Assembly: GCA_020629835.1 (NCBI GenBank)
Contig: JAHDCO010000015.1
Coordinates: 1-64,000 of the forward strand
Length of the DNA: 64,000 nucleotides
Direction of reading: 5' to 3'
Source of the DNA: Granulosicoccaceae bacterium
GTDB lineage: Bacteria > Pseudomonadota > Gammaproteobacteria > Granulosicoccales > Granulosicoccaceae
Numbering within the stretch: the stretch's first letter is position 1; each line of letters begins with the position of its first letter. The notes under the pieces are model-generated. The model did no database searches. It was not told the DNA's origin and saw only the letters and a program-made list of their open reading frames with translations. Below, piece by piece: positions 1 through 64,000 of the stretch. The position numbers and the translations under genes are program-made.

Positions 1-37
1 AAGCCTTCAAACCATCGCATTAATCGTATGTGACCCA

Positions 38-87
38 CAATCGGTCGTTATCGTTTAAGCATCAACGCTTGCGATAACGACCGATTG
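38..87. repeat. Perfect 16-bp inverted repeat (large hairpin) upstream of gcdH
   Basis: Arm CAATCGGTCGTTATCG (38-53) is exactly complementary to 72-87. Inside the 18-nt loop AAGC (57-60) can also pair with GCTT (67-70), so nearly the whole 50-nt stretch can fold. No T-run follows on either strand, so it is not a standard intrinsic terminator. It could end the gene lying before the window, protect an mRNA end, or be a protein-binding site for gcdH, 130 bases downstream. I see no second copy in the window. Confidence 0.7.
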
Positions 88-214
88 CCCGGCCGTACGC
101 CCCCTCTGCAACCCGTGCCACCCGTGCAAGCGATGACTAGACAGCCCCAATCAGCCCACCTAACCGCGGCTTCGGCTACACTGACGTAAAGCCCAATTCA
201 GCCACGAGCTCGTT

Positions 215-1453
215 ATGTCCGCTAATCCTGCTAGCCACACGTCATCCATGACGCCAGAAGCCGCTCGAGCAAAACCAGCGCCAATGGCGTGGCAAGACCC
301 CTTTCAACTGGAAAAACAGCTCACCGACGAAGAACGCATGGTGCGCGATTCAGCCGCGGCCTACTGCCAGGAAAAGTTGGGCGAACGAGTGGTTGAAGCC
401 AACCGCCATGAAGTCTTTGATCGCGACATCATGTATGAGATGGGAGAACTGGGTTTATTGGGCGCGACCATACCCGAACAGTACGGCGGCGTTGGTGCGA
501 ACTATGTGTCATACGGGCTGATCGCCAGAGAAGTTGAACGCGTGGACAGCGGCTACCGCTCTGCCATGTCAGTGCAATCGTCACTGGTCATGCATCCGAT
601 TTTTGCGTACGGCGATGAAGCACAACGAAATAAATACCTGCCTAAACTCGCCTCGGGAGAATGGATAGGCTGCTTTGGATTAACCGAACCGGATCATGGC
701 TCCGACCCAGGCGGCATGATTACGCGCGCTAAAACAGCTGACGGGGGCTACCGACTGTCGGGCGCAAAGAACTGGATAACCAACTCGCCGCTGGCGGATG
801 TATTCGTCATATGGGCTAAGTCCGATGCGCACGACGGAAAGATCCGCGGATTCATTCTTGAAAAAGGCATGCAAGGCTTAGTTGCTCCTAAAATCGAAGG
901 CAAATTCAGTTTGCGTGCTTCCACAACCGGCATGATTCAAATGGATGACGTGTTCGTTCCCGAAGCCAATCTACTGCCCAATGTATCGGGTCTCGCGGGG
1001 CCTTTTGGCTGCCTGAACCGCGCTCGGTATGGCATTGCCTGGGGCGCGATGGGAGCGGCCGAATGTTGCTGGCACGCCGCACGGCAATACACACTGGATC
1101 GCAAGCAATTCGGGAAACCACTGGCCGCAAATCAACTGATACAGAAAAAACTTGCGGATATGCAAACCGAGATTTCGTTAGGCCTGCAAGGCGCCTTGCA
1201 ACTTGGCCGAATGTTCGACGATCACAATGCGTCAGCAGAACTCATCAGTTTAATGAAGCGCAATAACTGCGGCAAAGCCCTGGATATCGCGCGCCAGGCG
1301 CGAGATATGCACGGTGGCAATGGCATCAGCGATGAATACCCCATCATGCGGCATGTAATGAACCTGGAAGCGGTAAACACCTACGAAGGCACCCACGACA
1401 TTCACGCGCTGATTTTAGGCCGTGCGCAAACGGGGATACAGGCTTTTCAATAA
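215..1453 (+). CDS. gcdH: Glutaryl-CoA dehydrogenase (acyl-CoA dehydrogenase family)
   Basis: A 412-residue flavoprotein that oxidatively decarboxylates glutaryl-CoA to crotonyl-CoA in lysine/tryptophan/glutarate breakdown, passing electrons to ETF. The acyl-CoA dehydrogenase domains appear in order: helical N-domain with [10 protein letters not shown] (about 36-45), the middle-domain motif [13 protein letters not shown] and the C-terminal domain. The glutamate in [14 protein letters not shown] (about Glu391) is the expected catalytic base, placed as in GcdH rather than in generic short-chain enzymes. The ATG at 215 gives an N-terminal extension of about 25 residues before the conserved WQDP, so a later ATG is possible. 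No glutarate CoA-transferase or GcdR regulator is directly adjacent; the CoA-transferase at 13.3 kb could serve but is unlinked. Confidence 0.93.
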
Positions 1454-1501
1454 GGAATCGTTCGGCAACGGACACATCGATATCAAGCCGTTCGCGATAC
1501 G

Positions 1502-1984
1502 CTACTGACGGATGACCTGTTCCAGCGCTGGCCGACCGATCGGGCCGGTATGAACACCGTAAAGTTCACCATTGGGGCGGTACAACAGGTAGGTTGGCGT
1601 GACCGAAAACGAACGCCCGGTTTCTGTCAGAAACTGTTTGGTAAAAACATCATCGTAGGCCACGAGGTTAACGTAGCTCGGACGATGTTTATCGATCAGA
1701 GCATCAATCGCGGTTTGTTGTGCTGGACCGTCGAGCGCAATGCCGATTACCTTTGCCAGTCCATCCCGATGCGTGTTGTGAAAGTCTTCTATCATGGGTT
1801 TCTGAGCTTCACAGGGCGCACAATCGGTTGTCCATAACATCACCAGGGCCCACTGCCCATTGCCCAGGTGCTGATGCAAATCAACGCGATTTCCATTTAG
1901 GTCTTGCATCAAAAAACTGGCGTACACCATTTGGCTGCACAAAAGCAGGCTCACCAGCGTTAGAAGTTTTTTTGCTCTCACCAC
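1502..1984 (-). CDS. TlpA/peroxiredoxin-like thioredoxin-fold protein, exported
   Basis: A 160-residue protein with an N-terminal hydrophobic signal segment (about 6-23) and a thioredoxin fold. The redox motif CAPC is at Cys55/Cys58, preceded by the beta strand ALVMLWTTD. The cis-proline motif is SVTPTYLL. TlpA/ResA-like proteins reduce or exchange disulfides in the periplasm; the substrate here is unknown. The start is GTG (1984 or the adjacent GTG at 1981), as no in-frame ATG precedes the signal segment. It lies 27 bases after the DUF2177 gene on the same strand. DsbB (34.2 kb) is the only other thiol-redox protein recognised in the window. Confidence 0.75.
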   Translation of the reverse strand: MVRAKKLLTLVSLLLCSQMVYASFLMQDLNGNRVDLHQHLGNGQWALVMLWTTDCAPCEAQKPMIEDFHNTHRDGLAKVIGIALDGPAQQTAIDALIDKHRPSYVNLVAYDDVFTKQFLTETGRSFSVTPTYLLYRPNGELYGVHTGPIGRPALEQVIRQ

Positions 1985-2011
1985 ATGAGCGTATCAATAT
2001 CACCCGATTTT

Positions 2012-2428
2012 TTAGGTGGCGCCAGTCGCAAAAAATCGCTTTAAAACCGTAGAACCCACAGCCGCCGATACGGACGTCAGCGTGGCTCCCCAGGCCATAT
2101 CCACCAGCACAATGGCATCAGGCCAGCCGGTTATGGTGGCAAGGTTTGTGAGCTGATAAGCACCGTAGGCCGCCAATCCCAGCACGACGCCTCGACCGAA
2201 TGCGTGTTTTGGACTTGCAACCTCGTCTCCGGGCCTAACAGCCAGTACCACCACCGCAATTGGGTACCCCAGATAAAACAATAACGCTGGGATCACTCTG
2301 ACTGAATCGCTGAGCAGCTCCCCCATCGCCGGCTGATACACATTAGCAATCGCGTAAGAGAACCAAGCGGCTTCCATCACCAGCATTACCAGCAAAACCG
2401 ACAGCACCGCATAAACAAAGCGTTTCAT
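2012..2428 (-). CDS. DUF2177 family inner-membrane protein
   Basis: A 138-residue protein with about four membrane-spanning segments. The family signature is visible: YQPAMGELL after the first helix, a central AYGAYQLTNLATI, and DMAWGATL in the last helix. The function of the family is unknown. I place the start at the ATG at 2428, because AGGTGG sits 6 bases upstream; a GTG nine bases further up is less likely. Same strand as the TlpA-like gene below and the RluA-type gene above (44-base gap), so it may belong to a short operon. Confidence 0.75.
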   Translation of the reverse strand: MKRFVYAVLSVLLVMLVMEAAWFSYAIANVYQPAMGELLSDSVRVIPALLFYLGYPIAVVVLAVRPGDEVASPKHAFGRGVVLGLAAYGAYQLTNLATITGWPDAIVLVDMAWGATLTSVSAAVGSTVLKRFFATGAT

Positions 2429-2472
2429 TCGAACCACCTAGAAGACATTGGTACTACTTACGAACAATTCGC

Positions 2473-3129
2473 TTAAAAAGACGCATCTACCTTTACGACA
2501 ACCGATTCTGACGTGACAGGGTGCTCAAACTGTAATAGATCGGCATGCAACATCAGCCTGGGACCAAGCCGCGTACCCGGTTGCCCATACAAGCGATCAC
2601 CCACAATCGGAATGCCCAGGCCAACGGCCATATGAACACGCAACTGGTGGGTTCGACCGGTGTGTGGGTAAAGATACACTCGACAACCCAGCGAGTGCGA
2701 TGCCTGTGTGCACCGGGAGTCTGATGCAACACGGTCTGCACACGTCCAGATGGTCACAGCGGGTTTACCTACGCGCCAATCAATGCGTTGTTTTGGTCGT
2801 TGTTCCCAGTCTTTGATTAGCGGCAAACGCAGCACACCACCGGCCGCTAGGGGCGGACGTTCAAGTAACGCGGTGTAGCGTTTTTTTACGAGCCGATGTT
2901 CAAATTGTTGCTGCAAATGACGGTGAGCGCGGCGCGTTTTCCCCAGCACCAATAATCCAGACGTATCCATATCAAGTCGATGCACCAGCAACGGGCCGCG
3001 CGCATCGGGCCAATTTGCGCGTACCTGGGTGACCACCGAACCATCGCGTGTTTTACCCGGCTGTGATAACACACCCGATGCTTTATTCACGACCAACAGC
3101 TCATCGTCTTCAAAGACAACATGTAGCAT
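2473..3129 (-). CDS. RluA-family RNA pseudouridine synthase
   Basis: A 218-residue enzyme that isomerises uridine to pseudouridine in rRNA or tRNA. The catalytic motif HRLDMDTSG places the conserved aspartate at Asp53. The family elements VVNKASGVLSQPG near the N terminus, the YPHTGRTHQLRVH motif and GDRLYG near the C terminus are all present. There is no N-terminal S4 domain, so it resembles the short RluA/TruC-type enzymes; which uridine is modified cannot be read from the sequence. Its ATG overlaps the stop of the upstream gene by one base (TAATG), suggesting translational coupling. Confidence 0.88.
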   Translation of the reverse strand: MLHVVFEDDELLVVNKASGVLSQPGKTRDGSVVTQVRANWPDARGPLLVHRLDMDTSGLLVLGKTRRAHRHLQQQFEHRLVKKRYTALLERPPLAAGGVLRLPLIKDWEQRPKQRIDWRVGKPAVTIWTCADRVASDSRCTQASHSLGCRVYLYPHTGRTHQLRVHMAVGLGIPIVGDRLYGQPGTRLGPRLMLHADLLQFEHPVTSESVVVKVDASF

Positions 3130-3782
3130 TACTGGTTGGCACTCTCATCTTTATCAAGCGTTTTCATAACCCGTTGTGCCAGCGGGGTTTGTTTAATTTT
3201 GCCCGCGGCTTTTTCAACACCTGTGTGAACTTTTTGCTGCACCGTTTTCTGTAACACTTTTTCAACGAGCATCTGTAACAACTTGGTGCGCAATAGCCTG
3301 ATGATCAGCACCATGATCGCAATGACTATCAGGAACGGCAAAAAAGCGAGTAACAAATGCGCTTGCGCCCTTCGTGACAAACTTCGCCAGCGTTGCGTCG
3401 CGCCCATCCGTGCAGCTTGAATGCTATTCAATGTGTTTTTGTAACGCCGTTCCAAAAGACCGTAGCGCCGAAAAATCGTCTCTAACGCGCGTGAGCCAAA
3501 CAGCTGAATCAAAATTTTGCCCAACACGCGAATGATCAATAATGGAAAGAGCAATATGAGCTTCTTCCAAAACGTCGATTTGAGCAGTAAAGGCACTGAG
3601 CCCACCAGTAAGAACACGGCACTGTAAGCCGCCGGCGATACCTCATCCCACAAAAAACCACCGACATAAACGCTGAACACGGCCGCCGCTCCCACCGCCC
3701 AGTAGCGTAGCCGCCGCTTTAGCGGCGATCGTTGGGCCGGACAAGGATCCGCAGCGGTTCTCGTATTCGGGGATTCAGCCAT
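3129..3782 (-). CDS. Uncharacterised membrane protein
   Basis: I do not recognise a family. From the ATG at 3782 the product is 217 residues: a basic N terminus (PLKRRLRYW), two hydrophobic segments (about 28-65), a third (about 75-90), a basic middle region, then a long hydrophobic helix (FLPFLIVIAIMVLIIRLL) and a polar, lysine-rich tail. This suggests an inner-membrane protein with cytoplasmic basic regions. The stop overlaps the start of the RluA-type gene by one base, so the two are probably co-translated. A longer form from a GTG at 3803 is possible, but it would start within the palindrome at 3789-3803. Confidence 0.6.
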   Translation of the reverse strand: MAESPNTRTAADPCPAQRSPLKRRLRYWAVGAAAVFSVYVGGFLWDEVSPAAYSAVFLLVGSVPLLLKSTFWKKLILLFPLLIIRVLGKILIQLFGSRALETIFRRYGLLERRYKNTLNSIQAARMGATQRWRSLSRRAQAHLLLAFLPFLIVIAIMVLIIRLLRTKLLQMLVEKVLQKTVQQKVHTGVEKAAGKIKQTPLAQRVMKTLDKDESANQ

Positions 3783-3788
3783 AGTGGA

Positions 3789-3803
3789 GTGGATTAAATC
3801 CAC
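3789..3803. promoter_or_regulatory. 15-bp palindrome upstream of the membrane-protein gene
   Basis: GTGGATT-A-AATCCAC is a perfect 7-bp inverted repeat around one base, 6 bases before the ATG at 3782. The position fits an operator or a start-site-blocking hairpin for the membrane-protein/RluA gene pair. No regulator gene is adjacent, so the role is inferred from position alone. Confidence 0.35.
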
Positions 3804-3883
3804 ACTTTATTCGTAGCCTAATCAAGAATAGCGGCTGGCGCGCCGAAGATTCAAACAAGCCTCAAATTAAGGTCGTTTTCGGC

Positions 3884-4405
3884 GTGCTGGTAAAACTGGT
3901 TTTCAAGATTCTGTTCAAAGCCTCGCTTCCCCTGGTCGCCGTCGCAGGCGTACTCTCGTACGGGCTTTATCTCAAGGGCGGTGACCCGATCTCCATGTGG
4001 TCCACGATTGCGTCACGCGCCGTGGGTTCAGTGCGCGAATCAAGCGTGCGCACAGCGGATTCTGTGAAGGCACTCGCCCCGATGTCCACCGGTTCTTCCA
4101 ATCATGCAGCCGTATTCAGCTGGGTTGATCAAAACGGCGTGAAACACTATGGGTCCACGCCGCCAGCCGGCGTCGATGCAACCCCAATGTCCATTCGCAC
4201 CAGCAAGAGTTCGAGTACCCCAAGCGCGTACCCAAGCACGGCTAGTACAGCCTCAGCGGCGCAACCCACAGCCGCTGCCTCTCAGCCAGTTGCTGATAGC
4301 GAACCGCTGCCCGGCATGGCCGGTGTGAAACTGCCGATGAACATTAAGCCGGAGGATTTGGGGCTGGATCGTGAGGAAATATTGAAGCTCCTGAATACCA
4401 ACTAA
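3884..4405 (+). CDS. DUF4124-domain membrane-anchored protein
   Basis: A 173-residue protein with an N-terminal hydrophobic anchor (about 5-27) and a polar region. A DUF4124 core follows at about 82-107: the sequence VFSWVDQNGVKHYGSTPPAG has the family's typical 'tryptophan, Asp-Gln-Asn-Gly, His-Tyr/Phe, Ser/Asp-x-Pro-Pro' pattern. Then comes a Ser/Thr/Ala-rich low-complexity linker and a conserved-looking LPMNIKPEDLGLDREEILKLL tail. DUF4124 proteins are envelope proteins of unknown role. The start is GTG at 3884 with AAGG about 13 bases upstream; no ATG is available before the anchor. It diverges from the membrane-protein/RluA pair. Confidence 0.7.
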   Translation: MLVKLVFKILFKASLPLVAVAGVLSYGLYLKGGDPISMWSTIASRAVGSVRESSVRTADSVKALAPMSTGSSNHAAVFSWVDQNGVKHYGSTPPAGVDATPMSIRTSKSSSTPSAYPSTASTASAAQPTAAASQPVADSEPLPGMAGVKLPMNIKPEDLGLDREEILKLLNTN

Positions 4406-4431
4406 ATGCTCGGACGGATTCGCGCCGAGTC

Positions 4432-6525
4432 CTAGAATCCGACAGCTTCCTCAGGCGCGGCAATATCATCATCGGGCTCAAAGCCCAGCACCGCCCCGTA
4501 AAACCAAAGCTCAAGCTCCAACGCCCGGACCAGCGTTGAGGCTTTGCGCCATCCATGCTGCTCACCGGCAAATAATACGTACGCGTGCGGTAACGACTGC
4601 GCAGCAACCGCAGCAACAATGCTGGTGGATTGCGACGGCGGCACCACTTTGTCTTCGTCGCCCTGCAACACCAATAAAGGCGATGTTATGTCCGAGGCGT
4701 GATGGATCGGCGAACGCAGTCGATAGCGTTCAGCTTCTTGTGGATATGGCCCAATCAAGGTGTCCAGATAACGGCTCTCAAACTTATGGGTATCCGCCAG
4801 CAGTGCCTCTAAATCCGCCACACCGTACAAGCTGGTACCAGCCGCAAACAACTCTGAGGTTTGCAGCGCTCTAAGCACGGTTAATCCTCCGGCTGAGCCT
4901 CCACGAATGACACAACGCTGTGGATCCACTTTGCCGTGTTCGCATAGCGCGCTTACCACGTTCACACAGTCTTCTACATCGGCTACACCCCAGGCTTCAT
5001 TCAGCCCCTGTCGGTACTGTCTGCCAAAGCCCGATGATCCTCGATAGTTCACATCCGCAACCGCAAACCCGCGCGATGTCCAATACTGAATTCCCATACG
5101 TAAGGCTGGGGATGCATGTGCCGTGGGACCACCATGGCCCATCACAATCAACGGCGGTTTTTCATTGTCCGGTGCGGTAAGTTCTTTGGCTGCAGGCGGA
5201 TAGAAAAACGCATGTGCAGTCTCCCCTGCGGACTCAAATTCAAACGATTCCGGGATGGAGCATTTGAACCCCGGTATGGCCCCGGAGGTCTTGGGATTGA
5301 ACAACGCTTTACCCGTCCCGCCGGTTGCTAAATCCTCATGCGTAAAGCGTCGATGCTCACTGTCTGCATCGGTCAGGTCTATATGCGTTAGTAAGCCACC
5401 ATCGATTGTCGGTGACAGGCCCTTTACGGCCGCACACGCCACCGGCAGACGCTCAAGATCACCATTGCTACGTACCACACCCAGCCAATCCTCAGCGCGT
5501 TCAGTGACCGCCACAGCCAGCCATGGTGCATTATCGTCAGCGGCATCCGGTTCACTGAACAACTCGGCAAATCGCGTTGTTCCAATGGCCCAGGCTGGCG
5601 CACCGATTTCCGCATGTGTTAACTGCGTGACCGATTTAACCTCCTGAGTGTTCGGATCAAACACCGACACGTTCCACCAACCGGACTCATCGGTGGAGAA
5701 CGCTAAACGCCCATCGCGTAACCAGCTGGGCCCGACGATAGAGACGCTTGCTCCACCAGCAACGCAATGCGCATCGCTCATACTGATCGTTGTACCCGCT
5801 TCAGTTGACGTATCACTATGAAGGTGTGTTGCGATGCACGCGGTCATCAGCTCGGTGCCATCCCACGGCATATTCGGATGATTCCATTGCAACCAGCAAA
5901 GTCTTAAACCATCAACAGATACGCGAGGGTTTGACACAAAATCGGATGCGCTCGATAACACCACTAAGCGCGTTGGATCGTTTACCGCTGAACCATCGGT
6001 CGGAATTGCCATGACCACGTTCACCGCTTCGTCTTGTTTCCTGGCCACCAGCCCCAGACGCTCCTGATCACTGGCGTGTATCTCAGCAACCGCTATCACC
6101 CACTGGCGATCCGGAGTCTCGACGCCGTCGGCAAACCGCAACCCGTGCTGCTCAATAGGTTCGGGGGTTAATGGATAGGGGGCTTCAAAAGCATCGGGGC
6201 TGCCCTTGGCGCAATACAAACGCTGATCTTCCCAACAACAAAAATACAATTGATCAACACCGCCCCACCACGCTCGCCCGCCGTATTCATGCACCCGAGT
6301 TCGAACCGAATAATCTCTGGGCAAAACATCACGCACTACCCCGGTTGCCTGGCGTTCCACCAGAGCCACACGGCCACCTTGCTCAGGTCGAAGTTCTGTG
6401 GCCAGCACAGAACCTCTGTACTCAGTTGGCATGCCAAACGATGAGCCAGCGGATGTCACCACTTTTGCACTAAGTACGGATGGCCAGGTGCCATAAGGTA
6501 ACGTTTGCGTGTTTACTGCCTTCAC
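4432..6525 (-). CDS. S9-family (prolyl oligopeptidase-type) serine peptidase
   Basis: A 697-residue protein: an N-terminal beta-propeller region (about 1-430), then an alpha/beta-hydrolase domain. The nucleophile motif GGSAGG puts the serine near Ser544. The acid is probably in LQGDEDKVVP and the base in AGEQHGW. The oxyanion segment GHGGPTAHA and NYRGSSGFGR are typical of acylaminoacyl-peptidase-like S9C enzymes. There is no signal peptide, so it is cytoplasmic. I choose the GTG at 6525 rather than the ATG at 6555: it gives a 4-base GTGA overlap with the transporter stop, with AGGGAG correctly placed upstream. The substrate is unknown. Confidence 0.88.
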   Translation of the reverse strand: MKAVNTQTLPYGTWPSVLSAKVVTSAGSSFGMPTEYRGSVLATELRPEQGGRVALVERQATGVVRDVLPRDYSVRTRVHEYGGRAWWGGVDQLYFCCWEDQRLYCAKGSPDAFEAPYPLTPEPIEQHGLRFADGVETPDRQWVIAVAEIHASDQERLGLVARKQDEAVNVVMAIPTDGSAVNDPTRLVVLSSASDFVSNPRVSVDGLRLCWLQWNHPNMPWDGTELMTACIATHLHSDTSTEAGTTISMSDAHCVAGGASVSIVGPSWLRDGRLAFSTDESGWWNVSVFDPNTQEVKSVTQLTHAEIGAPAWAIGTTRFAELFSEPDAADDNAPWLAVAVTERAEDWLGVVRSNGDLERLPVACAAVKGLSPTIDGGLLTHIDLTDADSEHRRFTHEDLATGGTGKALFNPKTSGAIPGFKCSIPESFEFESAGETAHAFFYPPAAKELTAPDNEKPPLIVMGHGGPTAHASPALRMGIQYWTSRGFAVADVNYRGSSGFGRQYRQGLNEAWGVADVEDCVNVVSALCEHGKVDPQRCVIRGGSAGGLTVLRALQTSELFAAGTSLYGVADLEALLADTHKFESRYLDTLIGPYPQEAERYRLRSPIHHASDITSPLLVLQGDEDKVVPPSQSTSIVAAVAAQSLPHAYVLFAGEQHGWRKASTLVRALELELWFYGAVLGFEPDDDIAAPEEAVGF

Positions 6526-7415
6526 GAAGCGGCTCCCTGTGTTTCCCGCAACCATAAGTACAAACCACTGCCAATGATGATAATTGTTCCTACCGCGGTA
6601 CTAACACTGGGCGCTTGATCAAATATCAGCCAGCTAAAAATCACGATATAGATCGCTTGACTGTAAACCGTTGGTGCTAATACAGACGCTTCTGCGTGCC
6701 GATGCGCACGCACAATCATCGAATGCCCAAACATACCCAGGCTTCCCACCATAATGGCCACACCCCATGCTTCAATGCTGACGTCCGCCCCCATTGGTGA
6801 AAGCAGCCACACAGCAGGTGTGAGTAGAAATACAGCGATGCCTGATGTGTAGAACTGCATCACCGAGTTAGAGTCGACACCGGCCACACGCCTGGACATC
6901 ACAAAGTAACCTGATACACACAATGCAGCCATTAACGATAAAACAATCGCTGGATCAAACCGCTCATTCCACGGTGCAACAATAACCAATACGCCAAAAA
7001 ACCCGACACAGACTGCCGTCAACCGACGCACACCCACCTGCTCACCCAGGATCGGAATACTCATTAAGCACACAATCAACGGGGCAGAAAAAAAGATCGC
7101 GATGGTGACAGTCAGTGGTAAGTAGTGCAGCGCAGCAAAGTTAAACAAGGTCCCAGACAACAGCAGCACCCCACGAAACGCTTGTTGCACCGGTTTATTG
7201 GATCGCATGAGTCCTGCGCCTTCTTTGGGCACGAACATCACCAAAACCCATAAAAAATGCACAAGGTAACGCAGCCACGTCACCTGCAAGGCAGTCATTG
7301 CAGTGGTAACCAACCACTTTGCACCGGTATCCATGGTGGCAAAGCAGAAAAAGGCCAGTAAGTTTAAAGCGATCGCAAACCCAACTCGACGTTCGGTGGA
7401 CGAGGCCTCACTCAT
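6522..7415 (-). CDS. EamA-type DMT-superfamily transporter
   Basis: A 297-residue integral membrane protein with about ten hydrophobic segments in two EamA repeats. Recognisable stretches are FFCFATMDTGAKW in helix 1, VTWLRYLVHFLW in helix 2, and the second-repeat start VLSLMAALCVSGYFVMSR. DMT proteins usually export metabolites such as amino acids or nucleotides. The ATG at 7415 overlaps the DegT stop by 8 bases, and its own stop overlaps the S9 peptidase start by 4. It therefore sits in the middle of a tightly coupled operon and probably moves a product or substrate of those enzymes; this is inference. Confidence 0.85.
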   Translation of the reverse strand: MSEASSTERRVGFAIALNLLAFFCFATMDTGAKWLVTTAMTALQVTWLRYLVHFLWVLVMFVPKEGAGLMRSNKPVQQAFRGVLLLSGTLFNFAALHYLPLTVTIAIFFSAPLIVCLMSIPILGEQVGVRRLTAVCVGFFGVLVIVAPWNERFDPAIVLSLMAALCVSGYFVMSRRVAGVDSNSVMQFYTSGIAVFLLTPAVWLLSPMGADVSIEAWGVAIMVGSLGMFGHSMIVRAHRHAEASVLAPTVYSQAIYIVIFSWLIFDQAPSVSTAVGTIIIIGSGLYLWLRETQGAAS

Positions 7416-8631
7416 CGTCAATCGTTGCCGCAACAGCTGTAATCAATTGTCCAACATGAGTACAGTCTTCAACGGAAAACGTTAACGGTATGCGTACATC
7501 AAACAGCGTTGCCAAAACTGAATCGGTATGCGGTAGTTCGTGCGGCTTTACGTAGTGCCAGCTGCGATGTTGGCTGGTAAACGCCACCGGGTCCGGATTG
7601 CCAAACCACTTTAAATCCACACCCCACTCACTGCAGCGCGCCATAAATCGCTCGCACCCTTCAGCATCTAACCACGGTGCTCTGAACTGTAAGGAGCTGC
7701 CAATTCTTAAGGCACCATCGACCGCGGTGGGCAGTACCAAACGATTGGATTCTGCAATCGCACGATGCATTGCATCGTGCCTTTCATTCCATCGAGTCAG
7801 GTTAGTATCCAGCTCATCAAGTTGTGCTAATAACATCGCAGCGCGAACGTTATCCATACGCCCCGAACAGTTGGGTGTCTCCAGACGGATGGCGTCGAAC
7901 ACATCAGGCGCGGGTGCTGCACCATGTCGTTCGTACAGCATATAAGATCCGGACAGCACAATCGCCCGCGCAGCGAGCTCGGCATCGTTCGTGGTTAGAA
8001 AGCCACCTTCTCCCGAATTCATGTGTTTATAGGTTTGCGTACTAAAACAGGCCACATGACCAAAGTTACCACTGCGGGTTCCGTGCAACGTGGCACCCAT
8101 CGTGTGTGCACAATCCTCAACCACTGTAATGTTGAAGTCGTTAGCAATCGCCATTAAGGCTCGCATATCAACCAAATGACCACGCATGTGCGAAACCAAT
8201 AACACCGTGTTGGGGTGCGCTGCCGCTTTAGTCGTAAAGTCGTCTAAATCGAGTACCAGGTCATCCGTCACTTCCACTAATACCGCTTGCGCATTCACCG
8301 ACTGGATAGCGCCAGGAACAGGTGCCAAAGTAAACGCGTTCGTCATCACCACATCACCAGGCTGAACACCTAAAGCGCGTAACGCCGTTGCTATGGCGTA
8401 CCCTCCGGAGGCGCAGGCCAGGCAGTAATTTTGACCCTGCCACTGTGCGTACGCAGCTTCTAAACGGGACACCACCGATTGCGATTCAGGTACGGGGTTG
8501 TAGCGGTGTAAACGCCCGGTTCGCAACACGTCGGTGACCGCATGAATTGCGTTATCCGGTAGTGCCTCTTGCTGTGTGAAGTCACCACTGAACGCGGTTA
8601 ACGAATCTAATGCAGTGGGTGCATTGGTCAT
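7408..8631 (-). CDS. DegT/DnrJ/EryC1/StrS-family PLP aminotransferase
   Basis: A 407-residue fold-type I PLP enzyme. The Schiff-base lysine is Lys202 in TQTYKHMNSGEGG, and the pyridine-binding aspartate is Asp173 in VEDCAHTMGA. DegT enzymes usually transaminate keto-sugars bound to nucleotides, but no nucleotide-sugar genes are present here. The start is the ATG at 8631 (GGAA 8-9 bases upstream); an upstream extension to 8685 would run into the ABC-F gene. Neighbours in the same operon are a DMT exporter and an S9 peptidase, which is more like small amino-compound metabolism than surface sugar synthesis. Activity cannot be named. Confidence 0.85.
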   Translation of the reverse strand: MTNAPTALDSLTAFSGDFTQQEALPDNAIHAVTDVLRTGRLHRYNPVPESQSVVSRLEAAYAQWQGQNYCLACASGGYAIATALRALGVQPGDVVMTNAFTLAPVPGAIQSVNAQAVLVEVTDDLVLDLDDFTTKAAAHPNTVLLVSHMRGHLVDMRALMAIANDFNITVVEDCAHTMGATLHGTRSGNFGHVACFSTQTYKHMNSGEGGFLTTNDAELAARAIVLSGSYMLYERHGAAPAPDVFDAIRLETPNCSGRMDNVRAAMLLAQLDELDTNLTRWNERHDAMHRAIAESNRLVLPTAVDGALRIGSSLQFRAPWLDAEGCERFMARCSEWGVDLKWFGNPDPVAFTSQHRSWHYVKPHELPHTDSVLATLFDVRIPLTFSVEDCTHVGQLITAVAATIDDE

Positions 8632-8647
8632 AACAAAGGTTCCAAGT

Positions 8648-10606
8648 TCAAGCGGTTTTCCCGCTTTGCAACGAGTCAAGCTCATCCCAGCGGGTGAATA
8701 ATTTTTCTAACGCGGCTTCAGCCGCTTCAGCGGCCTCTATTACCTGGGTGGTGTCCTTACCGCTGGTGTAAAAATCCGGCGCGCTCATTTGCGTTTGCAG
8801 TGTATCCAGTTCACCTTCGGCTTTTTCTATCGCGGCGGGTAAGCCATCGAGCTCACGTTGATCCTTGTAACTTAACTTCACTGCTTTGACAGTAGGCGGG
8901 TTACCCGATGTTCCTTCACTTTGCGTTTTAGCAGATGAGTTGTTCGCTGCTTTATCTGATGCCTTGGTTTTATGACTCTGCCCTTTTGACACGGCAGGCT
9001 TTGACTGGCTCGTTTGTTTTTCGTACTGGCGCATGGCATCGGAGTAGCCGCCAACGTAATCGTATACGCGCCCGTTTCTTCCAAACACCAGAGTACTGGT
9101 AACCGTATTGTCTAAAAATTCCCGATCGTGACTGATGACCAATACGGTGCCTGGGTAATCGGCTACCAGGGTCTCCAGTAACTCCAGGGTTTCAACATCC
9201 AGGTCATTGGTCGGTTCGTCAAGTACCAGGAAATTAGAGGGTTTTAAAAATAACTTTGCCAACATTAATCGATTGGTTTCACCACCAGACAATGCCGTAA
9301 TCGGCGCGCGTGCTCGAGCAGGCAAAAATAAAAAATCCTGTAAGTAGCCAATGATGTGTTTGGTCTCGCCGTTGATGGTTATCATGTCTTGACCACCACT
9401 GACGTTATCCATGGCCGATAGGTCCTGCCGCAACTGCGCGCGCAACTGATCAAAGTACGCGATATCCAAATGCGTACCGAGTTTTACCGAACCAGCGGTG
9501 GGTTCTAATTCACCCAAAAGCAATCGGATTAAGGTCGATTTACCCACACCATTGGGACCAACCACCCCAATTTTATCGCCACGTAAAATGGTGGTGGAAA
9601 AGCCTTTAACAATTGGCTTATTGTCGTAACTGAAGCCGATGCCTTCGGCTTCCACGACAACCTTGCCAGACTTTGATCCCACGTTTGCGCTAAGTTGCGC
9701 CGACCCCTGTCGCTCAATGCGTTGGCTTCGTTCCAACCGCATTTGCTTTAACGCACGGACTCGCCCTTCGTTACGGGTACGCCGAGCTTTAATGCCTTGT
9801 CTTATCCAACGTTCTTCTTCAGCCAGGCGTTTATCAAACAAGGCGTTTTGTGTCGCTTCCGCTTCCAAAGCCGCGGCTTTACCGGTTAGGTACTTGTCAT
9901 GATTACCCGGCCAATCCGTCAACACCCCTCGATCAAGTTCTATGATGCGATTCGCCAACTTTTTCAAAAAGGCACGATCGTGCGTAACGAACACTATGGT
10001 GCAACGCAGGCCCAGGAGCGTTTGTTCTAACCACTCAATAGACGGGATATCCAGATGGTTGGTGGGCTCATCCAGTAGCAGGATATCCGGGTCATTAAGT
10101 AAGGCTTTAGCCAGTAACACGCGCCGCCGCAGCCCGCCTGACAAGGTGTCGAACTCCACGCCGCCATCCAGCCCCATACGGGACAGGATTTCATCAATGC
10201 GCTGAGATAACCGCCAGCCGTCAACCGCATCAATTTTGGCCTGTATGCGAGCCAGCTTATCGCCAACATCCGCCCCTTCCGCCATGGCTGCCACCACGGC
10301 TTCGTAGTCAATTAAGTGCTGCCCGACATCTCCGAGCGCGCCGGCCACCACACTGGCAACCGTTCCGGGTTGGCGCGTGGGCACATCTTGCGGCAAATAC
10401 GAAACAGTTACCCCCTGGCGAAAGACAATCTCACCTGAGTCCGGCTGTTGCAGGCCCGCCAGTAACTTCAGCAAAGTGGATTTGCCGGTGCCGTTGCGGC
10501 CAACCAAAGCAATCCTCTGATCGCTGTCAATAGCCACTGAGGCGTCTGACAAGACCGGTTTATCGCCGAAACTGATTGACAACGACTGTACGCGAGCCAG
10601 ACTCAT
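8648..10606 (-). CDS. uup: ABC-F family ATPase, Uup type
   Basis: A 652-residue cytoplasmic protein with two ATPase domains. Walker A motifs are GRNGTGKST (about 36) and GPNGVGKST (about 350), signature motifs are LSGGLRRR and LSGGETNR, and Walker B motifs are LLDEPTNHLD and VLDEPTNDLD. A polar linker rich in Lys/Ser follows, then a C-terminal coiled-coil domain (about 580-650) that begins KLSYKDQRELDGLP, the hallmark of Uup. Known ABC-F proteins act on ribosomes; Uup also affects transposon excision and branched DNA. It has no membrane domain. It is first in the minus-strand run ahead of DegT/EamA/S9 (16-base gap) but may be transcribed with them only by chance. Confidence 0.92.
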   Translation of the reverse strand: MSLARVQSLSISFGDKPVLSDASVAIDSDQRIALVGRNGTGKSTLLKLLAGLQQPDSGEIVFRQGVTVSYLPQDVPTRQPGTVASVVAGALGDVGQHLIDYEAVVAAMAEGADVGDKLARIQAKIDAVDGWRLSQRIDEILSRMGLDGGVEFDTLSGGLRRRVLLAKALLNDPDILLLDEPTNHLDIPSIEWLEQTLLGLRCTIVFVTHDRAFLKKLANRIIELDRGVLTDWPGNHDKYLTGKAAALEAEATQNALFDKRLAEEERWIRQGIKARRTRNEGRVRALKQMRLERSQRIERQGSAQLSANVGSKSGKVVVEAEGIGFSYDNKPIVKGFSTTILRGDKIGVVGPNGVGKSTLIRLLLGELEPTAGSVKLGTHLDIAYFDQLRAQLRQDLSAMDNVSGGQDMITINGETKHIIGYLQDFLFLPARARAPITALSGGETNRLMLAKLFLKPSNFLVLDEPTNDLDVETLELLETLVADYPGTVLVISHDREFLDNTVTSTLVFGRNGRVYDYVGGYSDAMRQYEKQTSQSKPAVSKGQSHKTKASDKAANNSSAKTQSEGTSGNPPTVKAVKLSYKDQRELDGLPAAIEKAEGELDTLQTQMSAPDFYTSGKDTTQVIEAAEAAEAALEKLFTRWDELDSLQSGKTA

Positions 10607-10669
10607 GACTTACCTAAGCTAATGCGGACGAATGAGTACGTGTTATGCGTGAAATATAACGGAAAATCA

Positions 10670-11413
10670 ATGGCTTCGAAGGACATATACCCAAAACTCA
10701 TAAGCTGGGTACCAGCGCCATTGCGCCCTACCCGCGGAACGCGTGGATGGTTGGCCACACTCACTCTGGTTCTAGCCTCGATGAGCGCTCCATCTTTTGC
10801 CGACTGGGACGCAGGCCTTGAAGGTGGCGCGGTCATACGCAACGGAGAACAATCCAGCCGTTTGCGTTTTTCACTCAACAACGCAACGCGGCCCTTGTCC
10901 CACTACTTATACGCCGATTGGATACTCAATTCCGGGGATGATAGCTATGAGGCGGGGTACCGCCCCCGTTACTGGTTTAACCCAAATCTATACGCGTTAG
11001 GGGAATTAACCTTCAGGACCGATAAGCCAATTGGCATTGATCGCGAAACCACACAAACCTTAGGCGTTGGCTACCAATTGCTGTCCACACCCACGCAATC
11101 GGCTTTTGTTGAATTGGCAGCTGGTGCCCGGCAATTGGTGTTTAGTCAGGTTGGCCTGGACGATGTCAATCAGCCGTTCACGCGCGCCAGAGCGTCCTAT
11201 CAACAAACGTTATCGGAGTTTGCTCAATTTTCGTTGAACACAACCGGTAATTTCTCAGACGCCGTAACCGAAACCCAGGCTGAAATCGGCGTAACGGTTT
11301 ACTTAAACACCCTCGCAGTCACGCTGGGCTACCGCGTGATTCAACAGCGAATAGACGGACAACCTGCAATCACCGATGACACCACCGCGATCTCGTTCAA
11401 CTATCGCTTGTGA
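10670..11413 (+). CDS. DUF481-like outer-membrane beta-barrel protein
   Basis: A 247-residue exported protein. A long basic N terminus leads to the hydrophobic segment WLATLTLVLASMSAPSFA, a signal peptide cut near residue 44. The mature part has alternating aromatic/polar strands: LRFSLNNAT, YLYADWILNSG, YRPRYWFNPNLYALGELTFRTDKPIGID, ending FNYRL with the C-terminal hydrophobic/aromatic pattern of barrels. The 'LNSGD...Y...RYWFNPNLYALGEL' pattern resembles DUF481 (YdiY-like) proteins of unknown role. I favour the ATG at 10670 (GGA 8 bases upstream) over 10622. It diverges from uup and converges stop-to-stop with the next gene. Confidence 0.7.
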   Translation: MASKDIYPKLISWVPAPLRPTRGTRGWLATLTLVLASMSAPSFADWDAGLEGGAVIRNGEQSSRLRFSLNNATRPLSHYLYADWILNSGDDSYEAGYRPRYWFNPNLYALGELTFRTDKPIGIDRETTQTLGVGYQLLSTPTQSAFVELAAGARQLVFSQVGLDDVNQPFTRARASYQQTLSEFAQFSLNTTGNFSDAVTETQAEIGVTVYLNTLAVTLGYRVIQQRIDGQPAITDDTTAISFNYRL

Positions 11414-13204
11414 TTACCGCACGTTCTGCCAGCTAACCGTTGGCCAAGCCCGAGTGGATAACCGCAGTCGCCATTCAGTTTGTAAATTTGCGTTCAGCGC
11501 TAATCCTGCTACGGTGGTAGAGACATCATCGACTCGCAATTGCACGGTACCTGGCGTCCACCCCTGATCACTCTCATCCAGCCATAACGCCGCACGTGAA
11601 GCCACAGCGTTATCCACGGTGCGATTAATCGAAGCGTTAAGGTTGTCCAACGCGTCTGCCATCGCCCAGGGCGATTCCTCGCTGATGCGTTTTTGTACCG
11701 TACGCTCAATTAATTCGTAAGCGGCACGTTGCATCATGGGTGTGGACTCTGAGTCAGTGGATGTAATTTCTGTGCTTACATCGGCCAAGCTCAATTCATG
11801 AGCAGCTGAATCCCAAACGGGTTTCGCCAGCACGGAAACACGCCCGCTGAGCACGGTATCTTTTGGTGTAAAAAATCGGAACATCCGCGCTAAAAACCCC
11901 TGATCCTCAGGTAATTTAGCTTGAAAATCCGCAGCCACATTAAGGTACGAAGTCTCAATACGCGCAGTAGATTCTGCCGTGCGTTCTGCCAAGCGTTCTG
12001 TCGACTCAGTAGCTGCCGTGGGCCCATTGTCAGCACCGTCCACTGACCAATCACTCAGCAGAACCGAGCTCTCATCCAACGACTTTTTCGCCAGACGATC
12101 ATCGTAATGTCGTTGCGCATACTCACTAAGCGCTGCAAAGGTTGTAAGCACCGCGACGGGCTGGGCAGCCCTACCGATTGGCTCATGATGAAACGTCACC
12201 CACCGGTAGTCGTCAGCAATTGAGCTTTTCGTCTTATCACCGGATGCACTACCGGACTCACTGCCGGACTCACCACCCCGCACACCATCGGATTCCCCAC
12301 TTGACTCTCCGGCGGATCCCTTAACGAGCGATAAGCGTTTAAGGGCGGTTTCGCAAGACTGGGCTACCAAGCGACTTGCCAGGTCTTCAGCCGCTACCCC
12401 CACTTGAAATTCTGTTTCAACACTCAAACCCACTGCCACAGACAGGACCGTGTCATCGCTCGATTTAGGCATGGCCCAATGCAATTGCCGGAGCTGCACT
12501 TTAGCTAAGGTCGGGCCTACGCGTTCATCGCTTATATTGACGTAACACGGTGCGATCAAGGGCTGCAACTGCTGCGCCAGCGTGCTGCAGTTCATTGCAT
12601 GATTTAGCCGAGCTTCCAACGGCTGGATTTGTCGGGCAATAACGTCTTCGATAACGCGACTCAGGCTGAAGGTCACTTTCCCGAACAACACCGCGGTTGG
12701 ATCGCTGATCCAGTCAGGGGTGATCGATAGCGCAACCTTTGGACAACCATCAGGCGCCGCCGTTATATCAGCGCCAACCCGCAGCGCCAGCTTCGCTTGT
12801 ACAGGCACTGAAGATAACCCTAAAACTCTGGCCGCATCCCCCGATACACCCACCAATGCAGCCACATCCAGTGGCACTTGCAATCGTACCTGTGGATTGT
12901 CAGTCGTCGGTGCCATGACTGCAGACGGGCCAATTCGCGTAACGTCGTACTGCCACGATGCAGTACCGCATACCTTGATTCCCAGAACACGTTGGCATAC
13001 ACGTTTTTGACCAGTGCCGGTTAAGGCATCAGTCATGGCATCGTCGAGCCACGTTGACAGCTGCTCTGTGGGCAACTCAACCTGCAATGCAAGCGTGGGT
13101 TTGTCGGCACCCGCCGCGCTCATCGGAACAAAACACCACAGCCACAGAAATACGTTGAGTATCAACAAAAGCTTTACACACGCATGACTCTTCGAAACGA
13201 TCAA
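11414..13204 (-). CDS. DUF4403-like secreted protein
   Basis: A 596-residue exported protein with signal segment LLLILNVFLWLWCFVPMSAAG. Motifs such as KPTLALQVELP, CGTASWQYDVTRIGP and VRLQVPLDVAA resemble DUF4403 proteins, whose repeated long beta-strand domains look like tubular lipid-binding folds; the assignment is tentative. A Ser/Gly/Glu-rich linker (about 300-325, GGESGSESGSASG) separates two halves, and a Thr/Glu-rich stretch (about 395-420) follows. The start is TTG at 13204 (GGTGA just upstream), because no ATG or GTG precedes the signal segment. It lies alone between convergent and divergent neighbours. Confidence 0.55.
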   Translation of the reverse strand: MIVSKSHACVKLLLILNVFLWLWCFVPMSAAGADKPTLALQVELPTEQLSTWLDDAMTDALTGTGQKRVCQRVLGIKVCGTASWQYDVTRIGPSAVMAPTTDNPQVRLQVPLDVAALVGVSGDAARVLGLSSVPVQAKLALRVGADITAAPDGCPKVALSITPDWISDPTAVLFGKVTFSLSRVIEDVIARQIQPLEARLNHAMNCSTLAQQLQPLIAPCYVNISDERVGPTLAKVQLRQLHWAMPKSSDDTVLSVAVGLSVETEFQVGVAAEDLASRLVAQSCETALKRLSLVKGSAGESSGESDGVRGGESGSESGSASGDKTKSSIADDYRWVTFHHEPIGRAAQPVAVLTTFAALSEYAQRHYDDRLAKKSLDESSVLLSDWSVDGADNGPTAATESTERLAERTAESTARIETSYLNVAADFQAKLPEDQGFLARMFRFFTPKDTVLSGRVSVLAKPVWDSAAHELSLADVSTEITSTDSESTPMMQRAAYELIERTVQKRISEESPWAMADALDNLNASINRTVDNAVASRAALWLDESDQGWTPGTVQLRVDDVSTTVAGLALNANLQTEWRLRLSTRAWPTVSWQNVR

Positions 13205-13283
13205 GGTTAGTCACCGATCTTTGAATACAGTAGAGTGTGCCACACCGTGCTGAAAGCGTTTTTTTGATTTTAGGTAACAGACG

Positions 13284-14417
13284 TTGAACCAACCATTACA
13301 GGGCCTAACCGTTGTGGCCATGGAACAAGCGGTTGCTGCGCCGCTGTGCACTGCTCGTTTAGTGGACAGTGGCGCTCGAGTCATAAAACTTGAACGCGAA
13401 GTCGGCGACTTTGCGCGTGGGTACGATACGGCAGCGGCAGGTGACAGCAGTTACTTTGCGTGGCTCAATCATGGTAAGGAGTCAGTCACACTGAATTACA
13501 AACACGCCGAAGATCTTGCGTTATTACACCGGCTATTGGCCAAGGCCGATGTGTTCGTACAAAATTTAGCACCGGGTGTGTTGAGTCGGCACGGACTGGA
13601 TGATGACAAACTACGACGCCTGTACCCACGTTTGATTACTTGCAACTTGTCCGGTTACGGCGCGTCGGCTGATGTCAAACACTTAAAAGCCTACGACTTG
13701 TTAGTGCAGGCTGAATCTGGTCTGTTATCCGTCTCGGGCGTACCGGGCAACCCGGGAAGAATTGGGGTTTCACTGTGTGATATCGGTTGCGGGGTAACCG
13801 CCTATGGGGCGGTGCTCGAGGCCTTGATTCAACGAGGAATAACCGGTATCGGCAGTCGAGTGGATGTTTCACTGTTTGATGTGGCCGCCGAATGGATGAG
13901 CGTACCGTTAATCCATGCTGAAACTGGTAACGGCGCACCCTCCCCCAGCGGCTTACATCACCCCAGTATTGCCCCCTATGGTGCGTATAAATCCGCTGAT
14001 GGGGCACTCACGTTGTTGTCGATTCAAAATGAAGCCGAATGGGCACGATTGTGCTCCGTCACCTTTGATCGGCCGGAGTGGGTCGATGATCCACGATTTG
14101 CATCGAACGTAACTCGCGTAGAGAACCGAACGCAATTGGATGACCTCATGCAAGACATCGTAAGCCAATGGCAGGCGGTTACATTTCGGGATCGTCTGCG
14201 ACAAGCGGATATCGCGTTTGGAGCTATGAACTCTGTGGAAGAATTAGCGGCACACGTTGGGCTTCGACGGCGCACCGTTCGCGCCTCCTCGGGTCAAGTA
14301 CTGTCTCTACCGGCGCACCCGTTTAAGCACCACGCAAGTCGATCTGAGCAAGCGCCGACGGTGCCCCAAACCGGACAGCACACCAACGCAATAAAAGCCG
14401 AATTTACGTCCGACTAG
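13284..14417 (+). CDS. CaiB/BaiF (family III) CoA-transferase
   Basis: A 377-residue enzyme that moves CoA between carboxylic acids. Family signatures are the N-terminal PLQGLTVVAMEQAVAAPLCTARL, GARVIKLE, the DVFVQNLAPGVLSRHGL loop, and ISCNLSGYG-type (here ITCNLSGYG). The aspartate in SLCDIGCGVTAYGAVL is the expected catalytic residue. The TTG start at 13284 is needed to keep the conserved N-terminal strand, and AGGT lies upstream. The C-terminal tail is short and polar. The substrate is unknown; dicarboxylates (including glutarate, given gcdH at the window start) are possible but unproven. Its last 4 bases overlap the carbonic anhydrase stop on the other strand. Confidence 0.88.
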   Translation: MNQPLQGLTVVAMEQAVAAPLCTARLVDSGARVIKLEREVGDFARGYDTAAAGDSSYFAWLNHGKESVTLNYKHAEDLALLHRLLAKADVFVQNLAPGVLSRHGLDDDKLRRLYPRLITCNLSGYGASADVKHLKAYDLLVQAESGLLSVSGVPGNPGRIGVSLCDIGCGVTAYGAVLEALIQRGITGIGSRVDVSLFDVAAEWMSVPLIHAETGNGAPSPSGLHHPSIAPYGAYKSADGALTLLSIQNEAEWARLCSVTFDRPEWVDDPRFASNVTRVENRTQLDDLMQDIVSQWQAVTFRDRLRQADIAFGAMNSVEELAAHVGLRRRTVRASSGQVLSLPAHPFKHHASRSEQAPTVPQTGQHTNAIKAEFTSD

Positions 14418-15040
14418 GCAGTCTCAAGAAACGCGACACGGCCGCTGTGCACATCGTATTCAGCGCCGACAATCGTCAACCCATCTTGTTCGCTCAATGA
14501 CTTGAGAAGCTCTGATTCAGCGCAAAGTTTATTGACTACGGCAAGTACATTGGCACGCATCGCCTGATCATGCACGTCATGCGTGATGTCGCTGTCATCG
14601 GTATCTTCATTGACCGGTACCGATGCAATATTGGGCTCTATCGCATCAATGAGATATTGAATATTAGGAGAAACTACGGGGGATGGATTTTGCCGATGTT
14701 GCAATGCGGCTTTAACCGCGCCACACCCGCTATGGCCAAGCACAACCACAAGCCGGGTACCAAAGAAAGACGCAGCAAATTCAACACTGCCTAGTTGGGC
14801 ACGACTCACTATATTACCAGCCACCCGTATGACGAACACATCGCCAAGCGCTTGATCAAACAAAAGCTCGACAGGTACACGAGAGTCAGAACAACCGATA
14901 ACAATCGAATGGGGCGTTTGCTTTTCAATATAATGCGACGCGGCACTGCGGCGATCAACAACGTCCGGATCAACAATACCCTGGGTATAACGGTGGTTAC
15001 CTTCGCGAAGAAGGCGTAGAGCTTCAGCGGCCGATTTCAT
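14414..15040 (-). CDS. Beta-class carbonic anhydrase
   Basis: A 208-residue zinc enzyme interconverting CO2 and bicarbonate in the cytoplasm. The beta-class metal ligands are all present: Cys50 and Asp52 in GCSDSRVP, and His103 and Cys106 in GHSGCGAV. The N-terminal LLREGNHRY is typical. The ATG at 15040 fits the family N terminus; extending upstream would enter the GGDEF/EAL gene. An insert (about residues 120-145, Asp/Thr-rich) lengthens the loop after the second ligand pair. It lies 19 bases after the cyclic-di-GMP gene on the same strand, so the two may be co-transcribed. In family terms it could supply bicarbonate for carboxylases. Confidence 0.93.
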   Translation of the reverse strand: MKSAAEALRLLREGNHRYTQGIVDPDVVDRRSAASHYIEKQTPHSIVIGCSDSRVPVELLFDQALGDVFVIRVAGNIVSRAQLGSVEFAASFFGTRLVVVLGHSGCGAVKAALQHRQNPSPVVSPNIQYLIDAIEPNIASVPVNEDTDDSDITHDVHDQAMRANVLAVVNKLCAESELLKSLSEQDGLTIVGAEYDVHSGRVAFLETA

Positions 15041-15059
15041 GCGCGTAAGGGTAACATTT

Positions 15060-17783
15060 TCACGCCGCGCTAGAGAAACCTCCACCCAATTTAACGCTGC
15101 GTTCAAGCACTTTGTCTTCGTGCTGACTGATCGCTTCTTGTATTGTGCATGGCCGGGCAATGTGATAGCCCTGCGCTAAATCGACGCCGATTTCCGCTAA
15201 TTGTTCTAGTGCTTTTTCCGTTTCTACAAATTCAGCTACTGCGGTTATGTCCATCGTCTGTGCCACCCGATGGATCGCTCTGACCATTTCGCGATCAATG
15301 CAATCGGTGTCCAGATTTTTAACAAACTGCCCATCAATTTTAATGATATCAACCGGTAGATTTTTTAAATAACCGAACGAACTCAAACCACTGCCAAAAT
15401 CGTCCAGGGCAACTTTCGAGCCCATCGCTTTGAGTCTTTGAATCAATTCCACTGCCACATGAAAATGGGTAATCGCAGCGGTTTCAGTTATTTCAAACCA
15501 AACGCATGACGGCGATACCCCGGTGTTCATCAAACACTCTTCAATAAACGGAAGTAACGTTTCATCGGCAGCTGATTGACCCGACAGGTTTATTGAGTAA
15601 CTGCAGTGCCCACCCAACGCCTGATGAAACTCTGCGATTTGTTGCGTTGCTGCTTTGATGACCCAACGGTCGATGTCTTTCATCAAATCGTAGCGTTCAG
15701 CCGCTTGAATAAACTGCATAGGGGTAACGATCGATCCATCCGGTTTGGCTAAACGCAGTAAAAACTCGTAGTGCTTGACTTCCTTGGTTCGACAATCTGC
15801 CACCGCTTGCACAAGTAACTTAAAGTGATCTTCTTTTAATGCCTGCTGTAAGCGGGACAACCAATTCATGTCCTGATGACGCTGTGCGATATGCGCATTT
15901 TCTTCTGAATAGACGTTTAAACCGTTGCGCCCCCCATCTTTTGCGGTGTAACAGGCCATGTCAGCAGCGGACAGTACATCACTGATATCCCGACTGGATT
16001 TATTAATCGGAACATATCCAATACTCGCTCTCACAGGAAACGCGTTGCCGTCGTGACAAAAAACAGAATTCTGAAAAAAGTCGTATACCCGTTTCGCCAC
16101 CTGCACACCTTCGTCGTGTGTGGCGTTTATAACTAACAACCCGAATTCATCACCACCCAACCGCGCTAACACATCACCCGGTCGCAGTACCGATGCCAAA
16201 TTCGTGGTCAGCCCTTTCAGCAGGCGATCTCCGGCTGCGTGGCCGCAGGTATCGTTGACAATCTTAAATTGGTCAAGATCCATGTAAACCAGCGAATGTG
16301 TTACATCCTTCTTCCGTGCCTGCTCTATTAACGAAATGAGGCGTTTTTCAAAATAATACCGATTCCAAACGCCAGTCAGTGAATCATGGTTAGCCTGGTA
16401 TTCAAGTTCGCGCGTGAGTGCACGCTCCGCAGAAACATCCCGCAACACTAACGTAAATCGCGCCGCATGACATAAATTCTCTGATGTGTTGGTCATAGAC
16501 AGCAACATCGATTGCGCGACGTGGTTTTTGTCGTACAGCGAAACATCCACTTCCTTTGATTCGCCAATATCCAATGTGTCTAGCGCAGCTTTTAAATCAT
16601 ACAAATCACCCGTATTATCAATATCGTATAAGCGAGCAATGCGAAGAATGGACTGCCCCACAACCGCTTCATTATTAAACGCAATGACACGGCTTGCCGC
16701 ACTGTTTAAGTAGGTGATGTTTAATTTGTCGTCGATTGCGATAACGCATTCAGAGATGCTATTGAATGTGCGTTCAGCCTGTGCACGTTCCTGTGTAATG
16801 GCACGTAAGGCTTGCATGTTCTGGTGAGTTGCACGGCGCCGGATAAACACCACCGATAAAAACACCAACCAGCTGGTAAACAAAAACACCAGCATAAACA
16901 TCATCAGCATCATGCCCGCCGTGGTAAACCCAGGCGTGCCTTTGACCGATATTTCAACCGCGCGATTTCCCAACACCATCAAACGTGAATTATTGATCGG
17001 CGCAAATAACGTGCAGAACCACAACTCTCGGGCAGCCGGATACTCGACTTGAAAATCAGTAATTTCAGCACCCGAACTCGCATCGACGGTTGGCTTTCCA
17101 AACCGACTGGGGTCGCGCAAGACCACCTCGGTACGAATACGCGCGGTTTCACTGTTGGCGTAGAACCCGTTTAATACCTTGTCCACGTTGAAGCTTACCC
17201 AGTAGCCACCAAACAATGAGGCTTGCCTTTCACCTGCGGGCAGCGATGTATCTTCATACCGGTAGCCCGGTTGGAAAAATACATAGTGGCTTTGGTCAGG
17301 CCAATTGCCGGGCGTTTGTATTGTAGCCATCGACTTCGACAGGATGGCGTCTTTCAGCGCGGTCTGTACAACATCGGTGAATTCGGCTTCATTCGCTTTG
17401 TTTAAAGCGAAGGCGGATCCGCGCGCCGCAACGTGTGTCAATCCCGATTGGTTCTGCTCAAACCGTCCTAGACTCACAATGCCTGGGTTGCTGGATAGAA
17501 CCCCGTTAGCGTATTCAACATCGAAAAGCGATTCCTGGCCCATACTGCCGCGTCCAAGCGCTGCCAGGGTTTTTAGAACGACCCGCGATTCACCCATGGC
17601 GCGATCCAAATCCTGGGTGATGGCCGAAGCCGTTTCATTGATTCGGTTCCATTCCTGGAGGTACGTGATTCGATAGCTTACGACCAGAATCAACAGTACA
17701 GCGCAGCCCATCAGGGCTGACATGACGCACCATTCGCGTCGACTGAAATGGAAATAGTAAACCGTCATTAGAACCACATACAA
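15060..17783 (-). CDS. CHASE-PAS-GGDEF-EAL cyclic-di-GMP turnover protein
   Basis: A 907-residue membrane signalling protein. Domains in order: TM1 (about 20-38), a periplasmic CHASE-like sensor (about 70-270), TM2 (about 288-312), a PAS domain (about 335-450), GGDEF (about 470-620) and EAL (about 640-885). The cyclase motif GGDEF (about 543-547) is intact. In the EAL domain the signature reads EFL (about 673), keeping the metal-binding Glu, and DDFGSGLSSFGYL, the ITET motif and the KIDGQFV lysine are retained, so hydrolysis is plausible. Net activity cannot be read. The start could be this ATG or the ATG five codons later. The ligand of the sensor is unknown. Confidence 0.92.
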   Translation of the reverse strand: MYVVLMTVYYFHFSRREWCVMSALMGCAVLLILVVSYRITYLQEWNRINETASAITQDLDRAMGESRVVLKTLAALGRGSMGQESLFDVEYANGVLSSNPGIVSLGRFEQNQSGLTHVAARGSAFALNKANEAEFTDVVQTALKDAILSKSMATIQTPGNWPDQSHYVFFQPGYRYEDTSLPAGERQASLFGGYWVSFNVDKVLNGFYANSETARIRTEVVLRDPSRFGKPTVDASSGAEITDFQVEYPAARELWFCTLFAPINNSRLMVLGNRAVEISVKGTPGFTTAGMMLMMFMLVFLFTSWLVFLSVVFIRRRATHQNMQALRAITQERAQAERTFNSISECVIAIDDKLNITYLNSAASRVIAFNNEAVVGQSILRIARLYDIDNTGDLYDLKAALDTLDIGESKEVDVSLYDKNHVAQSMLLSMTNTSENLCHAARFTLVLRDVSAERALTRELEYQANHDSLTGVWNRYYFEKRLISLIEQARKKDVTHSLVYMDLDQFKIVNDTCGHAAGDRLLKGLTTNLASVLRPGDVLARLGGDEFGLLVINATHDEGVQVAKRVYDFFQNSVFCHDGNAFPVRASIGYVPINKSSRDISDVLSAADMACYTAKDGGRNGLNVYSEENAHIAQRHQDMNWLSRLQQALKEDHFKLLVQAVADCRTKEVKHYEFLLRLAKPDGSIVTPMQFIQAAERYDLMKDIDRWVIKAATQQIAEFHQALGGHCSYSINLSGQSAADETLLPFIEECLMNTGVSPSCVWFEITETAAITHFHVAVELIQRLKAMGSKVALDDFGSGLSSFGYLKNLPVDIIKIDGQFVKNLDTDCIDREMVRAIHRVAQTMDITAVAEFVETEKALEQLAEIGVDLAQGYHIARPCTIQEAISQHEDKVLERSVKLGGGFSSAA

Positions 17784-17854
17784 CCAAGCTCAACGTGATA
17801 GCGGCGTGGCGTTCTGTTTTATGACGCACTTTTGTTCATACTAGCGGCAAAAAG

Positions 17855-18940
17855 TTAGACGCTTTGTGAAAGTGTGATGGGGGTGGATAAATCCACTTTT
17901 TGTGTCAAGGCTGCGTCGAGAATTCGTTCACGGAACGCCTGGCGGGTTGCGATTAGCGCCTGCTCGTTCTTTGTATAGTAATGAACCGACCAATCAATCG
18001 CGTGATCTCCTGCGTCCTGCAGTCGAACCTCCAGCGGATGCTGAAACTCAATCGCTAAGTCGTCCGCTTCGGCTTGCTCATAGGCGCTTTGAAACAGTGC
18101 ACGTACCTCGTTCGGCGGCACGTTATACCCCAGTTTAAACGATAGGCTTTCGCGTAACCCCTTGGCGGATGCATAGCGGGACAGGTTGTGTACCGTGTGA
18201 TCGCGTAATTTCGAATTGCGGATCATCAATCGATGATTGTCCACTAGATTCAGTAGTTCTGTATGGAATGCACGAGTTCGGTGCACGATGGCGTACAGTT
18301 CTTCGCCACCTTCTGTTATGCGAATGACATCACGCTCACCGAGTAACCGTGTGTTCAGGATTATCAGCCCACTAATAATATCCGGGGCCCACGCACCCTG
18401 CGTAAGCGCCAGCATGACGCCAATAAACCCGATGACACCCCCAGCTTCAAGCAGGCTACTGAAGCCTGCAATGCGAACGATGGATATCAACGCAATTAAG
18501 CTGATGAAGACGGTGACGAACAAACTTAATATACGCGACGCGTAGGTGTCCGCTATGCGAACCGAAGCCCCGGTTTGAACCGCTTTCCCGTACCGTTTTC
18601 GAACGAGACGGGCAAAAAGCGTTACCGCCAAATAGCTCAAATACAGCACGACCAGAATCGATATGACTTTCACACCGATGTTGTCGCTGGCATCACCAGA
18701 GTACTGACCAAAGAAACGAAAGTGACCCAGTAAAGCAATCACAACAACGTTTAAGCCCCGCACCACATTCGTCCAGAAACGTTCGGTCAGTTCGCCCTCA
18801 CCTTCCCGCCACTCTCGTTTGGGCCCTGCAATAAATCGAATTAACCAGGGCGCCAGGATAATCAGCAGTACATTCACCAACAGCAAGGCGTAATACAACA
18901 TATCGTGTTGGAGCAAGTACCGACTAATGGCTTCTGTCAC
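17855..18940 (-). CDS. MscS-family mechanosensitive channel
   Basis: A 361-residue membrane protein with four or more hydrophobic segments. The pore-helix and beta-domain region resembles MscS (ALTQGAWAPDIISGLIILNTRLLGERDVIRI, then a beta domain with LMIRNSKLRDHTVHNLSRY). The C-terminal part (SFKLGYNVPPNEVRALF, then VHYYTKN) matches the cytoplasmic vestibule. Family members open under membrane tension and release solutes during hypo-osmotic shock. The pore helix is less glycine/alanine-regular than in E. coli MscS, and the loop before it is glycine-rich (EAGGVIGFIG). It lies 71 bases upstream of the cyclic-di-GMP gene and 33 bases downstream of the xylanase on the same strand. Confidence 0.82.
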   Translation of the reverse strand: MTEAISRYLLQHDMLYYALLLVNVLLIILAPWLIRFIAGPKREWREGEGELTERFWTNVVRGLNVVVIALLGHFRFFGQYSGDASDNIGVKVISILVVLYLSYLAVTLFARLVRKRYGKAVQTGASVRIADTYASRILSLFVTVFISLIALISIVRIAGFSSLLEAGGVIGFIGVMLALTQGAWAPDIISGLIILNTRLLGERDVIRITEGGEELYAIVHRTRAFHTELLNLVDNHRLMIRNSKLRDHTVHNLSRYASAKGLRESLSFKLGYNVPPNEVRALFQSAYEQAEADDLAIEFQHPLEVRLQDAGDHAIDWSVHYYTKNEQALIATRQAFRERILDAALTQKVDLSTPITLSQSV

Positions 18941-18973
18941 TTAACGACTCACCGGTGCTGTGGTTTCTTATTG

Positions 18974-21900
18974 CTACGGCAGTAAAAAACCTTCCTGTAA
19001 CGCTTGATAAGCGGGTTTGGGTTGGTAATTCTCGTCCAGTATCAATGGATTGTGTGCTTTTCGCCAGGAATACCGGTCGGTAAATCCCCAAATTTGCAGT
19101 GCTTTACACGCCGGTTCATTTAAGCACGCCGCTAATACACCCGCGTACACCTCGGCCTGTTGTGCCTCGGTTTGCCCATCAAGAATAGAAACATCCAGCT
19201 CGGTTATGTACACATCCAGGCCAAGGTCTCTAACCTTTGCAAAGGTTTCTGAGACGCCGGTAAAGTCGGCGAAGTCCGCATTCAAATGCATTTGAAAACC
19301 CACCCCATCCACCGGTACACCGTCGTTCACCAACCGCGTCATCAAGGCAATCAATCCGTCAGATTTTGGCCCGGGCATCGCGATATCGTAGTCGTTATAA
19401 ATCAGTTGCCCGGTCGCACCGGCACTGCGTGTTCGCTGAAACGCTTTGTCGATGTGAGATTCACCCATCGCTTCATACCAAATCGATGGTCTCATGCCAC
19501 CGTCTTCAGATAGCGCCTCATTCACCACATCCCACACAGCGACATCGGCGTTGTAGCGACTGACCATCGCATCAATGAATCCATTCATTAAGCCCTCTCG
19601 CGCCATAACCTCAGAATTCATAACCCACGGTGGTAACTGCGTGTACCAAACCAATGCGTGTGCATGCAACGCTTGGTTGTTAGCCTTTGCCACACCAACC
19701 AACCGATCCGCATCTTCATAACGCCAGCGATCGGGTTCAGGATTAATGTAACCCCACTTCATTGAATTCTCAGCGGTCACCATATTGAATTCAGCGCCAG
19801 CAATCCTTTCGTACACCGCAGCATCAGGCTGCTCAGAAATTTCCACCAGCGATGCATAACCTAATTCCAAACCGTGTGCATCGGCTAGCGTACGTAACCG
19901 CTCGCCTGGCAACACAAACGCGCTGGCGTCTCGAACCTCTAAGTGCGCAGTTGCTGTAGCGACCATACTTGGGTCATCAGCATCCTCAGCACGAAAATCA
20001 AACGTTTGAATGCCTGTGAAATCGTCGGGCAGCGTCCAACGCAGCAATCGCATACGTGGCTCGTTGGGATGCTCTTCAAACGTTGCACCGGCAAGTTCAG
20101 TTTCCAACGTTAAGCTGGGCACGGTGCCGTTAGCATCGACCGCCTTAACCCGCAGCGTAAATGAATCACCTTGGCTTACAACATAATCATCGATGGCATC
20201 GATGGTTGGTGGGTGATTCGGTATCAGCGTCAAATCCTCAGGCAGACGAACCTCTATGGTAATCGTGTGCTCAGTGGTCACCGAGCTGTCAATTGCATCA
20301 ATCACCAGGATTCGAATCGAATACACACCGACATCCGGTTGTAATGGGCTCCAAAGCAAACTGCGCGTGCCATCAAAATTATCCACTGACTGCATGCCTT
20401 CAGGTAACCCTGTGATCAACAGTCCCGGTGTCTCGCCATCTGGGTCTATGGGTGCCACCACAAACTCCCATAACGGTCCGGCCACGATAAATTGATCTTC
20501 AATGCCGGGGACAAACGGTGCACGGTTACCAGACTCAGGTAGCTCTAATCGCTCTGAAATGGGTGAAAACAACTTCTCAACGTCGAAAGCCACGACCTGT
20601 ACATCGACTGATTGCCCGGATGCGACTTCAGTGGAGTACTGCGTTGTGAAGACCGTCGCGGCATAACCGCCATCGACGTACACGTTATAGCCAGCCACAC
20701 CCAAGTCGTCCTCGGCCTCATCCCACTGCACAAAAACGCGCGCCGTTGAACCGTCGTCGGTGTAAGTCCCTCGTAGATTATTTGGTGCGGCCGGTGCTTC
20801 ATTTGTGGTTTGCGTGGAATCACTGGAGGCTCGAACCGAGGCTGAGCGCGCTGAAAAATTGCCATCCGGATCAAAGGCAACCACGCTGAATGCCACCACT
20901 TCGCCAGGCACTAGACCTAGGGAGAATTCATTTGAAAAAACAGTAGCGTGATAGCCGTCATTAACATAAACGTTGTACCCAGCCACTCGAGTATTGTCGA
21001 CAGAGTCTTCCCACATCAACGTAGCAAGGTACCCACTGCCCTGCGCTTCTGTGGCGGCAACGACGTTAGCCGGTACCGACGGTGGTGCAGTTCGATCGAT
21101 CGGTTCACCGGGAACCGGCACGGTCGCTGCGACTGAATTTGGCGAAAAATTTCCATCATCATCAAATGCCACCACGCTGTATTCACGCGGTGCATCACTT
21201 GGCTGGTCGGCCGAATACACCGTATCAAACACGGTGGTTAAGTAAGCTCCGTCCACGTACACGTTGTAGCCTGCCACTCGAAAGTCATCCGTGGCGGGTT
21301 CCCAATTCACACTGACCACCCCGTTCGACCAAACACCAGAGACGCCGGTTGGTGTCGTTGGAGCAATGGTTGTGTCCGCAGCACTATCCGCAGGTAAGCG
21401 AAGCGCATCCGATTGCGCCGAGAAGTTATTTCGAATATCGAAGGCCACCACGGACCATCGATGCACGGTGTCCGGGTTAACCGTTCCGACCCAGGCTTCG
21501 GTGGTAACGGTATCCAAATACTGATTATCGCGATACACGTTGTACCCGCGAACCGCTTCATCGTCAGTGGATGCCAGCCATGTGAGCTGTAAGCTATCGC
21601 CTTCAAACGTGCCGGTTAATCCGCTCGGTGTACTCGGCGGTATCGTTAAATCCGAAGGCACCAACGAATCAGGCACCGAAACGTTTTCAGAACGTGCTGA
21701 GAACATTACCGGGGCGTGGTCAAAAGCAACAACAGAAAATTGGGTGAGTTGGTCGGGATTAATGTCCGTTGTGTACTGGTTTTCAAGCACCGTCGTTTCA
21801 TACTGATCGTTACGGTAGACGTTGTAACCCGCAACACCATCGGGGTCATCGTCGGTAGATGCCGACCAGCTTAACGACACCACCGAACCGTTAACGCTTG

Positions 21901-22021
21901 CGTTGAGGTTATCCGGGGTTGTAGGTGCTTGACCGGCGGCAAAGACGGGCGTTGCGATAAAGCTGATAAGAGCGAACCAAATCCTTTGGCTGTTAACAAT
22001 GCGCTGAATCAACGGATGCAT
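18974..22021 (-). CDS. Secreted GH10 endo-1,4-beta-xylanase with five FN3 repeats
   Basis: A 1015-residue exported xylanase. After the signal peptide (WFALISFIATPVFAAG) come five FN3-type repeats of about 85-100 residues. Each carries the diagnostic GYNVYxDxxYxxTV and a SVVAFD strand. Two Ig/cadherin-like domains (each starting N-x-P-P/F) follow, then a GH10 catalytic domain (about 695-1015). The acid/base is Glu835 in WDVVNEALSE and the nucleophile Glu941 in ITELDVS. The ATG at 22021 fits the signal peptide and has AAGGA 12 bases upstream; a start at 22063 is the alternative. Substrate: beta-1,4-xylan. The FN3 repeats probably act as spacers. A related enzyme lies at 32-34 kb. Confidence 0.95.
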   Translation of the reverse strand: MHPLIQRIVNSQRIWFALISFIATPVFAAGQAPTTPDNLNASVNGSVVSLSWSASTDDDPDGVAGYNVYRNDQYETTVLENQYTTDINPDQLTQFSVVAFDHAPVMFSARSENVSVPDSLVPSDLTIPPSTPSGLTGTFEGDSLQLTWLASTDDEAVRGYNVYRDNQYLDTVTTEAWVGTVNPDTVHRWSVVAFDIRNNFSAQSDALRLPADSAADTTIAPTTPTGVSGVWSNGVVSVNWEPATDDFRVAGYNVYVDGAYLTTVFDTVYSADQPSDAPREYSVVAFDDDGNFSPNSVAATVPVPGEPIDRTAPPSVPANVVAATEAQGSGYLATLMWEDSVDNTRVAGYNVYVNDGYHATVFSNEFSLGLVPGEVVAFSVVAFDPDGNFSARSASVRASSDSTQTTNEAPAAPNNLRGTYTDDGSTARVFVQWDEAEDDLGVAGYNVYVDGGYAATVFTTQYSTEVASGQSVDVQVVAFDVEKLFSPISERLELPESGNRAPFVPGIEDQFIVAGPLWEFVVAPIDPDGETPGLLITGLPEGMQSVDNFDGTRSLLWSPLQPDVGVYSIRILVIDAIDSSVTTEHTITIEVRLPEDLTLIPNHPPTIDAIDDYVVSQGDSFTLRVKAVDANGTVPSLTLETELAGATFEEHPNEPRMRLLRWTLPDDFTGIQTFDFRAEDADDPSMVATATAHLEVRDASAFVLPGERLRTLADAHGLELGYASLVEISEQPDAAVYERIAGAEFNMVTAENSMKWGYINPEPDRWRYEDADRLVGVAKANNQALHAHALVWYTQLPPWVMNSEVMAREGLMNGFIDAMVSRYNADVAVWDVVNEALSEDGGMRPSIWYEAMGESHIDKAFQRTRSAGATGQLIYNDYDIAMPGPKSDGLIALMTRLVNDGVPVDGVGFQMHLNADFADFTGVSETFAKVRDLGLDVYITELDVSILDGQTEAQQAEVYAGVLAACLNEPACKALQIWGFTDRYSWRKAHNPLILDENYQPKPAYQALQEGFLLP

Positions 22022-22197
22022 GGTGATCAGAGTTCCTTGAAAGTGCTTGGATTGTGCGCTCATGGCTTCACAATCCTTCGTTTCAAGCGAGTATGAACGC
22101 ATTGTTGGGCCGACGTCAGCTAATCCCGCGTAGCTGTCACGTTCGGCAATGTTGCATGCATCAAGGTGCAACTTTAAGAGAGTTTTTAGATGCTATT

Positions 22198-22227
22198 AAT
22201 GCCATTATTCTGACGAATAATGGCATT
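22198..22227. terminator. 13-bp perfect inverted repeat downstream of the sugar-acid operon
   Basis: AATGCCATTATTC (22198-22210) pairs perfectly with 22215-22227 across a 4-base loop, TGAC. It lies just after the stop of the UxaA-type gene and before the xylanase, both on the minus strand. The position fits a transcript-end hairpin for the sugar-acid operon, but no T-run follows, so an operator for the xylanase gene is an equal possibility. Confidence 0.55.
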
Positions 22228-22240
22228 GCGCAATACGCGA

Positions 22241-23791
22241 TTACATCGTGGCACCAATCTGCCAAGGAACGAATTCGTTATCGCCTAAACCGTGCTGTTC
22301 ACTGAATGTTCGATCACCGGAAGCCACTTCCAATAATCTTCGATAAATGCGTTCACCCACATCAGCAACACTTTCGCCATCAGACACAATCGTACCGGCG
22401 TTGATATCCATGTCTTCACTGAGCGTGTTGTACATGTCTGAATTGGTCGCAATCTTTAAGCACGGGGAAGGTTTACTGCCAAACGTTGAGCCGCGCCCCG
22501 TTGTGAACGATACCAAGTTACAGCCAGTTGCTATTTGACCGGTAACCGAGGCTGGGTCATACCCAGGCGAATCCATAAACACCAGGCCTTTTTCGGTTAC
22601 CCGATCCGCATAAGGTGCTACACGCACTAAGGGTGTGGTTCCACCTTTGGCAACAGCCCCCAGTGATTTTTCTAATATGGTGGTCAGCCCGCCCAACTTA
22701 TTGCCCGGTGAAGGGTTGTTATCTAACGAGCCATGATTACGCGCGACATAGTCACGCCACCAATGCACACGACCCAACACATCCTGCGCAACATCGGCCG
22801 ATATTGCACGGCGCATCAATAGGTGTTCCGCACCGTAGATTTCAGGAGTTTCTGCCAACACCGCAGTACCGCCTTGACGGATCAATTTATCGGCGGCATA
22901 ACCTAACGCCGGGTTTGCGGTAATGCCCGACCATGCATCGGAACCGCCACATTGCAAAGCAAGACTTAAGTGGCTGGCGCTGGCTGGTTTTCTTACACAA
23001 AGATTCACCTCCGCCAACATATCGTTAACAATATCAACACCCGCCTGAACCGTTTTTCTGTGGCCACCGCAGCTTTGGATATTCAGCGTTCGCAACAGCG
23101 GGCCTTCCTGCAATCGATTGACCGACAGGATGGACTGCACCTGGCTGACTTCACAGCCTAAGCCCACGAATAAAACGCCTCCCACATTCGGGTGGGTGGC
23201 AAGGCCTGCAAAAACCCGCTGCAGGTTATCGAACCCTTCACCGCTATCGGCAAGACCACAACCGGTGCCATGCGCGAACGCGGCAACGCCATCCAGATTG
23301 GGGTAGTTCGCAAGTTCTGCGCTACTGAAATGGTTGGCGATGGTGTGTGCGGCCGTGGCAGAGCAATTGACACTGCTGATGACGGCCACAAAATTGCGCG
23401 TTCCTACTCGGCCATCCCGGCGGTGAAAGCCCTCGAACGTATCGGTTGGCGAAGGCTGCACCGGTGTTAAGTATTGATCGCTTAACGCTTCGTCTTCTGT
23501 GTCAACAAACATCAGATTATCGGTGTGCACCTGTTCCCCAGCACCAATGTAACGACTGGCAACACCAATGGACTGAGCGTATTTTAATACCGGGGTGCCT
23601 TCCGGAATGCCCTGCAAAGCCATCTTGTGCCCTTTCGGTATACGTTGCAGCACTTCCACACCGCACACCCGTTCCCCAGGCGTTAGCGCGCGTAACGCAA
23701 CACCGACGCTATCTTGTTCATCCAGTATCAGTAACGGTTGGGTTGTATCGCGCTCACGCAGCCAGACAATGGGGGACGTATCGTTAGACAT
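22241..23791 (-). CDS. UxaA/GarD-family sugar-acid dehydratase
   Basis: A 516-residue dehydratase of the altronate/galactarate family. It has an N-terminal SAF-like domain (about 1-100) and then the catalytic part with FEGFHRRDGRVGTRNFVAVISSVNCS, a near-signature for the family. GCGLAD, IQSCGG and ALQCGGSDAWSG carry the conserved cysteines thought to hold the metal. It would remove water from an aldonic or aldaric acid to give a 2-keto-3-deoxy acid. The exact substrate (altronate, galactarate or other) cannot be chosen. It is last in an operon with an SDR and a HIBADH-type reductase; the 5-base gap to the latter suggests coupling. Confidence 0.85.
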   Translation of the reverse strand: MSNDTSPIVWLRERDTTQPLLILDEQDSVGVALRALTPGERVCGVEVLQRIPKGHKMALQGIPEGTPVLKYAQSIGVASRYIGAGEQVHTDNLMFVDTEDEALSDQYLTPVQPSPTDTFEGFHRRDGRVGTRNFVAVISSVNCSATAAHTIANHFSSAELANYPNLDGVAAFAHGTGCGLADSGEGFDNLQRVFAGLATHPNVGGVLFVGLGCEVSQVQSILSVNRLQEGPLLRTLNIQSCGGHRKTVQAGVDIVNDMLAEVNLCVRKPASASHLSLALQCGGSDAWSGITANPALGYAADKLIRQGGTAVLAETPEIYGAEHLLMRRAISADVAQDVLGRVHWWRDYVARNHGSLDNNPSPGNKLGGLTTILEKSLGAVAKGGTTPLVRVAPYADRVTEKGLVFMDSPGYDPASVTGQIATGCNLVSFTTGRGSTFGSKPSPCLKIATNSDMYNTLSEDMDINAGTIVSDGESVADVGERIYRRLLEVASGDRTFSEQHGLGDNEFVPWQIGATM

Positions 23792-23796
23792 AAGCT

Positions 23797-24678
23797 TTAA
23801 CGGTTGTTAGGTATATGACGGCATAATGCAGGGATGGTTTCTTCGCCGTGGCCACGTTCAACGACCGGTGCAATCAACGATTCCGCTGCGCTGGCGATGG
23901 TGTTATAGCCATTTACATCATCGGCAAACTGTTTGTAGTAACGAACGTCTTTCAAACCATTTACCAACGAAAACGCCATGCGACTTTCATCGTTTTCCAA
24001 CGGAGCCGCCATAACCCAATCAAACAAATCACTGTGTACCGGACCTGCGGACATCACTTCATGCAATTGCTTTAAGTCCACACCGGCCGCCTTCGCTGTG
24101 CCTACGATTTCTGCAGTCAAGGCCGCCAGAGATAACGACATTGAATTGTTCAACAGCTTGATGGTGTGTCCCGTACCTAATTCGCCAAGATGAAATAAAT
24201 TTTCAGACATGGTTTCAAGCAGAGGTTTAGCACGCTCAAAATCTTCCACACTGCCCCCTGCCATCATGTTTAACGTACCGGTTTCCGCTGCCTGTGGCGT
24301 GCGTCCCAGGGGCACATCCATCATGGACCCACCGGCTTCGGCTAACGCTGCACCGATGCGTTTTGTGGATGTTGGTTGAGAGGTCCCGCAATCAATTAAC
24401 AAAAAACCCGGCTTTGCCCCAGCCATTAAGCCGTCATCACCAAACACCAGATTCTCAACCACTTCACTGGTGGTAACACAAACAATAACGACATCGGAGG
24501 CCGCCGCAACTTCTTTTGGGGTATTGACTTCCGTTGCGCCTAATGCCACCAGGCGATCCACTGGCTCGCGCCGCTTGTTCGCCATCAGCGTGAGGCTGTA
24601 GCCATGCTTCAGGATGTTTGCCGCCATACCCACACCCATGGCACCCAAGCCGATAAAACCGACCGATTCTTTACTCAT
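23797..24678 (-). CDS. HIBADH/GarR-family NAD(P)-dependent beta-hydroxyacid dehydrogenase
   Basis: A 293-residue cytoplasmic oxidoreductase. The N-terminal Rossmann motif is GFIGLGAMGVGMAANI, and the substrate-binding motif is DVPLGRTPQAAETGTLNMMAGG. The conserved catalytic lysine is in GHTIKLLNNSMSLS. The family includes 3-hydroxyisobutyrate dehydrogenase and tartronate semialdehyde reductase (GarR); the residues seen do not separate them. Between an SDR and a UxaA/GarD-type dehydratase, a sugar-acid role is more likely than valine breakdown. A glucarate/galactarate route ending in tartronate semialdehyde is one fit, but no aldolase is present in this operon. Confidence 0.87.
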   Translation of the reverse strand: MSKESVGFIGLGAMGVGMAANILKHGYSLTLMANKRREPVDRLVALGATEVNTPKEVAAASDVVIVCVTTSEVVENLVFGDDGLMAGAKPGFLLIDCGTSQPTSTKRIGAALAEAGGSMMDVPLGRTPQAAETGTLNMMAGGSVEDFERAKPLLETMSENLFHLGELGTGHTIKLLNNSMSLSLAALTAEIVGTAKAAGVDLKQLHEVMSAGPVHSDLFDWVMAAPLENDESRMAFSLVNGLKDVRYYKQFADDVNGYNTIASAAESLIAPVVERGHGEETIPALCRHIPNNR

Positions 24679-24725
24679 TGTTCACCTGTTGTTGTGCATT
24701 GCATGTTGCATGTCGCACGCCGCAC

Positions 24726-24797
24726 GTTGTACACGCCAGTGCACGCGCAATTGCATGAGCCGTTGCACGCGTCATTGCACGCGCCGTTGCACGCGTC
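24726..24797. repeat. Six degenerate copies of a 12-bp tandem repeat
   Basis: Consecutive 12-mers read GTTGTACACGCC, AGTGCACGCGCA, ATTGCATGAGCC, GTTGCACGCGTC, ATTGCACGCGCC, GTTGCACGCGTC. The consensus is RTTGCACGCGYC, and the last three copies give a perfect 16-bp direct repeat (24759-24774 and 24783-24798). It lies between the SDR stop and the HIBADH-type start, inside one operon. More GCA-rich degenerate sequence extends to about 24695. No ORF with a plausible start uses it. It could be a slipped-strand repeat or a multi-site operator. Confidence 0.8.
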
Positions 24798-24826
24798 AAA
24801 AAAAGATAAAGACGACACACACTAGC

Positions 24827-25564
24827 CTAGATAGACATGCCGCCGTCAGCGTTGATTTGTATACCGCTGGTAAATACCGATTCGTCACTGCCTAAGTGCA
24901 CCGCCACCGCAGCAATTTCTGAAGCGAGGCCAAGCCGCCCCATGGGCTGACGAGCGATGAAGGCCTTTCGAGCCGCTTCAGGATCATCGAATGCGTTGAT
25001 ACGGCCTTCAAGACTGGGACTCTGAACGGTTCCCGGGCAGATGGCATTACAGCGGATGTTCTCACTCACAAAATCCGCAGCCACCGATTTGGTCAAACCA
25101 ATGACCGCGGCTTTGCTGGCACTGTAAGCGAAGCGATTGGGTAACCCTCGATGGGCGCAGATAGACGAGATATTTACAATCGAACCGCCGCCGAGTGACT
25201 GCATGCCCGGCACGCAAGCACGAATGGTCAGATACATGGACTTCACATTCAAGTTGAACGCTTGGTCCCACTCGGACTCTGTACACGTAAGAACACTACC
25301 GTGATGAACCACACCAGCGCAATTGACCAAGACGTCGAACGGGCCTTCTGCAGTCACCAACTCACCGATAGCCTTTTCATCGGTCGCATCCAATGTTCGG
25401 GTACGGATGCCTTCTACCGTATCCAGGCCCTGTAACACCTCAGAATTAATGTCGGTAGCCAATACATCAGCCCCTTCGCTGGCGTACGCCCTGGCAATGG
25501 CCTCGCCAATGCCCTGTGCGCTGGCCGTGACTAGTGCCCGTTTTTTATGCAATCGTTGAGTCAT
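24827..25564 (-). CDS. Short-chain dehydrogenase/reductase (SDR)
   Basis: A 245-residue classical SDR. The cofactor motif is TASAQGIGEAIA (T-x3-G-x-G-like), with DIN after strand beta-2, suggesting NAD(H) preference, and NCAG at about 80-83. The catalytic tetrad is visible: Ser in NISSICAHRG, and Tyr/Lys in YSASKAAV. The C-terminal QINADGGMSI is typical. The N-terminal MTQRL-x-K-ALVTA is reminiscent of 2-keto-3-deoxy-L-fuconate dehydrogenases, but I cannot assign the substrate. The ATG at 25564 fits the SDR N terminus; one at 25573 is nearly as good. First gene of the minus-strand sugar-acid operon. Confidence 0.88.
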   Translation of the reverse strand: MTQRLHKKRALVTASAQGIGEAIARAYASEGADVLATDINSEVLQGLDTVEGIRTRTLDATDEKAIGELVTAEGPFDVLVNCAGVVHHGSVLTCTESEWDQAFNLNVKSMYLTIRACVPGMQSLGGGSIVNISSICAHRGLPNRFAYSASKAAVIGLTKSVAADFVSENIRCNAICPGTVQSPSLEGRINAFDDPEAARKAFIARQPMGRLGLASEIAAVAVHLGSDESVFTSGIQINADGGMSI

Positions 25565-25608
25565 AACCAACATCTTACGCCCGCCACACAAGCGGGGCAA
25601 TACGACTG

Positions 25609-26379
25609 ATGCGTCGATTTTTCTTAGCCTTTGGAATTCTTCTACTGTTGTTTGTGGCACCGGTAGGCATTCAATGGGCGCTGCATATGCAGGCTGAACC
25701 TACGGCCTGGTGGACGATGCGACGCGACAGCAGCGAGCAGGCACCACCGGCAAACCAGCCAGGCGCCGTGATTCAGGTATACGCTGCCCGGGCAGCCCGA
25801 TGGCGAGGAAATCTGGGCGTACACAGTTGGGTGACGTACAAACGCTCCGACGCCGCTTACTACGAACGCTTAGAAGTCATTGGTTATTACGGTGCATACG
25901 GCGGCAACACCGTAAGACAACGACGCGGCAACCCTGACAGTTACTGGTTTGGAAACCGACCTCAGTTACTTCGGCAAATCACCGGTGGTGCGCACGTTGA
26001 TCAGATGATTGATCGCCTGGAAGCAGCGGCCGATGCGTACCCGTACAACACGCAATACAAGGTTTGGCCCGGCCCCAACAGCAACACCTTTGTTGCCTGG
26101 CTGGCGAAGGCCGTGCCGGAGCTGCGCCTGGAATTGCCCCCACTGGCGATCGGTAAAGACTATCTGCCTGATAACGCGTTTGCAGCCAGAACGCCCAGTC
26201 ATCGCGGTGTGCAAGTGTCTTTAGGCGGCTACGCAGGCTTACTGATCGGTTTAGAGGAAGGCATTGAAATCAACCTGCTGGCGGCAACAGTGGGCGTGGA
26301 TGTCTGGCCGCCTGCGTTTAAATTGCCAGGCCTGGGTCGATTGGGCGTGGACGATTTGAAGGAGTTTCATTTCCCTTAA
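25609..26379 (+). CDS. DUF3750 family protein, membrane-anchored
   Basis: A 256-residue protein with an N-terminal hydrophobic segment (about 4-22, possibly an uncleaved anchor) and a periplasmic domain. The DUF3750 signature is clear: IQVYAARAARWRGNLGVHSW near the start, YERLEVIGYY, the YPYNTQYKVWPGPNSNTF block, and ELPPLAIGKDYLPD. The PGPNSNTF motif and conserved histidine suggest an enzyme-like pocket, but the family has no known function. It diverges from the SDR gene and precedes the TetR promoter region. The start at 25609 is the first ATG, and the hydrophobic segment follows directly. Confidence 0.85.
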   Translation: MRRFFLAFGILLLLFVAPVGIQWALHMQAEPTAWWTMRRDSSEQAPPANQPGAVIQVYAARAARWRGNLGVHSWVTYKRSDAAYYERLEVIGYYGAYGGNTVRQRRGNPDSYWFGNRPQLLRQITGGAHVDQMIDRLEAAADAYPYNTQYKVWPGPNSNTFVAWLAKAVPELRLELPPLAIGKDYLPDNAFAARTPSHRGVQVSLGGYAGLLIGLEEGIEINLLAATVGVDVWPPAFKLPGLGRLGVDDLKEFHFP

Positions 26380-26400
26380 CTGGTGAAGTGCGTTCACATT

Positions 26401-26467
26401 TGACGTTCCGTCATTTTTTGACGATCAGGTTGTCATTTTTTGACGAGTTGTCTATTCTCGGTATAAA
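26401..26467 (+). promoter_or_regulatory. Operator/promoter of the TetR-MMPL operon
   Basis: Three related palindromes occur: TGACG-TTC-CGTCA (26401-26413), CGTCA-TTTTT-TGACG (26409-26423), and a second copy GTCATTTTTTGACGA (26432-26446) 22 bases after the matching part of the first. The last one covers a -35 TTGACG (26440-26445), which is 16 bases from a -10 TATAAA (26462-26467). The ATG of the TetR gene follows 18 bases later. This is the geometry expected for autorepression by a dimeric TetR protein; the binding itself is inferred. Confidence 0.75.
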
Positions 26468-26485
26468 AGTGGAACAACCCACGGT

Positions 26486-27235
26486 ATGCCGACAAATTCC
26501 ATGGCGCCTCTGTCCCGAAAACAACGTGAAATAGCCGAACGGCATACGCATTTTTTGAGTATTGCGCGCACGCTATTGCATGAGGAGGGATTCCACCAAT
26601 TATCGATGGATCGTGTCGCTGAACTGGCGGAGTACTCTAAAGGTACGGTCTATCAGCACTTTCCTTGCAAAGAAGAAATGCTGGGGCAGCTTTGCATCAG
26701 CGCGATGCAACGCATGCTGGCTTTGGGCCGGCGGGCCCTAGTGCATCAGGGTTCACATCGGGAACGCTTAATGGCGTTTTTTATTGCACACGATGTATTC
26801 CAAAAGTTGGAATTTAACGATGTGCTCATGATGCAGAACTTCCATACCGATCAGGTATTGGAGAAGCTGTCCCCTATTACGCGCCAACGCCACGATGAAT
26901 TAGAGGGCGCTATTTTTGGCGCGGTGAAATCCATCGTTGAAGACGCTATGGACGCAGGCGATCTGCCTCGTCAACAGGCTTCAGCCAGCGACATTGTGTT
27001 TGGTCTTTGGTCTCTGACCCATGGCGCAGAATCACTGCGCTCCTGCAACCTGCCGTTTGCCGAACTTGGCGTTGAAGATACCACCATGGCCGTGGTTTTA
27101 ATGCTGGAAAAACTGCTCGACGGCTTGGGTTGGAAACCCATGTCGGATTCGTGCTGCAGTTTTGAAAAGATTCAAGAATTGAAATCCGTCTTGTTTAAAG
27201 AAGAGTTATCTGCAGCACAGCAACTGCAGCCGTAA
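26486..27235 (+). CDS. TetR/AcrR-family transcriptional regulator
   Basis: A 249-residue repressor-type protein. The N-terminal helix-turn-helix at about 30-65 reads FHQLSMDRVAELAEYSKGTVYQHFPCKEEML, a textbook TetR recognition motif. The rest is a helical ligand-binding domain with no assigned ligand. The long C-terminal tail includes two adjacent cysteines (DSCCSF), which could be a redox or metal site but is not known as such. It is the first gene of a four-gene operon (29-base gap to the MMPL gene) and follows palindromic operators that overlap its promoter, so autoregulation is likely. Ligands of related regulators are often lipophilic. Confidence 0.93.
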   Translation: MPTNSMAPLSRKQREIAERHTHFLSIARTLLHEEGFHQLSMDRVAELAEYSKGTVYQHFPCKEEMLGQLCISAMQRMLALGRRALVHQGSHRERLMAFFIAHDVFQKLEFNDVLMMQNFHTDQVLEKLSPITRQRHDELEGAIFGAVKSIVEDAMDAGDLPRQQASASDIVFGLWSLTHGAESLRSCNLPFAELGVEDTTMAVVLMLEKLLDGLGWKPMSDSCCSFEKIQELKSVLFKEELSAAQQLQP

Positions 27236-27264
27236 CAACACTCAAACTACTTTAGAGGTAACCC

Positions 27265-29694
27265 ATGTCCACTATCACCACCGACGAACCAGTCAAACCG
27301 TCGTTGATTGAGCGGTACGGTCAATGGTTGGTTAACCACCCTGTTCTGATTCTTATCGCCAGTGTACTAATCACCCTGGGTTTAGCCTCTGGTGGAAAAA
27401 ACTTAAGCTTCACTAACGATTACCGTGTGTTCTTCAGTGATCAAAACCCGCAATTACTGGCGTTTGAGGAGTTACAGGCGGCCTACACAAAATCTGACAA
27501 CATACTCATCATGCTGGAACCCAGCGATGGCGACGTGTTTTCTGAACAAACACTGCAGGCGGTTTCAGACTTAACCACGCGCGCCTGGCAGGTCCCGTTT
27601 TCGGTACGAGTGGATTCGTTGACCAACTACCAGAACATGGTGGCCGAGGAAGACGATCTGATTGTCAGTGATCTGGTTGAAGACCCAACCAATTTAAGCG
27701 CCGAGGATATTACCTACATTCGAGAGACTGCTCTTGCGCAACCAACGTTAGTTAAAAAGTTGGTATCCCCGGATGGTTCAGTCACAGGCGTTAACATAAC
27801 CATGGAAATGCCCGGTGAGCTCAGTGATGAAGATAGGCTGTTACCCAAGGAAGAACGCGATTTAAAAGATCCACAGATCGCACTGCAATTAGCTGTTGAA
27901 GACGCTCGCATCATGATTGCCGATATTGAGGCAAGTTATCCTGAAATCAAATTCAGCAGCACTGGCCTCGTCATGATGAATCAGGCGTTTCCAGAAGCCA
28001 CGATAAAGGATATGTCCACGATTATCCCCATGGCTTTTGGCGTCATCATCGTGGGTATATTAATTTTGATCGCCAGTCCAACTTCGATGGTTGCCACCGT
28101 ATTGGTTGTTCTTATGTCTATCATGGCCGCGATGGGAACCGCCGGTTGGATGGGCTACAAACTCACACCGCCATCGGCGTCGGCGCCCACACTTATATTG
28201 ACATTGGCGGTCGCTGATTGCGTTCACTTCCTGGTAACGCTGTATCACAACTTACGCGCAGGTGTTGCTAAAAAAGACGCGGTGGTAGAAAGCTTACGCA
28301 TCAATGCCATGCCAATTTTCTTAACCTCCGTTACCACAGCCATCGGCTTTCTCAGTATGAACGCCAGTGATGCACCTCCGTTCCGGGATCTGGGCAACAT
28401 CACAGCCATCGGTGTGTTGTTCGCGTTCTTTCTGTCTATGACGTTTCTGCCTGCCTTCACCACGCTGTTTGCAAAAGCCGGTAAGGCAAAAGTCACCCGA
28501 GGCTCGAAAGTAATGGATGGCTTTGCCAGTTTTGTTATTAAACAACGCAAAGCGTTATTCGTGGTTATGGGTGTGATCATGGTGTCTCTGGCGGCACTGG
28601 CACCAAAGAACGAATTGAATGATGTGTTCGTTGAGTACTTTGATGAAACGGTGCCGTTTCGTGTAGAGACCGATCGCATTACCGAAAATCTCTCTGGGCT
28701 GTACTTAGTGGATTACTCGATTGATTCCGGCGAAGAAGGTGGCGTTAGTAATCCTGAGTTTTTGGCCAAAGTTGAGCAATTTGAACGCTATCTGGAGGCT
28801 CGCCCAGAAGTTCAACACGTTAGCGCAATAACCGAAACGGTTCGTCGATTGAACCGCAGCATGCACGGTGATGATCCAACGTACTACCGACTGCCAGAAT
28901 CGCGTGAGCTCAGTGCGCAGTATCTGTTGCTGTATGAGATGTCTCTGCCCTACGGCTTGGATTTAAACAACCAAATTAACTTTGATAAATCCACCACCCG
29001 CATGTCGGTAACACTGGAAACCTTATCTACCGTAGACATGCTGGCGTTCGAAGATGAAGTTAAAACGTGGATGGACGAAAATACACCATCCATTTCAACA
29101 CTTGGAACAGGTCCTACCGCTATGTTCTCGCACATCGGTATGAGAAACATCATCAGCATGTTGTCGGGCACCTCAATCGCGTTAGTACTGATATCACTCA
29201 TTCTTGTATTCGCTTTGCGTTCGGTGAAGTTTGGACTGCTGAGCCTGATCCCCAACCTGGCACCCGCATTGATGTCGTTTGGACTGTGGGCCCTATTGGT
29301 GGGTCAGGTGGGTCTTGCAGTTTCCGTGGTGGTGGCGATGACACTCGGCATCGTGGTGGACGACACCATTCACTTTTTGAGTAAGTATCTACGAGCACGA
29401 CGCGAGAAAAACATGAATTCTGAAGAAGCGGTGCGTTACGCATTCAATACCGTAGGTGTTGCACTGTTTGTGACTACGGTCGTACTCGTAGGCGGTTTCC
29501 TGGTTATTGCACAGTCAAACTTTTTGGTTAATTCTGAAATGGGCTTACTCACCGCTATCACGATTGCTGTGGCACTGATCGTTGACTTCTTGTTCCTCCC
29601 GCCCCTGTTGATGTTTATTGACGGCGACAAGAAAGAAAAAACCGATAGCGTTTCCGTTCCTCCGACCGCACAACCAACCGGTGGTGCAGCCTAG
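27265..29694 (+). CDS. MMPL/RND-family transporter
   Basis: An 809-residue RND-superfamily inner-membrane protein. TM1 (about 28-45) is followed by a periplasmic loop (about 50-245), five helices (about 250-425), a second hydrophobic helix starting near 432, a second periplasmic loop, and a final bundle (about 640-790). The conserved TM4-type motif LTLAVADCVHFLVTLYH and its second-half equivalent MTLGIVVDDTIHFLSKY carry the proton-relay aspartates. MMPL proteins move lipids or lipophilic molecules using the proton gradient. An AGAGGT ribosome site precedes the ATG. Together with a LolA-like periplasmic protein and a barrel, it suggests a trans-envelope path. Confidence 0.92.
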   Translation: MSTITTDEPVKPSLIERYGQWLVNHPVLILIASVLITLGLASGGKNLSFTNDYRVFFSDQNPQLLAFEELQAAYTKSDNILIMLEPSDGDVFSEQTLQAVSDLTTRAWQVPFSVRVDSLTNYQNMVAEEDDLIVSDLVEDPTNLSAEDITYIRETALAQPTLVKKLVSPDGSVTGVNITMEMPGELSDEDRLLPKEERDLKDPQIALQLAVEDARIMIADIEASYPEIKFSSTGLVMMNQAFPEATIKDMSTIIPMAFGVIIVGILILIASPTSMVATVLVVLMSIMAAMGTAGWMGYKLTPPSASAPTLILTLAVADCVHFLVTLYHNLRAGVAKKDAVVESLRINAMPIFLTSVTTAIGFLSMNASDAPPFRDLGNITAIGVLFAFFLSMTFLPAFTTLFAKAGKAKVTRGSKVMDGFASFVIKQRKALFVVMGVIMVSLAALAPKNELNDVFVEYFDETVPFRVETDRITENLSGLYLVDYSIDSGEEGGVSNPEFLAKVEQFERYLEARPEVQHVSAITETVRRLNRSMHGDDPTYYRLPESRELSAQYLLLYEMSLPYGLDLNNQINFDKSTTRMSVTLETLSTVDMLAFEDEVKTWMDENTPSISTLGTGPTAMFSHIGMRNIISMLSGTSIALVLISLILVFALRSVKFGLLSLIPNLAPALMSFGLWALLVGQVGLAVSVVVAMTLGIVVDDTIHFLSKYLRARREKNMNSEEAVRYAFNTVGVALFVTTVVLVGGFLVIAQSNFLVNSEMGLLTAITIAVALIVDFLFLPPLLMFIDGDKKEKTDSVSVPPTAQPTGGAA

Positions 29695-29723
29695 CTCTCA
29701 TCGCCACGGAATAGCTTAGTGAC

Positions 29724-29744
29724 CTGGCCACAGACGGTGGCCAG
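29724..29744. repeat. Hairpin between the MMPL and LolA-like genes
   Basis: CTGGCCAC (29724-29731) pairs perfectly with GTGGCCAG (29737-29744) around a 5-base loop. It lies in a 117-base gap inside the operon, with no T-run after it. It could lower downstream expression or mark an RNA-processing point; the sequence does not say which. Confidence 0.5.
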
Positions 29745-29811
29745 TGATCGACCCACTAACAGTATCTACGTTATTCAATCATTTAAATTTATAACTTGGA
29801 TGTACACAATC

Positions 29812-30642
29812 ATGCACAAACATACGAATCGATCGGTTAAACCTGCAGGCTTTAGCGCAGGAATCCTGTTTACAGCAGCCGTTACCTGCCTGAGTTGGGT
29901 GGGCCCTGCGCAGGCAGATGAAGCCGCTAAGCAACGAGGGCTGGAAATCGCAACCGCGGTACAAGCCCAGGACGATGGCTTTGGCGACAGTGAATCCGCC
30001 ATGACCATGACGCTGATTAATAGAGCAGGCAAAGAAAGCATTCGTCAAATGCGATCAAAGATTCTGGAAGTCACTGATGCGGGCGATAAAAGCTTATCCA
30101 TCTTTGATGAACCAGCGGATGTGAAAGGTACAGCCAGCTTGACTCACTCACACGCGACCGAACCGGATGAGCAGTGGTTATATCTGCCCGCGCTTAAGCG
30201 AGTTAAGCGGATCTCTTCAAAGAACAAATCAGGCCCGTTCATGGGGAGCGAATTCGCCTTTGAAGATATCAGTTCTCAGGAAGTGGAAAAGTACGATTAC
30301 ACCTACTTAGGTGATGAAGAAGTTGACGGTATTGCCGTGCATAAAGTAGAAGCGGTACCGACGTATGAACACTCAGGCTATACGCGCTTGATCAACTACA
30401 TCGACACCGACCGCATGGTACCTGTGAAAGTGGAGTACTTTGACCGTAAGAATTCACCGCTGAAGACACTCAGCATTTCAGAATACGAGCAGCACTTAGG
30501 CAAATTCTGGCGCGCTGGAAAAATGGAGATGGAAAACCTGCAGACCGGCAAACGCACCATCCTGACCTGGTCTGACTATAAATTCCAAACCGGACTGACA
30601 GACAAAGATTTCAACAGTAAGTCATTAAAACGTCTTCGCTAG
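29812..30642 (+). CDS. LolA-like outer-membrane lipoprotein-sorting protein
   Basis: A 276-residue exported protein. A signal peptide (AGILFTAAVTCLSWVGPAQA) is followed by a LolA-like fold. Family landmarks are DDGFGDSESAMTMTLINRAGK, SIFDEPADVKGTASLTHSH, WLYLPALKRVKRISSKNKSG, the FMGSEFAFEDIS block, and the C-terminal LTDKDFNSKSLKRLR. This subgroup is commonly encoded next to MMPL/RND exporters rather than with lolB, and is thought to shuttle a hydrophobic molecule through the periplasm. The ATG at 29812 puts the signal peptide in the usual place; 29800 is the alternative. Its stop is 8 bases from the next start. Confidence 0.9.
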   Translation: MHKHTNRSVKPAGFSAGILFTAAVTCLSWVGPAQADEAAKQRGLEIATAVQAQDDGFGDSESAMTMTLINRAGKESIRQMRSKILEVTDAGDKSLSIFDEPADVKGTASLTHSHATEPDEQWLYLPALKRVKRISSKNKSGPFMGSEFAFEDISSQEVEKYDYTYLGDEEVDGIAVHKVEAVPTYEHSGYTRLINYIDTDRMVPVKVEYFDRKNSPLKTLSISEYEQHLGKFWRAGKMEMENLQTGKRTILTWSDYKFQTGLTDKDFNSKSLKRLR

Positions 30643-30650
30643 GGGTTGTT

Positions 30651-31853
30651 ATGCGCGCTTTTGTTACGAGCAACAGGTTGGCGATCGCCAGCCTGTTGGT
30701 CAGCCTTTGCTATACGCCATCAGTTTTTGCCCAGTGGGATGTGCGCGGGAACGTTAGCACCGAAGTTTTAGTATTCCCTCATACAGCCAGTCACAGTGCA
30801 AATCAAAAAAGCTCGGTCTCACTGTCATCAGAAATCGAGCTCTACACCGATATCGGCGATGCGGGCAGCCTGACGATTACCCCATTTGTTCGTGTGGATC
30901 GGCACGATCCTGAGCGCTCGTACCTTGACTTTCGTGAGTTCATTTACACGCACGTGGGAGATACCTGGGAAGCGCGCGTAGGCTTGGGCAAAGTGTTTTT
31001 TGGTGTAGCAGAATCTGCCAATCTGGTGGATTTCATCAATCAAACTGACTCTGTCGAAGGCTTTAGTACCGATGCCAAACGCGGTCAGCCCATGATCAAT
31101 CTGCTGCTCACTCGCGATTGGGGTGATATTGATTTATACATCCTGCCAGGTTTTCGCGAACAGACCTTCCCCAGTGAGTTTGGCCGACCAAGAATTCCCG
31201 TGCCGATTAACACCGATGGCACTCGATACGAAAGCGACGATAGGAGCAACGCAGTCGATTTTGCAGCTCGCGTATCCACGATTGTTGGTGACTGGGATTT
31301 AGGCGCACATGTTTTCGAAGGCACCACGCGAGAAGCGGAATTGCAATTTGATCCAACGCTCGGCGCGTTGGTACCCTTTTACTCACGCACGACACAAGTG
31401 GGGCTGGATGCGCAAGCCACTCTGGAGAGCTGGTTACTCAAAGCGGAAGTCGTACATCGCAGTGGGCAGGCGTTTACTGACCACATCGCCCTGGTCACAG
31501 GATTTGAATACAGCTTCTACGACATCCAGGGCACGGGCGCCGATTTAGGTATTGTGGCTGAATACCTTATGGACGATCGCGGTAAAGACGGACCGGCACT
31601 GCTGCAAAACGATGCGTTAATTGGATTACGCTTCGCGTTAAACGATGTAAATTCCTCAGAGGCCTTACTGGGCGTTATTACCGATCTGGACGGAGATGGC
31701 AATCTGCTGAGCCTGTCGGCCAGCCGGCGCATTGGGAACAGCGTAAAAGCCACCGTCGAATACACCGGTTGGTCAACAGACAAGGCGTCATCGTCGTTGT
31801 TAGCGCTGGACAGAGAAGACAACGTACGCGTAGAACTCAGCTACTTCTTCTAA
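30651..31853 (+). CDS. Putative outer-membrane beta-barrel protein of the MMPL operon
   Basis: A 400-residue exported protein with signal peptide (AIASLLVSLCYTPSVFAQ). The mature part is rich in amphipathic strands, e.g. GSLTITPFVRVDRHD, WEARVGLGKVFFGVAES, DIDLYILPGFREQTF, and ends in VRVELSYFF, whose terminal Phe is the outer-membrane assembly signal. I recognise no family name with confidence. Its place after MMPL and LolA-like genes, with an AGGGG ribosome site 8 bases after the previous stop, suggests it is the outer-membrane end of that export route. The strand count and pore are not determined. Confidence 0.75.
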   Translation: MRAFVTSNRLAIASLLVSLCYTPSVFAQWDVRGNVSTEVLVFPHTASHSANQKSSVSLSSEIELYTDIGDAGSLTITPFVRVDRHDPERSYLDFREFIYTHVGDTWEARVGLGKVFFGVAESANLVDFINQTDSVEGFSTDAKRGQPMINLLLTRDWGDIDLYILPGFREQTFPSEFGRPRIPVPINTDGTRYESDDRSNAVDFAARVSTIVGDWDLGAHVFEGTTREAELQFDPTLGALVPFYSRTTQVGLDAQATLESWLLKAEVVHRSGQAFTDHIALVTGFEYSFYDIQGTGADLGIVAEYLMDDRGKDGPALLQNDALIGLRFALNDVNSSEALLGVITDLDGDGNLLSLSASRRIGNSVKATVEYTGWSTDKASSSLLALDREDNVRVELSYFF

Positions 31854-31940
31854 AGCGGTCAGCGGGTAAGGGTATAGGCACGAAGACAAGTCGTGTAATC
31901 AATACGGTACCAAACACGTCAGAATCGATGCTGACTACAA

Positions 31941-31972
31941 GGCTTCAGTGGCAGGGAAGATCCATTGAAGCC
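31941..31972. terminator. Hairpin after the MMPL operon
   Basis: GGCTTCAGTGG (31941-31951) pairs with CCATTGAAGCC (31962-31972): 11 pairs with one G-U, and a 10-base loop. It lies 87 bases after the barrel-gene stop and before the second xylanase. There is no T-run, so termination by this hairpin alone is uncertain. The rest of the 31854-32106 gap shows nothing I can name. Confidence 0.45.
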
Positions 31973-32136
31973 CATCACAAATACCCCATGCCTGTCTTAT
32001 GCGGCCGCGAACTGTGATCACGTTCTTCTTAACTTCACGAACAGCTATCATCATAGAGCAACAACTATTCGATACAGTCCCGGCATAACTCAAGAGCTTC
32101 TCTCCTATGCATCTAGTGGGTGTTTCAATTTCCACC

Positions 32137-34125
32137 ATGCCCCAGCTTAGAACGCTGGTGTTGTGCCTAAGCATGACTACGGCATTGACCGCCTGCAGTG
32201 GATCGAGCAGTGGCGGAGGTGACGGCGTTACTAACGCAGGCGACTCCAATCAGCCGACCACCGACCCGGTTAACCCTGATGCACCCGACGTCAACCCAGG
32301 AGATGAGCCCACGGCGGGGCCGCCTGTTAATCCCAATCCAGAGCCGCCGGCGGCGTTGGCGCCGTTACCCAACCCCGCTACCTCCGAAAGCCCGGGTTTT
32401 GATGACGAACCGAGCAACATTAATCGCCCGGTTACCGCCATTACGCGTTATTTTTTGGTTGAAAACCCCGCTCGCCGAATTGAGCCGCAGCCGACTTTGG
32501 GTATCACAGAAACCGACTTTGCCACCGGTATGCCACCGGCCGTTATAACGGCAGAGAACGGATTCGACACCAGCACCAATTCCGCTCCGTACTTTGACGG
32601 TTTAACCAATCAGGAAATTGATGCGGGCCAGGTACTTAATGTGCTGTACAAACCTGTGGATGACGACGGCGGTTTACCAGGCATGTTTCCAAATGAACTG
32701 CCCGAAAGCGCTACGTTCACCGATAACTTTGATGGTACAAAAACCTTTTCATGGATGCCGCTGCAAGGCGATATCGGGATCACGCCATTCACAGTGACTG
32801 CTGTGGACGGCGATGTCCCATCTTACCGAGCAGAGCAAACCATATTAATCAAGGTTAACGCTCCTGCAGACCCGTCCACCATTCCTAACTTCCCACCGGT
32901 GGTAAACGAAGTGCGCGAGCACACGGTTCGTGTGGGTGACCCGGTGTTACTGGAGCTTAAAGGTTCAGATCGCAACAGCACCTACCCCAGTGTGGAGGTG
33001 TTAACGCCGCCACCGGGTGCCACCGTTCTTCCACACTACATCTTTGAAGAGATCACCGTGCTGCGATTCATACCGGAAACACCCGGAGTAATTAATATTG
33101 ACGTATTGGCTCGCGATGCCGATGATCCCAACCTTACTGGCACACGCACAATCTCTGTAACCGCTGAACCCAAAGAAGCCTTCGCCCTGCCCGGCGAGCG
33201 CTTACGTGCCTTAGCCGGTGAGCGCGGGTTTCGGCTTGGTTTTGCCGCTGTACAAGAATTTTACTACCGACCCGACGGTGCATTGTATTCAGACTTAGCC
33301 GGCCTGGAGTTCAATATTGTCAGTGCAGAGAACTCCATGAAATGGGATTACATTAACCCAGAACCCGGCACCTTTCGCTGGGCTGATGCTGACAACTTGA
33401 TTGCGTTTGCCAAACACTACAACCATATTGTGCATGGTCATCCGATGATTTGGCATCGGCAATTACCCATCTGGATTCGTGAAGCGCCTGAAGCCTCGTT
33501 GGAAATGCACATGCGAGAGTTCATCGACCGCCTGGCCGTTCGTTACGGAGACGATGTTGCCATCTGGGATGTGATCAATGAACCGATTGCAGACGAAGGC
33601 GGTTTTCGCCGCTCGATCTGGTACAACGCAATGGGTGAAGATTACATCGATATTGCCTTTCGTCAGGCACGAGACAGCGACCCTGACGGCATACTGCTGC
33701 TAAATGAATACGATATTGCCTGGGATACACCAAAAACCGAAACACTGTTCCCGCTGTTGGATTCACTATTACTAAAAAGCACACCCATCGATGGCGTAGG
33801 CTTTCAGCTTCATATCGATGCGAACTTCGATAAATTCGATGAAGTTGAGGCTAACTTTCAAAAAGTGGCCGATCTAGGCTTGGACATCTACGTAACTGAA
33901 TTAGACGTTGCCATTACCGCAGGTGTTGCTACAGAAGAAGATCAAGCAACAGTCTATGCACGAATACTGGACATTTGTTTGAACCAGCCTCGTTGTAAAG
34001 CCTTACAGATCTGGGGATTCACGGATCAGTATTCATGGCGACGCGATCAGAACCCTCTGGTTTTTGATAGCGCGTACAAGCCAAAGCCTGCCTATTTTGC
34101 TTTACAGGAACGGCTTGCTCAGTGA
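32137..34125 (+). CDS. GH10 endo-1,4-beta-xylanase lipoprotein
   Basis: A 662-residue lipoprotein with lipobox LTAC (acylated Cys about 20), so surface or outer-membrane anchored. A Gly/Ser then Pro/Asp/Asn-rich linker (about 21-90) is followed by a non-assigned segment, two Ig/cadherin-like domains (about 150-345) and a GH10 domain (about 350-662). The acid/base is Glu482 in WDVINEPIAD and the nucleophile Glu588 in VTELDVAI. The two Ig-like domains and the junction ALPGERLR match the other GH10 protein at 19-22 kb, so the pair shares a common core. An ATG at 32107 would add 10 residues. It faces the same direction as the CBM9 lipoprotein downstream. Confidence 0.94.
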   Translation: MPQLRTLVLCLSMTTALTACSGSSSGGGDGVTNAGDSNQPTTDPVNPDAPDVNPGDEPTAGPPVNPNPEPPAALAPLPNPATSESPGFDDEPSNINRPVTAITRYFLVENPARRIEPQPTLGITETDFATGMPPAVITAENGFDTSTNSAPYFDGLTNQEIDAGQVLNVLYKPVDDDGGLPGMFPNELPESATFTDNFDGTKTFSWMPLQGDIGITPFTVTAVDGDVPSYRAEQTILIKVNAPADPSTIPNFPPVVNEVREHTVRVGDPVLLELKGSDRNSTYPSVEVLTPPPGATVLPHYIFEEITVLRFIPETPGVINIDVLARDADDPNLTGTRTISVTAEPKEAFALPGERLRALAGERGFRLGFAAVQEFYYRPDGALYSDLAGLEFNIVSAENSMKWDYINPEPGTFRWADADNLIAFAKHYNHIVHGHPMIWHRQLPIWIREAPEASLEMHMREFIDRLAVRYGDDVAIWDVINEPIADEGGFRRSIWYNAMGEDYIDIAFRQARDSDPDGILLLNEYDIAWDTPKTETLFPLLDSLLLKSTPIDGVGFQLHIDANFDKFDEVEANFQKVADLGLDIYVTELDVAITAGVATEEDQATVYARILDICLNQPRCKALQIWGFTDQYSWRRDQNPLVFDSAYKPKPAYFALQERLAQ

Positions 34126-34211
34126 CCGTAAAGGCAACCGCAGCCAGCGCTGCTGCCGCCGTTCACCCATAGGCACACTGAGACCGACATCAGCGTAACG
34201 GTGGCCGACTA

Positions 34212-34724
34212 TTACGACGGTTGACGCTTACGAAACAAAAGCACCGCACCCAATAAGAAGAAGCCGACAAACCACGCCAAAGACCATTCACCGATACTCA
34301 GGGTGAGAAAGGTCCATTGCACTTCTGCGCAGTTACCGTCGCCTTTGAATAGCAGTGCTACCGTATTAAAAAATGGCTCGTTCTCAAGCCAATACTGTAA
34401 GCCCAAACCGCATTCAGGCACTTCGTCTTCGGGTAAGTGTTGCAACCATACCTGACGGCCCGCGGTGGCAATACCACCAATGGCAGACAGCATGAAGGGC
34501 ACAGCAAGCCAGCGCTGCACCCGAGGAAAGCGATAGCTCAATAGCGCGATCACGGACACACCACCAATCAACATATAAAACAGGCGCTGTGTAATACACA
34601 GAGGACACGGGTCCAGATACTCAACGTATTGCAGGTAGTAACCGTAACCCAACAAACAGACCACGGCCAAGAGCGAAAAAGCCCAGGCCCACAAGGTAGT
34701 AAAAGTTGACTGGCGTAACGTCAT
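34212..34724 (-). CDS. dsbB: Disulfide bond formation protein B
   Basis: A 170-residue inner-membrane protein with four hydrophobic helices. The periplasmic redox pairs are in place: Cys40/Cys43 in DPCPLCITQR, and Cys105/Cys132 in VPECGLG and GNCAEVQW. DsbB reoxidises DsbA and passes electrons to quinone. The second loop ends with a TFLTLSIGEWS segment rather than the more common LGLSIPxW, a minor variation. A GAG ribosome site precedes the ATG. It lies between two secreted carbohydrate-active lipoproteins on the opposite strand. Those proteins carry few cysteines, so a functional link is not evident. Confidence 0.93.
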   Translation of the reverse strand: MTLRQSTFTTLWAWAFSLLAVVCLLGYGYYLQYVEYLDPCPLCITQRLFYMLIGGVSVIALLSYRFPRVQRWLAVPFMLSAIGGIATAGRQVWLQHLPEDEVPECGLGLQYWLENEPFFNTVALLFKGDGNCAEVQWTFLTLSIGEWSLAWFVGFFLLGAVLLFRKRQPS

Positions 34725-34888
34725 AACATACTCACTTTAAAATACAGTACTGATAATCAAATAATTCGCAGCCAATATTACCGATAAAGCTCGGTAGCAT
34801 TGCAACACCAAGCCAGGTGGTTACCCATCACACTTCAATCATCCGCTGACACCGTTACGGTTCAGCAACCACGATGAAGGAACTGTGC

Positions 34889-36526
34889 ATGTACGCTCAC
34901 CCATCCCGTTTAACACCCCTTGCTCTGGCTCTAGCCTCACTGATGAGCATCACCGCCTGTTCATCCGGAGAAAGTAACAGCACCCCAAGACTGGATGACC
35001 CGGCAATCACGCCCACGTCCGCTGTACGGTTAACGGTTGAACTGCCGCCGCGAATGCAAAACCTTGACGCTACGTTGGAAGTCATCGTCACGGCCGCTGG
35101 CGAGAGCGTGTTAATGAACGGAGCTCAAGACAGCTACAGTGCAGAGCTTAGCCTACCGTCGGACCGAAGTTTCCCTTTATTTGTCCGAGTACAACGTGCC
35201 GATGATGATCTGATCGTGGCGTCTGCCCAGGCAAACATCAGCACAGACACAAGCATCGTGCCATTCACCTTGCCCCCACAGTTATTCAGTACAGACTTTG
35301 ACTCAGACGGTGACGGTTTTACCAATATTGTCGAACTGGAGCGAGGCAGTGAACCGCGTGGTTTAAGCGAAGACTTTGATGGCGATGGTATCGCCAACGA
35401 AACCGACTTAGACGATGACAACGATGGGGTATTTGATGTTAACGACGCGTTTCCATTGAATGGAGCGGAATCGTTGGACAGCGACGGCGACGGCATTGGC
35501 GATAATCAGGACAGAGACGATGACAACGATTTGATTCTGGATGTTGACGATAACTTTCCACTCGATCCCAATGAATCGCTGGATTTGGATTTGGACGGAC
35601 TGGGTAACTCCGTAGACGAAGACGATGATGGCGACGGCACCATAGACCTGGAAGACCCACAACCTAATAACCCCAACATCACTGGTAACGAAGACAGTGA
35701 TGGTGATGGCGTCAGAGATTTAGAAGACGCATTCCCGTATGACCCCGCCGAGAGTAATGACGTTGATGGCGATGGCATTGGCGACAACGCCGATAATGAC
35801 AACGATAACAATGGCATCCCCGATGACCAGGATAATTCAGTGGTCAACATCCCGTTCTCTGCGGTATCACCCACAATAGACGGCGCTTACAGCTGGTGGG
35901 AATGGTCGGCAGCAACCAGTGCCGATAGTCGTGGTAATCGCCTGTATATCGATCATCTGTTAATCGATAACCTTGGCATTGAAGACGATCAATACAATTA
36001 CAACTACAGCCGCTGGCGCGCTTTGCACGACGGTGAATATCTGTACGTGCTGTTCATCATCGATAACGAAAACTTACCCGAACGTTGGAGTGACTCGGTG
36101 AACCCATGGGATGATGATTCGGTAGAGCTGTATTTTGACGTAGGCGCTGAATCAGCAACAACCTATGACAGCAACGACTACCAACGATTGTTCCGTTATC
36201 AGGACGATGCGGATGATAATCAAACCGATGGTTTCTACAGCGCAAGCGGCATGGTGTCCAACTACTGTTCCAGCCGTACCATGGCCAGGCAATGGTCTCA
36301 CTACGCCTACTATGAAGTGCGCGTCTTACTGTCATCCATAGGCTTGCAGGAAGGTGTGCCGTTCAAGATGGACGTGATGTACAACGATGACGACACCGCA
36401 GGTGAACGAGACTCCAAATGGGCCTGGTTTTCACCATCGGGTGTGGACAACGCCTGGCAGAACCCCAGTACCTTCGGGACCGCAATCCTGTCAACCAATC
36501 GCCCGGTTGTTGGTGGTGGGGATTAG
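34889..36526 (+). CDS. CBM9 lipoprotein with thrombospondin type-3 repeats
   Basis: A 545-residue lipoprotein with lipobox SITAC. A first domain of about 120 residues (beta-rich, resembling a carboxypeptidase-regulatory-like fold) comes first. Then at least six calcium-binding thrombospondin type-3 repeats (about 135-325) follow, each of the DSDGDGxxD type and several ending DAFPLDP. A C-terminal CBM9-like module (about 335-545) begins TIDGAYSWWEWSAA. It has WRALHDGEYLYVLFIIDN and DDDSVELYFDVG, which match CBM9. CBM9 modules bind xylan or cellulose ends. No catalytic domain is present. The ATG at 34889 has AAGGA upstream; 34874 is an alternative. Confidence 0.88.
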   Translation: MYAHPSRLTPLALALASLMSITACSSGESNSTPRLDDPAITPTSAVRLTVELPPRMQNLDATLEVIVTAAGESVLMNGAQDSYSAELSLPSDRSFPLFVRVQRADDDLIVASAQANISTDTSIVPFTLPPQLFSTDFDSDGDGFTNIVELERGSEPRGLSEDFDGDGIANETDLDDDNDGVFDVNDAFPLNGAESLDSDGDGIGDNQDRDDDNDLILDVDDNFPLDPNESLDLDLDGLGNSVDEDDDGDGTIDLEDPQPNNPNITGNEDSDGDGVRDLEDAFPYDPAESNDVDGDGIGDNADNDNDNNGIPDDQDNSVVNIPFSAVSPTIDGAYSWWEWSAATSADSRGNRLYIDHLLIDNLGIEDDQYNYNYSRWRALHDGEYLYVLFIIDNENLPERWSDSVNPWDDDSVELYFDVGAESATTYDSNDYQRLFRYQDDADDNQTDGFYSASGMVSNYCSSRTMARQWSHYAYYEVRVLLSSIGLQEGVPFKMDVMYNDDDTAGERDSKWAWFSPSGVDNAWQNPSTFGTAILSTNRPVVGGGD

Positions 36527-36548
36527 CAAGGGTCGCTCTAGGCCTGGT

Positions 36549-36636
36549 GAACTAGGGAACTAGGGAACTAGGGAACTAGGAAACTAGGAAACTAGGAAAC
36601 TAGGAAACTAGGAAACTAGGAAACTAGGAAACTAAA
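36549..36636. repeat. 8-bp tandem repeat, 10 full copies and a partial one
   Basis: Four copies of GAACTAGG (36549-36580) are followed by six of AAACTAGG (36581-36628) and a decaying eleventh, AAACTAAA. The change from G to A happens once, at one point. It lies between two convergent genes (stops 36526 and 36642). Each unit contains CTAG, a tetranucleotide that is scarce in many bacterial genomes. Simple slipped-strand expansion explains it best; a binding array is possible. Confidence 0.9.
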
Positions 36637-36641
36637 AAGTA

Positions 36642-36983
36642 TTACTCGAGAAAAAAACCATCAACAAAATAGCGGCCGCCTTTAACGGCGACTGTGGTGA
36701 CTGCCAACACCTGATCTTCGGTTCGATCATAGTGTTGATGCCACAGTACGGTGAATGATTTTTCTTTGCGGAAGATGGTGACCACATCGCGTTGGGCGGG
36801 CCGCCCCCAGCGCGCTTCCTGAAGGTCGCAGCGTTGCAGGAACGCCTCGGATGTGAGTGTTGACTTTAAGTCAACGGAGAAATGGCAACTGTGTAGCGCG
36901 TAGTCCCGCTGGTCAACGCCAGACATCACGTCGTCCATCATGGGTTCCACTACGTGCAACACCGCTTGATCGTCTAATTCCAT
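36642..36983 (-). CDS. Hypothetical protein, possibly NTF2/SnoaL-like
   Basis: A 113-residue cytoplasmic protein without signal or membrane segment. The pattern of an N-terminal helix with acidic residues, then a mixed beta-sheet with VLWHQHYDRTEDQVLAVTTVAVKGGRYFVDGFFL near the end, resembles the NTF2-like fold, where a curved sheet encloses a pocket. The similarity is one of shape only and no family motif is decisive. The ATG at 36983 or 36992 could be the start. The stop is 6 bases from the 8-bp tandem repeat. It lies downstream of the RMF-like gene on the same strand, separated by a strong hairpin. Confidence 0.5.
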   Translation of the reverse strand: MELDDQAVLHVVEPMMDDVMSGVDQRDYALHSCHFSVDLKSTLTSEAFLQRCDLQEARWGRPAQRDVVTIFRKEKSFTVLWHQHYDRTEDQVLAVTTVAVKGGRYFVDGFFLE

Positions 36984-37020
36984 GCAGCTCATTCTGCAAT
37001 TCTACAAGGAACGAGGATTT

Positions 37021-37063
37021 GCCGCCATGGCGAAACCACGTCAGATGGCTTGGCCATGGCGGC
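37021..37063 (-). terminator. 11-bp perfect inverted repeat after the RMF-like gene
   Basis: GCCGCCATGGC (37021-37031) is exactly complementary to 37053-37063 across a 21-base loop. It starts 26 bases after the RMF-like stop in the direction of transcription. It is GC-rich and strong but lacks a following T-run, so it may end or stabilise the transcript rather than act as a classic intrinsic terminator. Confidence 0.55.
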
Positions 37064-37089
37064 GGCTCTTACTGACCGCTTAGATCGAA

Positions 37090-37311
37090 TTAATCTTCGC
37101 GGTTTTGCTTACCCATGCGGTAGCCGCCGTACCATTCTTTCTCTAACTCGCTACTTGCGAAATACGAGTGGTGGCAGTTAGAAGGCGTTGTGCCTTTGAT
37201 GCCTGCGTCCATACCGGCTTTGCGTGCCGTAGCGGGGGTAACGTGGTGTAACGGCTTAAACGCTTCACTAATAACCGTGTTAAGGCCGATAAAGTCAAAT
37301 TTGCGAGTCAT
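37090..37311 (-). CDS. Small protein resembling the RMF/CrpP family
   Basis: A 73-residue soluble protein. The C-terminal half reads A-x3-GMDAGIKG, CHHSYFAS, and EWYGGYRMG. This spacing of 'AG-x-x-G ... C ... W-x-x-G-(Y/W)-R' is the pattern of ribosome modulation factor and CrpP-like proteins. RMF binds 30S subunits and causes 100S ribosome dimers in stationary phase; CrpP-like proteins have been linked to other roles. The N-terminal half (MTRKFDFIGLNTVISEAF) is not part of that pattern. A strong AGGAG lies about 9 bases before the ATG at 37311. It follows the aldehyde oxidoreductase on the same strand after a 210-base gap. Confidence 0.6.
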   Translation of the reverse strand: MTRKFDFIGLNTVISEAFKPLHHVTPATARKAGMDAGIKGTTPSNCHHSYFASSELEKEWYGGYRMGKQNRED

Positions 37312-37485
37312 CAAGACAAGCTCCTAAAGTGAGACAGCCACAGACACCGTTGCCTGTGTGTTGGAACGGAAAAGTAGCATTAAGCTACCGCCCGGCCGTT
37401 CGACCAGTTCTCACTACCCCCTAGTCGAAAGGACCAAGTTGAGCACTGGCGCAAACCTTCCCCGTTCGTGTGTCCACGCTGTGAC

Positions 37486-37499
37486 ATTTCGCACGAAAT
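37486..37499. promoter_or_regulatory. 14-bp palindrome upstream of the RMF-like gene
   Basis: ATTTCG-CA-CGAAAT is a perfect 6-bp inverted repeat with 2 bases between arms. It lies 175 bases before the RMF-like ATG and 22 bases after the aldehyde oxidoreductase stop. An operator or a short transcript-end hairpin is possible. No regulator gene lies beside it. The 37312-37521 gap holds nothing else I can name. Confidence 0.35.
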
Positions 37500-37521
37500 A
37501 TAAACCCCAATTACGTCAGTG

Positions 37522-39234
37522 CTATGACCACCAGGCGTCGGCCGCTGGCTGCAAATCGTTCGCACGGAACCGCGCTTTCTGGTTAGACGGAGCCAGTTCT
37601 TCAGCGTAGAAAAACTCGGGTAAATCATCATCTTTTTGCGTAAAACCCGCATCACGATTGAACTGGTTCTCAAGTTCCAGGGTTTCCCGACCCAGAGCCG
37701 GAAAGAAGTCTGCCGGTAACTCTGCGTTAACCGCATCCTTCAATGCCTGCAGGATGAAATCCTGCTTTACCAACGTGACCGAACGACCAAATATGCAAAA
37801 CCCTAACGAGTCTGTGGTGGCACACAACGCCTGTAAATCCAGGCTGGCCTCAACCAGCTCTTCGGCAGGCTTACCTTTACTGTCGTACTGCGGCAGATTG
37901 CCGGCAGTGTGGTCAGCACCTTGTGCCGTCATTTGCATGCTGATGCCGGTCACTTCAATAACGCGTGGGTCATAAGCACTGATGGCTTGCCCTTTGATTA
38001 CCGGTATGCGGGCAACCGACAAGCCTTCACCAACACGTTGCGTGCCCTGCGCGTAAAAACGACCCTCTTCACTGCCACTGCGCATTTCGTCCATAACGGT
38101 ATGCATGTAGGCAGCATCACCAAAATCACCTTTGCCCGCTTCCATTAAGACGCCAATCATGGCACCCAACTCGATGGTGTCGACACCTAGATCGTTCGCT
38201 TGCCAGTTCAGTGCGGCAAGATCATCAGGTTCTTCTAATCCGCAGTTGGTACCCATTAGACCGATGGTTTCATACTCCACCGGCGAGACGACTTCATTGC
38301 CGTCTTTATCTGCGTACACGTTACTGCACTGGATAATGCACCCGGGCATACACGCATGCGTCGTGTTACCACCGCGCTCAAGGTTTAATTCACGCAGGTA
38401 GTCACCACCTAACTTAAAGCGCTCTTCACCGGATGTATCGGTGGCTTGTCCCTGGCTGAAGTTTTTTACTGGAATTCCGCCCACCGTATTGGTGTAGTCA
38501 CCTACCGCAGCCGTTCCCTGTTCCTGGAATGTGCGAATAGCCGGTTGCTCTTCCAATTGTTTGCGATAACTTTTAACCGCCTGCATCACCTGCTTACGCT
38601 CATGCAACGGAGGCATGCGATCAAGTTCTGCAATGATGGCTTTCACTTTCTTACTGCCCATCACCGCACCAACACCGCCACGTGCGGCCAGACGTGACGG
38701 TCGCAAATCCACATCACTGAACGCAACACCTGCCATTAAGCCCTGGTATTCACCGACCAAACCGCACAGTGCAATGCTGACTTTTTTACCAAACCGTTCA
38801 TGCAGGCGTTCAGCGGTTTTGAAGTTGCCTTCGCCCAAATAATCTGAAGCATCCAGAAATTCAATCTCGCCACCTTTTTTAAGATGGATCATGACCCAGT
38901 CTTCAGACTGACCGGTGAGCGTGAACCCGGCAATTTCCAACTGCCCTAACGCAAACGCAAAGTTACCACCGGCATTGGCTTCTTTGATGCCACCGGTGAG
39001 CGGGCTTTTGCAACCAACGCTTAAACGATTGGCGTTAGAAAAGTTGGTACCAGCCAACGGACCTGCTGAAAAAATTAATGGGTTATCCGGGCCCAAAGGG
39101 TCGACCTTGGCCACGCCCATTGCGTTTAGCGTTTTCGCAATGTGATAACGGCCGGCTTTGACCAGCGCTTCCCCCGCAAGGGTTTCGGTTTCAACTCGGC
39201 GTTGGGCTAAATCGATCGTGTGGTACTGACGCAT
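37522..39234 (-). CDS. Aldehyde:ferredoxin oxidoreductase family (tungsten/molybdopterin enzyme)
   Basis: A 570-residue AOR-family enzyme that oxidises aldehydes to acids, using W/Mo-bis-pterin and a [4Fe-4S] cluster. The cluster cysteines are visible: Cys295, Cys299, Cys303 in HACMPGCIIQC and Cys480 in SLGFCIF. The N-terminal domain has the pterin-contact region AGPLAGTNFSNANRLSVGCKSP, and ARGGVGAVMGSKKVKAI is typical. The C-terminal region is about 40 residues shorter than some archaeal forms. No partner [Fe-S] or FAD subunit is adjacent, although other bacterial AORs have them. It lies 66 bases after glcF on the same strand. Metal and substrate are inferred from family. Confidence 0.9.
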   Translation of the reverse strand: MRQYHTIDLAQRRVETETLAGEALVKAGRYHIAKTLNAMGVAKVDPLGPDNPLIFSAGPLAGTNFSNANRLSVGCKSPLTGGIKEANAGGNFAFALGQLEIAGFTLTGQSEDWVMIHLKKGGEIEFLDASDYLGEGNFKTAERLHERFGKKVSIALCGLVGEYQGLMAGVAFSDVDLRPSRLAARGGVGAVMGSKKVKAIIAELDRMPPLHERKQVMQAVKSYRKQLEEQPAIRTFQEQGTAAVGDYTNTVGGIPVKNFSQGQATDTSGEERFKLGGDYLRELNLERGGNTTHACMPGCIIQCSNVYADKDGNEVVSPVEYETIGLMGTNCGLEEPDDLAALNWQANDLGVDTIELGAMIGVLMEAGKGDFGDAAYMHTVMDEMRSGSEEGRFYAQGTQRVGEGLSVARIPVIKGQAISAYDPRVIEVTGISMQMTAQGADHTAGNLPQYDSKGKPAEELVEASLDLQALCATTDSLGFCIFGRSVTLVKQDFILQALKDAVNAELPADFFPALGRETLELENQFNRDAGFTQKDDDLPEFFYAEELAPSNQKARFRANDLQPAADAWWS

Positions 39235-39300
39235 GGGCTCTATCTCAAGAACAGGCTGATTGCCTTATTCTACACTCCAACCGCCCGCCGGCAGACCCAA

Positions 39301-40533
39301 CTAGCTGGGTTGTTGAAGACCAGCATCCAGCAACTCAATCCAATGAGAAACCGGACGACCGCTGCCTGCCTGCAAATGCAACTGGCAACCTATATTGGCC
39401 GTCACGATGACATCGGGTTCGCTGGCCATAATGTTGTTCACTTTGTTGTCTCGCAACTGATGGCTGATGGTGGGTTGAAACAGCGAGTAGGTACCGGCCG
39501 AACCGCAGCACGTGTGTGCATCATCAAAGCTGGTCAATGTAAACCCGAGTTTGGTTAAGAAGGTCTCGGTTACCTGAGGCAACTTTTGCCCATGTTGCAG
39601 GGTGCACGGTGGGTGAAAGGCGACCCGACCTGCACTTTTTGCCGCATGAGCCAAAGCCGAAACGTCGTCTTCCGCACTGAGCACTTCTACAATGTCTTTC
39701 GCCAGTGCGCTGACTTTAGCGGCTTTTTGCGCATAGTCTTCGTCGTGCTGCAGGAGATGTCCGTAGTCCTTAACCATGACACCGCAACCACTGGCGGTGG
39801 TGATGATCGCTTCCGCACCGGCTTCAATCTCGGGCCACCAGGCATCGATATTCTGTTTTACAAACACCAGCGCGGCGTCTTGCTCATTCAAGTGGTGGTG
39901 CACAGCGCCGCAGCAACCACTGCGTTCAATCGATACCAGGCTAATGCCTAAAGCATTAAGTACACGCGCTGATGCAGTGTTGGTTTGTGGGGTCATGGCC
40001 GCTTGCGCACAACCATCCAATACCAGCATGCGGCGTTCGTGACTGGCGGTTGGCCACTGTCCGGTGGGCAGTGCTACCGGAACACTGGCTTTTATGGGTT
40101 TAGGTAGTAGCGGTCGCACCAAACGACCCAAGGCTAACAAGGGTGCGAGGCGTGCTCGATAGGGTAATACGGTCAATATCGCTTTTCGTTTGAAGCGCTC
40201 TACCGGCGTGCGAGGAACACGTTCTTCAACCAACGCTCGCCCGTGGTCGATCAGCTTGCCGTATTCCACTCCTGACGGACAGGTGGTTTCACAATTACGA
40301 CACGTGAGACAACGGTCTAAATGCGTTTGCGTACTGGCGGTTGGTTCATGCCCCTCCAGCACTTGCTTAACCAAATATATTCGCCCACGCGGGCTGTCTA
40401 ACTCATCGCCCAGCAGATTGTATGTTGGGCAGGTAGCCAGACAAAAACCACAATGCACACACTTGGAGATGACAGCTTCTGCAGCCAACGCGTGAGGGTT
40501 ATTGGCCAGTGCAGAGTCCAGTCGCGTATCCAT
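39301..40533 (-). CDS. glcF: Glycolate oxidase, iron-sulfur subunit
   Basis: A 410-residue subunit of membrane-associated glycolate dehydrogenase, which oxidises glycolate to glyoxylate. Two [4Fe-4S] motifs are at the N terminus: CVHCGFCLATCP (about 25-36) and CLTCRNCETTCP (about 71-82). Two CCG domains follow, with GCCGAVHHH (about 210) and CCGSAGTYS (about 345), that form the heterodisulfide-reductase-like half. The start lies 3 bases after the glcE stop, indicating an operon. Electrons normally go to the quinone pool. The gene downstream on the same strand is the aldehyde oxidoreductase. Confidence 0.95.
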   Translation of the reverse strand: MDTRLDSALANNPHALAAEAVISKCVHCGFCLATCPTYNLLGDELDSPRGRIYLVKQVLEGHEPTASTQTHLDRCLTCRNCETTCPSGVEYGKLIDHGRALVEERVPRTPVERFKRKAILTVLPYRARLAPLLALGRLVRPLLPKPIKASVPVALPTGQWPTASHERRMLVLDGCAQAAMTPQTNTASARVLNALGISLVSIERSGCCGAVHHHLNEQDAALVFVKQNIDAWWPEIEAGAEAIITTASGCGVMVKDYGHLLQHDEDYAQKAAKVSALAKDIVEVLSAEDDVSALAHAAKSAGRVAFHPPCTLQHGQKLPQVTETFLTKLGFTLTSFDDAHTCCGSAGTYSLFQPTISHQLRDNKVNNIMASEPDVIVTANIGCQLHLQAGSGRPVSHWIELLDAGLQQPS

Positions 40534-40536
40534 GAC

Positions 40537-41628
40537 TTACGAATCCAGTTCGGGGTGAAAACGGCCGCGATTACACAGGCGATGAGGGTCGAAGCTGGCC
40601 CTGAGTTCAGATTGTAACCGAGCACTCACCCCATTAATCGGCTGATGGGTTGGTGCGCCGGCAGGGGCCTCGCTGAAACGCGTGGCGTGGCCTTTGGCAC
40701 CTGCAGCTGCTGCAAAACAAACCTCGGCAGAAGCGTTGGTTTTCACCCAGCGTTGTGCACCACCCCAATCGTATAACGTAGCCGCAGGAGTGCCGTCGTC
40801 ATCATTGGGTAGCTCAAGCGTACTTGCGTAGTCAGGCACCGAAAAGCGCCATGTAGGCCGAATATCATCAAAAAACGCGTGGCTCAGATCTCGCACCCCT
40901 GTCCAGGGCCCATCATCGTTAACGCTTTCACCACCAAGTTGCGCCGCGGCCGCTTTAACACCTGCCTCGCTGCCCGCCAATCGAATAAACCGCTGTTCGC
41001 CAATCAACACAGCACCGGTTACGGGTAAGTATTGCCGCGCAAGTTGCACCATCGGTACGGTGTCGTGCGCTGCTTGTTCAAACATTAAGGTCACTGTAGA
41101 TTCGGGCAAAGGCAACACTTTTAAGCTGATGTCCAACAGAACGCCTAAGGTGCCGAACGCCCCAACCTGCACACGCGAAACATCATAACCAGCCACGTTT
41201 TTCATGACCTCTCCACCGAAACTGCAGTCCTCGCCCTTACCGGAAATGATACGCACGCCCAGCGCGTGGTCGCGCACCGAACCCGCGTAGGGACGAGTCG
41301 GTCCTGATAATCCGCACGCTACTGTGCCACCGAGCGTTGCATTCGGGAGCTGGGGAGGATCGAACGGTAGCTGCTGACCGTGTTCATGCAGCGTGCTTAT
41401 AACAGTACTCAACGGGGTTCCGCTGCGTGCGGTCATAACAAGCTCAGTGGGCTCATAGTTGATCACCCCATGATGCTCGGCCACTGAGACAACCGCGGGC
41501 GGTTCGGACACCGCTGGGCGGCAGCCTAAAAACGATTTACTGCCACCGCCGACGATAACGAATGGGTTAGCCCCTGCGACGTACTGTTGCACCGTCTCGA
41601 GTAAGGCAGCGGAGGCATCGTTGGTCAT
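40537..41628 (-). CDS. glcE: Glycolate oxidase, FAD-binding subunit GlcE
   Basis: A 363-residue protein with an N-terminal FAD-binding domain (PCMH type). The motif ANPFVIVGGGSKSFLG is the pyrophosphate-binding loop, and PNATLGGTVACGLSGPTRPYAGSVRDHALGVRII is the region expected in GlcE. The C-terminal part is shorter than in GlcD and ends with a RLCNRGRFHPELD motif (a form of the 'DP.G.fNPGR' ending of this family). It forms a complex with GlcD and GlcF. The gene lies 60 bases after glcD and 3 bases before glcF. Confidence 0.94.
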   Translation of the reverse strand: MTNDASAALLETVQQYVAGANPFVIVGGGSKSFLGCRPAVSEPPAVVSVAEHHGVINYEPTELVMTARSGTPLSTVISTLHEHGQQLPFDPPQLPNATLGGTVACGLSGPTRPYAGSVRDHALGVRIISGKGEDCSFGGEVMKNVAGYDVSRVQVGAFGTLGVLLDISLKVLPLPESTVTLMFEQAAHDTVPMVQLARQYLPVTGAVLIGEQRFIRLAGSEAGVKAAAAQLGGESVNDDGPWTGVRDLSHAFFDDIRPTWRFSVPDYASTLELPNDDDGTPAATLYDWGGAQRWVKTNASAEVCFAAAAGAKGHATRFSEAPAGAPTHQPINGVSARLQSELRASFDPHRLCNRGRFHPELDS

Positions 41629-41688
41629 GGCAAACGTTCTTTTTTAAAGCGATTAGATAACTAAGGTCGGTCCGCACCGAGATGCGAG

Positions 41689-43179
41689 TTAAAAGCGTTC
41701 CAGTTCAGGGTGTGAACATTGGCCATTGTGAACATGCATGGCACCAAACTCTGCGCATCGCTGAAGCGTGGGAATCGCCTTACCAGGGTTCAATAACCCG
41801 GCCGGGTCAAACGCCGCTTTCACTGCATGGAATTGATTTAACGTGTCTGTGTCGAACTGCACACACATCTCATTAATCTTTTCCACACCCACGCCGTGCT
41901 CACCAGTGACGGTTCCGCCTACCTTTACACACAGCTGTAAAATCTCGCTTCCAAGGCGTTCAGTGCGCTCGGTTTCACCGTCTACACTTGCATCGTACAA
42001 AATCAGCGGATGCAGATTGCCGTCACCGGCATGAAATACGTTGGCGATACGCAAGCCGAACTCTTTTGAGAGCTCGTCCATACGACTGAGCACAGTCGAC
42101 AACTCGCGTCGAGGTATGGTGCCGTCGATGCAATAGTAATCCGGAGAAATACGCCCAACCGCAGGAAACGCGGACTTACGTCCTTTCCATAACAACAGAC
42201 GTTCATCTTCAGTTTCCGCAATGTGCAACGCTGTGGCGTGACAGCGGTTAAACACATCGGATACCCGCCCTATTTGTGCGTTGACCTCAGCCTCAGTACC
42301 GTCTAACTCACACAACAAAACCGCTGCTGCATCGGTTGGGTAGCCGCAGCCGGCAAAATCTTCTGCTGCAACAATGGCTGGGCTGTCCATCAGTTCAAGC
42401 CCGGCTGGAATAATGCCTTCGGCAATAACGCTACCTACCGCATCACCGGCGGCTGAAACACTGTTGAACGCCGCCATAACCAGCTTGGCAACAGGCGGTA
42501 CCGGCAACAGCTTTACGGTTACTTCAACGGTTACCGCCAGCATGCCTTCTGACCCCGTCAGCAACGCCATCAGATCATAGCCAGCGTCATCGCACCCCAT
42601 GGCGCCGATTGTCAATAACTCTCCGTCTACTGTTACTACATCAATAGATAGAACGTTGTGTACGGTCAGCCCGTACTTTAAGCAGTGCACGCCGCCTGAA
42701 TTTTCCGCCACATTGCCGCCAATGGTGCAGGCGATCTGAGACGACGGGTCGGGGGCGTAATACAGCCCATGGGGCCTGGCAACATTTGAAATCGCAAGAT
42801 TGGTGACACCAGGCTGCACGCGTGCGTATCCGTGCTCTGCATTGAGCTCAAGAATTTTGTTGAATTTAGCAAGCCCGAGCAGAATGCCGTCCTCGTGCGG
42901 CAGGGCACCACCAGAAAGTCCGGTTCCGGCGCCACGTGCAACCACTGGAACCTGCCGGGACGATGCCCAGCGCATAACGGCTTGAACCTCTTCAATAGTG
43001 GCAGGCAATACCACCGAAAGCGGCGCTCGTTTAAAAACGGTTAAGCCATCCGACTCATAAGGACGCAAATCCTCGTCGGTGTGCAGCACCTGCCCTTTCG
43101 GGACTAAAGCGCTTAATTCGCTGGAATACAGGGCGCGTTTATCGGCCCGTGAAAGTGCTGTTTTTGCGTCGGCAACCAT
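41689..43179 (-). CDS. glcD: Glycolate oxidase, catalytic FAD subunit GlcD
   Basis: A 496-residue FAD-linked dehydrogenase. The FAD site is VPVVARGAGTGLSGGALP (about 75-92) and GGNVAENSGGVHCLKYG (about 153-169). The C-terminal catalytic region has NVFHAGDGNLHPLILYD (about 375-391) and TGEHGVGVEKI (about 417-427), with the conserved histidines of the lactate/glycolate dehydrogenase family. The ending FDPAGLLNPGKAIP is typical. It is first in glcDEF; the 214-base divergent region up to pyk holds the pyk promoter, while no clear promoter is seen for glcD. No glycolate-responsive regulator (GlcC) is adjacent. Confidence 0.95.
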   Translation of the reverse strand: MVADAKTALSRADKRALYSSELSALVPKGQVLHTDEDLRPYESDGLTVFKRAPLSVVLPATIEEVQAVMRWASSRQVPVVARGAGTGLSGGALPHEDGILLGLAKFNKILELNAEHGYARVQPGVTNLAISNVARPHGLYYAPDPSSQIACTIGGNVAENSGGVHCLKYGLTVHNVLSIDVVTVDGELLTIGAMGCDDAGYDLMALLTGSEGMLAVTVEVTVKLLPVPPVAKLVMAAFNSVSAAGDAVGSVIAEGIIPAGLELMDSPAIVAAEDFAGCGYPTDAAAVLLCELDGTEAEVNAQIGRVSDVFNRCHATALHIAETEDERLLLWKGRKSAFPAVGRISPDYYCIDGTIPRRELSTVLSRMDELSKEFGLRIANVFHAGDGNLHPLILYDASVDGETERTERLGSEILQLCVKVGGTVTGEHGVGVEKINEMCVQFDTDTLNQFHAVKAAFDPAGLLNPGKAIPTLQRCAEFGAMHVHNGQCSHPELERF

Positions 43180-43331
43180 AACCTTATTGTACGCGCTGAA
43201 CTCCTGTTTAGAGTGTCACCGGACGGGTACTATAACTACACACTGCGCTACTGGGCCTGAGATAGTTAAGCAACAATGATTGAAGATAATAGTATTCCGG
43301 GCTAGCCATCGGGCTGTCACAATTTACGGGG

Positions 43332-43365
43332 TATAATGCGGAGCGATTTACGTAGTTTCACTACA
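43332..43365 (+). promoter_or_regulatory. pyk promoter -10 with a HexR box
   Basis: A perfect TATAAT is at 43332-43337, with only a weak -35 upstream. Just after it, CGTAGTTTCACTACA (43351-43365), read on the other strand as TGTAGTGAAACTACG, matches the HexR consensus TGTARTWWWAYTACA except for C in the third W position and the last base. The site lies 28 bases before the pyk ATG, at about +7 to +21, where a bound repressor would block elongation or initiation. HexR is encoded at 46.3 kb. Confidence 0.75.
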
Positions 43366-43393
43366 AATAAAAACTCGGACGAGATTACCCATC

Positions 43394-44854
43394 ATGAGAC
43401 GCCGCCGCGACGCAAAAATTGTCGCCACCATTGGTCCTGCCAGTAATTCAAAAGCCGTTATCTCCCAATTATTCGCAGCCGGTATTGATGTATTCCGGCT
43501 GAATTTCAGTCATGGGACGCATCAAGATCACGCAACGGTCCATCAGTTCATCCGTGAAGTAGAACTAGAGACTGGCCGGCCTATTGGAATATTGGCTGAC
43601 CTCCAGGGTCCTAAGTTACGCGTGGGTCAATTCGCCAACGGTAAAGAGACGCTGAGTGTTGGACAACGGTTTCGCCTGGATATGGATGCGGCCCCTGGCA
43701 CGGCCGAACGTGTGCAGTTGCCCCACCCCGAAATATTTGCAGCCGTTGAAGACGGGGCAAATTTGCTGGTTAACGACGGCAAGATTCGTTTACGGGTTGT
43801 GTCTCACGGCGATGACTTCGCTGAAACGGAAGTGGTTGTTGGCGGCGTCATCAGCAACAACAAAGGCGTAAATGTTCCAGATCTGTATTTACCTATTTCA
43901 CCACTGACTGAAAAAGACCGCACCGATTTAACGTATGCGTTAAGCCTCGGAGTGGATTGGGTTGCGATGTCGTTTGTACAACGCCCCGAAGACATGGTGG
44001 AACTGCGGGGGCTGGTAGACGGTAAAGCCGCCATCATGGCCAAAATGGAAAAGCCTTCTGCGATTAATCACCTGACCGATATCATCGATCTGTCGGACGG
44101 CATTATGGTGGCGCGTGGAGATCTTGGCGTGGAGATGCCGCAGGAAAAAGTGCCTGTTGTGCAGAAGAAACTGCTAAGGCGTGCGCGCCTGGCCGGAAAG
44201 CCTGTCATTGTGGCTACACAGATGCTCGAATCGATGATTCATTCGCCGGTTCCCACACGTGCAGAATCATCGGATGTAGCAACGGCTGCTTACGATGGTG
44301 CCGATGCCGTCATGTTATCGGCAGAAACTGCGGCAGGCGATTTTCCTGTGGAAGCCGCCACAGCGATGGACCGAATTCTGATCGAAGTGGAACGCGACCC
44401 ACACTACCGTCGGGTGATTTCCGCTGCTTCTCCGACGCCAGGCGACACGGCGGCCGATGCAATCACTTCATCCCTGTCACATATTGCAGGAGTTTTGCCG
44501 CTTGCGGCTGTTTTTACCTATACTGAGTCAGGTTTTTCAGCGTTTCGTGCGGCCCGAGAAAGGCCAGAGGCACCGCTTATCGGTTGCACTCCGCATCAAG
44601 CAACTGCCCGGCGGTTGGCGTTGGTTTGGGGCGTGCATGCGGTGCTTTCTGACGAAATGAGCAACGTGGATGAAATGGTGTCGAACGCCATTAACATCAC
44701 AATGCGAGAAGGCTTTGGTGAGCTTGGGATGATCATCGCTATCACCGCCGGTATGCCGTTCGGAAGAACGGGTACCACCAACATGTTGAGGTTAACTCGA
44801 TTGAAGGTGTTGGATGGCGACGGTAATACGCACGACGACATCTCTATGGGTTAA
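43394..44854 (+). CDS. pyk: Pyruvate kinase
   Basis: A 486-residue glycolytic enzyme converting PEP and ADP to pyruvate and ATP. The N-terminal strand AKIVATIGPAS and substrate motif RLNFSHG are present. The B domain lies at about 70-170. The signature MAKMEKPSAINHL and MVARGDLGVEMP cover the active site, and QMLESMI and AAYDGADAVMLSAETAAGDFP follow. The basic start MRRRRDAKIVATIG fits the proteobacterial PykA type. The GAG of GACGAGATT is a possible ribosome site 11 bases ahead. A HexR box lies just upstream, fitting Entner-Doudoroff control. The FecR/LysM gene follows after 35 bases. Confidence 0.96.
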   Translation: MRRRRDAKIVATIGPASNSKAVISQLFAAGIDVFRLNFSHGTHQDHATVHQFIREVELETGRPIGILADLQGPKLRVGQFANGKETLSVGQRFRLDMDAAPGTAERVQLPHPEIFAAVEDGANLLVNDGKIRLRVVSHGDDFAETEVVVGGVISNNKGVNVPDLYLPISPLTEKDRTDLTYALSLGVDWVAMSFVQRPEDMVELRGLVDGKAAIMAKMEKPSAINHLTDIIDLSDGIMVARGDLGVEMPQEKVPVVQKKLLRRARLAGKPVIVATQMLESMIHSPVPTRAESSDVATAAYDGADAVMLSAETAAGDFPVEAATAMDRILIEVERDPHYRRVISAASPTPGDTAADAITSSLSHIAGVLPLAAVFTYTESGFSAFRAARERPEAPLIGCTPHQATARRLALVWGVHAVLSDEMSNVDEMVSNAINITMREGFGELGMIIAITAGMPFGRTGTTNMLRLTRLKVLDGDGNTHDDISMG

Positions 44855-44889
44855 CAGTCAAACTGTCGCAGCAAACGGCAGGAGTTAGG

Positions 44890-46296
44890 ATGAGCACGCA
44901 CATTAACGACGAGGCACATACAGTGATTTCGCGCGCCTCGGCACCGCTTGCCTTGCTGCTGCCTGGTGTAAGACATGCAATGCGGCACGTAGGCGCAAGT
45001 TTGCCTTGCGCTTTGCTTGCCACGCTTGTGGGCTTCAGTGCTGCCAACACGACGGTATATGCCCAGACAGACACAGCCGAAGACGTCCAACGCTTCATCC
45101 GTACCATCACCATACGTCCGGGTGACACGCTCACACACATCGCGTTGCGTGAGCTTGGAGATGAAGCAAGAGCACGCGAAATCGCCGATTTAAACGGCTT
45201 GGGTATTAACGACATATTAAAGCCCGGTGACGCTCTACAGATACCAGGCGAACTGCCAGTGCGTGATGAGTTTGCGCGTGTGTTGTTTACCAAAGGCTTT
45301 GTACAGATCAATGGCAATGCAGCCCAGCCCGATGATGAACTGCGGCTTAACGACGCCATTGAAACCGGCGCCACGGGCTACGCCAGTTTGACGTTTGAAT
45401 CGGGTACCTTAATTAACTTACATCCAAATACGTTGGCAAGAATCGTTACCTTGCATTGTCAGTCGCAGGACGACACCTGTGTCATCGAAATGGCCACCGA
45501 CAAGGGCCAGCTAACCACCGACGTACGACGTAACCGCAGCCAGCCAACCGACTTTCGCGTGCAAACACCTTATGCTTCTGCGGCGGTGCGGGGTACGGTG
45601 TTCGACATTGATGCTGACGATAATGGTCTTCGTATTGGCGTAACAGAAGGTGCCATCGCTCTCAGTACAGAAGAAGACAACCAAGGCGTTGAGCTGGATA
45701 CGGGTTTTGGATCGGTAAACGCACCGGGTGCGCCGTTGGGCGAACCGATTGCGCTCTTACCCGCCCCGGTTTTTCGTTATGTACCACCGCGCATTGCCAC
45801 AGGCGATACCTTACGTTGGTTTGGTTTAACTGAAACGCCACGTTATACCGTGCAAATCGCTGCATCGCCCAATGGCGTTGGCATTGCGTACGACACATCC
45901 GTAACAGCCGACGCGTTCACGTTGGAAGACGATATCCCCATCGGCGATTACTCGGTATTGCTGCGCGCGATCGACATTAATGGCCTCAGGGGTTTTACCG
46001 CGACAAGCCCGATCACAGTGGCACTGACCGACGTCAGCCTGCCCGAAGTCAATACGTCCATTGCCCGAGAGGCAGGTAACTTTCGTGTGCGCGTAGAAGG
46101 CGCACCAGAAAACATTCAGGGCTTTGAAATTCAACTGGCAACCGATGAAGACTTTTCAGACCCCGTCAGTGTGGACGTAGACGCCACTGGCGATGCAATA
46201 GTAAGAGTAGGAAGCGACAGCCTGTTTGCGCGTTCTCGTATTCTGATGAGTCGCACGGTAGTGGGTCCGTACGGGCCAGCAGCTCAGGTCGAGTAA
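44890..46296 (+). CDS. LysM-FecR domain exported protein
   Basis: A 468-residue exported protein. The hydrophobic segment ALLATLVGFSAANTTVYAQ is a signal peptide after an unusually long N terminus (about 35 residues). A LysM domain (about 70-116: RPGDTLTHIALRELGD ... LKPGDALQIP) probably binds peptidoglycan. A FecR domain (about 145-265) includes TPYASAAVRGTVFDIDAD. Two Ig-like domains (about 290-460) end the protein. AGGAG precedes the ATG by 7 bases. Such LysM-FecR proteins often sit beside CHASE2 adenylate cyclases, but none is here. It is co-directional with pyk (35-base gap). Confidence 0.87.
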   Translation: MSTHINDEAHTVISRASAPLALLLPGVRHAMRHVGASLPCALLATLVGFSAANTTVYAQTDTAEDVQRFIRTITIRPGDTLTHIALRELGDEARAREIADLNGLGINDILKPGDALQIPGELPVRDEFARVLFTKGFVQINGNAAQPDDELRLNDAIETGATGYASLTFESGTLINLHPNTLARIVTLHCQSQDDTCVIEMATDKGQLTTDVRRNRSQPTDFRVQTPYASAAVRGTVFDIDADDNGLRIGVTEGAIALSTEEDNQGVELDTGFGSVNAPGAPLGEPIALLPAPVFRYVPPRIATGDTLRWFGLTETPRYTVQIAASPNGVGIAYDTSVTADAFTLEDDIPIGDYSVLLRAIDINGLRGFTATSPITVALTDVSLPEVNTSIAREAGNFRVRVEGAPENIQGFEIQLATDEDFSDPVSVDVDATGDAIVRVGSDSLFARSRILMSRTVVGPYGPAAQVE

Positions 46297-46306
46297 AACG
46301 TTATCG

Positions 46307-47149
46307 TTAGTTCTTCGATTTAACAAAGCGCGAGTCAATGGCACGACGCGCTTTGGCCAACTGCTGCAGCATGTCTTCACCACCTTTTACTGCAATACCC
46401 ACGGCCAGTATGTCGAGAATCATCATCTGTCCGATCCGGGATTTAACTGGCGAAAAAATATCGCTGTCTTCGATTAGATCCACCGATAAATGAACATCGC
46501 TGCTCTCTGCAAGCGGGGATTTAGTTGCGGTAACTGAGATTACTTTGGCGCGCGCTTTTTTTGCGATATCCACTGCGCTCAGAATGTCGCTACTTCGGCC
46601 GGAATGCGATATGGCCACCATTAACGTTTTTTCGTTATACAGCGCAGCAGCAGACTGTTGAATGTGCGGATCGTTATACGCAATGGCAGGTTTTCCTAAT
46701 CGGAAAAATTTTAGCTGCGCATCTTCGGCCACGATGGCAGAGCCACCCGAGCCATGAAATTCAATTCGCTCGCATTCATCAAATAACCGGATGGCGTCAT
46801 ACAACGCCTGGTCGTTAAATTGATTTTTCATTTGCATCATGGACGCAATGGTGCCGTCAATGATCTTTGATGCAAGCTCTTTACCGGTGTCCTCCGCGGT
46901 GACGTCCTTGTAGAAGAAGGTGCCCCGACTGGCGAGGTCTTGCGCCAGCCGCAACTTAAACTGCTGGAAACCAACACAATCTAAAGCACGACAAAATCGT
47001 ATGACCGTGGGCTCACTAACCGAAGATTTCGCAGCAATAGCTTGTATGGAGGACTGCACGCTGCCATCGGGATCCTCAAGGATCACATCGGCCACTTTTT
47101 GTTCTGATTTTCTCAACCCATCGCGAGCCGAGCGAATTTTAGCGAGCAT
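46307..47149 (-). CDS. hexR: HexR, RpiR-family regulator of central carbon metabolism
   Basis: A 280-residue regulator with an N-terminal RpiR-type helix-turn-helix (KVADVILEDPDGSVQSSIQAIAAKSSVSEPTVIRFCRALDCVGFQQFKLRL, about 20-72 in pieces) and a C-terminal SIS domain (about 125-265) with FHGSGGSAIVAEDAQ and AISHSGRSSDIL. HexR represses or activates Entner-Doudoroff and related genes and is released by KDPG. HexR-like boxes occur before pyk and zwf here. The ATG at 47149 fits the family; a GTG four codons upstream is less likely. It lies 120 bases downstream of pgl on the same strand, where CGGTATACTGAATTACCG (a -10-like TATACT) may give it its own promoter. Confidence 0.93.
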   Translation of the reverse strand: MLAKIRSARDGLRKSEQKVADVILEDPDGSVQSSIQAIAAKSSVSEPTVIRFCRALDCVGFQQFKLRLAQDLASRGTFFYKDVTAEDTGKELASKIIDGTIASMMQMKNQFNDQALYDAIRLFDECERIEFHGSGGSAIVAEDAQLKFFRLGKPAIAYNDPHIQQSAAALYNEKTLMVAISHSGRSSDILSAVDIAKKARAKVISVTATKSPLAESSDVHLSVDLIEDSDIFSPVKSRIGQMMILDILAVGIAVKGGEDMLQQLAKARRAIDSRFVKSKN

Positions 47150-47269
47150 TCGGGTCCACACAGTTCCCCAATCGGTAATTCAGTATACCGTGCCCCAAGC
47201 TACCGGGCAGCAGTAAAACACCGCTGGAGCGATGCGTCAGCTACCACACCGCCCGTTTGGACACGCCCG

Positions 47270-47977
47270 CTAATGCGTGCTGTAAATCGTGATGCGCTGA
47301 TTCGTGGCTTGTAAAAACTGCGCTATGGGATAAGTCGATTGCGCCGGATCGCCGAGCACTTCATCCACCAGCGCACGTTTCTCCTGCCCGCTGATATGCA
47401 GGAACTGGCAGTCCGTGTTCATCAACGCCCTAAGCGTTAAGGTTATTCTGGCCTGAGGCACCGTGCTGGGTTCAACGATGCTAACCAGTGACTGGGTTTC
47501 TGTCATCGCAGCCTCGGTACCCGGTGCATCCGGGAATAACGACGCGGTGTGCCCGTCACCGCCCATACCCAATATCACCACGGTGAACGGTTGTGGCACA
47601 CCCTTTAAGCGTTCATTAACCAGACTGACGCCATCGTGTGGCGTTTTCTGATCCTCATACAAACTGACAAAGGTGGCGCCCGCCGCTTCGTCTTTTAACA
47701 AATGAGTTTTCACAAACGTTGCGTTGCTATCAGAATCGCTCTCCGGCACCCATCGCTCATCAGCAAGCGTTACGGTAACGGCAGACCATGGCAGCGCGCG
47801 TTGACTGAGTGCTTCAAACAACGGCTTTGGCGTACTACCGCCCGACACCACCAACGATGCTTTACCGTCTGCATCTATCGCGCTTTGTAGTTTTTCAACA
47901 ATGGCATCCGCTAGCCGCTGCGCCAGGTCTTCTGCTGAATCCATTTGCACAATGGGTAATTTGCTTGAAGCGCTCAA
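47270..47977 (-). CDS. pgl: 6-phosphogluconolactonase
   Basis: A 235-residue enzyme (DevB type) hydrolysing 6-phosphogluconolactone to 6-phosphogluconate. Motifs SLVVSGGSTPKPLFE, VTLADERWVPESDSDSN and GMGGDGHTASLFPDAP are present. I set the start at TTG 47977: GAGGAG, which overlaps the zwf stop region (GTACGAGGAGTAA), sits at the right distance before it. An ATG at 48007 would overlap zwf more, and an ATG at 47944 would lose conserved residues. This is the second gene of the zwf-pgl-hexR run. Confidence 0.93.
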   Translation of the reverse strand: MSASSKLPIVQMDSAEDLAQRLADAIVEKLQSAIDADGKASLVVSGGSTPKPLFEALSQRALPWSAVTVTLADERWVPESDSDSNATFVKTHLLKDEAAGATFVSLYEDQKTPHDGVSLVNERLKGVPQPFTVVILGMGGDGHTASLFPDAPGTEAAMTETQSLVSIVEPSTVPQARITLTLRALMNTDCQFLHISGQEKRALVDEVLGDPAQSTYPIAQFLQATNQRITIYSTH

Positions 47978-47981
47978 TGAC

Positions 47982-49466
47982 TTACTCCTCGTACCAGCTA
48001 AAGCCATCGCGGCTGATCAAGCTACTTGCAGCCGATGGACCCATGCTGCCTGAACGATAGCCTTTAGGCTTGTACTGAAATTGTTGCCAGGCTTGCTGGA
48101 TAGGGTCGATCCATGCCCATGCCGCAGAGACTTCATCACGCCGCATAAACAGTACCGGATTGCCACGCAAGACATCCACGATCAAACGTTCGTACGCAAT
48201 CATTCGACGCTTTTGAAAAACGTCATTGAAATCCAGATTCAGATGAACCGGGCGCAGCTTTATTTCATCACCCCACGCCTTCACATAGATACGCATGCGA
48301 ATCTCTTCGTTGGGCTGCAGACGAATAATGAGCTGGTTCGGTTCGGATAAACCATCTGCGGTTTCAAAAATGGAATGCGGTACCTTCTTGAAGTTAACGA
48401 TGATCTCGGTTTGCTTTTGTTCCATGCGCTTACCGGTTCGAAGATAAAACGGTACACCTTCCCAACGCCAACTGCCAATCTCTGCTTTTAACGCCACAAA
48501 CGTTTCAGTCGTGCTGTCGTTTGGAATATCGTCATTATCTAAATACCCTGGAACGGTGCCACTTTCATAAGCCCCGCCTTTGTACTGCCCACGAACGGTG
48601 TTTTCAATCACGTCTCGTCCCACTAACGGTTTCAACGCACGTAAGACTTTTATTTTTTCATCGCGTACAGCGTCAGGGTCTACGCTGACGGGCGGCTCCA
48701 TGGTTAATATCACTAACAACTGCAGTAAGTGGTTTTGCACCATGTCGCGCAATGCGCCGGTTTGATCGTAGAACCGACCTCGGCTGTCTACCCCCAGACT
48801 TTCAGCAATGGTGATTTGCACATCACTGATGCGTTCGTTTCGCCACAGCGGTTCAAAAAGCGCGTTACCAAAACGCAGCGCCATTAAATTCTGAACCGTC
48901 TCTTTACCCAGGTAATGATCGATTCGAAAGATTTGCGTTTCATCAAACACGGCCGCTAAATCGTCGTTGATTTTATCCGCTGACTCCTGGTCACGGCCCA
49001 GCGGTTTTTCAAGCGCTACTCGACTTTGCGGCGTTATCAAACCCGCTTCGTTTACACCGTCGGTTATGGCCGTAAACAAGCTCGGCGCAACTGATAGATA
49101 AAACACACGCACGTGTGATTCACGTCCGTCCAGCAAGTCTTTTAACTTGGCGTAATCGCTTTGATCGGTTACATCGATTTTTAAATACAGAACACGATCC
49201 AGGAATGCCTGCCACTGCGCGTCATCAAAATGATCGGCATCAATATGCTGCTTCGATTCTTCTTCTAAAAATTTCCGAAACTCGTCTGAGTCCATTTCCG
49301 AACGAGCGGCGCAGATGATGCGCCCATCCTCAGGCAACTGATCAGCACAATGTCTGAAATACAGCGCCGGCAGCAACTTGCGAACGGATAAGTCACCCGT
49401 ACCACCAAATAGGATGAAGTCGAACGGTTCCACCGGACTGTCGGTAAAATCTGCAGATGCAATCAT
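47982..49466 (-). CDS. zwf: Glucose-6-phosphate 1-dehydrogenase
   Basis: A 494-residue NADP-linked enzyme opening the Entner-Doudoroff and pentose phosphate routes. The cofactor site is LFGGTGDLSVRKLLPALY (about 17-34), and the substrate site is RIDHYLGKETVQN (about 185-197). EKPLG and the C-terminal domain are intact. I choose the ATG at 49466 because it matches the family N terminus and leaves the HexR box (49507-49521) upstream. The ATG at 49553 would put that box within the coding sequence. The gene diverges from edd, and its end carries the ribosome site for pgl. Confidence 0.96.
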   Translation of the reverse strand: MIASADFTDSPVEPFDFILFGGTGDLSVRKLLPALYFRHCADQLPEDGRIICAARSEMDSDEFRKFLEEESKQHIDADHFDDAQWQAFLDRVLYLKIDVTDQSDYAKLKDLLDGRESHVRVFYLSVAPSLFTAITDGVNEAGLITPQSRVALEKPLGRDQESADKINDDLAAVFDETQIFRIDHYLGKETVQNLMALRFGNALFEPLWRNERISDVQITIAESLGVDSRGRFYDQTGALRDMVQNHLLQLLVILTMEPPVSVDPDAVRDEKIKVLRALKPLVGRDVIENTVRGQYKGGAYESGTVPGYLDNDDIPNDSTTETFVALKAEIGSWRWEGVPFYLRTGKRMEQKQTEIIVNFKKVPHSIFETADGLSEPNQLIIRLQPNEEIRMRIYVKAWGDEIKLRPVHLNLDFNDVFQKRRMIAYERLIVDVLRGNPVLFMRRDEVSAAWAWIDPIQQAWQQFQYKPKGYRSGSMGPSAASSLISRDGFSWYEE

Positions 49467-49506
49467 GAAGGTTTTTTCGTTTAAGGGCGCATTCACCCAC
49501 AATGGA

Positions 49507-49521
49507 CGTAATTTTACTACA
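49507..49521. promoter_or_regulatory. HexR box upstream of zwf
   Basis: CGTAATTTTACTACA (on the minus strand TGTAGTAAAATTACG) matches the HexR consensus TGTARTWWWAYTACA at 14 of 15 positions. It lies 41 bases before the zwf ATG, within the 217-base divergent region shared with edd. A half-site TGTAGTAA occurs at about 49586 nearer edd, but its other half does not match. Confidence 0.78.
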
Positions 49522-49683
49522 GGAATTTCCCACCGGCTTTGCCATTTGGTCAATGTAGAACGCCGTAGGCTGTGCCATCATGTAGTAACTTTCTTACCGA
49601 ATGCGCTTTTAGTCAGTTGGTTTCTACGCTAAACACTCGGTCTGCACGTATCTATCTGAATTCTACTGAATTGCCTGGAACCC

Positions 49684-51507
49684 ATGCCGAAATTGCACGC
49701 TACCGTTGAAAAAGTTACTGAGCGCGTCATTAAGCGCAGTGAGGGCCCACGTTCTGCGTATCTGGCGCAAATTGAAGCCGCCCGCAGCCAAAAAACCACC
49801 CGCACCCGCCTGTCCTGCACCAACATCGCTCACGCCGTTGCCGCGGTACCGGCTAACGATAAGTTGGTATTGCACGCCGAACGCGCCCCGAATCTGGGCA
49901 TTGTGACCAGCTACAACGACATGCTGTCCGCGCATCAGCCGTTTGAAACGTTCCCCGAACGAATCAAGCAGGCGGTTCGCCGCATGGGTGCCACAGCTCA
50001 GGTAGCCGGTGGTACGCCTGCTATGTGTGACGGCGTGACTCAGGGCCAGCCGGGTATGGAGTTGTCGCTGTTCAGTCGTGATGTCATCGCCATGTCCACC
50101 GCCATTGCCCTATCCCACGACATGTTCGATGCCGGTGTGTACCTCGGCGTCTGCGACAAGATTGTGCCGGGACTGTTAATGGGCGCACTGACGTTTGGTC
50201 ACTTACCGGCAGTCTTTATTCCAGCGGGGCCCATGACTACCGGCGCATCAAACAAAGAAAAAGCGGAAATTCGTCAGCGCTTCGCGACCGGCGATGCCAC
50301 GCGTCAGGAGTTGTTGGAATCTGAGAGTCGGTCCTACCATGGGCCTGGCACCTGTACGTTCTATGGCACAGCCAACAGCAATCAAATGCTGATGGAGTTC
50401 ATGGGGCTGCACTTGCCGGGTGCTGCGTTCATAAACCCGGGCACACCGCTGCGTGATGCATTAACCGAAGCCGCCGCGGTTCGCGCCTTATCCATCACCG
50501 ACCGGGGCAATGAATACACGCCAGTGGGAAAAGTGATTAGCGAAAAATCGATGATTAACGGACTGGTTGGCCTGCTGGCGACGAGCGGGTCAACCAATCA
50601 TACGATGCATCTGGTTGCGATCGCAAAGATGGCAGGCATCATCATTGACTGGGATGACTTTGATGAGCTTAGCCATGTGGTGCCATTGCTAACGCACGTT
50701 TACCCAAGCGGCAGCGCAGACGTCAATGAGTTCCACGCAGCGGGCGGACTGGGCCTGGTCATGCGCGAGTTGCTGGGGGCGGGATTACTGCACGACGATG
50801 TAACAACGGTCGCCGGCGACGGTGGATTATCCCAATACACTCAAGAACCCTGGCTTGATAATGACGATCTATCATGGCGGGACGGTCCGGAAAAGCCGCT
50901 GGATGAAACGATCGTTACAACCATGGACAAGCCGTTTCAAGCCGATGGGGGCTTGAGGCTAATGCACGGTAACTTAGGCCGCGCTGTTATCAAGACATCG
51001 GCTCTGGCGGATGATGCCCGGGTAATTGAAGCGCCTGCAGTGGTATTCCACTCGCAAGCCGCTCTAACCAAAGCGTTTGAAGCGGGCGAATTAGAGCGCG
51101 ACCTTATCGCGGTTGTGAAGTGCCAGGGACCCCGAGCGAACGGCATGCCCGAGCTACACAAAATGACACCGCCATTAGGTGTGCTTATGGATCGGGGATT
51201 TAAAGTCGCGCTGGTGACCGACGGCAGAATGTCAGGGGCATCCGGCAAAGTCCCTGCGGCCATTCATGTGTCTCCAGAATGCGTGTTAGGTGGCCCACTG
51301 GGTAAAGTTCAAACCGGCGATATCATCCGTTTAGACACACACACCGGTGAAATGAACGCGTTGGTGAATGAAACCGTTTGGAAAGAACGCGATGCGGACT
51401 TGCCTGATTTATCTGCCAACCAGGCCGACACGGGACGCGAGCTGTTTAAAACGGCACGACAAACTGTAACCAGTGCAGAGAGCGGCGCAATTAGCTTATT
51501 GGGCTGA
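49684..51507 (+). CDS. edd: Phosphogluconate dehydratase
   Basis: A 607-residue iron-sulfur dehydratase (IlvD/Edd family) converting 6-phosphogluconate to KDPG. The cluster cysteines lie in conserved contexts: [31 protein letters not shown] and [15 protein letters not shown]. The C-terminal [20 protein letters not shown] is typical. The length matches the family. The start has TGGAA 8 bases upstream. It is divergent from zwf and is followed by eda after 54 bases. HexR control is likely from the shared intergenic box, though that box is nearer zwf. Confidence 0.97.
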
Positions 51508-51561
51508 TGGCGTTTCAGCACCATTACATAACCCATCTCTTATCAAGACAAACCTATATCT

Positions 51562-52182
51562 ATGAAAGCTCGCGATCTTATGAACATGGCACCGGTCATA
51601 CCGGTGATTGTGGTACACGACGTTTCCACCGCTGTACCCTTGGCAGAGAGCTTAGTGGCCGGCGGGTTACCGGTACTGGAAGTAACGCTGCGAACGCCTG
51701 TAGCTATGGACGCCATGCGCGCAATGCAAGCCGTAAAGGGCGCTGTGGTGGGAGTGGGTACAGCCATCAGCGGTGACGATTTAAAAGCGGCAAAAGATGC
51801 CGGCGCTCAGTTCGCTGTCAGTCCCGGGTTTACCGAAGAACTTGGTCGTACGGCGTTGGATATTGATATGCCGTTACTGCCGGGTATTGCAAATTCAGCT
51901 GACATCATGCGAGCGCACGCACTGGGTTTTAAAGAACTTAAATTCTTTCCTGCGTCGCAAGCCGGTGGCCCAAGCATGCTTAAAGCCCTGGGCGGCCCCT
52001 TCGTGGACGCAGCATTTTGCCCAACGGGCGGTGTCTCAATCGACAACGCTAACGACTATTTATCGTTACCGAATGTGTTGTGTGTGGGCGGATCCTGGGT
52101 AGCGCCAAAAGCGTTAATCGATGCCGGCGATTGGGCTGGAATCGAATCCTTAGCGAAGACAGCTTCACAACTTCCTCGTTGA
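51562..52182 (+). CDS. eda: KDPG aldolase
   Basis: A 206-residue class I aldolase that splits KDPG into pyruvate and glyceraldehyde 3-phosphate. The Schiff-base lysine is in FKELKFFPAS (about Lys133), the conserved Glu is in LEVTLRTP (about Glu43), and GTGGV-type phosphate binding is CPTGGVSIDNA. The enzyme can also accept 2-keto-4-hydroxyglutarate in known members. Its ATG is preceded by AAACCTATATCT with no strong ribosome site. Together with edd it completes the pathway, and it could also take 2-keto-3-deoxy-acids formed by the UxaA-type operon only after phosphorylation, for which no kinase is seen here. Confidence 0.96.
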   Translation: MKARDLMNMAPVIPVIVVHDVSTAVPLAESLVAGGLPVLEVTLRTPVAMDAMRAMQAVKGAVVGVGTAISGDDLKAAKDAGAQFAVSPGFTEELGRTALDIDMPLLPGIANSADIMRAHALGFKELKFFPASQAGGPSMLKALGGPFVDAAFCPTGGVSIDNANDYLSLPNVLCVGGSWVAPKALIDAGDWAGIESLAKTASQLPR

Positions 52183-52208
52183 TCGCTGCGTAGGCTGAAT
52201 ACACAGCG

Positions 52209-53564
52209 ATGCCCACCCCCGGCCTGATAGAAGCCACAAAGACGTGGGCGACGATTGGCATCTTGTCGTTCGGTGGTCCGGCTGCGCAAATTGCGCTGAT
52301 GCACAAAACATTGGTGGACGACAACCAATGGTTGACTGAAAAGGATTTTCTGCACGCCTTAAGTTTTTGCATGCTGCTGCCCGGACCGGAAGCTATGCAG
52401 CTCGCCACCTACGCAGGCTGGCGTTTGCATGGAACACTGGGTGGATTGATTGCCGGGTTGTTGTTTATTGTTCCCGGGGCTTTAGTGGTACTTGGACTGG
52501 CAGCGCTTTATGCCTTGTTCGGTGACGTGTCGTTGGTATCAGCGCTGTTTTTTGGCATCAAGGCAGCGGTTATCGTGATCGTGATTGAAGCGTTGATTAA
52601 AGTGGCTAAACGTGCCCTTACCCATCCGTTGCAATGGGTCTTAGCGTTGTTTGCGTTTATATCGCTTTTCTATCTGGCCGTACCGTACCCGCTGGTTGTG
52701 CTGACGGCTGCAGCGGTTGGTTTCGCTTTCCATAAACAGCTGGTACCGAATCCAACCACCCTATCTACAAGTTCGGTAAGCAAGCAGGCAAGCCTTAAAA
52801 CTCAAGACGCCACAAAGAAACGTGAATTGACCGAGGCGCACGCAACAAGCGAAACAGCCAAACTCACCACGTGGCAAGCAACACTTCGAACCGTTGTCAT
52901 CTGGCTATTGATTTGGTGGTTACCCATTGGCGGCTTACTGGCTTGGGGTCAGCATCAGTTACTGGTAGAGATCGGTACGTTCTTTTCCACTTTGGCCGTC
53001 GTCACGTTTGGCGGAGCCTATGCAGTGCTTGCTTACCTGGCTCAGGATGCCGTCACACAGTACGGATGGTTAAGCGCTGTGCAAATGATGGATGGCCTGG
53101 CGTTGGCTGAGACCACGCCCGGCCCACTGATACTGGTTACAGAATTTGTAGGGTTTATGGCAGGCTTTCAACAGGCAGGCCTCGCCTACGGTGTCGCAGC
53201 GGCTTTCGTCACACTGTGGGTTACGTTCGTGCCGTGTTTTCTGTGGATATTTGCCGGTGCCCCTTATATTGATTGGCTCAGCGATCAGCCGCGTTTAAAA
53301 GCTGCGTTAACCGCCATCACCGCAGCGGTTGTGGGAGTTATTCTGAACCTCTCGCTATGGTTCGCGATGAATGTGGTGTTTGGCACCGTATTACGTTACG
53401 AGAACGGCCCAATACAAACGTGGATGCCCGAGTGGCAAAGCGTACAACCTATCACGCTGGCTTTGATTGCCGTATGTGCAGTCATGACCTTTGCCTTTAA
53501 ATGGCCGTTATTGCGCGTTTTGGTTATTGCCGCGGCACTCGGTTATGTGTTGTATCCCGCGTAA
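52209..53564 (+). CDS. chrA: Chromate efflux transporter (CHR family, long form)
   Basis: A 451-residue membrane protein with two CHR repeats. The first contains FGGPAAQIALMHKTLVDDNQWLTEKDFLHALSFCMLLPGPEAMQL (pieces about 18-62), and the second has TFGGAYAVLAYLAQDAV and ALAETTPGPLILVTEFVGF (about 260-320). A polar linker (about 185-215, Thr/Ser/Lys-rich) joins them. The family exports chromate, or in some members other oxyanions such as sulfate. It lies 26 bases after eda, the same strand, but with no clear functional link to sugar metabolism. No ChrB regulator is adjacent. Confidence 0.9.
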   Translation: MPTPGLIEATKTWATIGILSFGGPAAQIALMHKTLVDDNQWLTEKDFLHALSFCMLLPGPEAMQLATYAGWRLHGTLGGLIAGLLFIVPGALVVLGLAALYALFGDVSLVSALFFGIKAAVIVIVIEALIKVAKRALTHPLQWVLALFAFISLFYLAVPYPLVVLTAAAVGFAFHKQLVPNPTTLSTSSVSKQASLKTQDATKKRELTEAHATSETAKLTTWQATLRTVVIWLLIWWLPIGGLLAWGQHQLLVEIGTFFSTLAVVTFGGAYAVLAYLAQDAVTQYGWLSAVQMMDGLALAETTPGPLILVTEFVGFMAGFQQAGLAYGVAAAFVTLWVTFVPCFLWIFAGAPYIDWLSDQPRLKAALTAITAAVVGVILNLSLWFAMNVVFGTVLRYENGPIQTWMPEWQSVQPITLALIAVCAVMTFAFKWPLLRVLVIAAALGYVLYPA

Positions 53565-53589
53565 ACTGCTGGTAACCGCACGACACCAC

Positions 53590-55278
53590 TTAAAACAAAT
53601 TCAACGCCAGTATGGCCAGCATGAGTGCAACAACCACACTCACCATCGCGTTAACGCCCCAGATATCGGCCAATAAGCCCGATGGGGAGGCAAACTGAGA
53701 CAAGCGAGTCATGCTTCGCTTTAATCCGTCCATTGCAACATCGCGTGCCCGCCGATTCACCGCAGCAACGGCCGCCACGATTGCCGGTAATGCAACAGCA
53801 GCCGCTTTGCGATACACCCAGTCAGCATCCAGGTTGACTCGCCGGATTTGATTCGGGTGCAGCCCCACCTTCATTAAATACACAAACGCCAAGAGCGCAA
53901 AACACAAGAGCTGCATTTGCGTAATCACATGGCTGAAGGTATACGGTTGATAGTCAACCGAATACGGCAGTATGGCGTACAGCGTGCCTGGAAATACGCC
54001 AATAAACACACACAAAAACGCCGTTATAACCATAGCCAGCTGCATGTGGCGAGGAGCCTCGGCTGGGCGCTTGCCACTGTCGTGTCCAAAAAACGTAAAA
54101 AATGGAATCTTGATGGCGGTGTGGGCAATTGCACCCACTGATGCGGCTACTAAGGCAAACCACGCCAGGTAGTAACCCTTCTTACTGGCCGCATCGATGA
54201 TCAACGACTTTGAAATAAAGCCGCTGAGCAACGGAAAGGCTGAAATCGACATAGCGCCGACAAGGCAACACACCATGGTCACGGGCATCGTGCGGTACAA
54301 ACCACCCAGCTCAGACGCCTTTGAGGTGCCCGTACGGTACATCACGGCGCCCACGGTCATAAACAATAAGGACTTGTACAAGACTGAACTGAATGCATGC
54401 GCCACAGTACCGTTTAATGCCAGCTCAGTGCCGATGCCCACACCAACCACCATAAAGCCAAGCTGGCTGTTCAGGCTATACGCCAACACGCGCCGTAAGT
54501 CGTTTTCAATGACCGCAAAAAACAGCGTAAAGATCGCCATGACCGATCCGATGTACACCAACACCTCAGTGCCTGCATAACCGCGTGCCAGGGTGTAGAC
54601 CGCCATCTTCGTCGTAAATGCTGATAACACGACAGTACCGGTAATCGTGGCGGCCGGATAAGCGTCCTGAAGCCAGTTATGCAAAAACGGGAAAGCGCAT
54701 TTGATGCCGAACGCAATGAATATCAACCAGGTACCTAACGACACTAAGCCGAGGTTGCCGAAGGTTGTGGAGCCCGTATCGTAGAAATGCAGTAACAGCC
54801 CGGCCAGCAATAACACACCGGATAACACCTGAATGATGAGATACCGCATACCCGTTGCCATGGCACCAGGCGTACGGCGTGCAAAAATTAAAAACACCGA
54901 CGTAATAGCGGTGGCTTCCCACCATATAAAAAGCGTAATTAAGTCCCCGGCAAACACACCACCCAGTGCGGCACCGGCATAACCCAGGGTTGCTACCTGC
55001 TGCACCACGTCACGCACATGCCACGCGTACAAGCCGGCCAGGAACGCCGCGATACAGAACACCACCCCAAACGGGAAGCTCAGGGTGTCGATTCGGTAAA
55101 AAATCAACTCGAACCCCTGAACACTCACAACCGCGTGTGTGCCCATGCCGAACCACAATATGGACGCTAGCCCAGCGAACGGCGTGATTAATAAGATAGG
55201 CGCGCGAAAACGCGCAGGCACACACGCAACCAGCACACTGGCGAATAAAAAGATAATGGGTGCACTGAATGCCATCAT
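53590..55278 (-). CDS. Mrp/Mbh-type D-like (NuoL/M/N family) proton-translocating subunit, third copy
   Basis: A 562-residue polytopic subunit with about 14-16 helices, larger than the other two D-like proteins. The conserved charged positions are all kept: Glu in FIWWEATAITS, Lys in FGIKCAFPFLHNWLQDAYP, Lys in HAFSSVLYKSLLFMTVG, and Lys in GFISKSLI. The extra C-terminal stretch includes an RRARDVAMDGLKR amphipathic segment and a last helix, reminiscent of the lateral helix in NuoL/MrpA-type proteins. The 4-base ATGA overlap with the upstream small protein shows coupling. It is the last gene of the operon. Confidence 0.88.
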   Translation of the reverse strand: MMAFSAPIIFLFASVLVACVPARFRAPILLITPFAGLASILWFGMGTHAVVSVQGFELIFYRIDTLSFPFGVVFCIAAFLAGLYAWHVRDVVQQVATLGYAGAALGGVFAGDLITLFIWWEATAITSVFLIFARRTPGAMATGMRYLIIQVLSGVLLLAGLLLHFYDTGSTTFGNLGLVSLGTWLIFIAFGIKCAFPFLHNWLQDAYPAATITGTVVLSAFTTKMAVYTLARGYAGTEVLVYIGSVMAIFTLFFAVIENDLRRVLAYSLNSQLGFMVVGVGIGTELALNGTVAHAFSSVLYKSLLFMTVGAVMYRTGTSKASELGGLYRTMPVTMVCCLVGAMSISAFPLLSGFISKSLIIDAASKKGYYLAWFALVAASVGAIAHTAIKIPFFTFFGHDSGKRPAEAPRHMQLAMVITAFLCVFIGVFPGTLYAILPYSVDYQPYTFSHVITQMQLLCFALLAFVYLMKVGLHPNQIRRVNLDADWVYRKAAAVALPAIVAAVAAVNRRARDVAMDGLKRSMTRLSQFASPSGLLADIWGVNAMVSVVVALMLAILALNLF

Positions 55279-55646
55279 GCGTCGGGTGCCTTGTCCTGAT
55301 TAAACGCGATCTGTTCGGTACCTGACTCAGGGTATGATTCTGCGTCGACCGAGTCTGGTGCGTAGTAGTTTTCAGGACGAGCGATTAGCCAACGTAAAGC
55401 GGATGCACCCAACACGATAAAACTAAACGCCAGAAATCCGGTTAAGGCATAAAATCCGGGCGTACCTTCGTAAGGCGCGTAAGCGTGCCGATGTATCAAA
55501 AAATCCAGAACAAACAACAGCGCACTAAGCGCGGCTACGCCGTAAATTACTCGCTGGACAACGGTAGATGATTCCGTCCACGAAAACGCCCGGGCCAATG
55601 GAGTCAGTTGGGCGTTCGTTGGATTGTTTTGCGCGGATTTTTTCAT
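55275..55646 (-). CDS. Small two-helix membrane protein of the Mrp-type operon
   Basis: A 123-residue protein with two predicted membrane helices (about 33-50 and 63-87). The residues around them read FLIHRHAYAPYEGTPGFYALTGF, and the sequence after helix 2 is LIARPENYYAP. I recall proteins of this size and with a PE(D/N)YY ending next to three-D-subunit Mrp-like clusters, but I cannot confirm it here and no function is known. It lies between two D-like subunits, 4 bases after one stop and overlapping the next start by 4 bases. It is probably an accessory subunit of the complex. Confidence 0.75.
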   Translation of the reverse strand: MKKSAQNNPTNAQLTPLARAFSWTESSTVVQRVIYGVAALSALLFVLDFLIHRHAYAPYEGTPGFYALTGFLAFSFIVLGASALRWLIARPENYYAPDSVDAESYPESGTEQIAFNQDKAPDA

Positions 55647-55650
55647 GGTG

Positions 55651-57114
55651 TTAGCGCCAGGGAATCATTGCGACTAATTCGGTAAGCGGGGCAGGAAAGA
55701 AAAATAACAACACAGTACCTGTTGCCGTCACCGCAATCGCATATCGACAGGCAGCCGGTGCATCACCGTGATCATGATGCTCCGCATCGCTATTCTCGGG
55801 CAGCGGTTTAAAAAATGCTCGCAATGGAATCGGTAGTAAATACGCAATATTCAACAAGGTACTGAGCATAAGCACCGCAACCCAAATCCACATGCCGGTA
55901 TCGAACGATCCACCCGCAATCAAAAGCTTACTCCAGGTGCCACCGGTAGGCGGTAAGCCAATGATTCCCAGGCTGGCAATAAAGAAAGCGGCCATCGTCA
56001 GTGGCATACGCTTACCGATACCATCCAACTGACTGATGGAGTCTTTATGCGCACCGACCAAGATGGCGCCGGCGCAAAAGAACAACGTGATCTTGCCAAA
56101 GGCGTGCATTACGATATGCATCACACCACCGCTAACAGACATGGTGGTGGCCAGCAAAGCTGCCATCACAATGTACGACAGTTGACTCACGGTGGAATAC
56201 GCCAGCCGTGCCTTTAAGTTGTCTTTGGTGAAAGCCACGGCAGATGCGGCCAAAATCGTAAACGCAGTAAACGGAAGCAACCAGTCAGCCGCACCGCTCG
56301 CCGATACGGTGTCAATGCCGAAGATGTAAGTAACGATTTTCAGGATGGCGAATACACCGGTTTTTACAACCGCTACCGCGTGCAACAACGCACTGACCGG
56401 TGTAGGCGCGACCATCGCAGCCGGTAGCCAGCGATGTAACGGCATTACCGCTGCCTTGCCAATGCCGAAAACAAATAAACCCAGTAAAAACGCTAACGAA
56501 AACCCGCTAAGCCCGGCACCACTAAGCACACCGCCTTCGGCAAAGTCCAAGGTACCTGAGGCCGTAGCTACCCAAATCATCGCGGGTAAAAATAAGCCAA
56601 TCGAACTCGTCATTAATATGCCGATGTAAACCTTTCCCGCACGTACGGCCGCAGCATGCCCGGCGTGCGTCACTAACGGAAAAGTCGATAGTGTGATGAC
56701 CTCATACGCCACAAACAACGTCAGTAAATTACCCGCGTAAGCCGCTGCCATAACGGCTGCGATCGCAATGGCAAAGCAGGTATAGAAACGGGTTTGATTC
56801 TTCTCGTTGTGCCCACGCATGTATCCGATGCTGTACACCGTGGTGACGATCCAGAGAAAACTTGCCAGCAACCCGAAGATCACCCCCATCGGCTCAACAA
56901 CCAGCTTAAGTGAGTACTGGCTCAGTATCTGGATTTCACCACTGACCTGTACCTCACCGGCCAAGGTTGCGCGCCAGATGATGATGTTGATAACGAACAA
57001 ACAAAATCCGGCAAACAGAATGGCCCCTTCTCGCCAATTTCGACGGCGCTCACCGAATGCAATGATGAAAGGCACCACCAGCAACGGTGGCAGTAACGTC
57101 CATAACGGGTTCAT
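55651..57114 (-). CDS. Mrp-type D-like (NuoL/M/N family) subunit, second copy
   Basis: A 487-residue polytopic subunit, about 14 helices. The channel residues are kept: Glu in LFVAYEVITLSTFPLV, Lys in FGIGKAAVMPLHRWLP, His/Lys in HIVMHAFGKITLFFCAG, and Lys in GTWSKLLIAG. A His-rich loop (EHHDHGDAP, about 445) before the last helix is unusual and could bind metal. It is closest to MrpD/MnhD rather than complex I. The start overlaps the preceding D gene by 4 bases (ATGA). Confidence 0.9.
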   Translation of the reverse strand: MNPLWTLLPPLLVVPFIIAFGERRRNWREGAILFAGFCLFVINIIIWRATLAGEVQVSGEIQILSQYSLKLVVEPMGVIFGLLASFLWIVTTVYSIGYMRGHNEKNQTRFYTCFAIAIAAVMAAAYAGNLLTLFVAYEVITLSTFPLVTHAGHAAAVRAGKVYIGILMTSSIGLFLPAMIWVATASGTLDFAEGGVLSGAGLSGFSLAFLLGLFVFGIGKAAVMPLHRWLPAAMVAPTPVSALLHAVAVVKTGVFAILKIVTYIFGIDTVSASGAADWLLPFTAFTILAASAVAFTKDNLKARLAYSTVSQLSYIVMAALLATTMSVSGGVMHIVMHAFGKITLFFCAGAILVGAHKDSISQLDGIGKRMPLTMAAFFIASLGIIGLPPTGGTWSKLLIAGGSFDTGMWIWVAVLMLSTLLNIAYLLPIPLRAFFKPLPENSDAEHHDHGDAPAACRYAIAVTATGTVLLFFFPAPLTELVAMIPWR

Positions 57115-58598
57115 GGATAACCCCGCAATAACGTTTCTGCCGCACTACCGGCAAGACTTAACGACTGCCCGCCAAAAATCCCGAAATACAAACTCAGCGC
57201 CAGCAAGCTGTACATGGGCACCAACATCGAAATTGGGACCTCACGATACCCCTCGTTCGAGACCGCAGGCCCTCGGGATTCCCGGAACAAGATGAGGTAA
57301 ATCACACGCCCAATATAGGCCACCGCCATGACCGAACTTAATAGAATCAGGCCAGCCGCGATTCCCCAGCCCTGCTCTATTAATGCACTGATGAGCGTGA
57401 ACTTACTGACGAAGCCCGCCGTCAGTGGCACACCGATGAGCCCAAGCCCTGCCAGGATAAACGCAGTGGACGTAAACGGCATACGCGACATCAGACGATC
57501 CAGGCTGGGTATATGAGCGTGGCCGGTTCGGTACAAAATGCAGCCCACCGCCATAAACAAAGTGGTTTTGACCATGCCGTGATTGAATATATGAACCACA
57601 GCGGCAGTTAATCCGGTTTGTGTCGCCAGGCTAATGCCCGTCACGATATACCCAATTTGCGCAACACTCGAATACGCCAACATACGACGCAGGTCGGTTT
57701 GGTAGATCGCCACCAAGGACATAGATAAAAACGCGGCAACTGCAGCGGGCAACAACACCCAATTCAAAAACAGTTGTCCGAAACTGTATTCGGTGCCAAA
57801 GACACTAAAAAATAATCGCACCAGCACATACAGTGAGACCTTTGTCGCGGTACCGGCCAAGAAGGCGGTGACCGCCACGGGGGCGTGGTGATAGGCGTTT
57901 AGTAACCATCCGTGCAGTGGAAAGATGGCAGCTTTGATTAACAAGCCCACCGTTAAGAAACTAAACGCCACCAAGACGGCGCGAGGGCTTTCGGTATCAG
58001 GAATACGAGCTGCCAGATCGACCATGTTCAGTGTGCCGGTGGCCGCGTACAAAAAGCCAATGCCGATCAATATAAACGAGGCACCCACACTGCCTAAAAC
58101 GAGATAACGAAAACTTGCCACTAACGCTCGGCGGTCGGAACCGAACGCGATAAGCATGTAAGTAGACAACGAAGAAATTTCTAGAAATACAAAGACGTTG
58201 AACGCATCACCAGTGATGACGATACCGATCAAACCGGTAATGCATAACAACCAGCCGCAGTAAAACAGGTAATGACGCGAGCTGTCCAAACTGCGCTTGA
58301 TGCTCTCATACGCATACACCAGCACCACGGTACTGATGCCACTGACGAGCAGAGCAACGCCTGCGTTTACTTGATCGATGTAGAACTCGATACCTGTGGG
58401 CGCTTCCCAACCCCCAATCGAATAGCGAATGATGGAGCCGTCGGACACTTGCAAGAGCAACGCAACCGAAACCAGAAACGTCAGCACACTCACTAATGTT
58501 GCAAACGCCCAACTCCACACGGGGTGACGTAATAGGATGATCAACGGTGCGCCCACTAACGGCAGCATCACCTGCAACGCTGGCAACTGATCCATCAT
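57111..58598 (-). CDS. Mrp-type D subunit (MnhD/MrpD-like), first copy
   Basis: A 495-residue polytopic antiporter subunit. The channel positions are kept: Glu in FVFLEISSLSTYMLIA, Lys in GLLIKAAIFPLHGWLLNAY, His/Lys in HIFNHGMVKTTLFMAVG, and Lys in GFVSKFTLISALIE. Its place directly after MrpC fits the MrpD/MbhH slot. Two ATG codons stand in tandem; the first overlaps the MrpC stop by one base. In known complexes D-type subunits translocate protons and drive Na+ (or K+) exchange. It lies at the centre of the coupled gene run. Confidence 0.92.
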   Translation of the reverse strand: MMDQLPALQVMLPLVGAPLIILLRHPVWSWAFATLVSVLTFLVSVALLLQVSDGSIIRYSIGGWEAPTGIEFYIDQVNAGVALLVSGISTVVLVYAYESIKRSLDSSRHYLFYCGWLLCITGLIGIVITGDAFNVFVFLEISSLSTYMLIAFGSDRRALVASFRYLVLGSVGASFILIGIGFLYAATGTLNMVDLAARIPDTESPRAVLVAFSFLTVGLLIKAAIFPLHGWLLNAYHHAPVAVTAFLAGTATKVSLYVLVRLFFSVFGTEYSFGQLFLNWVLLPAAVAAFLSMSLVAIYQTDLRRMLAYSSVAQIGYIVTGISLATQTGLTAAVVHIFNHGMVKTTLFMAVGCILYRTGHAHIPSLDRLMSRMPFTSTAFILAGLGLIGVPLTAGFVSKFTLISALIEQGWGIAAGLILLSSVMAVAYIGRVIYLILFRESRGPAVSNEGYREVPISMLVPMYSLLALSLYFGIFGGQSLSLAGSAAETLLRGYP

Positions 58599-58963
58599 CA
58601 GGCGTCTTGCTCCGCCGCATTCGCAGCACGAATCTCATCTTCCTCGATGGTTCCGTAGGCTTCGTAAACTCGAACCGTTAGCGCAAGTGCCACAGCGGTG
58701 GTAGCGACCCCTACCACAATGGCGGTTAAGATCAGGACGTGCGGCAACGGATTGGAGTAAACCACGGAAGGATCATCAATCAGTATCGGTGCGGTACCAC
58801 CCTCCACCTTACTCATGGTGATGTAGAGAAAAAAGATTGAGGTTTGAAAAATACTCAGGCCAATCATTTTTTTGACCATGTTGTACCGGGCAATCAGTAT
58901 GTAAAGCCCCGCCATCATCAGCACAATGACGACCCAATAGTTGTATAACCCAAGCCAGTCCAT
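58598..58963 (-). CDS. mrpC: Mrp/Mnh subunit C (NuoK-like)
   Basis: A 121-residue protein with three helices. The NuoK/MrpC-like arrangement is visible: helix 1 with YNYWVVIVLMMAGLYILI, helix 2 after ARYNMVKKMIGLSIFQTSIFFLY, the loop SKVEGGTAPIL (Mrp-type rather than complex I), and helix 3 with LILTAIVVGVATTAVALALTVRVYEAYGTI. The Glu of the loop and the conserved VGVA in helix 3 are typical. ATG overlaps the MrpB stop by one base (TGATG). Confidence 0.92.
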   Translation of the reverse strand: MDWLGLYNYWVVIVLMMAGLYILIARYNMVKKMIGLSIFQTSIFFLYITMSKVEGGTAPILIDDPSVVYSNPLPHVLILTAIVVGVATTAVALALTVRVYEAYGTIEEDEIRAANAAEQDA

Positions 58964-59391
58964 CAGCGCTTACTCGCAAAACCGTAAAACAAACTCACCA
59001 TAACCGCCGTAACCGTAATACCCACACCTAACTCAACTGCGAAGATACCCCAGTGTTGTCCATGCAGCGGGTCATGAGCTAACGCATCATAGTCCAGCAA
59101 ATTACCGCCTAACATCATGGTGACAACGCCAGTCCCGGCGTACAGAAGAACCCCTAACGCCATTAACCAACGCAAAACTGATGGCGGTAAAACGCGCCGT
59201 GTTCGCTGCAAACCGAATATCAAGCCGTACAGGATGAAAGCTGTGGCGAAAATAACGCCGGCCTGGAATCCACCACCCGGTCCGTAGTCGCCATGGAATT
59301 GCACGTACAGACCGAACATCAACACAAACGGCACCAATAAACGCGTGACAACTTGCAACACGCGATGGCGCTGACGAGGATAGCTTTTCAT
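58963..59391 (-). CDS. mrpB: Mrp/Mnh subunit B
   Basis: A 142-residue protein with four helices. MrpB landmarks are VTRLLVPFVLMFGLYVQFHGDYGPGGGFQAGVIFATAFILYGL (pieces), where the HGDYGPGGGFQAG motif is diagnostic, and GVLLYAGTG in helix 3. The last helix has VELGVGITVTAVMVSLF. The 4-base ATGA overlap with the upstream MbhD/E-like gene indicates coupling. Together with the C subunit it forms the link between MrpA and MrpD-type parts. Confidence 0.93.
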   Translation of the reverse strand: MKSYPRQRHRVLQVVTRLLVPFVLMFGLYVQFHGDYGPGGGFQAGVIFATAFILYGLIFGLQRTRRVLPPSVLRWLMALGVLLYAGTGVVTMMLGGNLLDYDALAHDPLHGQHWGIFAVELGVGITVTAVMVSLFYGFASKR

Positions 59392-60002
59392 GTCATTCGA
59401 TCGTTGTCGTGCCCGGGCTCGTGCGGTGTGTCGCCCGGTGCGTGTTCAGGTAGCTCTTCTTCTGGTCGTCGGCGCTTCAAACCGAGTAAGCCCATAACAG
59501 CAACACCGGCGGTAAACACCACCACCGTTTCGCCCAGCGTGTCATAGCCTCGATAACTGGCTAACACCGACGTTACGATGTTAGGCGGCCCAACTTCATC
59601 GCCAGACTGCTCGATAAAGCGTTTGGCTAACTGGGGGTGCGTTTGTGCCGGTGAGGTTGCACTGCCGTACGGAGGCATATCCAAGGTGCCGTATATGAGC
59701 AGCCCGCCCGTTACCACCACGAACAGCAATGCCAGCCAACTGTCGTTACCACGCGGCTTTTGATCGTGTTTGGTAAACGACAGCGCACCTAAGAACAAAA
59801 TGGTCGAAATGCCTGAGCCAACCGCAGCTTCAGTGAACGCAACATCCATGGCGTCCATCACGACGAACGCACCGGCCGCAATTAATGAATAGAGCCCGGT
59901 TAGGATGACCGCCGCCAAAAGGTCTCGCAATACGATGATGCCGATAGCGGCCACGGCTAAAAACGTTAGCAGCACCGCGATGCTAAATTGCTCAAGGCTC
60001 AT
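59388..60002 (-). CDS. MbhD/MbhE-like fused subunit (DUF4040; MrpA C-terminal equivalent)
   Basis: A 204-residue membrane protein that matches the C-terminal part of MrpA but is encoded separately. Residues 1-80 are the MbhD/DUF4040 part, with helices around VLRDLLAAVILTGLYSLIAAGAFV and the diagnostic DVAFTEAAVGSGISTILFL. After a middle helix and a loop, residues about 140-175 are the MbhE part with NIVTSVLASYRGYDTLGETVVVFTAGVAVMGL. This split from a NuoL-like domain is the archaeal Mbh arrangement rather than that of canonical MrpA. ATGA overlaps link it to MrpG and MrpB. Confidence 0.9.
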   Translation of the reverse strand: MSLEQFSIAVLLTFLAVAAIGIIVLRDLLAAVILTGLYSLIAAGAFVVMDAMDVAFTEAAVGSGISTILFLGALSFTKHDQKPRGNDSWLALLFVVVTGGLLIYGTLDMPPYGSATSPAQTHPQLAKRFIEQSGDEVGPPNIVTSVLASYRGYDTLGETVVVFTAGVAVMGLLGLKRRRPEEELPEHAPGDTPHEPGHDNDRMT

Positions 60003-60445
60003 GACGCACCATCCTTGTTGCTGTTGTCACCCTCATCATCGGCTTCAAAGCCCTCTTTCGGCTTACGAGACAGGGCCATTTTCTTCGCTAACTTTGGTGA
60101 TGCCAAAATGGGCTTGCCGTTTTCATCAATTGGCACGAGCCCCGACAGCAGCGCAATCTTTGCTAAGGCATGAGAGCACGTGGGGGTCGTAAACAAGGTG
60201 AAAAATAAAATCAGAATCAACTTTGCGGCAATCCAGGGATTTTGATATTCCACCAGCGCGATGATGACCATACCCAGCAACATAAAGATGGTGCTGCCAG
60301 TATCGGTCACGCCTGCGGCGTGCAAGCGGGTGTACAGGTCGGGCAACCGGAGTAAACCCACACCACCGGCCACAACAAACACACAACCGATGAGCATAAG
60401 CACCCAAGCCAACCCGGTCAGCAGCACCAACACAAAATCAGGCAT
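59999..60445 (-). CDS. mrpG: Mrp/Mnh subunit G
   Basis: A 148-residue protein with three helices. MrpG signatures are GVGLLRLPDLYTRLHAAGVTDTGSTIFMLLGM (residues about 25-57 in pieces). The third helix leads into TPTCSHALAKIAL, the TxPxxxHALxxAA-type end of MrpG. The polar C-terminal extension is longer than usual. I start at ATG 60445, with CGGGAA 8 bases ahead, rather than at TTG 60451. It overlaps the MbhD/E-like gene by 4 bases. Confidence 0.93.
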   Translation of the reverse strand: MPDFVLVLLTGLAWVLMLIGCVFVVAGGVGLLRLPDLYTRLHAAGVTDTGSTIFMLLGMVIIALVEYQNPWIAAKLILILFFTLFTTPTCSHALAKIALLSGLVPIDENGKPILASPKLAKKMALSRKPKEGFEADDEGDNSNKDGAS

Positions 60446-60463
60446 GGTCAAATTCCCGTCGCA

Positions 60464-60745
60464 TCAGTAGTCATCCTCTTGGTAGGCTCCGCTGCCAAGA
60501 TCGTCGTATTCGTAAAACTTCAGCACCGCGACCGTGGCAACAAAGTTAATGAGCGAATACACCAACGCGATATCAAGGAATTCAGGACGCCCCGTGAGAA
60601 AACCAAACACCGCGATGAACAGCATGATTTTCGTACCAAACGAATTAACCGCTGACAGTCGGTCGTACAAAGTAGGGCCCAGCAACGCACGTACGATCGT
60701 CAACACCATGGTGGCCAGTAATGCGAGTACCGCAGCAACAAACAT
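60464..60745 (-). CDS. mrpF: Mrp/Mnh subunit F
   Basis: A 93-residue protein with three helices. The MrpF pattern is clear: VLTIVRALLGPTLYDRLSAVNSFGTKIML, where GPTLYDR(L/I)xAxNxxGT is diagnostic, followed by FLDIALVYSLINFVATVAVLKFYE. GGGAGG lies 8 bases ahead of the ATG, which overlaps the MrpE stop by one base. The gap to MrpG is 18 bases. Confidence 0.94.
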   Translation of the reverse strand: MFVAAVLALLATMVLTIVRALLGPTLYDRLSAVNSFGTKIMLFIAVFGFLTGRPEFLDIALVYSLINFVATVAVLKFYEYDDLGSGAYQEDDY

Positions 60746-61251
60746 CAGCGCACCCTCCCATCGGCGGTTTTGAAATGCGGTTCCACATCACGAATGTGGG
60801 CAGCCATTTCGCCGCCTTCCAATTCATCAAGGCTGTCTTCATGCAGGGCGTGCACAACAATTTCACCTTCAACCGAAAAATTTATTGCCGTAGTGCCAGG
60901 CGTTAATGTGATTGAGTTGGCGAAGATCACCCGACCAATCTCCGTCTCCGGGGTGGCCGCTACCCGACGTAACGTGGGCTTGATGTTCATATTCGGTGAC
61001 AGGACCCGGCGTGTGACATCCACATTGGACAGAAAGATCTGTTTCAGCAACCAACCCCAATAGGCCAGGATATGCAAAAACCGGAAATAGATAGGCTCGC
61101 CACGGTGCTGCAAAACGCGCATGTAGGCGGACAACCAGACCACCAGGGCCACCGACAAAGCGCCCAGTATGATGAGTTGAGTTTTGAACAGCCCTGATAA
61201 CAGCAGCCACAAAACTGTCAGAGTTGCTAACAACCGAAACGCTAATATCAT
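60745..61251 (-). CDS. mrpE: Mrp/Mnh subunit E
   Basis: A 168-residue protein with two or three N-terminal helices (LLATLTVLWLLLSG, then LIILGALSVALVVWLSAY) and a cytoplasmic domain. The MrpE signature FANSITLTPGTTAINFSVEGEIVVHALHEDSLDELEGG is present (about residues 108-146). The ATG at 61251 matches the usual short N terminus better than the GTG at 61269. It is the first gene of the ten-gene run and diverges from the esterase gene at 61.5 kb. Confidence 0.93.
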   Translation of the reverse strand: MILAFRLLATLTVLWLLLSGLFKTQLIILGALSVALVVWLSAYMRVLQHRGEPIYFRFLHILAYWGWLLKQIFLSNVDVTRRVLSPNMNIKPTLRRVAATPETEIGRVIFANSITLTPGTTAINFSVEGEIVVHALHEDSLDELEGGEMAAHIRDVEPHFKTADGRVR

Positions 61252-61458
61252 GTGGACAAATGTTAACACGCGGGCTGATCGAGGGCTTCATGCTCGGGTT
61301 AATTGCCATCATGGACTTACCCTTACGTTAGAAGACCGACAGCTATACCAAGGTCAGCACAGACACCCGTTCAAGAGCTGGTATGCTCGCCCCGCTTCAT
61401 CGCTTCCTGGTTGCACCAGAAAACCACTCCAGACAAATCACCTCAGAAAACGTATTTC

Positions 61459-62904
61459 ATGACTCCACGCATGGCGACTTCGAATTTGACGAAACACCTA
61501 CGTACGGCAACCTGCACGCTCGCACTTGCGCTGACAGTAGCGGCCTGTGACAGCGATGTGCAGCCCCGAGGTACTACGCCCACAGGCACAGACGGCGGTA
61601 CCACACCCCCGACCAGCGGAGGGCCAATTGTTGTCGGTTCAGGCGGGTCATCCGTTGACAACGGGCAGTACCGAATCGAACTCAGCGCCACCAACTTTGA
61701 CATTACCGAAGGCGGCAATATCGCAGGTCTGGATGTAACGGTCGTCCGGCAGAACGGCCACAGCGAGCCCATAAACTTTGCACTGCGTGGCAACACCTCA
61801 GCAGATGAAAACAACATGCGCTGGGTGTTTGATGACAATCAGCTCACCGGCACCGAAACCACCACTACAGCGCAAATTGAGTTGGGTGTTGGTCGAGCCC
61901 CGATCCTGCCTCAAAGCCGGCAATTGGTGTTGGTAGCCACCGATGGCAGCAGCGCGCCTTTAGAAGCCACGTTAAACCTGAGCATCACACCTACATCCGC
62001 TGATGATGTCTATTTGCTGGTGGGCCAAAGCAACATGGTGGGGGCCAGTTTACCCGCGCGAGCAAGTGGCCCTGGTGAGCCAGACGAGCCCAACTCACGC
62101 ATCCGGCAGCTAAACGTGACGGGGAACGACACCACCAATTTTCCTTCCCCGAGTGCGTTTACTAACCCGGATAACGTTGCTAACCCCGATGCGCGAACGG
62201 TTACAGCGCTCGACCCGCTGCACGACGGATTCAACTTCGCCATCAATGGTAAGACCTCCGAGCGGGTTGGCTTAGGTTTGTCGTTTGCCAAAGCCATGCT
62301 TCCCAACACATCCGCAAATATCTACCTGGTCCCGGCCGCCTGGTCCGACAGCGGGTTTTGTAAAACGGAAACCGTGCCGTTTGATGCAGGCTGGAACACC
62401 GTGCCTCCTGCAGATACAACAAACTTCGGCAGCACCCTGCTTCACGACCGTGCCATAACGCGCCTGAACCTGGCCCTGCAGGAAACCGGAGGCGTTTTTC
62501 GGGGCATCCTGTGGCACCAGGGCGAGGGCGATTCGAACAGCGCCGTGTGTGCCAACGCGTACCAGCAAAATCTCAGTGCGCTGGTTGCGTCCATTCGCTC
62601 AAACGCACAAGTGGACGCACGCGGCAACACAGCCAGAGGCGCAGCCGCCGATATACCGTTTGTGGCTGGCACCATGTCCTTTGGTGAGGAATTCGCCCAG
62701 GTTAGTAGTTCAAAGCAAATCGTCGATGGCGTGCACCGCACGGTAGGCAGTTTCATTCCGTTTGCAGCCACGTCCATCCATGATGATCTGGTGCCCCCTG
62801 CCTATCCTTGTGGTGAGGGTAGCTGCGTTCATTTCGGCGCTACGGCTTATCGGGAGATGGGCAGACGCTATGCCGATCGAATGCTGGAAATTCAGCGCCG
62901 TTAA
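61459..62904 (+). CDS. CE6/SASA-family carbohydrate acetylesterase, lipoprotein
   Basis: A 481-residue lipoprotein with lipobox LTVAAC (acylated Cys about 29). A Gly/Thr-rich linker (about 32-60) leads to a beta-rich region (about 65-175) and the SGNH-like catalytic domain. The nucleophile is Ser191 in LLVGQSNMVG. Downstream landmarks are WHQGEGDSN (about 352-360) and the C-terminal histidine in CVHFGATAYREMG. These match the sialate-O-acetylesterase/CE6 group, in which known members remove acetyl groups from xylan or sialic acid. With two xylanases in the window, acetyl xylan is the likelier substrate. A start at 61471 is possible. Confidence 0.85.
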   Translation: MTPRMATSNLTKHLRTATCTLALALTVAACDSDVQPRGTTPTGTDGGTTPPTSGGPIVVGSGGSSVDNGQYRIELSATNFDITEGGNIAGLDVTVVRQNGHSEPINFALRGNTSADENNMRWVFDDNQLTGTETTTTAQIELGVGRAPILPQSRQLVLVATDGSSAPLEATLNLSITPTSADDVYLLVGQSNMVGASLPARASGPGEPDEPNSRIRQLNVTGNDTTNFPSPSAFTNPDNVANPDARTVTALDPLHDGFNFAINGKTSERVGLGLSFAKAMLPNTSANIYLVPAAWSDSGFCKTETVPFDAGWNTVPPADTTNFGSTLLHDRAITRLNLALQETGGVFRGILWHQGEGDSNSAVCANAYQQNLSALVASIRSNAQVDARGNTARGAAADIPFVAGTMSFGEEFAQVSSSKQIVDGVHRTVGSFIPFAATSIHDDLVPPAYPCGEGSCVHFGATAYREMGRRYADRMLEIQRR

Positions 62905-63096
62905 CGACATCACAGTTCAAGAGTCGATTACGCCTGTTTTTTTGCATCTAACCCACGTAGATCGGTTCTGACGGGAATCTGCCCGGCAGGTATTTGATTG
63001 TGCGGCCGATAATCGTGGAAGGAACAATCGAGTACCCAATGCGCAGGGCGTTTTTGACGGCGGCGCGGGCGATGCAAAATAAAACTACTTAAGCCT

Positions 63097-64000
63097 ATGT
63101 TTACCACACACTATCCTGCTCGCTGGGGCTTTATAAAACCTGGCGCACTGAGTTCGGTCTTGCTGCTGGCGATCGGTTGCTCATCCGGTGGCAGCGATAG
63201 CAACCTACTCAGCAGCGATGCGTTCGATCTCACGACCACCGTCCCAGGCACCATCACAGTTACCGAAGGCGATGAAAGCTCAGTCAGTGTGCCGCTCAGC
63301 CTCACCCGCGCCGACGGCAGCTCAGCGCCGGTTAGCTTGAGTATTCGCGGCACGACTGCTAACGACACCCACCAATTAAACGCTGCGTTTAGCGCGCAGA
63401 CATTCGAAGCAAGTAATTCTTCGTCTAACCTGGTGTTATCCGTCGGCATCGATGCACTCCCAATTCAAGAGCACTCTCGCACCATCACGGTTAGTGCAAC
63501 CGATGGCACCAGCACCGATGAGCTGAATCTGGAGCTGAGAGTCAAACCAACAAGCAAACCGGATATCTATTTACTGGTGGGTCAGAGCAATATGGTGGGC
63601 TTTAGCGGCGATGGCACTAAACAAGCCAATGCCGGCGAACCGGATGAACCGCACCCGCGCATTAAACAGCTGCATGTGTCCTACAACGACGAATGGAATA
63701 ATTTCACCGACGCGGCCGCGTTTCGAAGTGTGCAGGCGAATGTATTATCGCCAGCGATTATTACCGCAGAAGATCCGTTACACGAGCCACAGAACTCGCA
63801 GACCCAATCAAAAGACAACAACTACATTGGCATGGGTTTAAGCTTTGCCAAAGCCGCGTTAAACGACACCACCGCCAACATCGTACTGGTACCGGCTGCG
63901 TGGTCAGGTTCTGCGTTCTGTAACAACGACAATGGCCCGCGTGGTCAATGGAATGCTGATGCCACCAATGATCCATCCTTGGGTAACACGTGGTTGTTCG
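63097..64000 (+). CDS. Second CE6/SASA-type esterase lipoprotein, cut by the window end
   Basis: The open frame from ATG 63097 runs to the end without a stop, giving 301 codons. A lipobox-like LLLAIGC (Cys about 28) is followed by SSGGSD. The beta-rich N-terminal region resembles the preceding gene closely: TVTEGDESSVSVPLSLT, then the shared phrases KPDIYLLVGQSNMVGF and NAGEPDEPHPRIKQLHV. The nucleophile serine is in GQSNM (about 167). The catalytic-histidine end of the protein lies outside the window. The two genes are in tandem (192-base gap) and look like an old duplication. Confidence 0.85.
   Translation, partial: MFTTHYPARWGFIKPGALSSVLLLAIGCSSGGSDSNLLSSDAFDLTTTVPGTITVTEGDESSVSVPLSLTRADGSSAPVSLSIRGTTANDTHQLNAAFSAQTFEASNSSSNLVLSVGIDALPIQEHSRTITVSATDGTSTDELNLELRVKPTSKPDIYLLVGQSNMVGFSGDGTKQANAGEPDEPHPRIKQLHVSYNDEWNNFTDAAAFRSVQANVLSPAIITAEDPLHEPQNSQTQSKDNNYIGMGLSFAKAALNDTTANIVLVPAAWSGSAFCNNDNGPRGQWNADATNDPSLGNTWLF

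Follow-up and report, generated by a model that had tools for sequence, protein, structure and literature searches.

A conserved array of half-sites as the probable operator of an adjacent TetR-family regulator and its MMPL/LolA-like export genes

Results

An Ordered Array Precedes a TetR-Family Gene

We have studied an array of short inverted half-sites in a 64,000-nucleotide stretch of DNA (the window) from a Granulosicoccaceae bacterium, whose 4.34-Mb genome is assembled in 149 contigs. The array lies between a DUF3750 gene and a gene encoding a TetR-family regulator, followed in turn by genes for an MMPL transporter and a LolA_like/DUF1329 protein, all on the + strand. The features are as follows.

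25609-26379, + strand: DUF3750 gene, ending 22 bp 5′ of the array
26401-26413, no strand: putative outer operator unit 1, TGACG-TTC-CGTCA (half-sites 26401-26405 and 26409-26413)
26409-26423, no strand: first 15-bp palindrome, CGTCATTTTTTGACG, taken to join unit 1 to the central pair
26419-26435, no strand: central stretched pair, TGACG-N7-TGTCA (half-sites 26419-26423 and 26431-26435)
26431-26445, no strand: second 15-bp palindrome, TGTCATTTTTTGACG, taken to join the central pair to unit 3
26441-26453, no strand: putative outer operator unit 3, TGACG-AGT-TGTCT (half-sites 26441-26445 and 26449-26453)
26430-26458, + strand: probable sigma-70 type promoter, TTGTCA-N17-TATTCT
26486-27235, + strand: TetR-family regulator, 249 aa (Pfam TetR_N), alternative start at 26501
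27265-29694, + strand: MMPL/RND transporter, HAE3-like, 809 aa (Pfam MMPL, 3.3e-32), putative target
29719-30642, + strand: LolA_like/DUF1329 outer-membrane lipoprotein-sorting-type protein (Pfam LolA_like, 5.2e-65), putative operon member
30651-31853, + strand: 400-aa protein directly 3′ of the LolA-like gene, without a Pfam match

The regulator carries an N-terminal helix-turn-helix (PF00440 TetR_N, E 1.1e-12, 48 bits against a cut-off of 24), and a conserved SRKQRE segment precedes its helix 1. When 27 homologues were combined in a profile, it matched structures of the TetR family, with 7w2o scoring best (positions 2-184, E 1.9e-20) and six further entries besides. The predicted structure is all helical but weak, with a mean pLDDT of 63.6 and values below 50 over much of the helix-turn-helix. 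The closest named relative, at 74% identity, comes from an uncultured Granulosicoccaceae bacterium. For the MMPL protein the best NCBIfam match is the HAE3 family, with a score below the family cut-off. The 400-aa protein is a possible outer-membrane partner of the export system, its position suggesting membership of the operon. Close by lie a GH10 glycosyl hydrolase gene (32107-34125) and a gene for a CBM9-bearing protein (34874-36526), which suggest the use of plant or algal polysaccharide.

Between 26401 and 26453 the array comprises six 5-bp half-sites of the form TGACG or its reverse, the final one being TGTCT. Their first bases lie at 26401 (TGACG), 26409 (CGTCA), 26419 (TGACG), 26431 (TGTCA), 26441 (TGACG) and 26449 (TGTCT), so that the start-to-start spacing of 8-10-12-10-8 forms a dyad of 53 bp centred at 26427. 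A sequence-only reading of this DNA had described TGACG-TTC-CGTCA and the two palindromes, and all three stand where it placed them; TGTCATTTTTTGACG differs from CGTCATTTTTTGACG by one mismatch, and the copies are 22 bp apart. It had thus seen five of the six half-sites and missed the last, TGTCT. The array is therefore real and larger than first reported.

The Array Is Conserved Upstream of tetR with Fixed Spacings

TetR relatives were collected from 18 of 48 genomes of the family (E ≤ 1e-20) and 17 of 369 of the class (E ≤ 1e-15), the genome of the window being in both counts. This gave 35 loci including the window, one per match at these cut-offs; matches weaker than E 1e-15 were left out, as was one (L040) confined to the helix-turn-helix. 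The loci divide according to the residue four positions ahead of a conserved Tyr in the recognition helix, which is Lys (26) or Arg (2) in 28 of them and Thr (6) or Ile (1) in the other 7; in the window's regulator it is Lys52.

In the relatives, too, the array lies directly 5′ of tetR. We counted half-site pairs from -150 to +12 relative to the tetR start at the 28 Lys/Arg-type loci. TGAC-N5-GTCA (spacing 8) gave 25 pairs at 22 loci against a shuffle mean of 0.05, GTCA-N5-TGAC (spacing 10, from a reverse to a forward half-site) 29 pairs at 20 loci against 0.07, and TGAC-N9-GTCA (spacing 12) eight pairs at eight loci against 0.06. These are the only spacings below 17 found there, and 24.3 kb of sequence lying further upstream held 0, 0 and 1 pairs, respectively. 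Among larger spacings, 30 occurs at nine loci (8+10+12), 26 at five (8+10+8) and 19 at three (L076, L094 and L097), while 17, 18, 22, 27, 28 and 29 are each seen at one or two. When all 4-mers at a gap of 5 were compared, TGAC came first (22 of the 28 loci) and GTCA second (20); the next reached 2.

The complete 8-10-12-10-8 array is found at nine loci, each in a different genome, all of the window's genus and including the window itself. The nine align without gaps over 65 columns, with pairwise identity of 90% in half-site columns, 64% in the other array columns and 27% in the upstream flank. Eight have an exact central TGAC-N9-GTCA and the ninth (L072) has one mismatch. Elsewhere shorter forms occur, such as 8-10, 10-8 and 8-10-8. 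Facing half-sites are separated by a spacer that is A/T at 138 of 145 positions (29 copies).

The 13-bp unit TGAC-N5-GTCA is exact at 23 of the 28 loci within 170 bp of the start; with at most one mismatch in its eight defined positions it is present at 27, the exception being L071. Five loci (L085, L090, L094, L096 and L097) have it without an exact GTCA-N5-TGAC. The reverse holds at L071, L079 and L081, although a single mismatch is all that separates L079 and L081 from the 13-bp unit. At L086 and L091 both motifs are missing in exact form upstream of tetR. Just 5′ of the tetR homologue at L085 (also L029) we noted by eye a long inverted repeat, with arms of ~22 bp around AAA, that almost reaches the start codon. 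A tetR relative with in-frame stops (L012/L070, G025:C95) still has a degenerate array upstream; in that genome, which is 81% complete, no MMPL match was found at E ≤ 1e-30.

Taken singly, palindromes resembling CGTCAN5TGACG with as many as two mismatches are at background level, with 35 in the window against 34.9 expected; what rules out chance for the array is that relatives conserve it 5′ of tetR. The composite TGACGN3CGTCAN5TGACG matches exactly only at the array in the whole genome, and with up to two mismatches it has 14 matches against nine for a reversed-pattern control. The core GTCATTTTTTGAC has two exact copies in the genome, both within the array, and its matches with up to two mismatches do not exceed those of the control (122 against 159).

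The Array Tracks the TetR Gene and a Probable MMPL Target

A profile built from the sequences of the nine arrays was run on the 48 family genomes, with stricter filters at which some weak matches are lost. At E ≤ 0.005 its matches at tetR covered 16 of 18 orthologue-bearing genomes, nine of which had supplied the model, and none of the 30 genomes lacking the orthologue had a match (best 0.0135). The other two genomes with an orthologue, G034 and G032, gave weak matches (E 0.011 and 2.6).

Away from tetR there were three matches at E ≤ 0.01, with ~0.5 expected: G035:C168 (6e-4), G004:C60 (0.004) and G027:C9 (0.006). Those in G035 and G027, weak in themselves, directly precede MMPL genes, each on a contig other than that of tetR; in tblastn these genes share 69% and 65% identity, respectively, with that of the window. 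Both have TGAC-N5-GTCA followed at a step of 10 by TGAC or CGAC, and a promoter TTGTCA-N17-TAATAT or TAAAAT, i.e., TTGTCA-N17-TAnnnT as in the array. In G027 a LolA-like gene follows tetR with no MMPL gene there, and the MMPL match on the other contig contains one in-frame TGA; in G035 the contig ends just past tetR. The listed array matches do not include the second MMPL gene (42-44% identical) of these two genomes. The G004 match has one exact half-site and lies inside an open reading frame; we take it as a chance occurrence. At the 28 Lys/Arg-type loci an MMPL gene is near tetR in 22 and a LolA-like gene in 23. The putative operator, regulator and target thus track together across genomes. 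The probable targets are not confined to tetR, since the unlinked MMPL promoters point to the MMPL gene as well.

A search of the genome for further sites, suggested earlier as a way to define a regulon, gave no broader regulon. Isolated units of the form TTGACRNNNYGTCA are not above background elsewhere, with nine matches in the window's own genome against seven for the reversed control; over six genomes, isolated 13-bp units numbered 34 against 71 for the reversed pattern, i.e., below the control. The composite, GTCATTTTTTGAC, isolated-unit and profile searches yielded no further convincing target in the own genome. We inspected 14 match places in two genomes, a part of the lists (ten isolated-unit and four GTCATTTTTTGAC matches): eight are inside open reading frames of at least 100 aa and six between them. 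The most striking isolated match, at G000:C38:35966 (L056) before a polyprenyl synthetase gene, was rejected as a target. That promoter region has TGT-N12-ACA, a CrtJ/PpsR-type site, and TTGACATTTTGTCAA palindromes, both typical of carotenoid genes controlled by CrtJ/PpsR.

The Half-Site Follows a Residue of the Regulator

The half-site sequence varies with the same recognition-helix residue that divides the loci, being TGAC with Lys or Arg and TGAA with Thr or Ile. Six of the seven Thr/Ile homologues (not L095) have TGAAN5TTCA, with the same spacing, and none has TTCAN5TGAA. No MMPL or LolA gene was found near any of the seven, several of which lie on short contigs. The sister group of TetR genes with TGAAN5TTCA before them comprises L027, L028, L047, L052, L053 and L054, and also L110, a further Thr case, which has TGAATCGGGTTCA. 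L110 is one of three further loci inspected; at the other two, L120 (Met at the key residue) and the distant L123 (Lys), neither motif was found. The contrast between Lys and Thr largely follows two clades, so that the genomes are not independent in this comparison. In DarR the lysine before the recognition helix, Lys44, is equivalent; it reads a C:G pair, contacting the G opposite a C (PMC10636190).

The Array Overlaps the Predicted tetR Promoter

The sequence-only reading had placed the promoter at TTGACG (26440-26445) and TATAAA (26462-26467), and these hexamers are present with 16 bases between them. The orthologues favor another choice, TTGTCA-N17-TATTCT, which is probably the tetR promoter: TTGTCA-N17 scores best in 15 of the 28 loci, and in the window it scores 10.4 against 8.6 for the earlier choice. 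It is the one sigma-70 type match in 26300-30750, where shuffled sequences average 5.2, and so the match is no evidence alone. The array overlaps this predicted promoter over the -35 box and spacer, and the -10 box begins with the base that ends unit 3 (26453). In eight of the nine full arrays the final half-site ends in T rather than A, and there the T serves as the first -10 base.

In 13 of the 28 loci (L072-L083 and L086) the start codon lies 6-7 bases past the predicted -10 box, which suggests a leaderless tetR mRNA at these loci. They are 12 of the 15 TTGTCA-N17 loci together with L086 (TTGTTA); L096 also has a distance of 6, with a weaker promoter. In the window this distance is 27 or 42 bases, and the leader is also longer in the nearest relatives.

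Discussion

We conclude that the array is very probably the operator of the adjacent TetR-family protein, through which it would repress its own gene cooperatively and control the MMPL/LolA-like export genes. The earlier observation is confirmed and extended, and its interpretation is right in kind, altered as to the unit, the promoter and the target set.

The sequence-only reading took the palindromes as operators of the adjacent TetR, seating several dimers over its promoter. The comparative evidence upholds this, but not the 15-bp palindrome as the dimer unit. The unit is probably the 13-bp TGACRNNNYGTCA, because it is present without the 15-bp palindrome in the five distant homologues named above, and because the sister group has the TGAAN5TTCA form. 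On the 15-bp alternative, CGTCAN5TGACG palindromes would bind two dimers 22 bp apart on one face of the helix. It could draw on the constancy of spacing 10, on the two copies with identical core GTCATTTTTTGAC and on L071, L079 and L081, where the 15-bp core occurs without an exact 13-bp unit, yet it would leave two conserved outer half-sites unpaired and runs against the absence of TTCAN5TGAA from the Thr/Ile group, as well as against the five loci with exact 13-bp units; we regard it as unlikely. The 15-bp palindrome is more likely the fixed gap between neighboring units. With a 13-bp unit the argument from 22 bp and one face does not apply as stated: the units are centered at 26407, 26427 and 26447, and a single TetR-type dimer would need the middle pair to be 4 bp narrower.

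The three remaining alternatives are less probable still. The hairpin TGACG-TTC-CGTCA followed by T6 could be the terminator of the DUF3750 gene, which ends 22 bp upstream, and it is listed as terminator-like, one of five such in a region for which shuffles give 4.2. However, 26396-26425 is predicted to fold (-6.1 kcal/mol) with a different 5-bp stem, at 26409-26423, and the array is kept where DUF3750 is more than 600 bp away (L068) or did not turn up in the sequence retrieved (16 of the 28 loci, some cut by contig ends; it is near tetR in 12). As the array also precedes unlinked MMPL genes, we consider a terminator most improbable. That another regulator might act on the operon through the array is conceivable insofar as the adjacent TetR is a predicted binder of it, but very improbable given that all 30 family genomes without the orthologue lack a match at E ≤ 0.005 and that half-site identity tracks the recognition-helix residue of the adjacent protein. 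There is a similarly slight chance that the regulator activates from the array; while sequence does not tell activation from repression, sites overlapping the -35 box and spacer of a conserved promoter are in the usual position of a repressor.

Returning to the repressor, one dimer would bind each TGACRNNNYGTCA and place a recognition helix on each TGAC word. The SRKQRE segment and the A/T spacers suggest that an N-terminal arm may enter the minor groove, as the arms of DesT and SimR do (PMC6018408). The constant 10-bp step over an A/T-rich spacer would set neighboring units so that the dimers line up and probably cooperate; the rigid spacing is what suggests cooperativity. Several dimers filling the array would cover the -35 box and the -35/-10 spacer, the last half-site touching the -10 box, and so exclude RNA polymerase. 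The filled array would thus repress tetR together with the co-directional HAE3-type RND transporter and LolA-like protein. Binding of a hydrophobic or amphiphilic ligand would release the dimers and lift repression. What the sequences show is the array with its conservation and spacing rules, its occurrence together with the adjacent TetR, its copies at two unlinked MMPL promoters and the pairing of residue with half-site; binding, repression rather than activation, cooperativity and the ligand are what we infer.

The 13-bp unit resembles tetO-type single-dimer operators. Its 3 bp between 5-bp half-sites are equivalent to five bases between 4-bp cores, as in the TetR-like single-dimer class; TetR has five bases between its CTAT half-sites and AmtR six (PMC2723105), and a class with 3 bp is described (PMC6018408). 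The difference is that here six half-sites interlock in a symmetric 53 bp. The EthR operator, of 55 bp, is a case in which several TetR-family dimers fill ~55 bp cooperatively at an autoregulated promoter; its half-site and arrangement differ from those of the array.

The operators of DarR and QacR, which bind a dimer of dimers, also seat more than one dimer on overlapping palindromes, but the outer units of the array are TetR-like, not QacR-like, in spacing. An AmtR site shortened by one base is not bound (PMC2723105), and a single dimer binding as on the outer units should therefore be unable to span the central pair, whose half-sites are 4 bp further apart. Since the pair does not fit one TetR-type dimer, we may speculate that it seats two offset ones. 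By our own arithmetic the half-sites in the DarR operator are 9 bp apart and the dimers offset by 3, placing the outer halves 12 apart, equal to the central spacing here (PMC10636190). At the places of the expected Lys contacts in the central pair, C is kept in eight of nine full arrays and G in all nine. In contrast, the inner half-sites that such a pair of dimers would use are poor, matching 1-3 and 1-2 of four bases in the nine arrays. An operator of mixed mode, with single TetR-type dimers on the outer units and two offset dimers on opposite faces of the central 17-bp pair, is hence a doubtful proposition. If true, it would mean a symmetric wrap of four dimers burying the -35 box, and the use of both known TetR-family binding modes by one regulator on one promoter.

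As to the genes controlled, the TetR-family regulator MAB_4384 of the MmpS5/MmpL5 system acts on its own gene and on an RND exporter of the MmpL type from a single palindromic region, on which two dimers have been proposed; there a 27-bp palindrome lies between divergent genes, whereas the present array is longer and precedes genes that run in one direction (PMC5895659). In the HAE3 exporter AmeABCD, too, an HAE3-type RND protein goes with a periplasmic partner from the LolA superfamily and with an outer-membrane protein; a fourth component sets it apart (PMC6394551). The portion of the FarR account drawn on here has nothing on operators (PMC10019231). Within the literature searched we recognized no account of this TetR/MMPL/LolA operator, which does not prove its absence elsewhere.

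The array is thus an unusually ordered form of a known TetR-family switch. From sequence alone, an uncharacterized gammaproteobacterial TetR/MMPL/LolA-like export operon gains a defined operator, a probable promoter and a probable target set. The relatives provide a natural series of one unit, 8-10, 8-10-8, 8-10-12-10-8 and 8-19-8, with which cooperativity in the TetR family could be tested directly, and the paired change of recognition-helix residue and half-site makes its specificity directly testable in the same way.

Follow-up and report, generated by a model that had tools for sequence, protein, structure and literature searches.

A probable solo tungsten oxidoreductase and the glcDEF-AOR block

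According to a 2026 classification (PMC13328260), Class I enzymes account for 65% of the WOR family and consist of the large subunit only, with ferredoxin as electron acceptor. Described members are the aldehyde oxidoreductase (AOR) of P. furiosus (1aor), BmWOR of Brevibacillus massiliensis and CsWOR87 of Cetobacterium, each being a single large subunit with AFOR_N and AFOR_C domains and no small-subunit gene. In the Class III enzyme AorABC of Aromatoleum aromaticum (8c0z), the large subunit is joined by the polyferredoxin AorA and the FAD subunit AorC. P. furiosus GAPOR and Caldicellulosiruptor GOR belong to the same superfamily, GOR having a small subunit. It is important to note that aldehyde-oxidising AORs share a conserved second shell, consisting of the P. 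furiosus residues Thr243, Glu313, Tyr427 and His448 (PMC12096430, PMC13328260). For glycolate oxidase, E. coli GlcDEF, encoded in the order glcD-glcE-glcF, serves as the comparison. In that gene cluster, glcF is followed by glcG, glcB and glcA.

The stretch analysed here, called the window, comprises 64,000 nucleotides from a marine Granulosicoccaceae bacterium. On its minus strand glcD (41689..43179), glcE (40537..41628) and glcF (39301..40533) are followed, after a gap of 66 bp (39235..39300), by an AOR gene (37522..39234), exactly as an earlier sequence-only reading had described. The glc gene order is that of E. coli, but the AOR gene takes the place after glcF, and none of glcG, glcB and glcA comes next. 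In profile searches, the iron-sulfur subunit GlcF (NF008434, 628 bits versus a cut-off of 333) and the FAD-binding subunit GlcE (NF008439, 389 versus 284 bits) exceeded the NCBIfam equivalog cut-offs. The adjoining GlcD, the FAD subunit, gave full-length matches that remained below both cut-offs (NF008408, 774 versus 897 bits; TIGR00387, 525 versus 568 bits), which distinguishes it from its E. coli counterpart. A gene for malate synthase G is located on another contig of the genome.

The AOR gene encodes a large subunit of 570 aa, in which both domains score far above the curated cut-offs (AFOR_N, 174 versus 30 bits; AFOR_C, 182 versus 27 bits). An AlphaFold2 model of the AOR, built from 22 proteins of the window and related loci, has a mean pLDDT of 91.8. 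Its superposition on P. furiosus AOR (Z 46.0, rmsd 2.0 Å over 547 residues; Foldseek TM 0.90) revealed the full-length AOR fold. Fold-search hits ranking below BamB (superantigen-like and ubiquitin folds, Z about 5 or less) were ignored as common resemblances of small domains. Identity to the solved AORs is about 27%, and these are longer (about 605 aa); the homologous large subunit of AorABC is 26% identical (Z 38.5) and differs in its cluster spacing.

An alignment to 1aor showed that the four second-shell residues are retained as T241, E322, Y421 and H442, all of which show little or no variation among 22 aligned members. The four cluster cysteines, C295, C299, C303 and C480, are present as the sequence-only reading had stated, and they are invariant in the same set. 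According to an alignment with canonical AORs, the fourth belongs to the pterin loop DSLGFC (D475-C480, codons at 37795..37812, minus strand), of which D475, G478 and C480 are invariant among relatives. Its sequence thus identifies the protein as a true member of the AOR family whose active site residues are intact.

Between 30 and 52 kb of the window we saw no gene for an iron-sulfur (WorS, AorA) or FAD (WorN, AorC) subunit, in agreement with the sequence-only reading and unlike the situation in AorABC or GOR. We rejected the idea that this represents an anomaly: since the largest WOR class, Class I, is solo, an AOR without these subunits is normal. On balance, we consider it likely that the protein is a Class I, ferredoxin-linked aldehyde oxidase with a probably broad substrate range, which stands beside glcDEF by virtue of a lineage-specific gene order. 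The enzyme would oxidise aldehydes to carboxylic acids at a tungsten (or possibly molybdenum) bis-pterin site and pass the electrons via its single [4Fe-4S] cluster to soluble ferredoxin, in the manner of the other Class I enzymes. Broad aldehyde detoxification would be its default role, and its position would reflect an old lineage-specific order pyk / glcDEF / AOR.

The iron-sulfur cluster motif of a proteobacterial subfamily

When comparing the cluster region with that of relatives, it becomes clear that the first three cysteines (C295-M-P-G-C299-I-I-Q-C303, codons at 38326..38352, minus strand) follow the pattern CX3CX3C instead of the canonical CX2CX3C of the Class I WORs named above, a detail that the sequence-only reading had missed. 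The comparison comprised 76 distinct proteins, 54 close and 22 distant. Each of the 54 relatives with an identity of about 37% or more has CX3CX3C, and the motif extends to a sister clade (L041, L098 and L099) at 37-39% identity. All 22 distant AORs (about 30% identity), including the two others encoded in the genome, have CX2CX3C, which is also the spacing in E. coli YdhV (CHSCPIRC). The extra residue, present in 54 of 54 relatives and in none of the 22 distant AORs, thus marks a proteobacterial subfamily. A phylum-wide draw at E 1e-70 for relatives of the AOR returned the own genome only, so that the spread of the subfamily was judged from the other draws. One AOR-bearing record, L020 (CAMCQE010000054.1), is titled Klebsiella pneumoniae, but this title is probably wrong, as the AOR and its neighbours are nearly identical to those of the Gammaproteobacteria metagenome-assembled genome (MAG) L021.

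Cluster ligation is known to vary within the family: WOR4 has lost one cysteine, carries Fe3S4 and has no known activity, and WOR5 uses three cysteines and an aspartate (PMC12096430). By analogy with the Fe3S4 cluster of WOR4, the loop that is longer by one residue could alter or even abolish the cluster of the AOR. A second subfamily-specific element, A437-Q-G-A-D-H442 (AQGADH), stands where canonical AORs have NRGACH.

The novelty of the protein resides in the cluster motif and the host group rather than in the pairing with glc genes, and the subfamily may equal one of 92 published clades. The enzyme family is known and its pairing with glc genes is a peculiarity of a single bacterial group, but the branch itself is little studied; a literature search retrieved no biochemical characterisation of any subfamily member. 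The host sets the AOR apart from the Class I WORs named above, since it is proteobacterial, and its genus includes Granulosicoccus antarcticus, which is reported to be obligately aerobic (PMC9238374). Abundant symbionts of kelp are found among the Granulosicoccaceae as well (PMC9238374). The subfamily, being solo, altered in its cluster motif and common in this family, represents a reasonable target in the search for oxygen-tolerant tungsten enzymes. One may go further and propose that the CX3CX3C proteins are a distinct solo tungsten branch of largely aerobic marine Proteobacteria whose longer loop holds a [4Fe-4S] cluster adapted to oxygen or to another acceptor, and that Granulosicoccus recruited it to feed glycolate oxidation or to share electrons with it; we regard this extended scenario as improbable.

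The same two motifs could be taken to mean that the subfamily does not oxidise aldehydes at all. The altered loop and the exchange of NRGACH for AQGADH would then indicate another reaction, as for WOR5/ASOR and BamB, or an inactive protein. Both elements are indeed specific to the subfamily, and departures from aldehyde oxidation exist within the family in WOR4 and BamB (PMC12096430). However, the Thr, Glu, Tyr and His of the second shell are kept, whereas WOR4 and WOR5 lack part of this set, and we think it unlikely that aldehyde oxidation has been abandoned.

Linkage to glycolate oxidase across genomes

The sequence-only reading had suggested a possible two-step route, in which the AOR would oxidise an aldehyde such as glycolaldehyde to glycolate, the substrate of GlcDEF. 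In its full form, this route would lead on to glyoxylate, with the four genes forming one functional operon in the lineage. To judge this proposal, we compared the gene order in 48 Granulosicoccaceae genomes by reading flanks and glcE positions. The subfamily AOR is carried by 38 of them according to the tabulated counts, and in 13 of these 38 glcF lies directly upstream on the same strand, at distances that range from -8 to 138 bp among the loci that were read. The 13 comprise ten genomes of the window's genus and all three of the genus g274; for one of the ten, G399, linkage was deduced from the coordinates of glcE and the AOR gene on one contig. The order described for the window is therefore conserved in part of the family. 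Three further genomes have glcF close by, namely L035 and L079, where an oppositely oriented H-NS-like gene separates it from the AOR gene, and G370, where a few kb lie between the two. No linkage was seen in the remaining 22 of the 38, where glcE mostly lies on another contig and some assemblies are fragmented. Nearly all AOR-carrying genomes of the family possess glcE. Conversely, four near-complete congeners (G388, G409, G410 and G411) have glcE but lack the subfamily AOR.

A tree placed the AORs with tight linkage inside a single clade made up of Granulosicoccus and g274, with unlinked ones interspersed, which is consistent with the pairing having arisen once and then undergone losses. Beyond glcD, pyk and the FecR/LysM genes are conserved as well (L103), so that the retention of gene order does not single out the AOR. 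Outside the Granulosicoccaceae no linkage to glcF was seen among relatives with enough flank; the AOR gene is solitary in unrelated contexts. Relatives that are 60-70% identical and share the catalytic residues adjoin xdhC, H-NS-like, SDR, GGDEF/EAL, SecA or transporter genes, and flanks of sampled relatives, read by eye, contained no partner subunit beside the AOR. The MAG G389 harbours two glcDEF-AOR blocks, L004/L063 (contig C59) and L103 (contig C40); one of them, on a 5.6-kb contig, encodes an AOR 100% identical to that of the window and is perhaps mis-binned. A 116-aa ORF of the window (36642-36992) has no Pfam match, and a close relative of it adjoins the AOR block in L103 (4768-5115).

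The 66-bp gap between glcF and the AOR gene is largely diverged among the three closest species, except for the 10-mer GTGTAGAATA (39266-39275), which is identical in all of them and contains TAGAAT, resembling a -10 box. A consensus scan of the gap found no promoter with both hexamers and no good -35 element, and in sigma-70 and terminator scans sites were no more frequent than in shuffled sequences. A -10-like decamer lacking a clear -35 element is weak proof of a promoter. The AOR probably has its own promoter in this gap. Together with the opposite-strand H-NS-like insertion in L035 and L079, the conserved GTGTAGAATA is suggestive of separate transcription of the AOR gene. Co-transcription is likely in the lineage of L012/L074 (one genome sequence), where glcF and the start of the AOR gene share 8 bp.

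How does the two-step route stand in the light of these data? The common strand and short spacing in the 13 genomes, the overlap in L012/L074 and the presence of malate synthase G, which acts downstream of glyoxylate, speak for it. In a class-wide draw, glcE was above cut-off in 8 of 8 genomes with a subfamily AOR compared with 182 of 369 overall, but we did not weigh this co-occurrence, as the genomes represent only four families as independent lineages. Against the route stand the absence of linkage in most subfamily members, the congeners that keep glcDEF without the AOR, the split arrangement in two genomes and the likely promoter of the AOR itself; conservation of the pyk side makes synteny alone an unspecific argument. 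A literature search for glycolaldehyde with tungsten, or for AOR with glycolate oxidase, found nothing relevant. The sequence-only reading had named a separate promoter and homologues beside other pathways as findings that would contradict it, and both are now seen in part, namely a probable promoter in the gap and relatives beside unrelated genes. We rejected the route as the main reading because conservation does not reach beyond one clade and there are signs of separate expression; we consider it unlikely. The pairing with glc genes adds little to the functional assignment of the AOR, for which we retain the Class I, ferredoxin-linked aldehyde oxidase as the likely reading.

Cofactor supply and the Entner-Doudoroff neighbourhood

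As a check, the sequence-only reading had suggested looking for tungsten transport and molybdopterin genes elsewhere in the genome. A profile search detected moaA above cut-off, and contig C36 carries a gene for a periplasmic TupA-like binding protein (L095, 9097-9966), with matches to the tungstate-binding protein 3lr1 (1e-56) and to 5my5 (2.8e-71). This gene is an orphan, with no permease or ATPase gene beside it on C36, and a modB search of the genome retrieved many related permeases but none above cut-off. Since the tungstate-binding-protein gene lacks an adjacent permease or ATPase, we leave the metal as tungsten or possibly molybdenum.

A pterin cofactor is suggested, independently, by the coupling of the AOR gene to an XdhC-family gene, a family associated with pterin-cofactor maturation. 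In L011, L071 and L104 the start of the XdhC-family gene and the stop codon of the AOR gene overlap in the sequence GTGA; in L071 the XdhC-family gene was identified from an N-terminal sequence that is nearly identical. The same arrangement occurs in L077, and for an enzyme of the AOR type such an XdhC/CoxI-family gene is unusual company. Both other AORs of the genome, L001 (contig C25) and L002 (contig C146), are canonical. They look like Class II enzymes, since each has a WorS-like ferredoxin-like gene upstream; L002 is also accompanied by a ThiS-like gene.

The window further contains genes of the Entner-Doudoroff pathway, with hexR-pgl-zwf-edd-eda at 46.3-52.2 kb. A HexR-like palindrome, CGTAGTTTCACTACA (43351..43365), with one mismatch to TGTARTNNNAYTACA, lies upstream of pyk in the intergenic region shared by glcD and pyk, and similar boxes occur in four related loci. 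A second one, likewise with one mismatch, is located in the zwf-edd region (49507-49521), and the hexR-like RpiR gene (46307-47161) lies between the two. These genes and boxes, and the existence of WORs with a GAPOR or GOR role (PMC13328260), could by analogy suggest that the AOR oxidises glyceraldehyde or glyceraldehyde-3-phosphate in this HexR-controlled neighbourhood (pyk, hexR, pgl, zwf, edd, eda), yet we deem this very improbable: the box at 43351 adjoins pyk, is 172 bp from glcD and is separated from the AOR gene by three genes, relatives outside the clade are not near Entner-Doudoroff genes, and the archaeal GAPOR model matches weakly and only N-terminally (34 bits versus a cut-off of 1300). 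On the other side of the block, the window encodes a GH10 xylanase-type protein (32107-34125) and a protein that combines a CBM9 domain and thrombospondin type 3 repeats (34874-36526), which suggests polysaccharide use.
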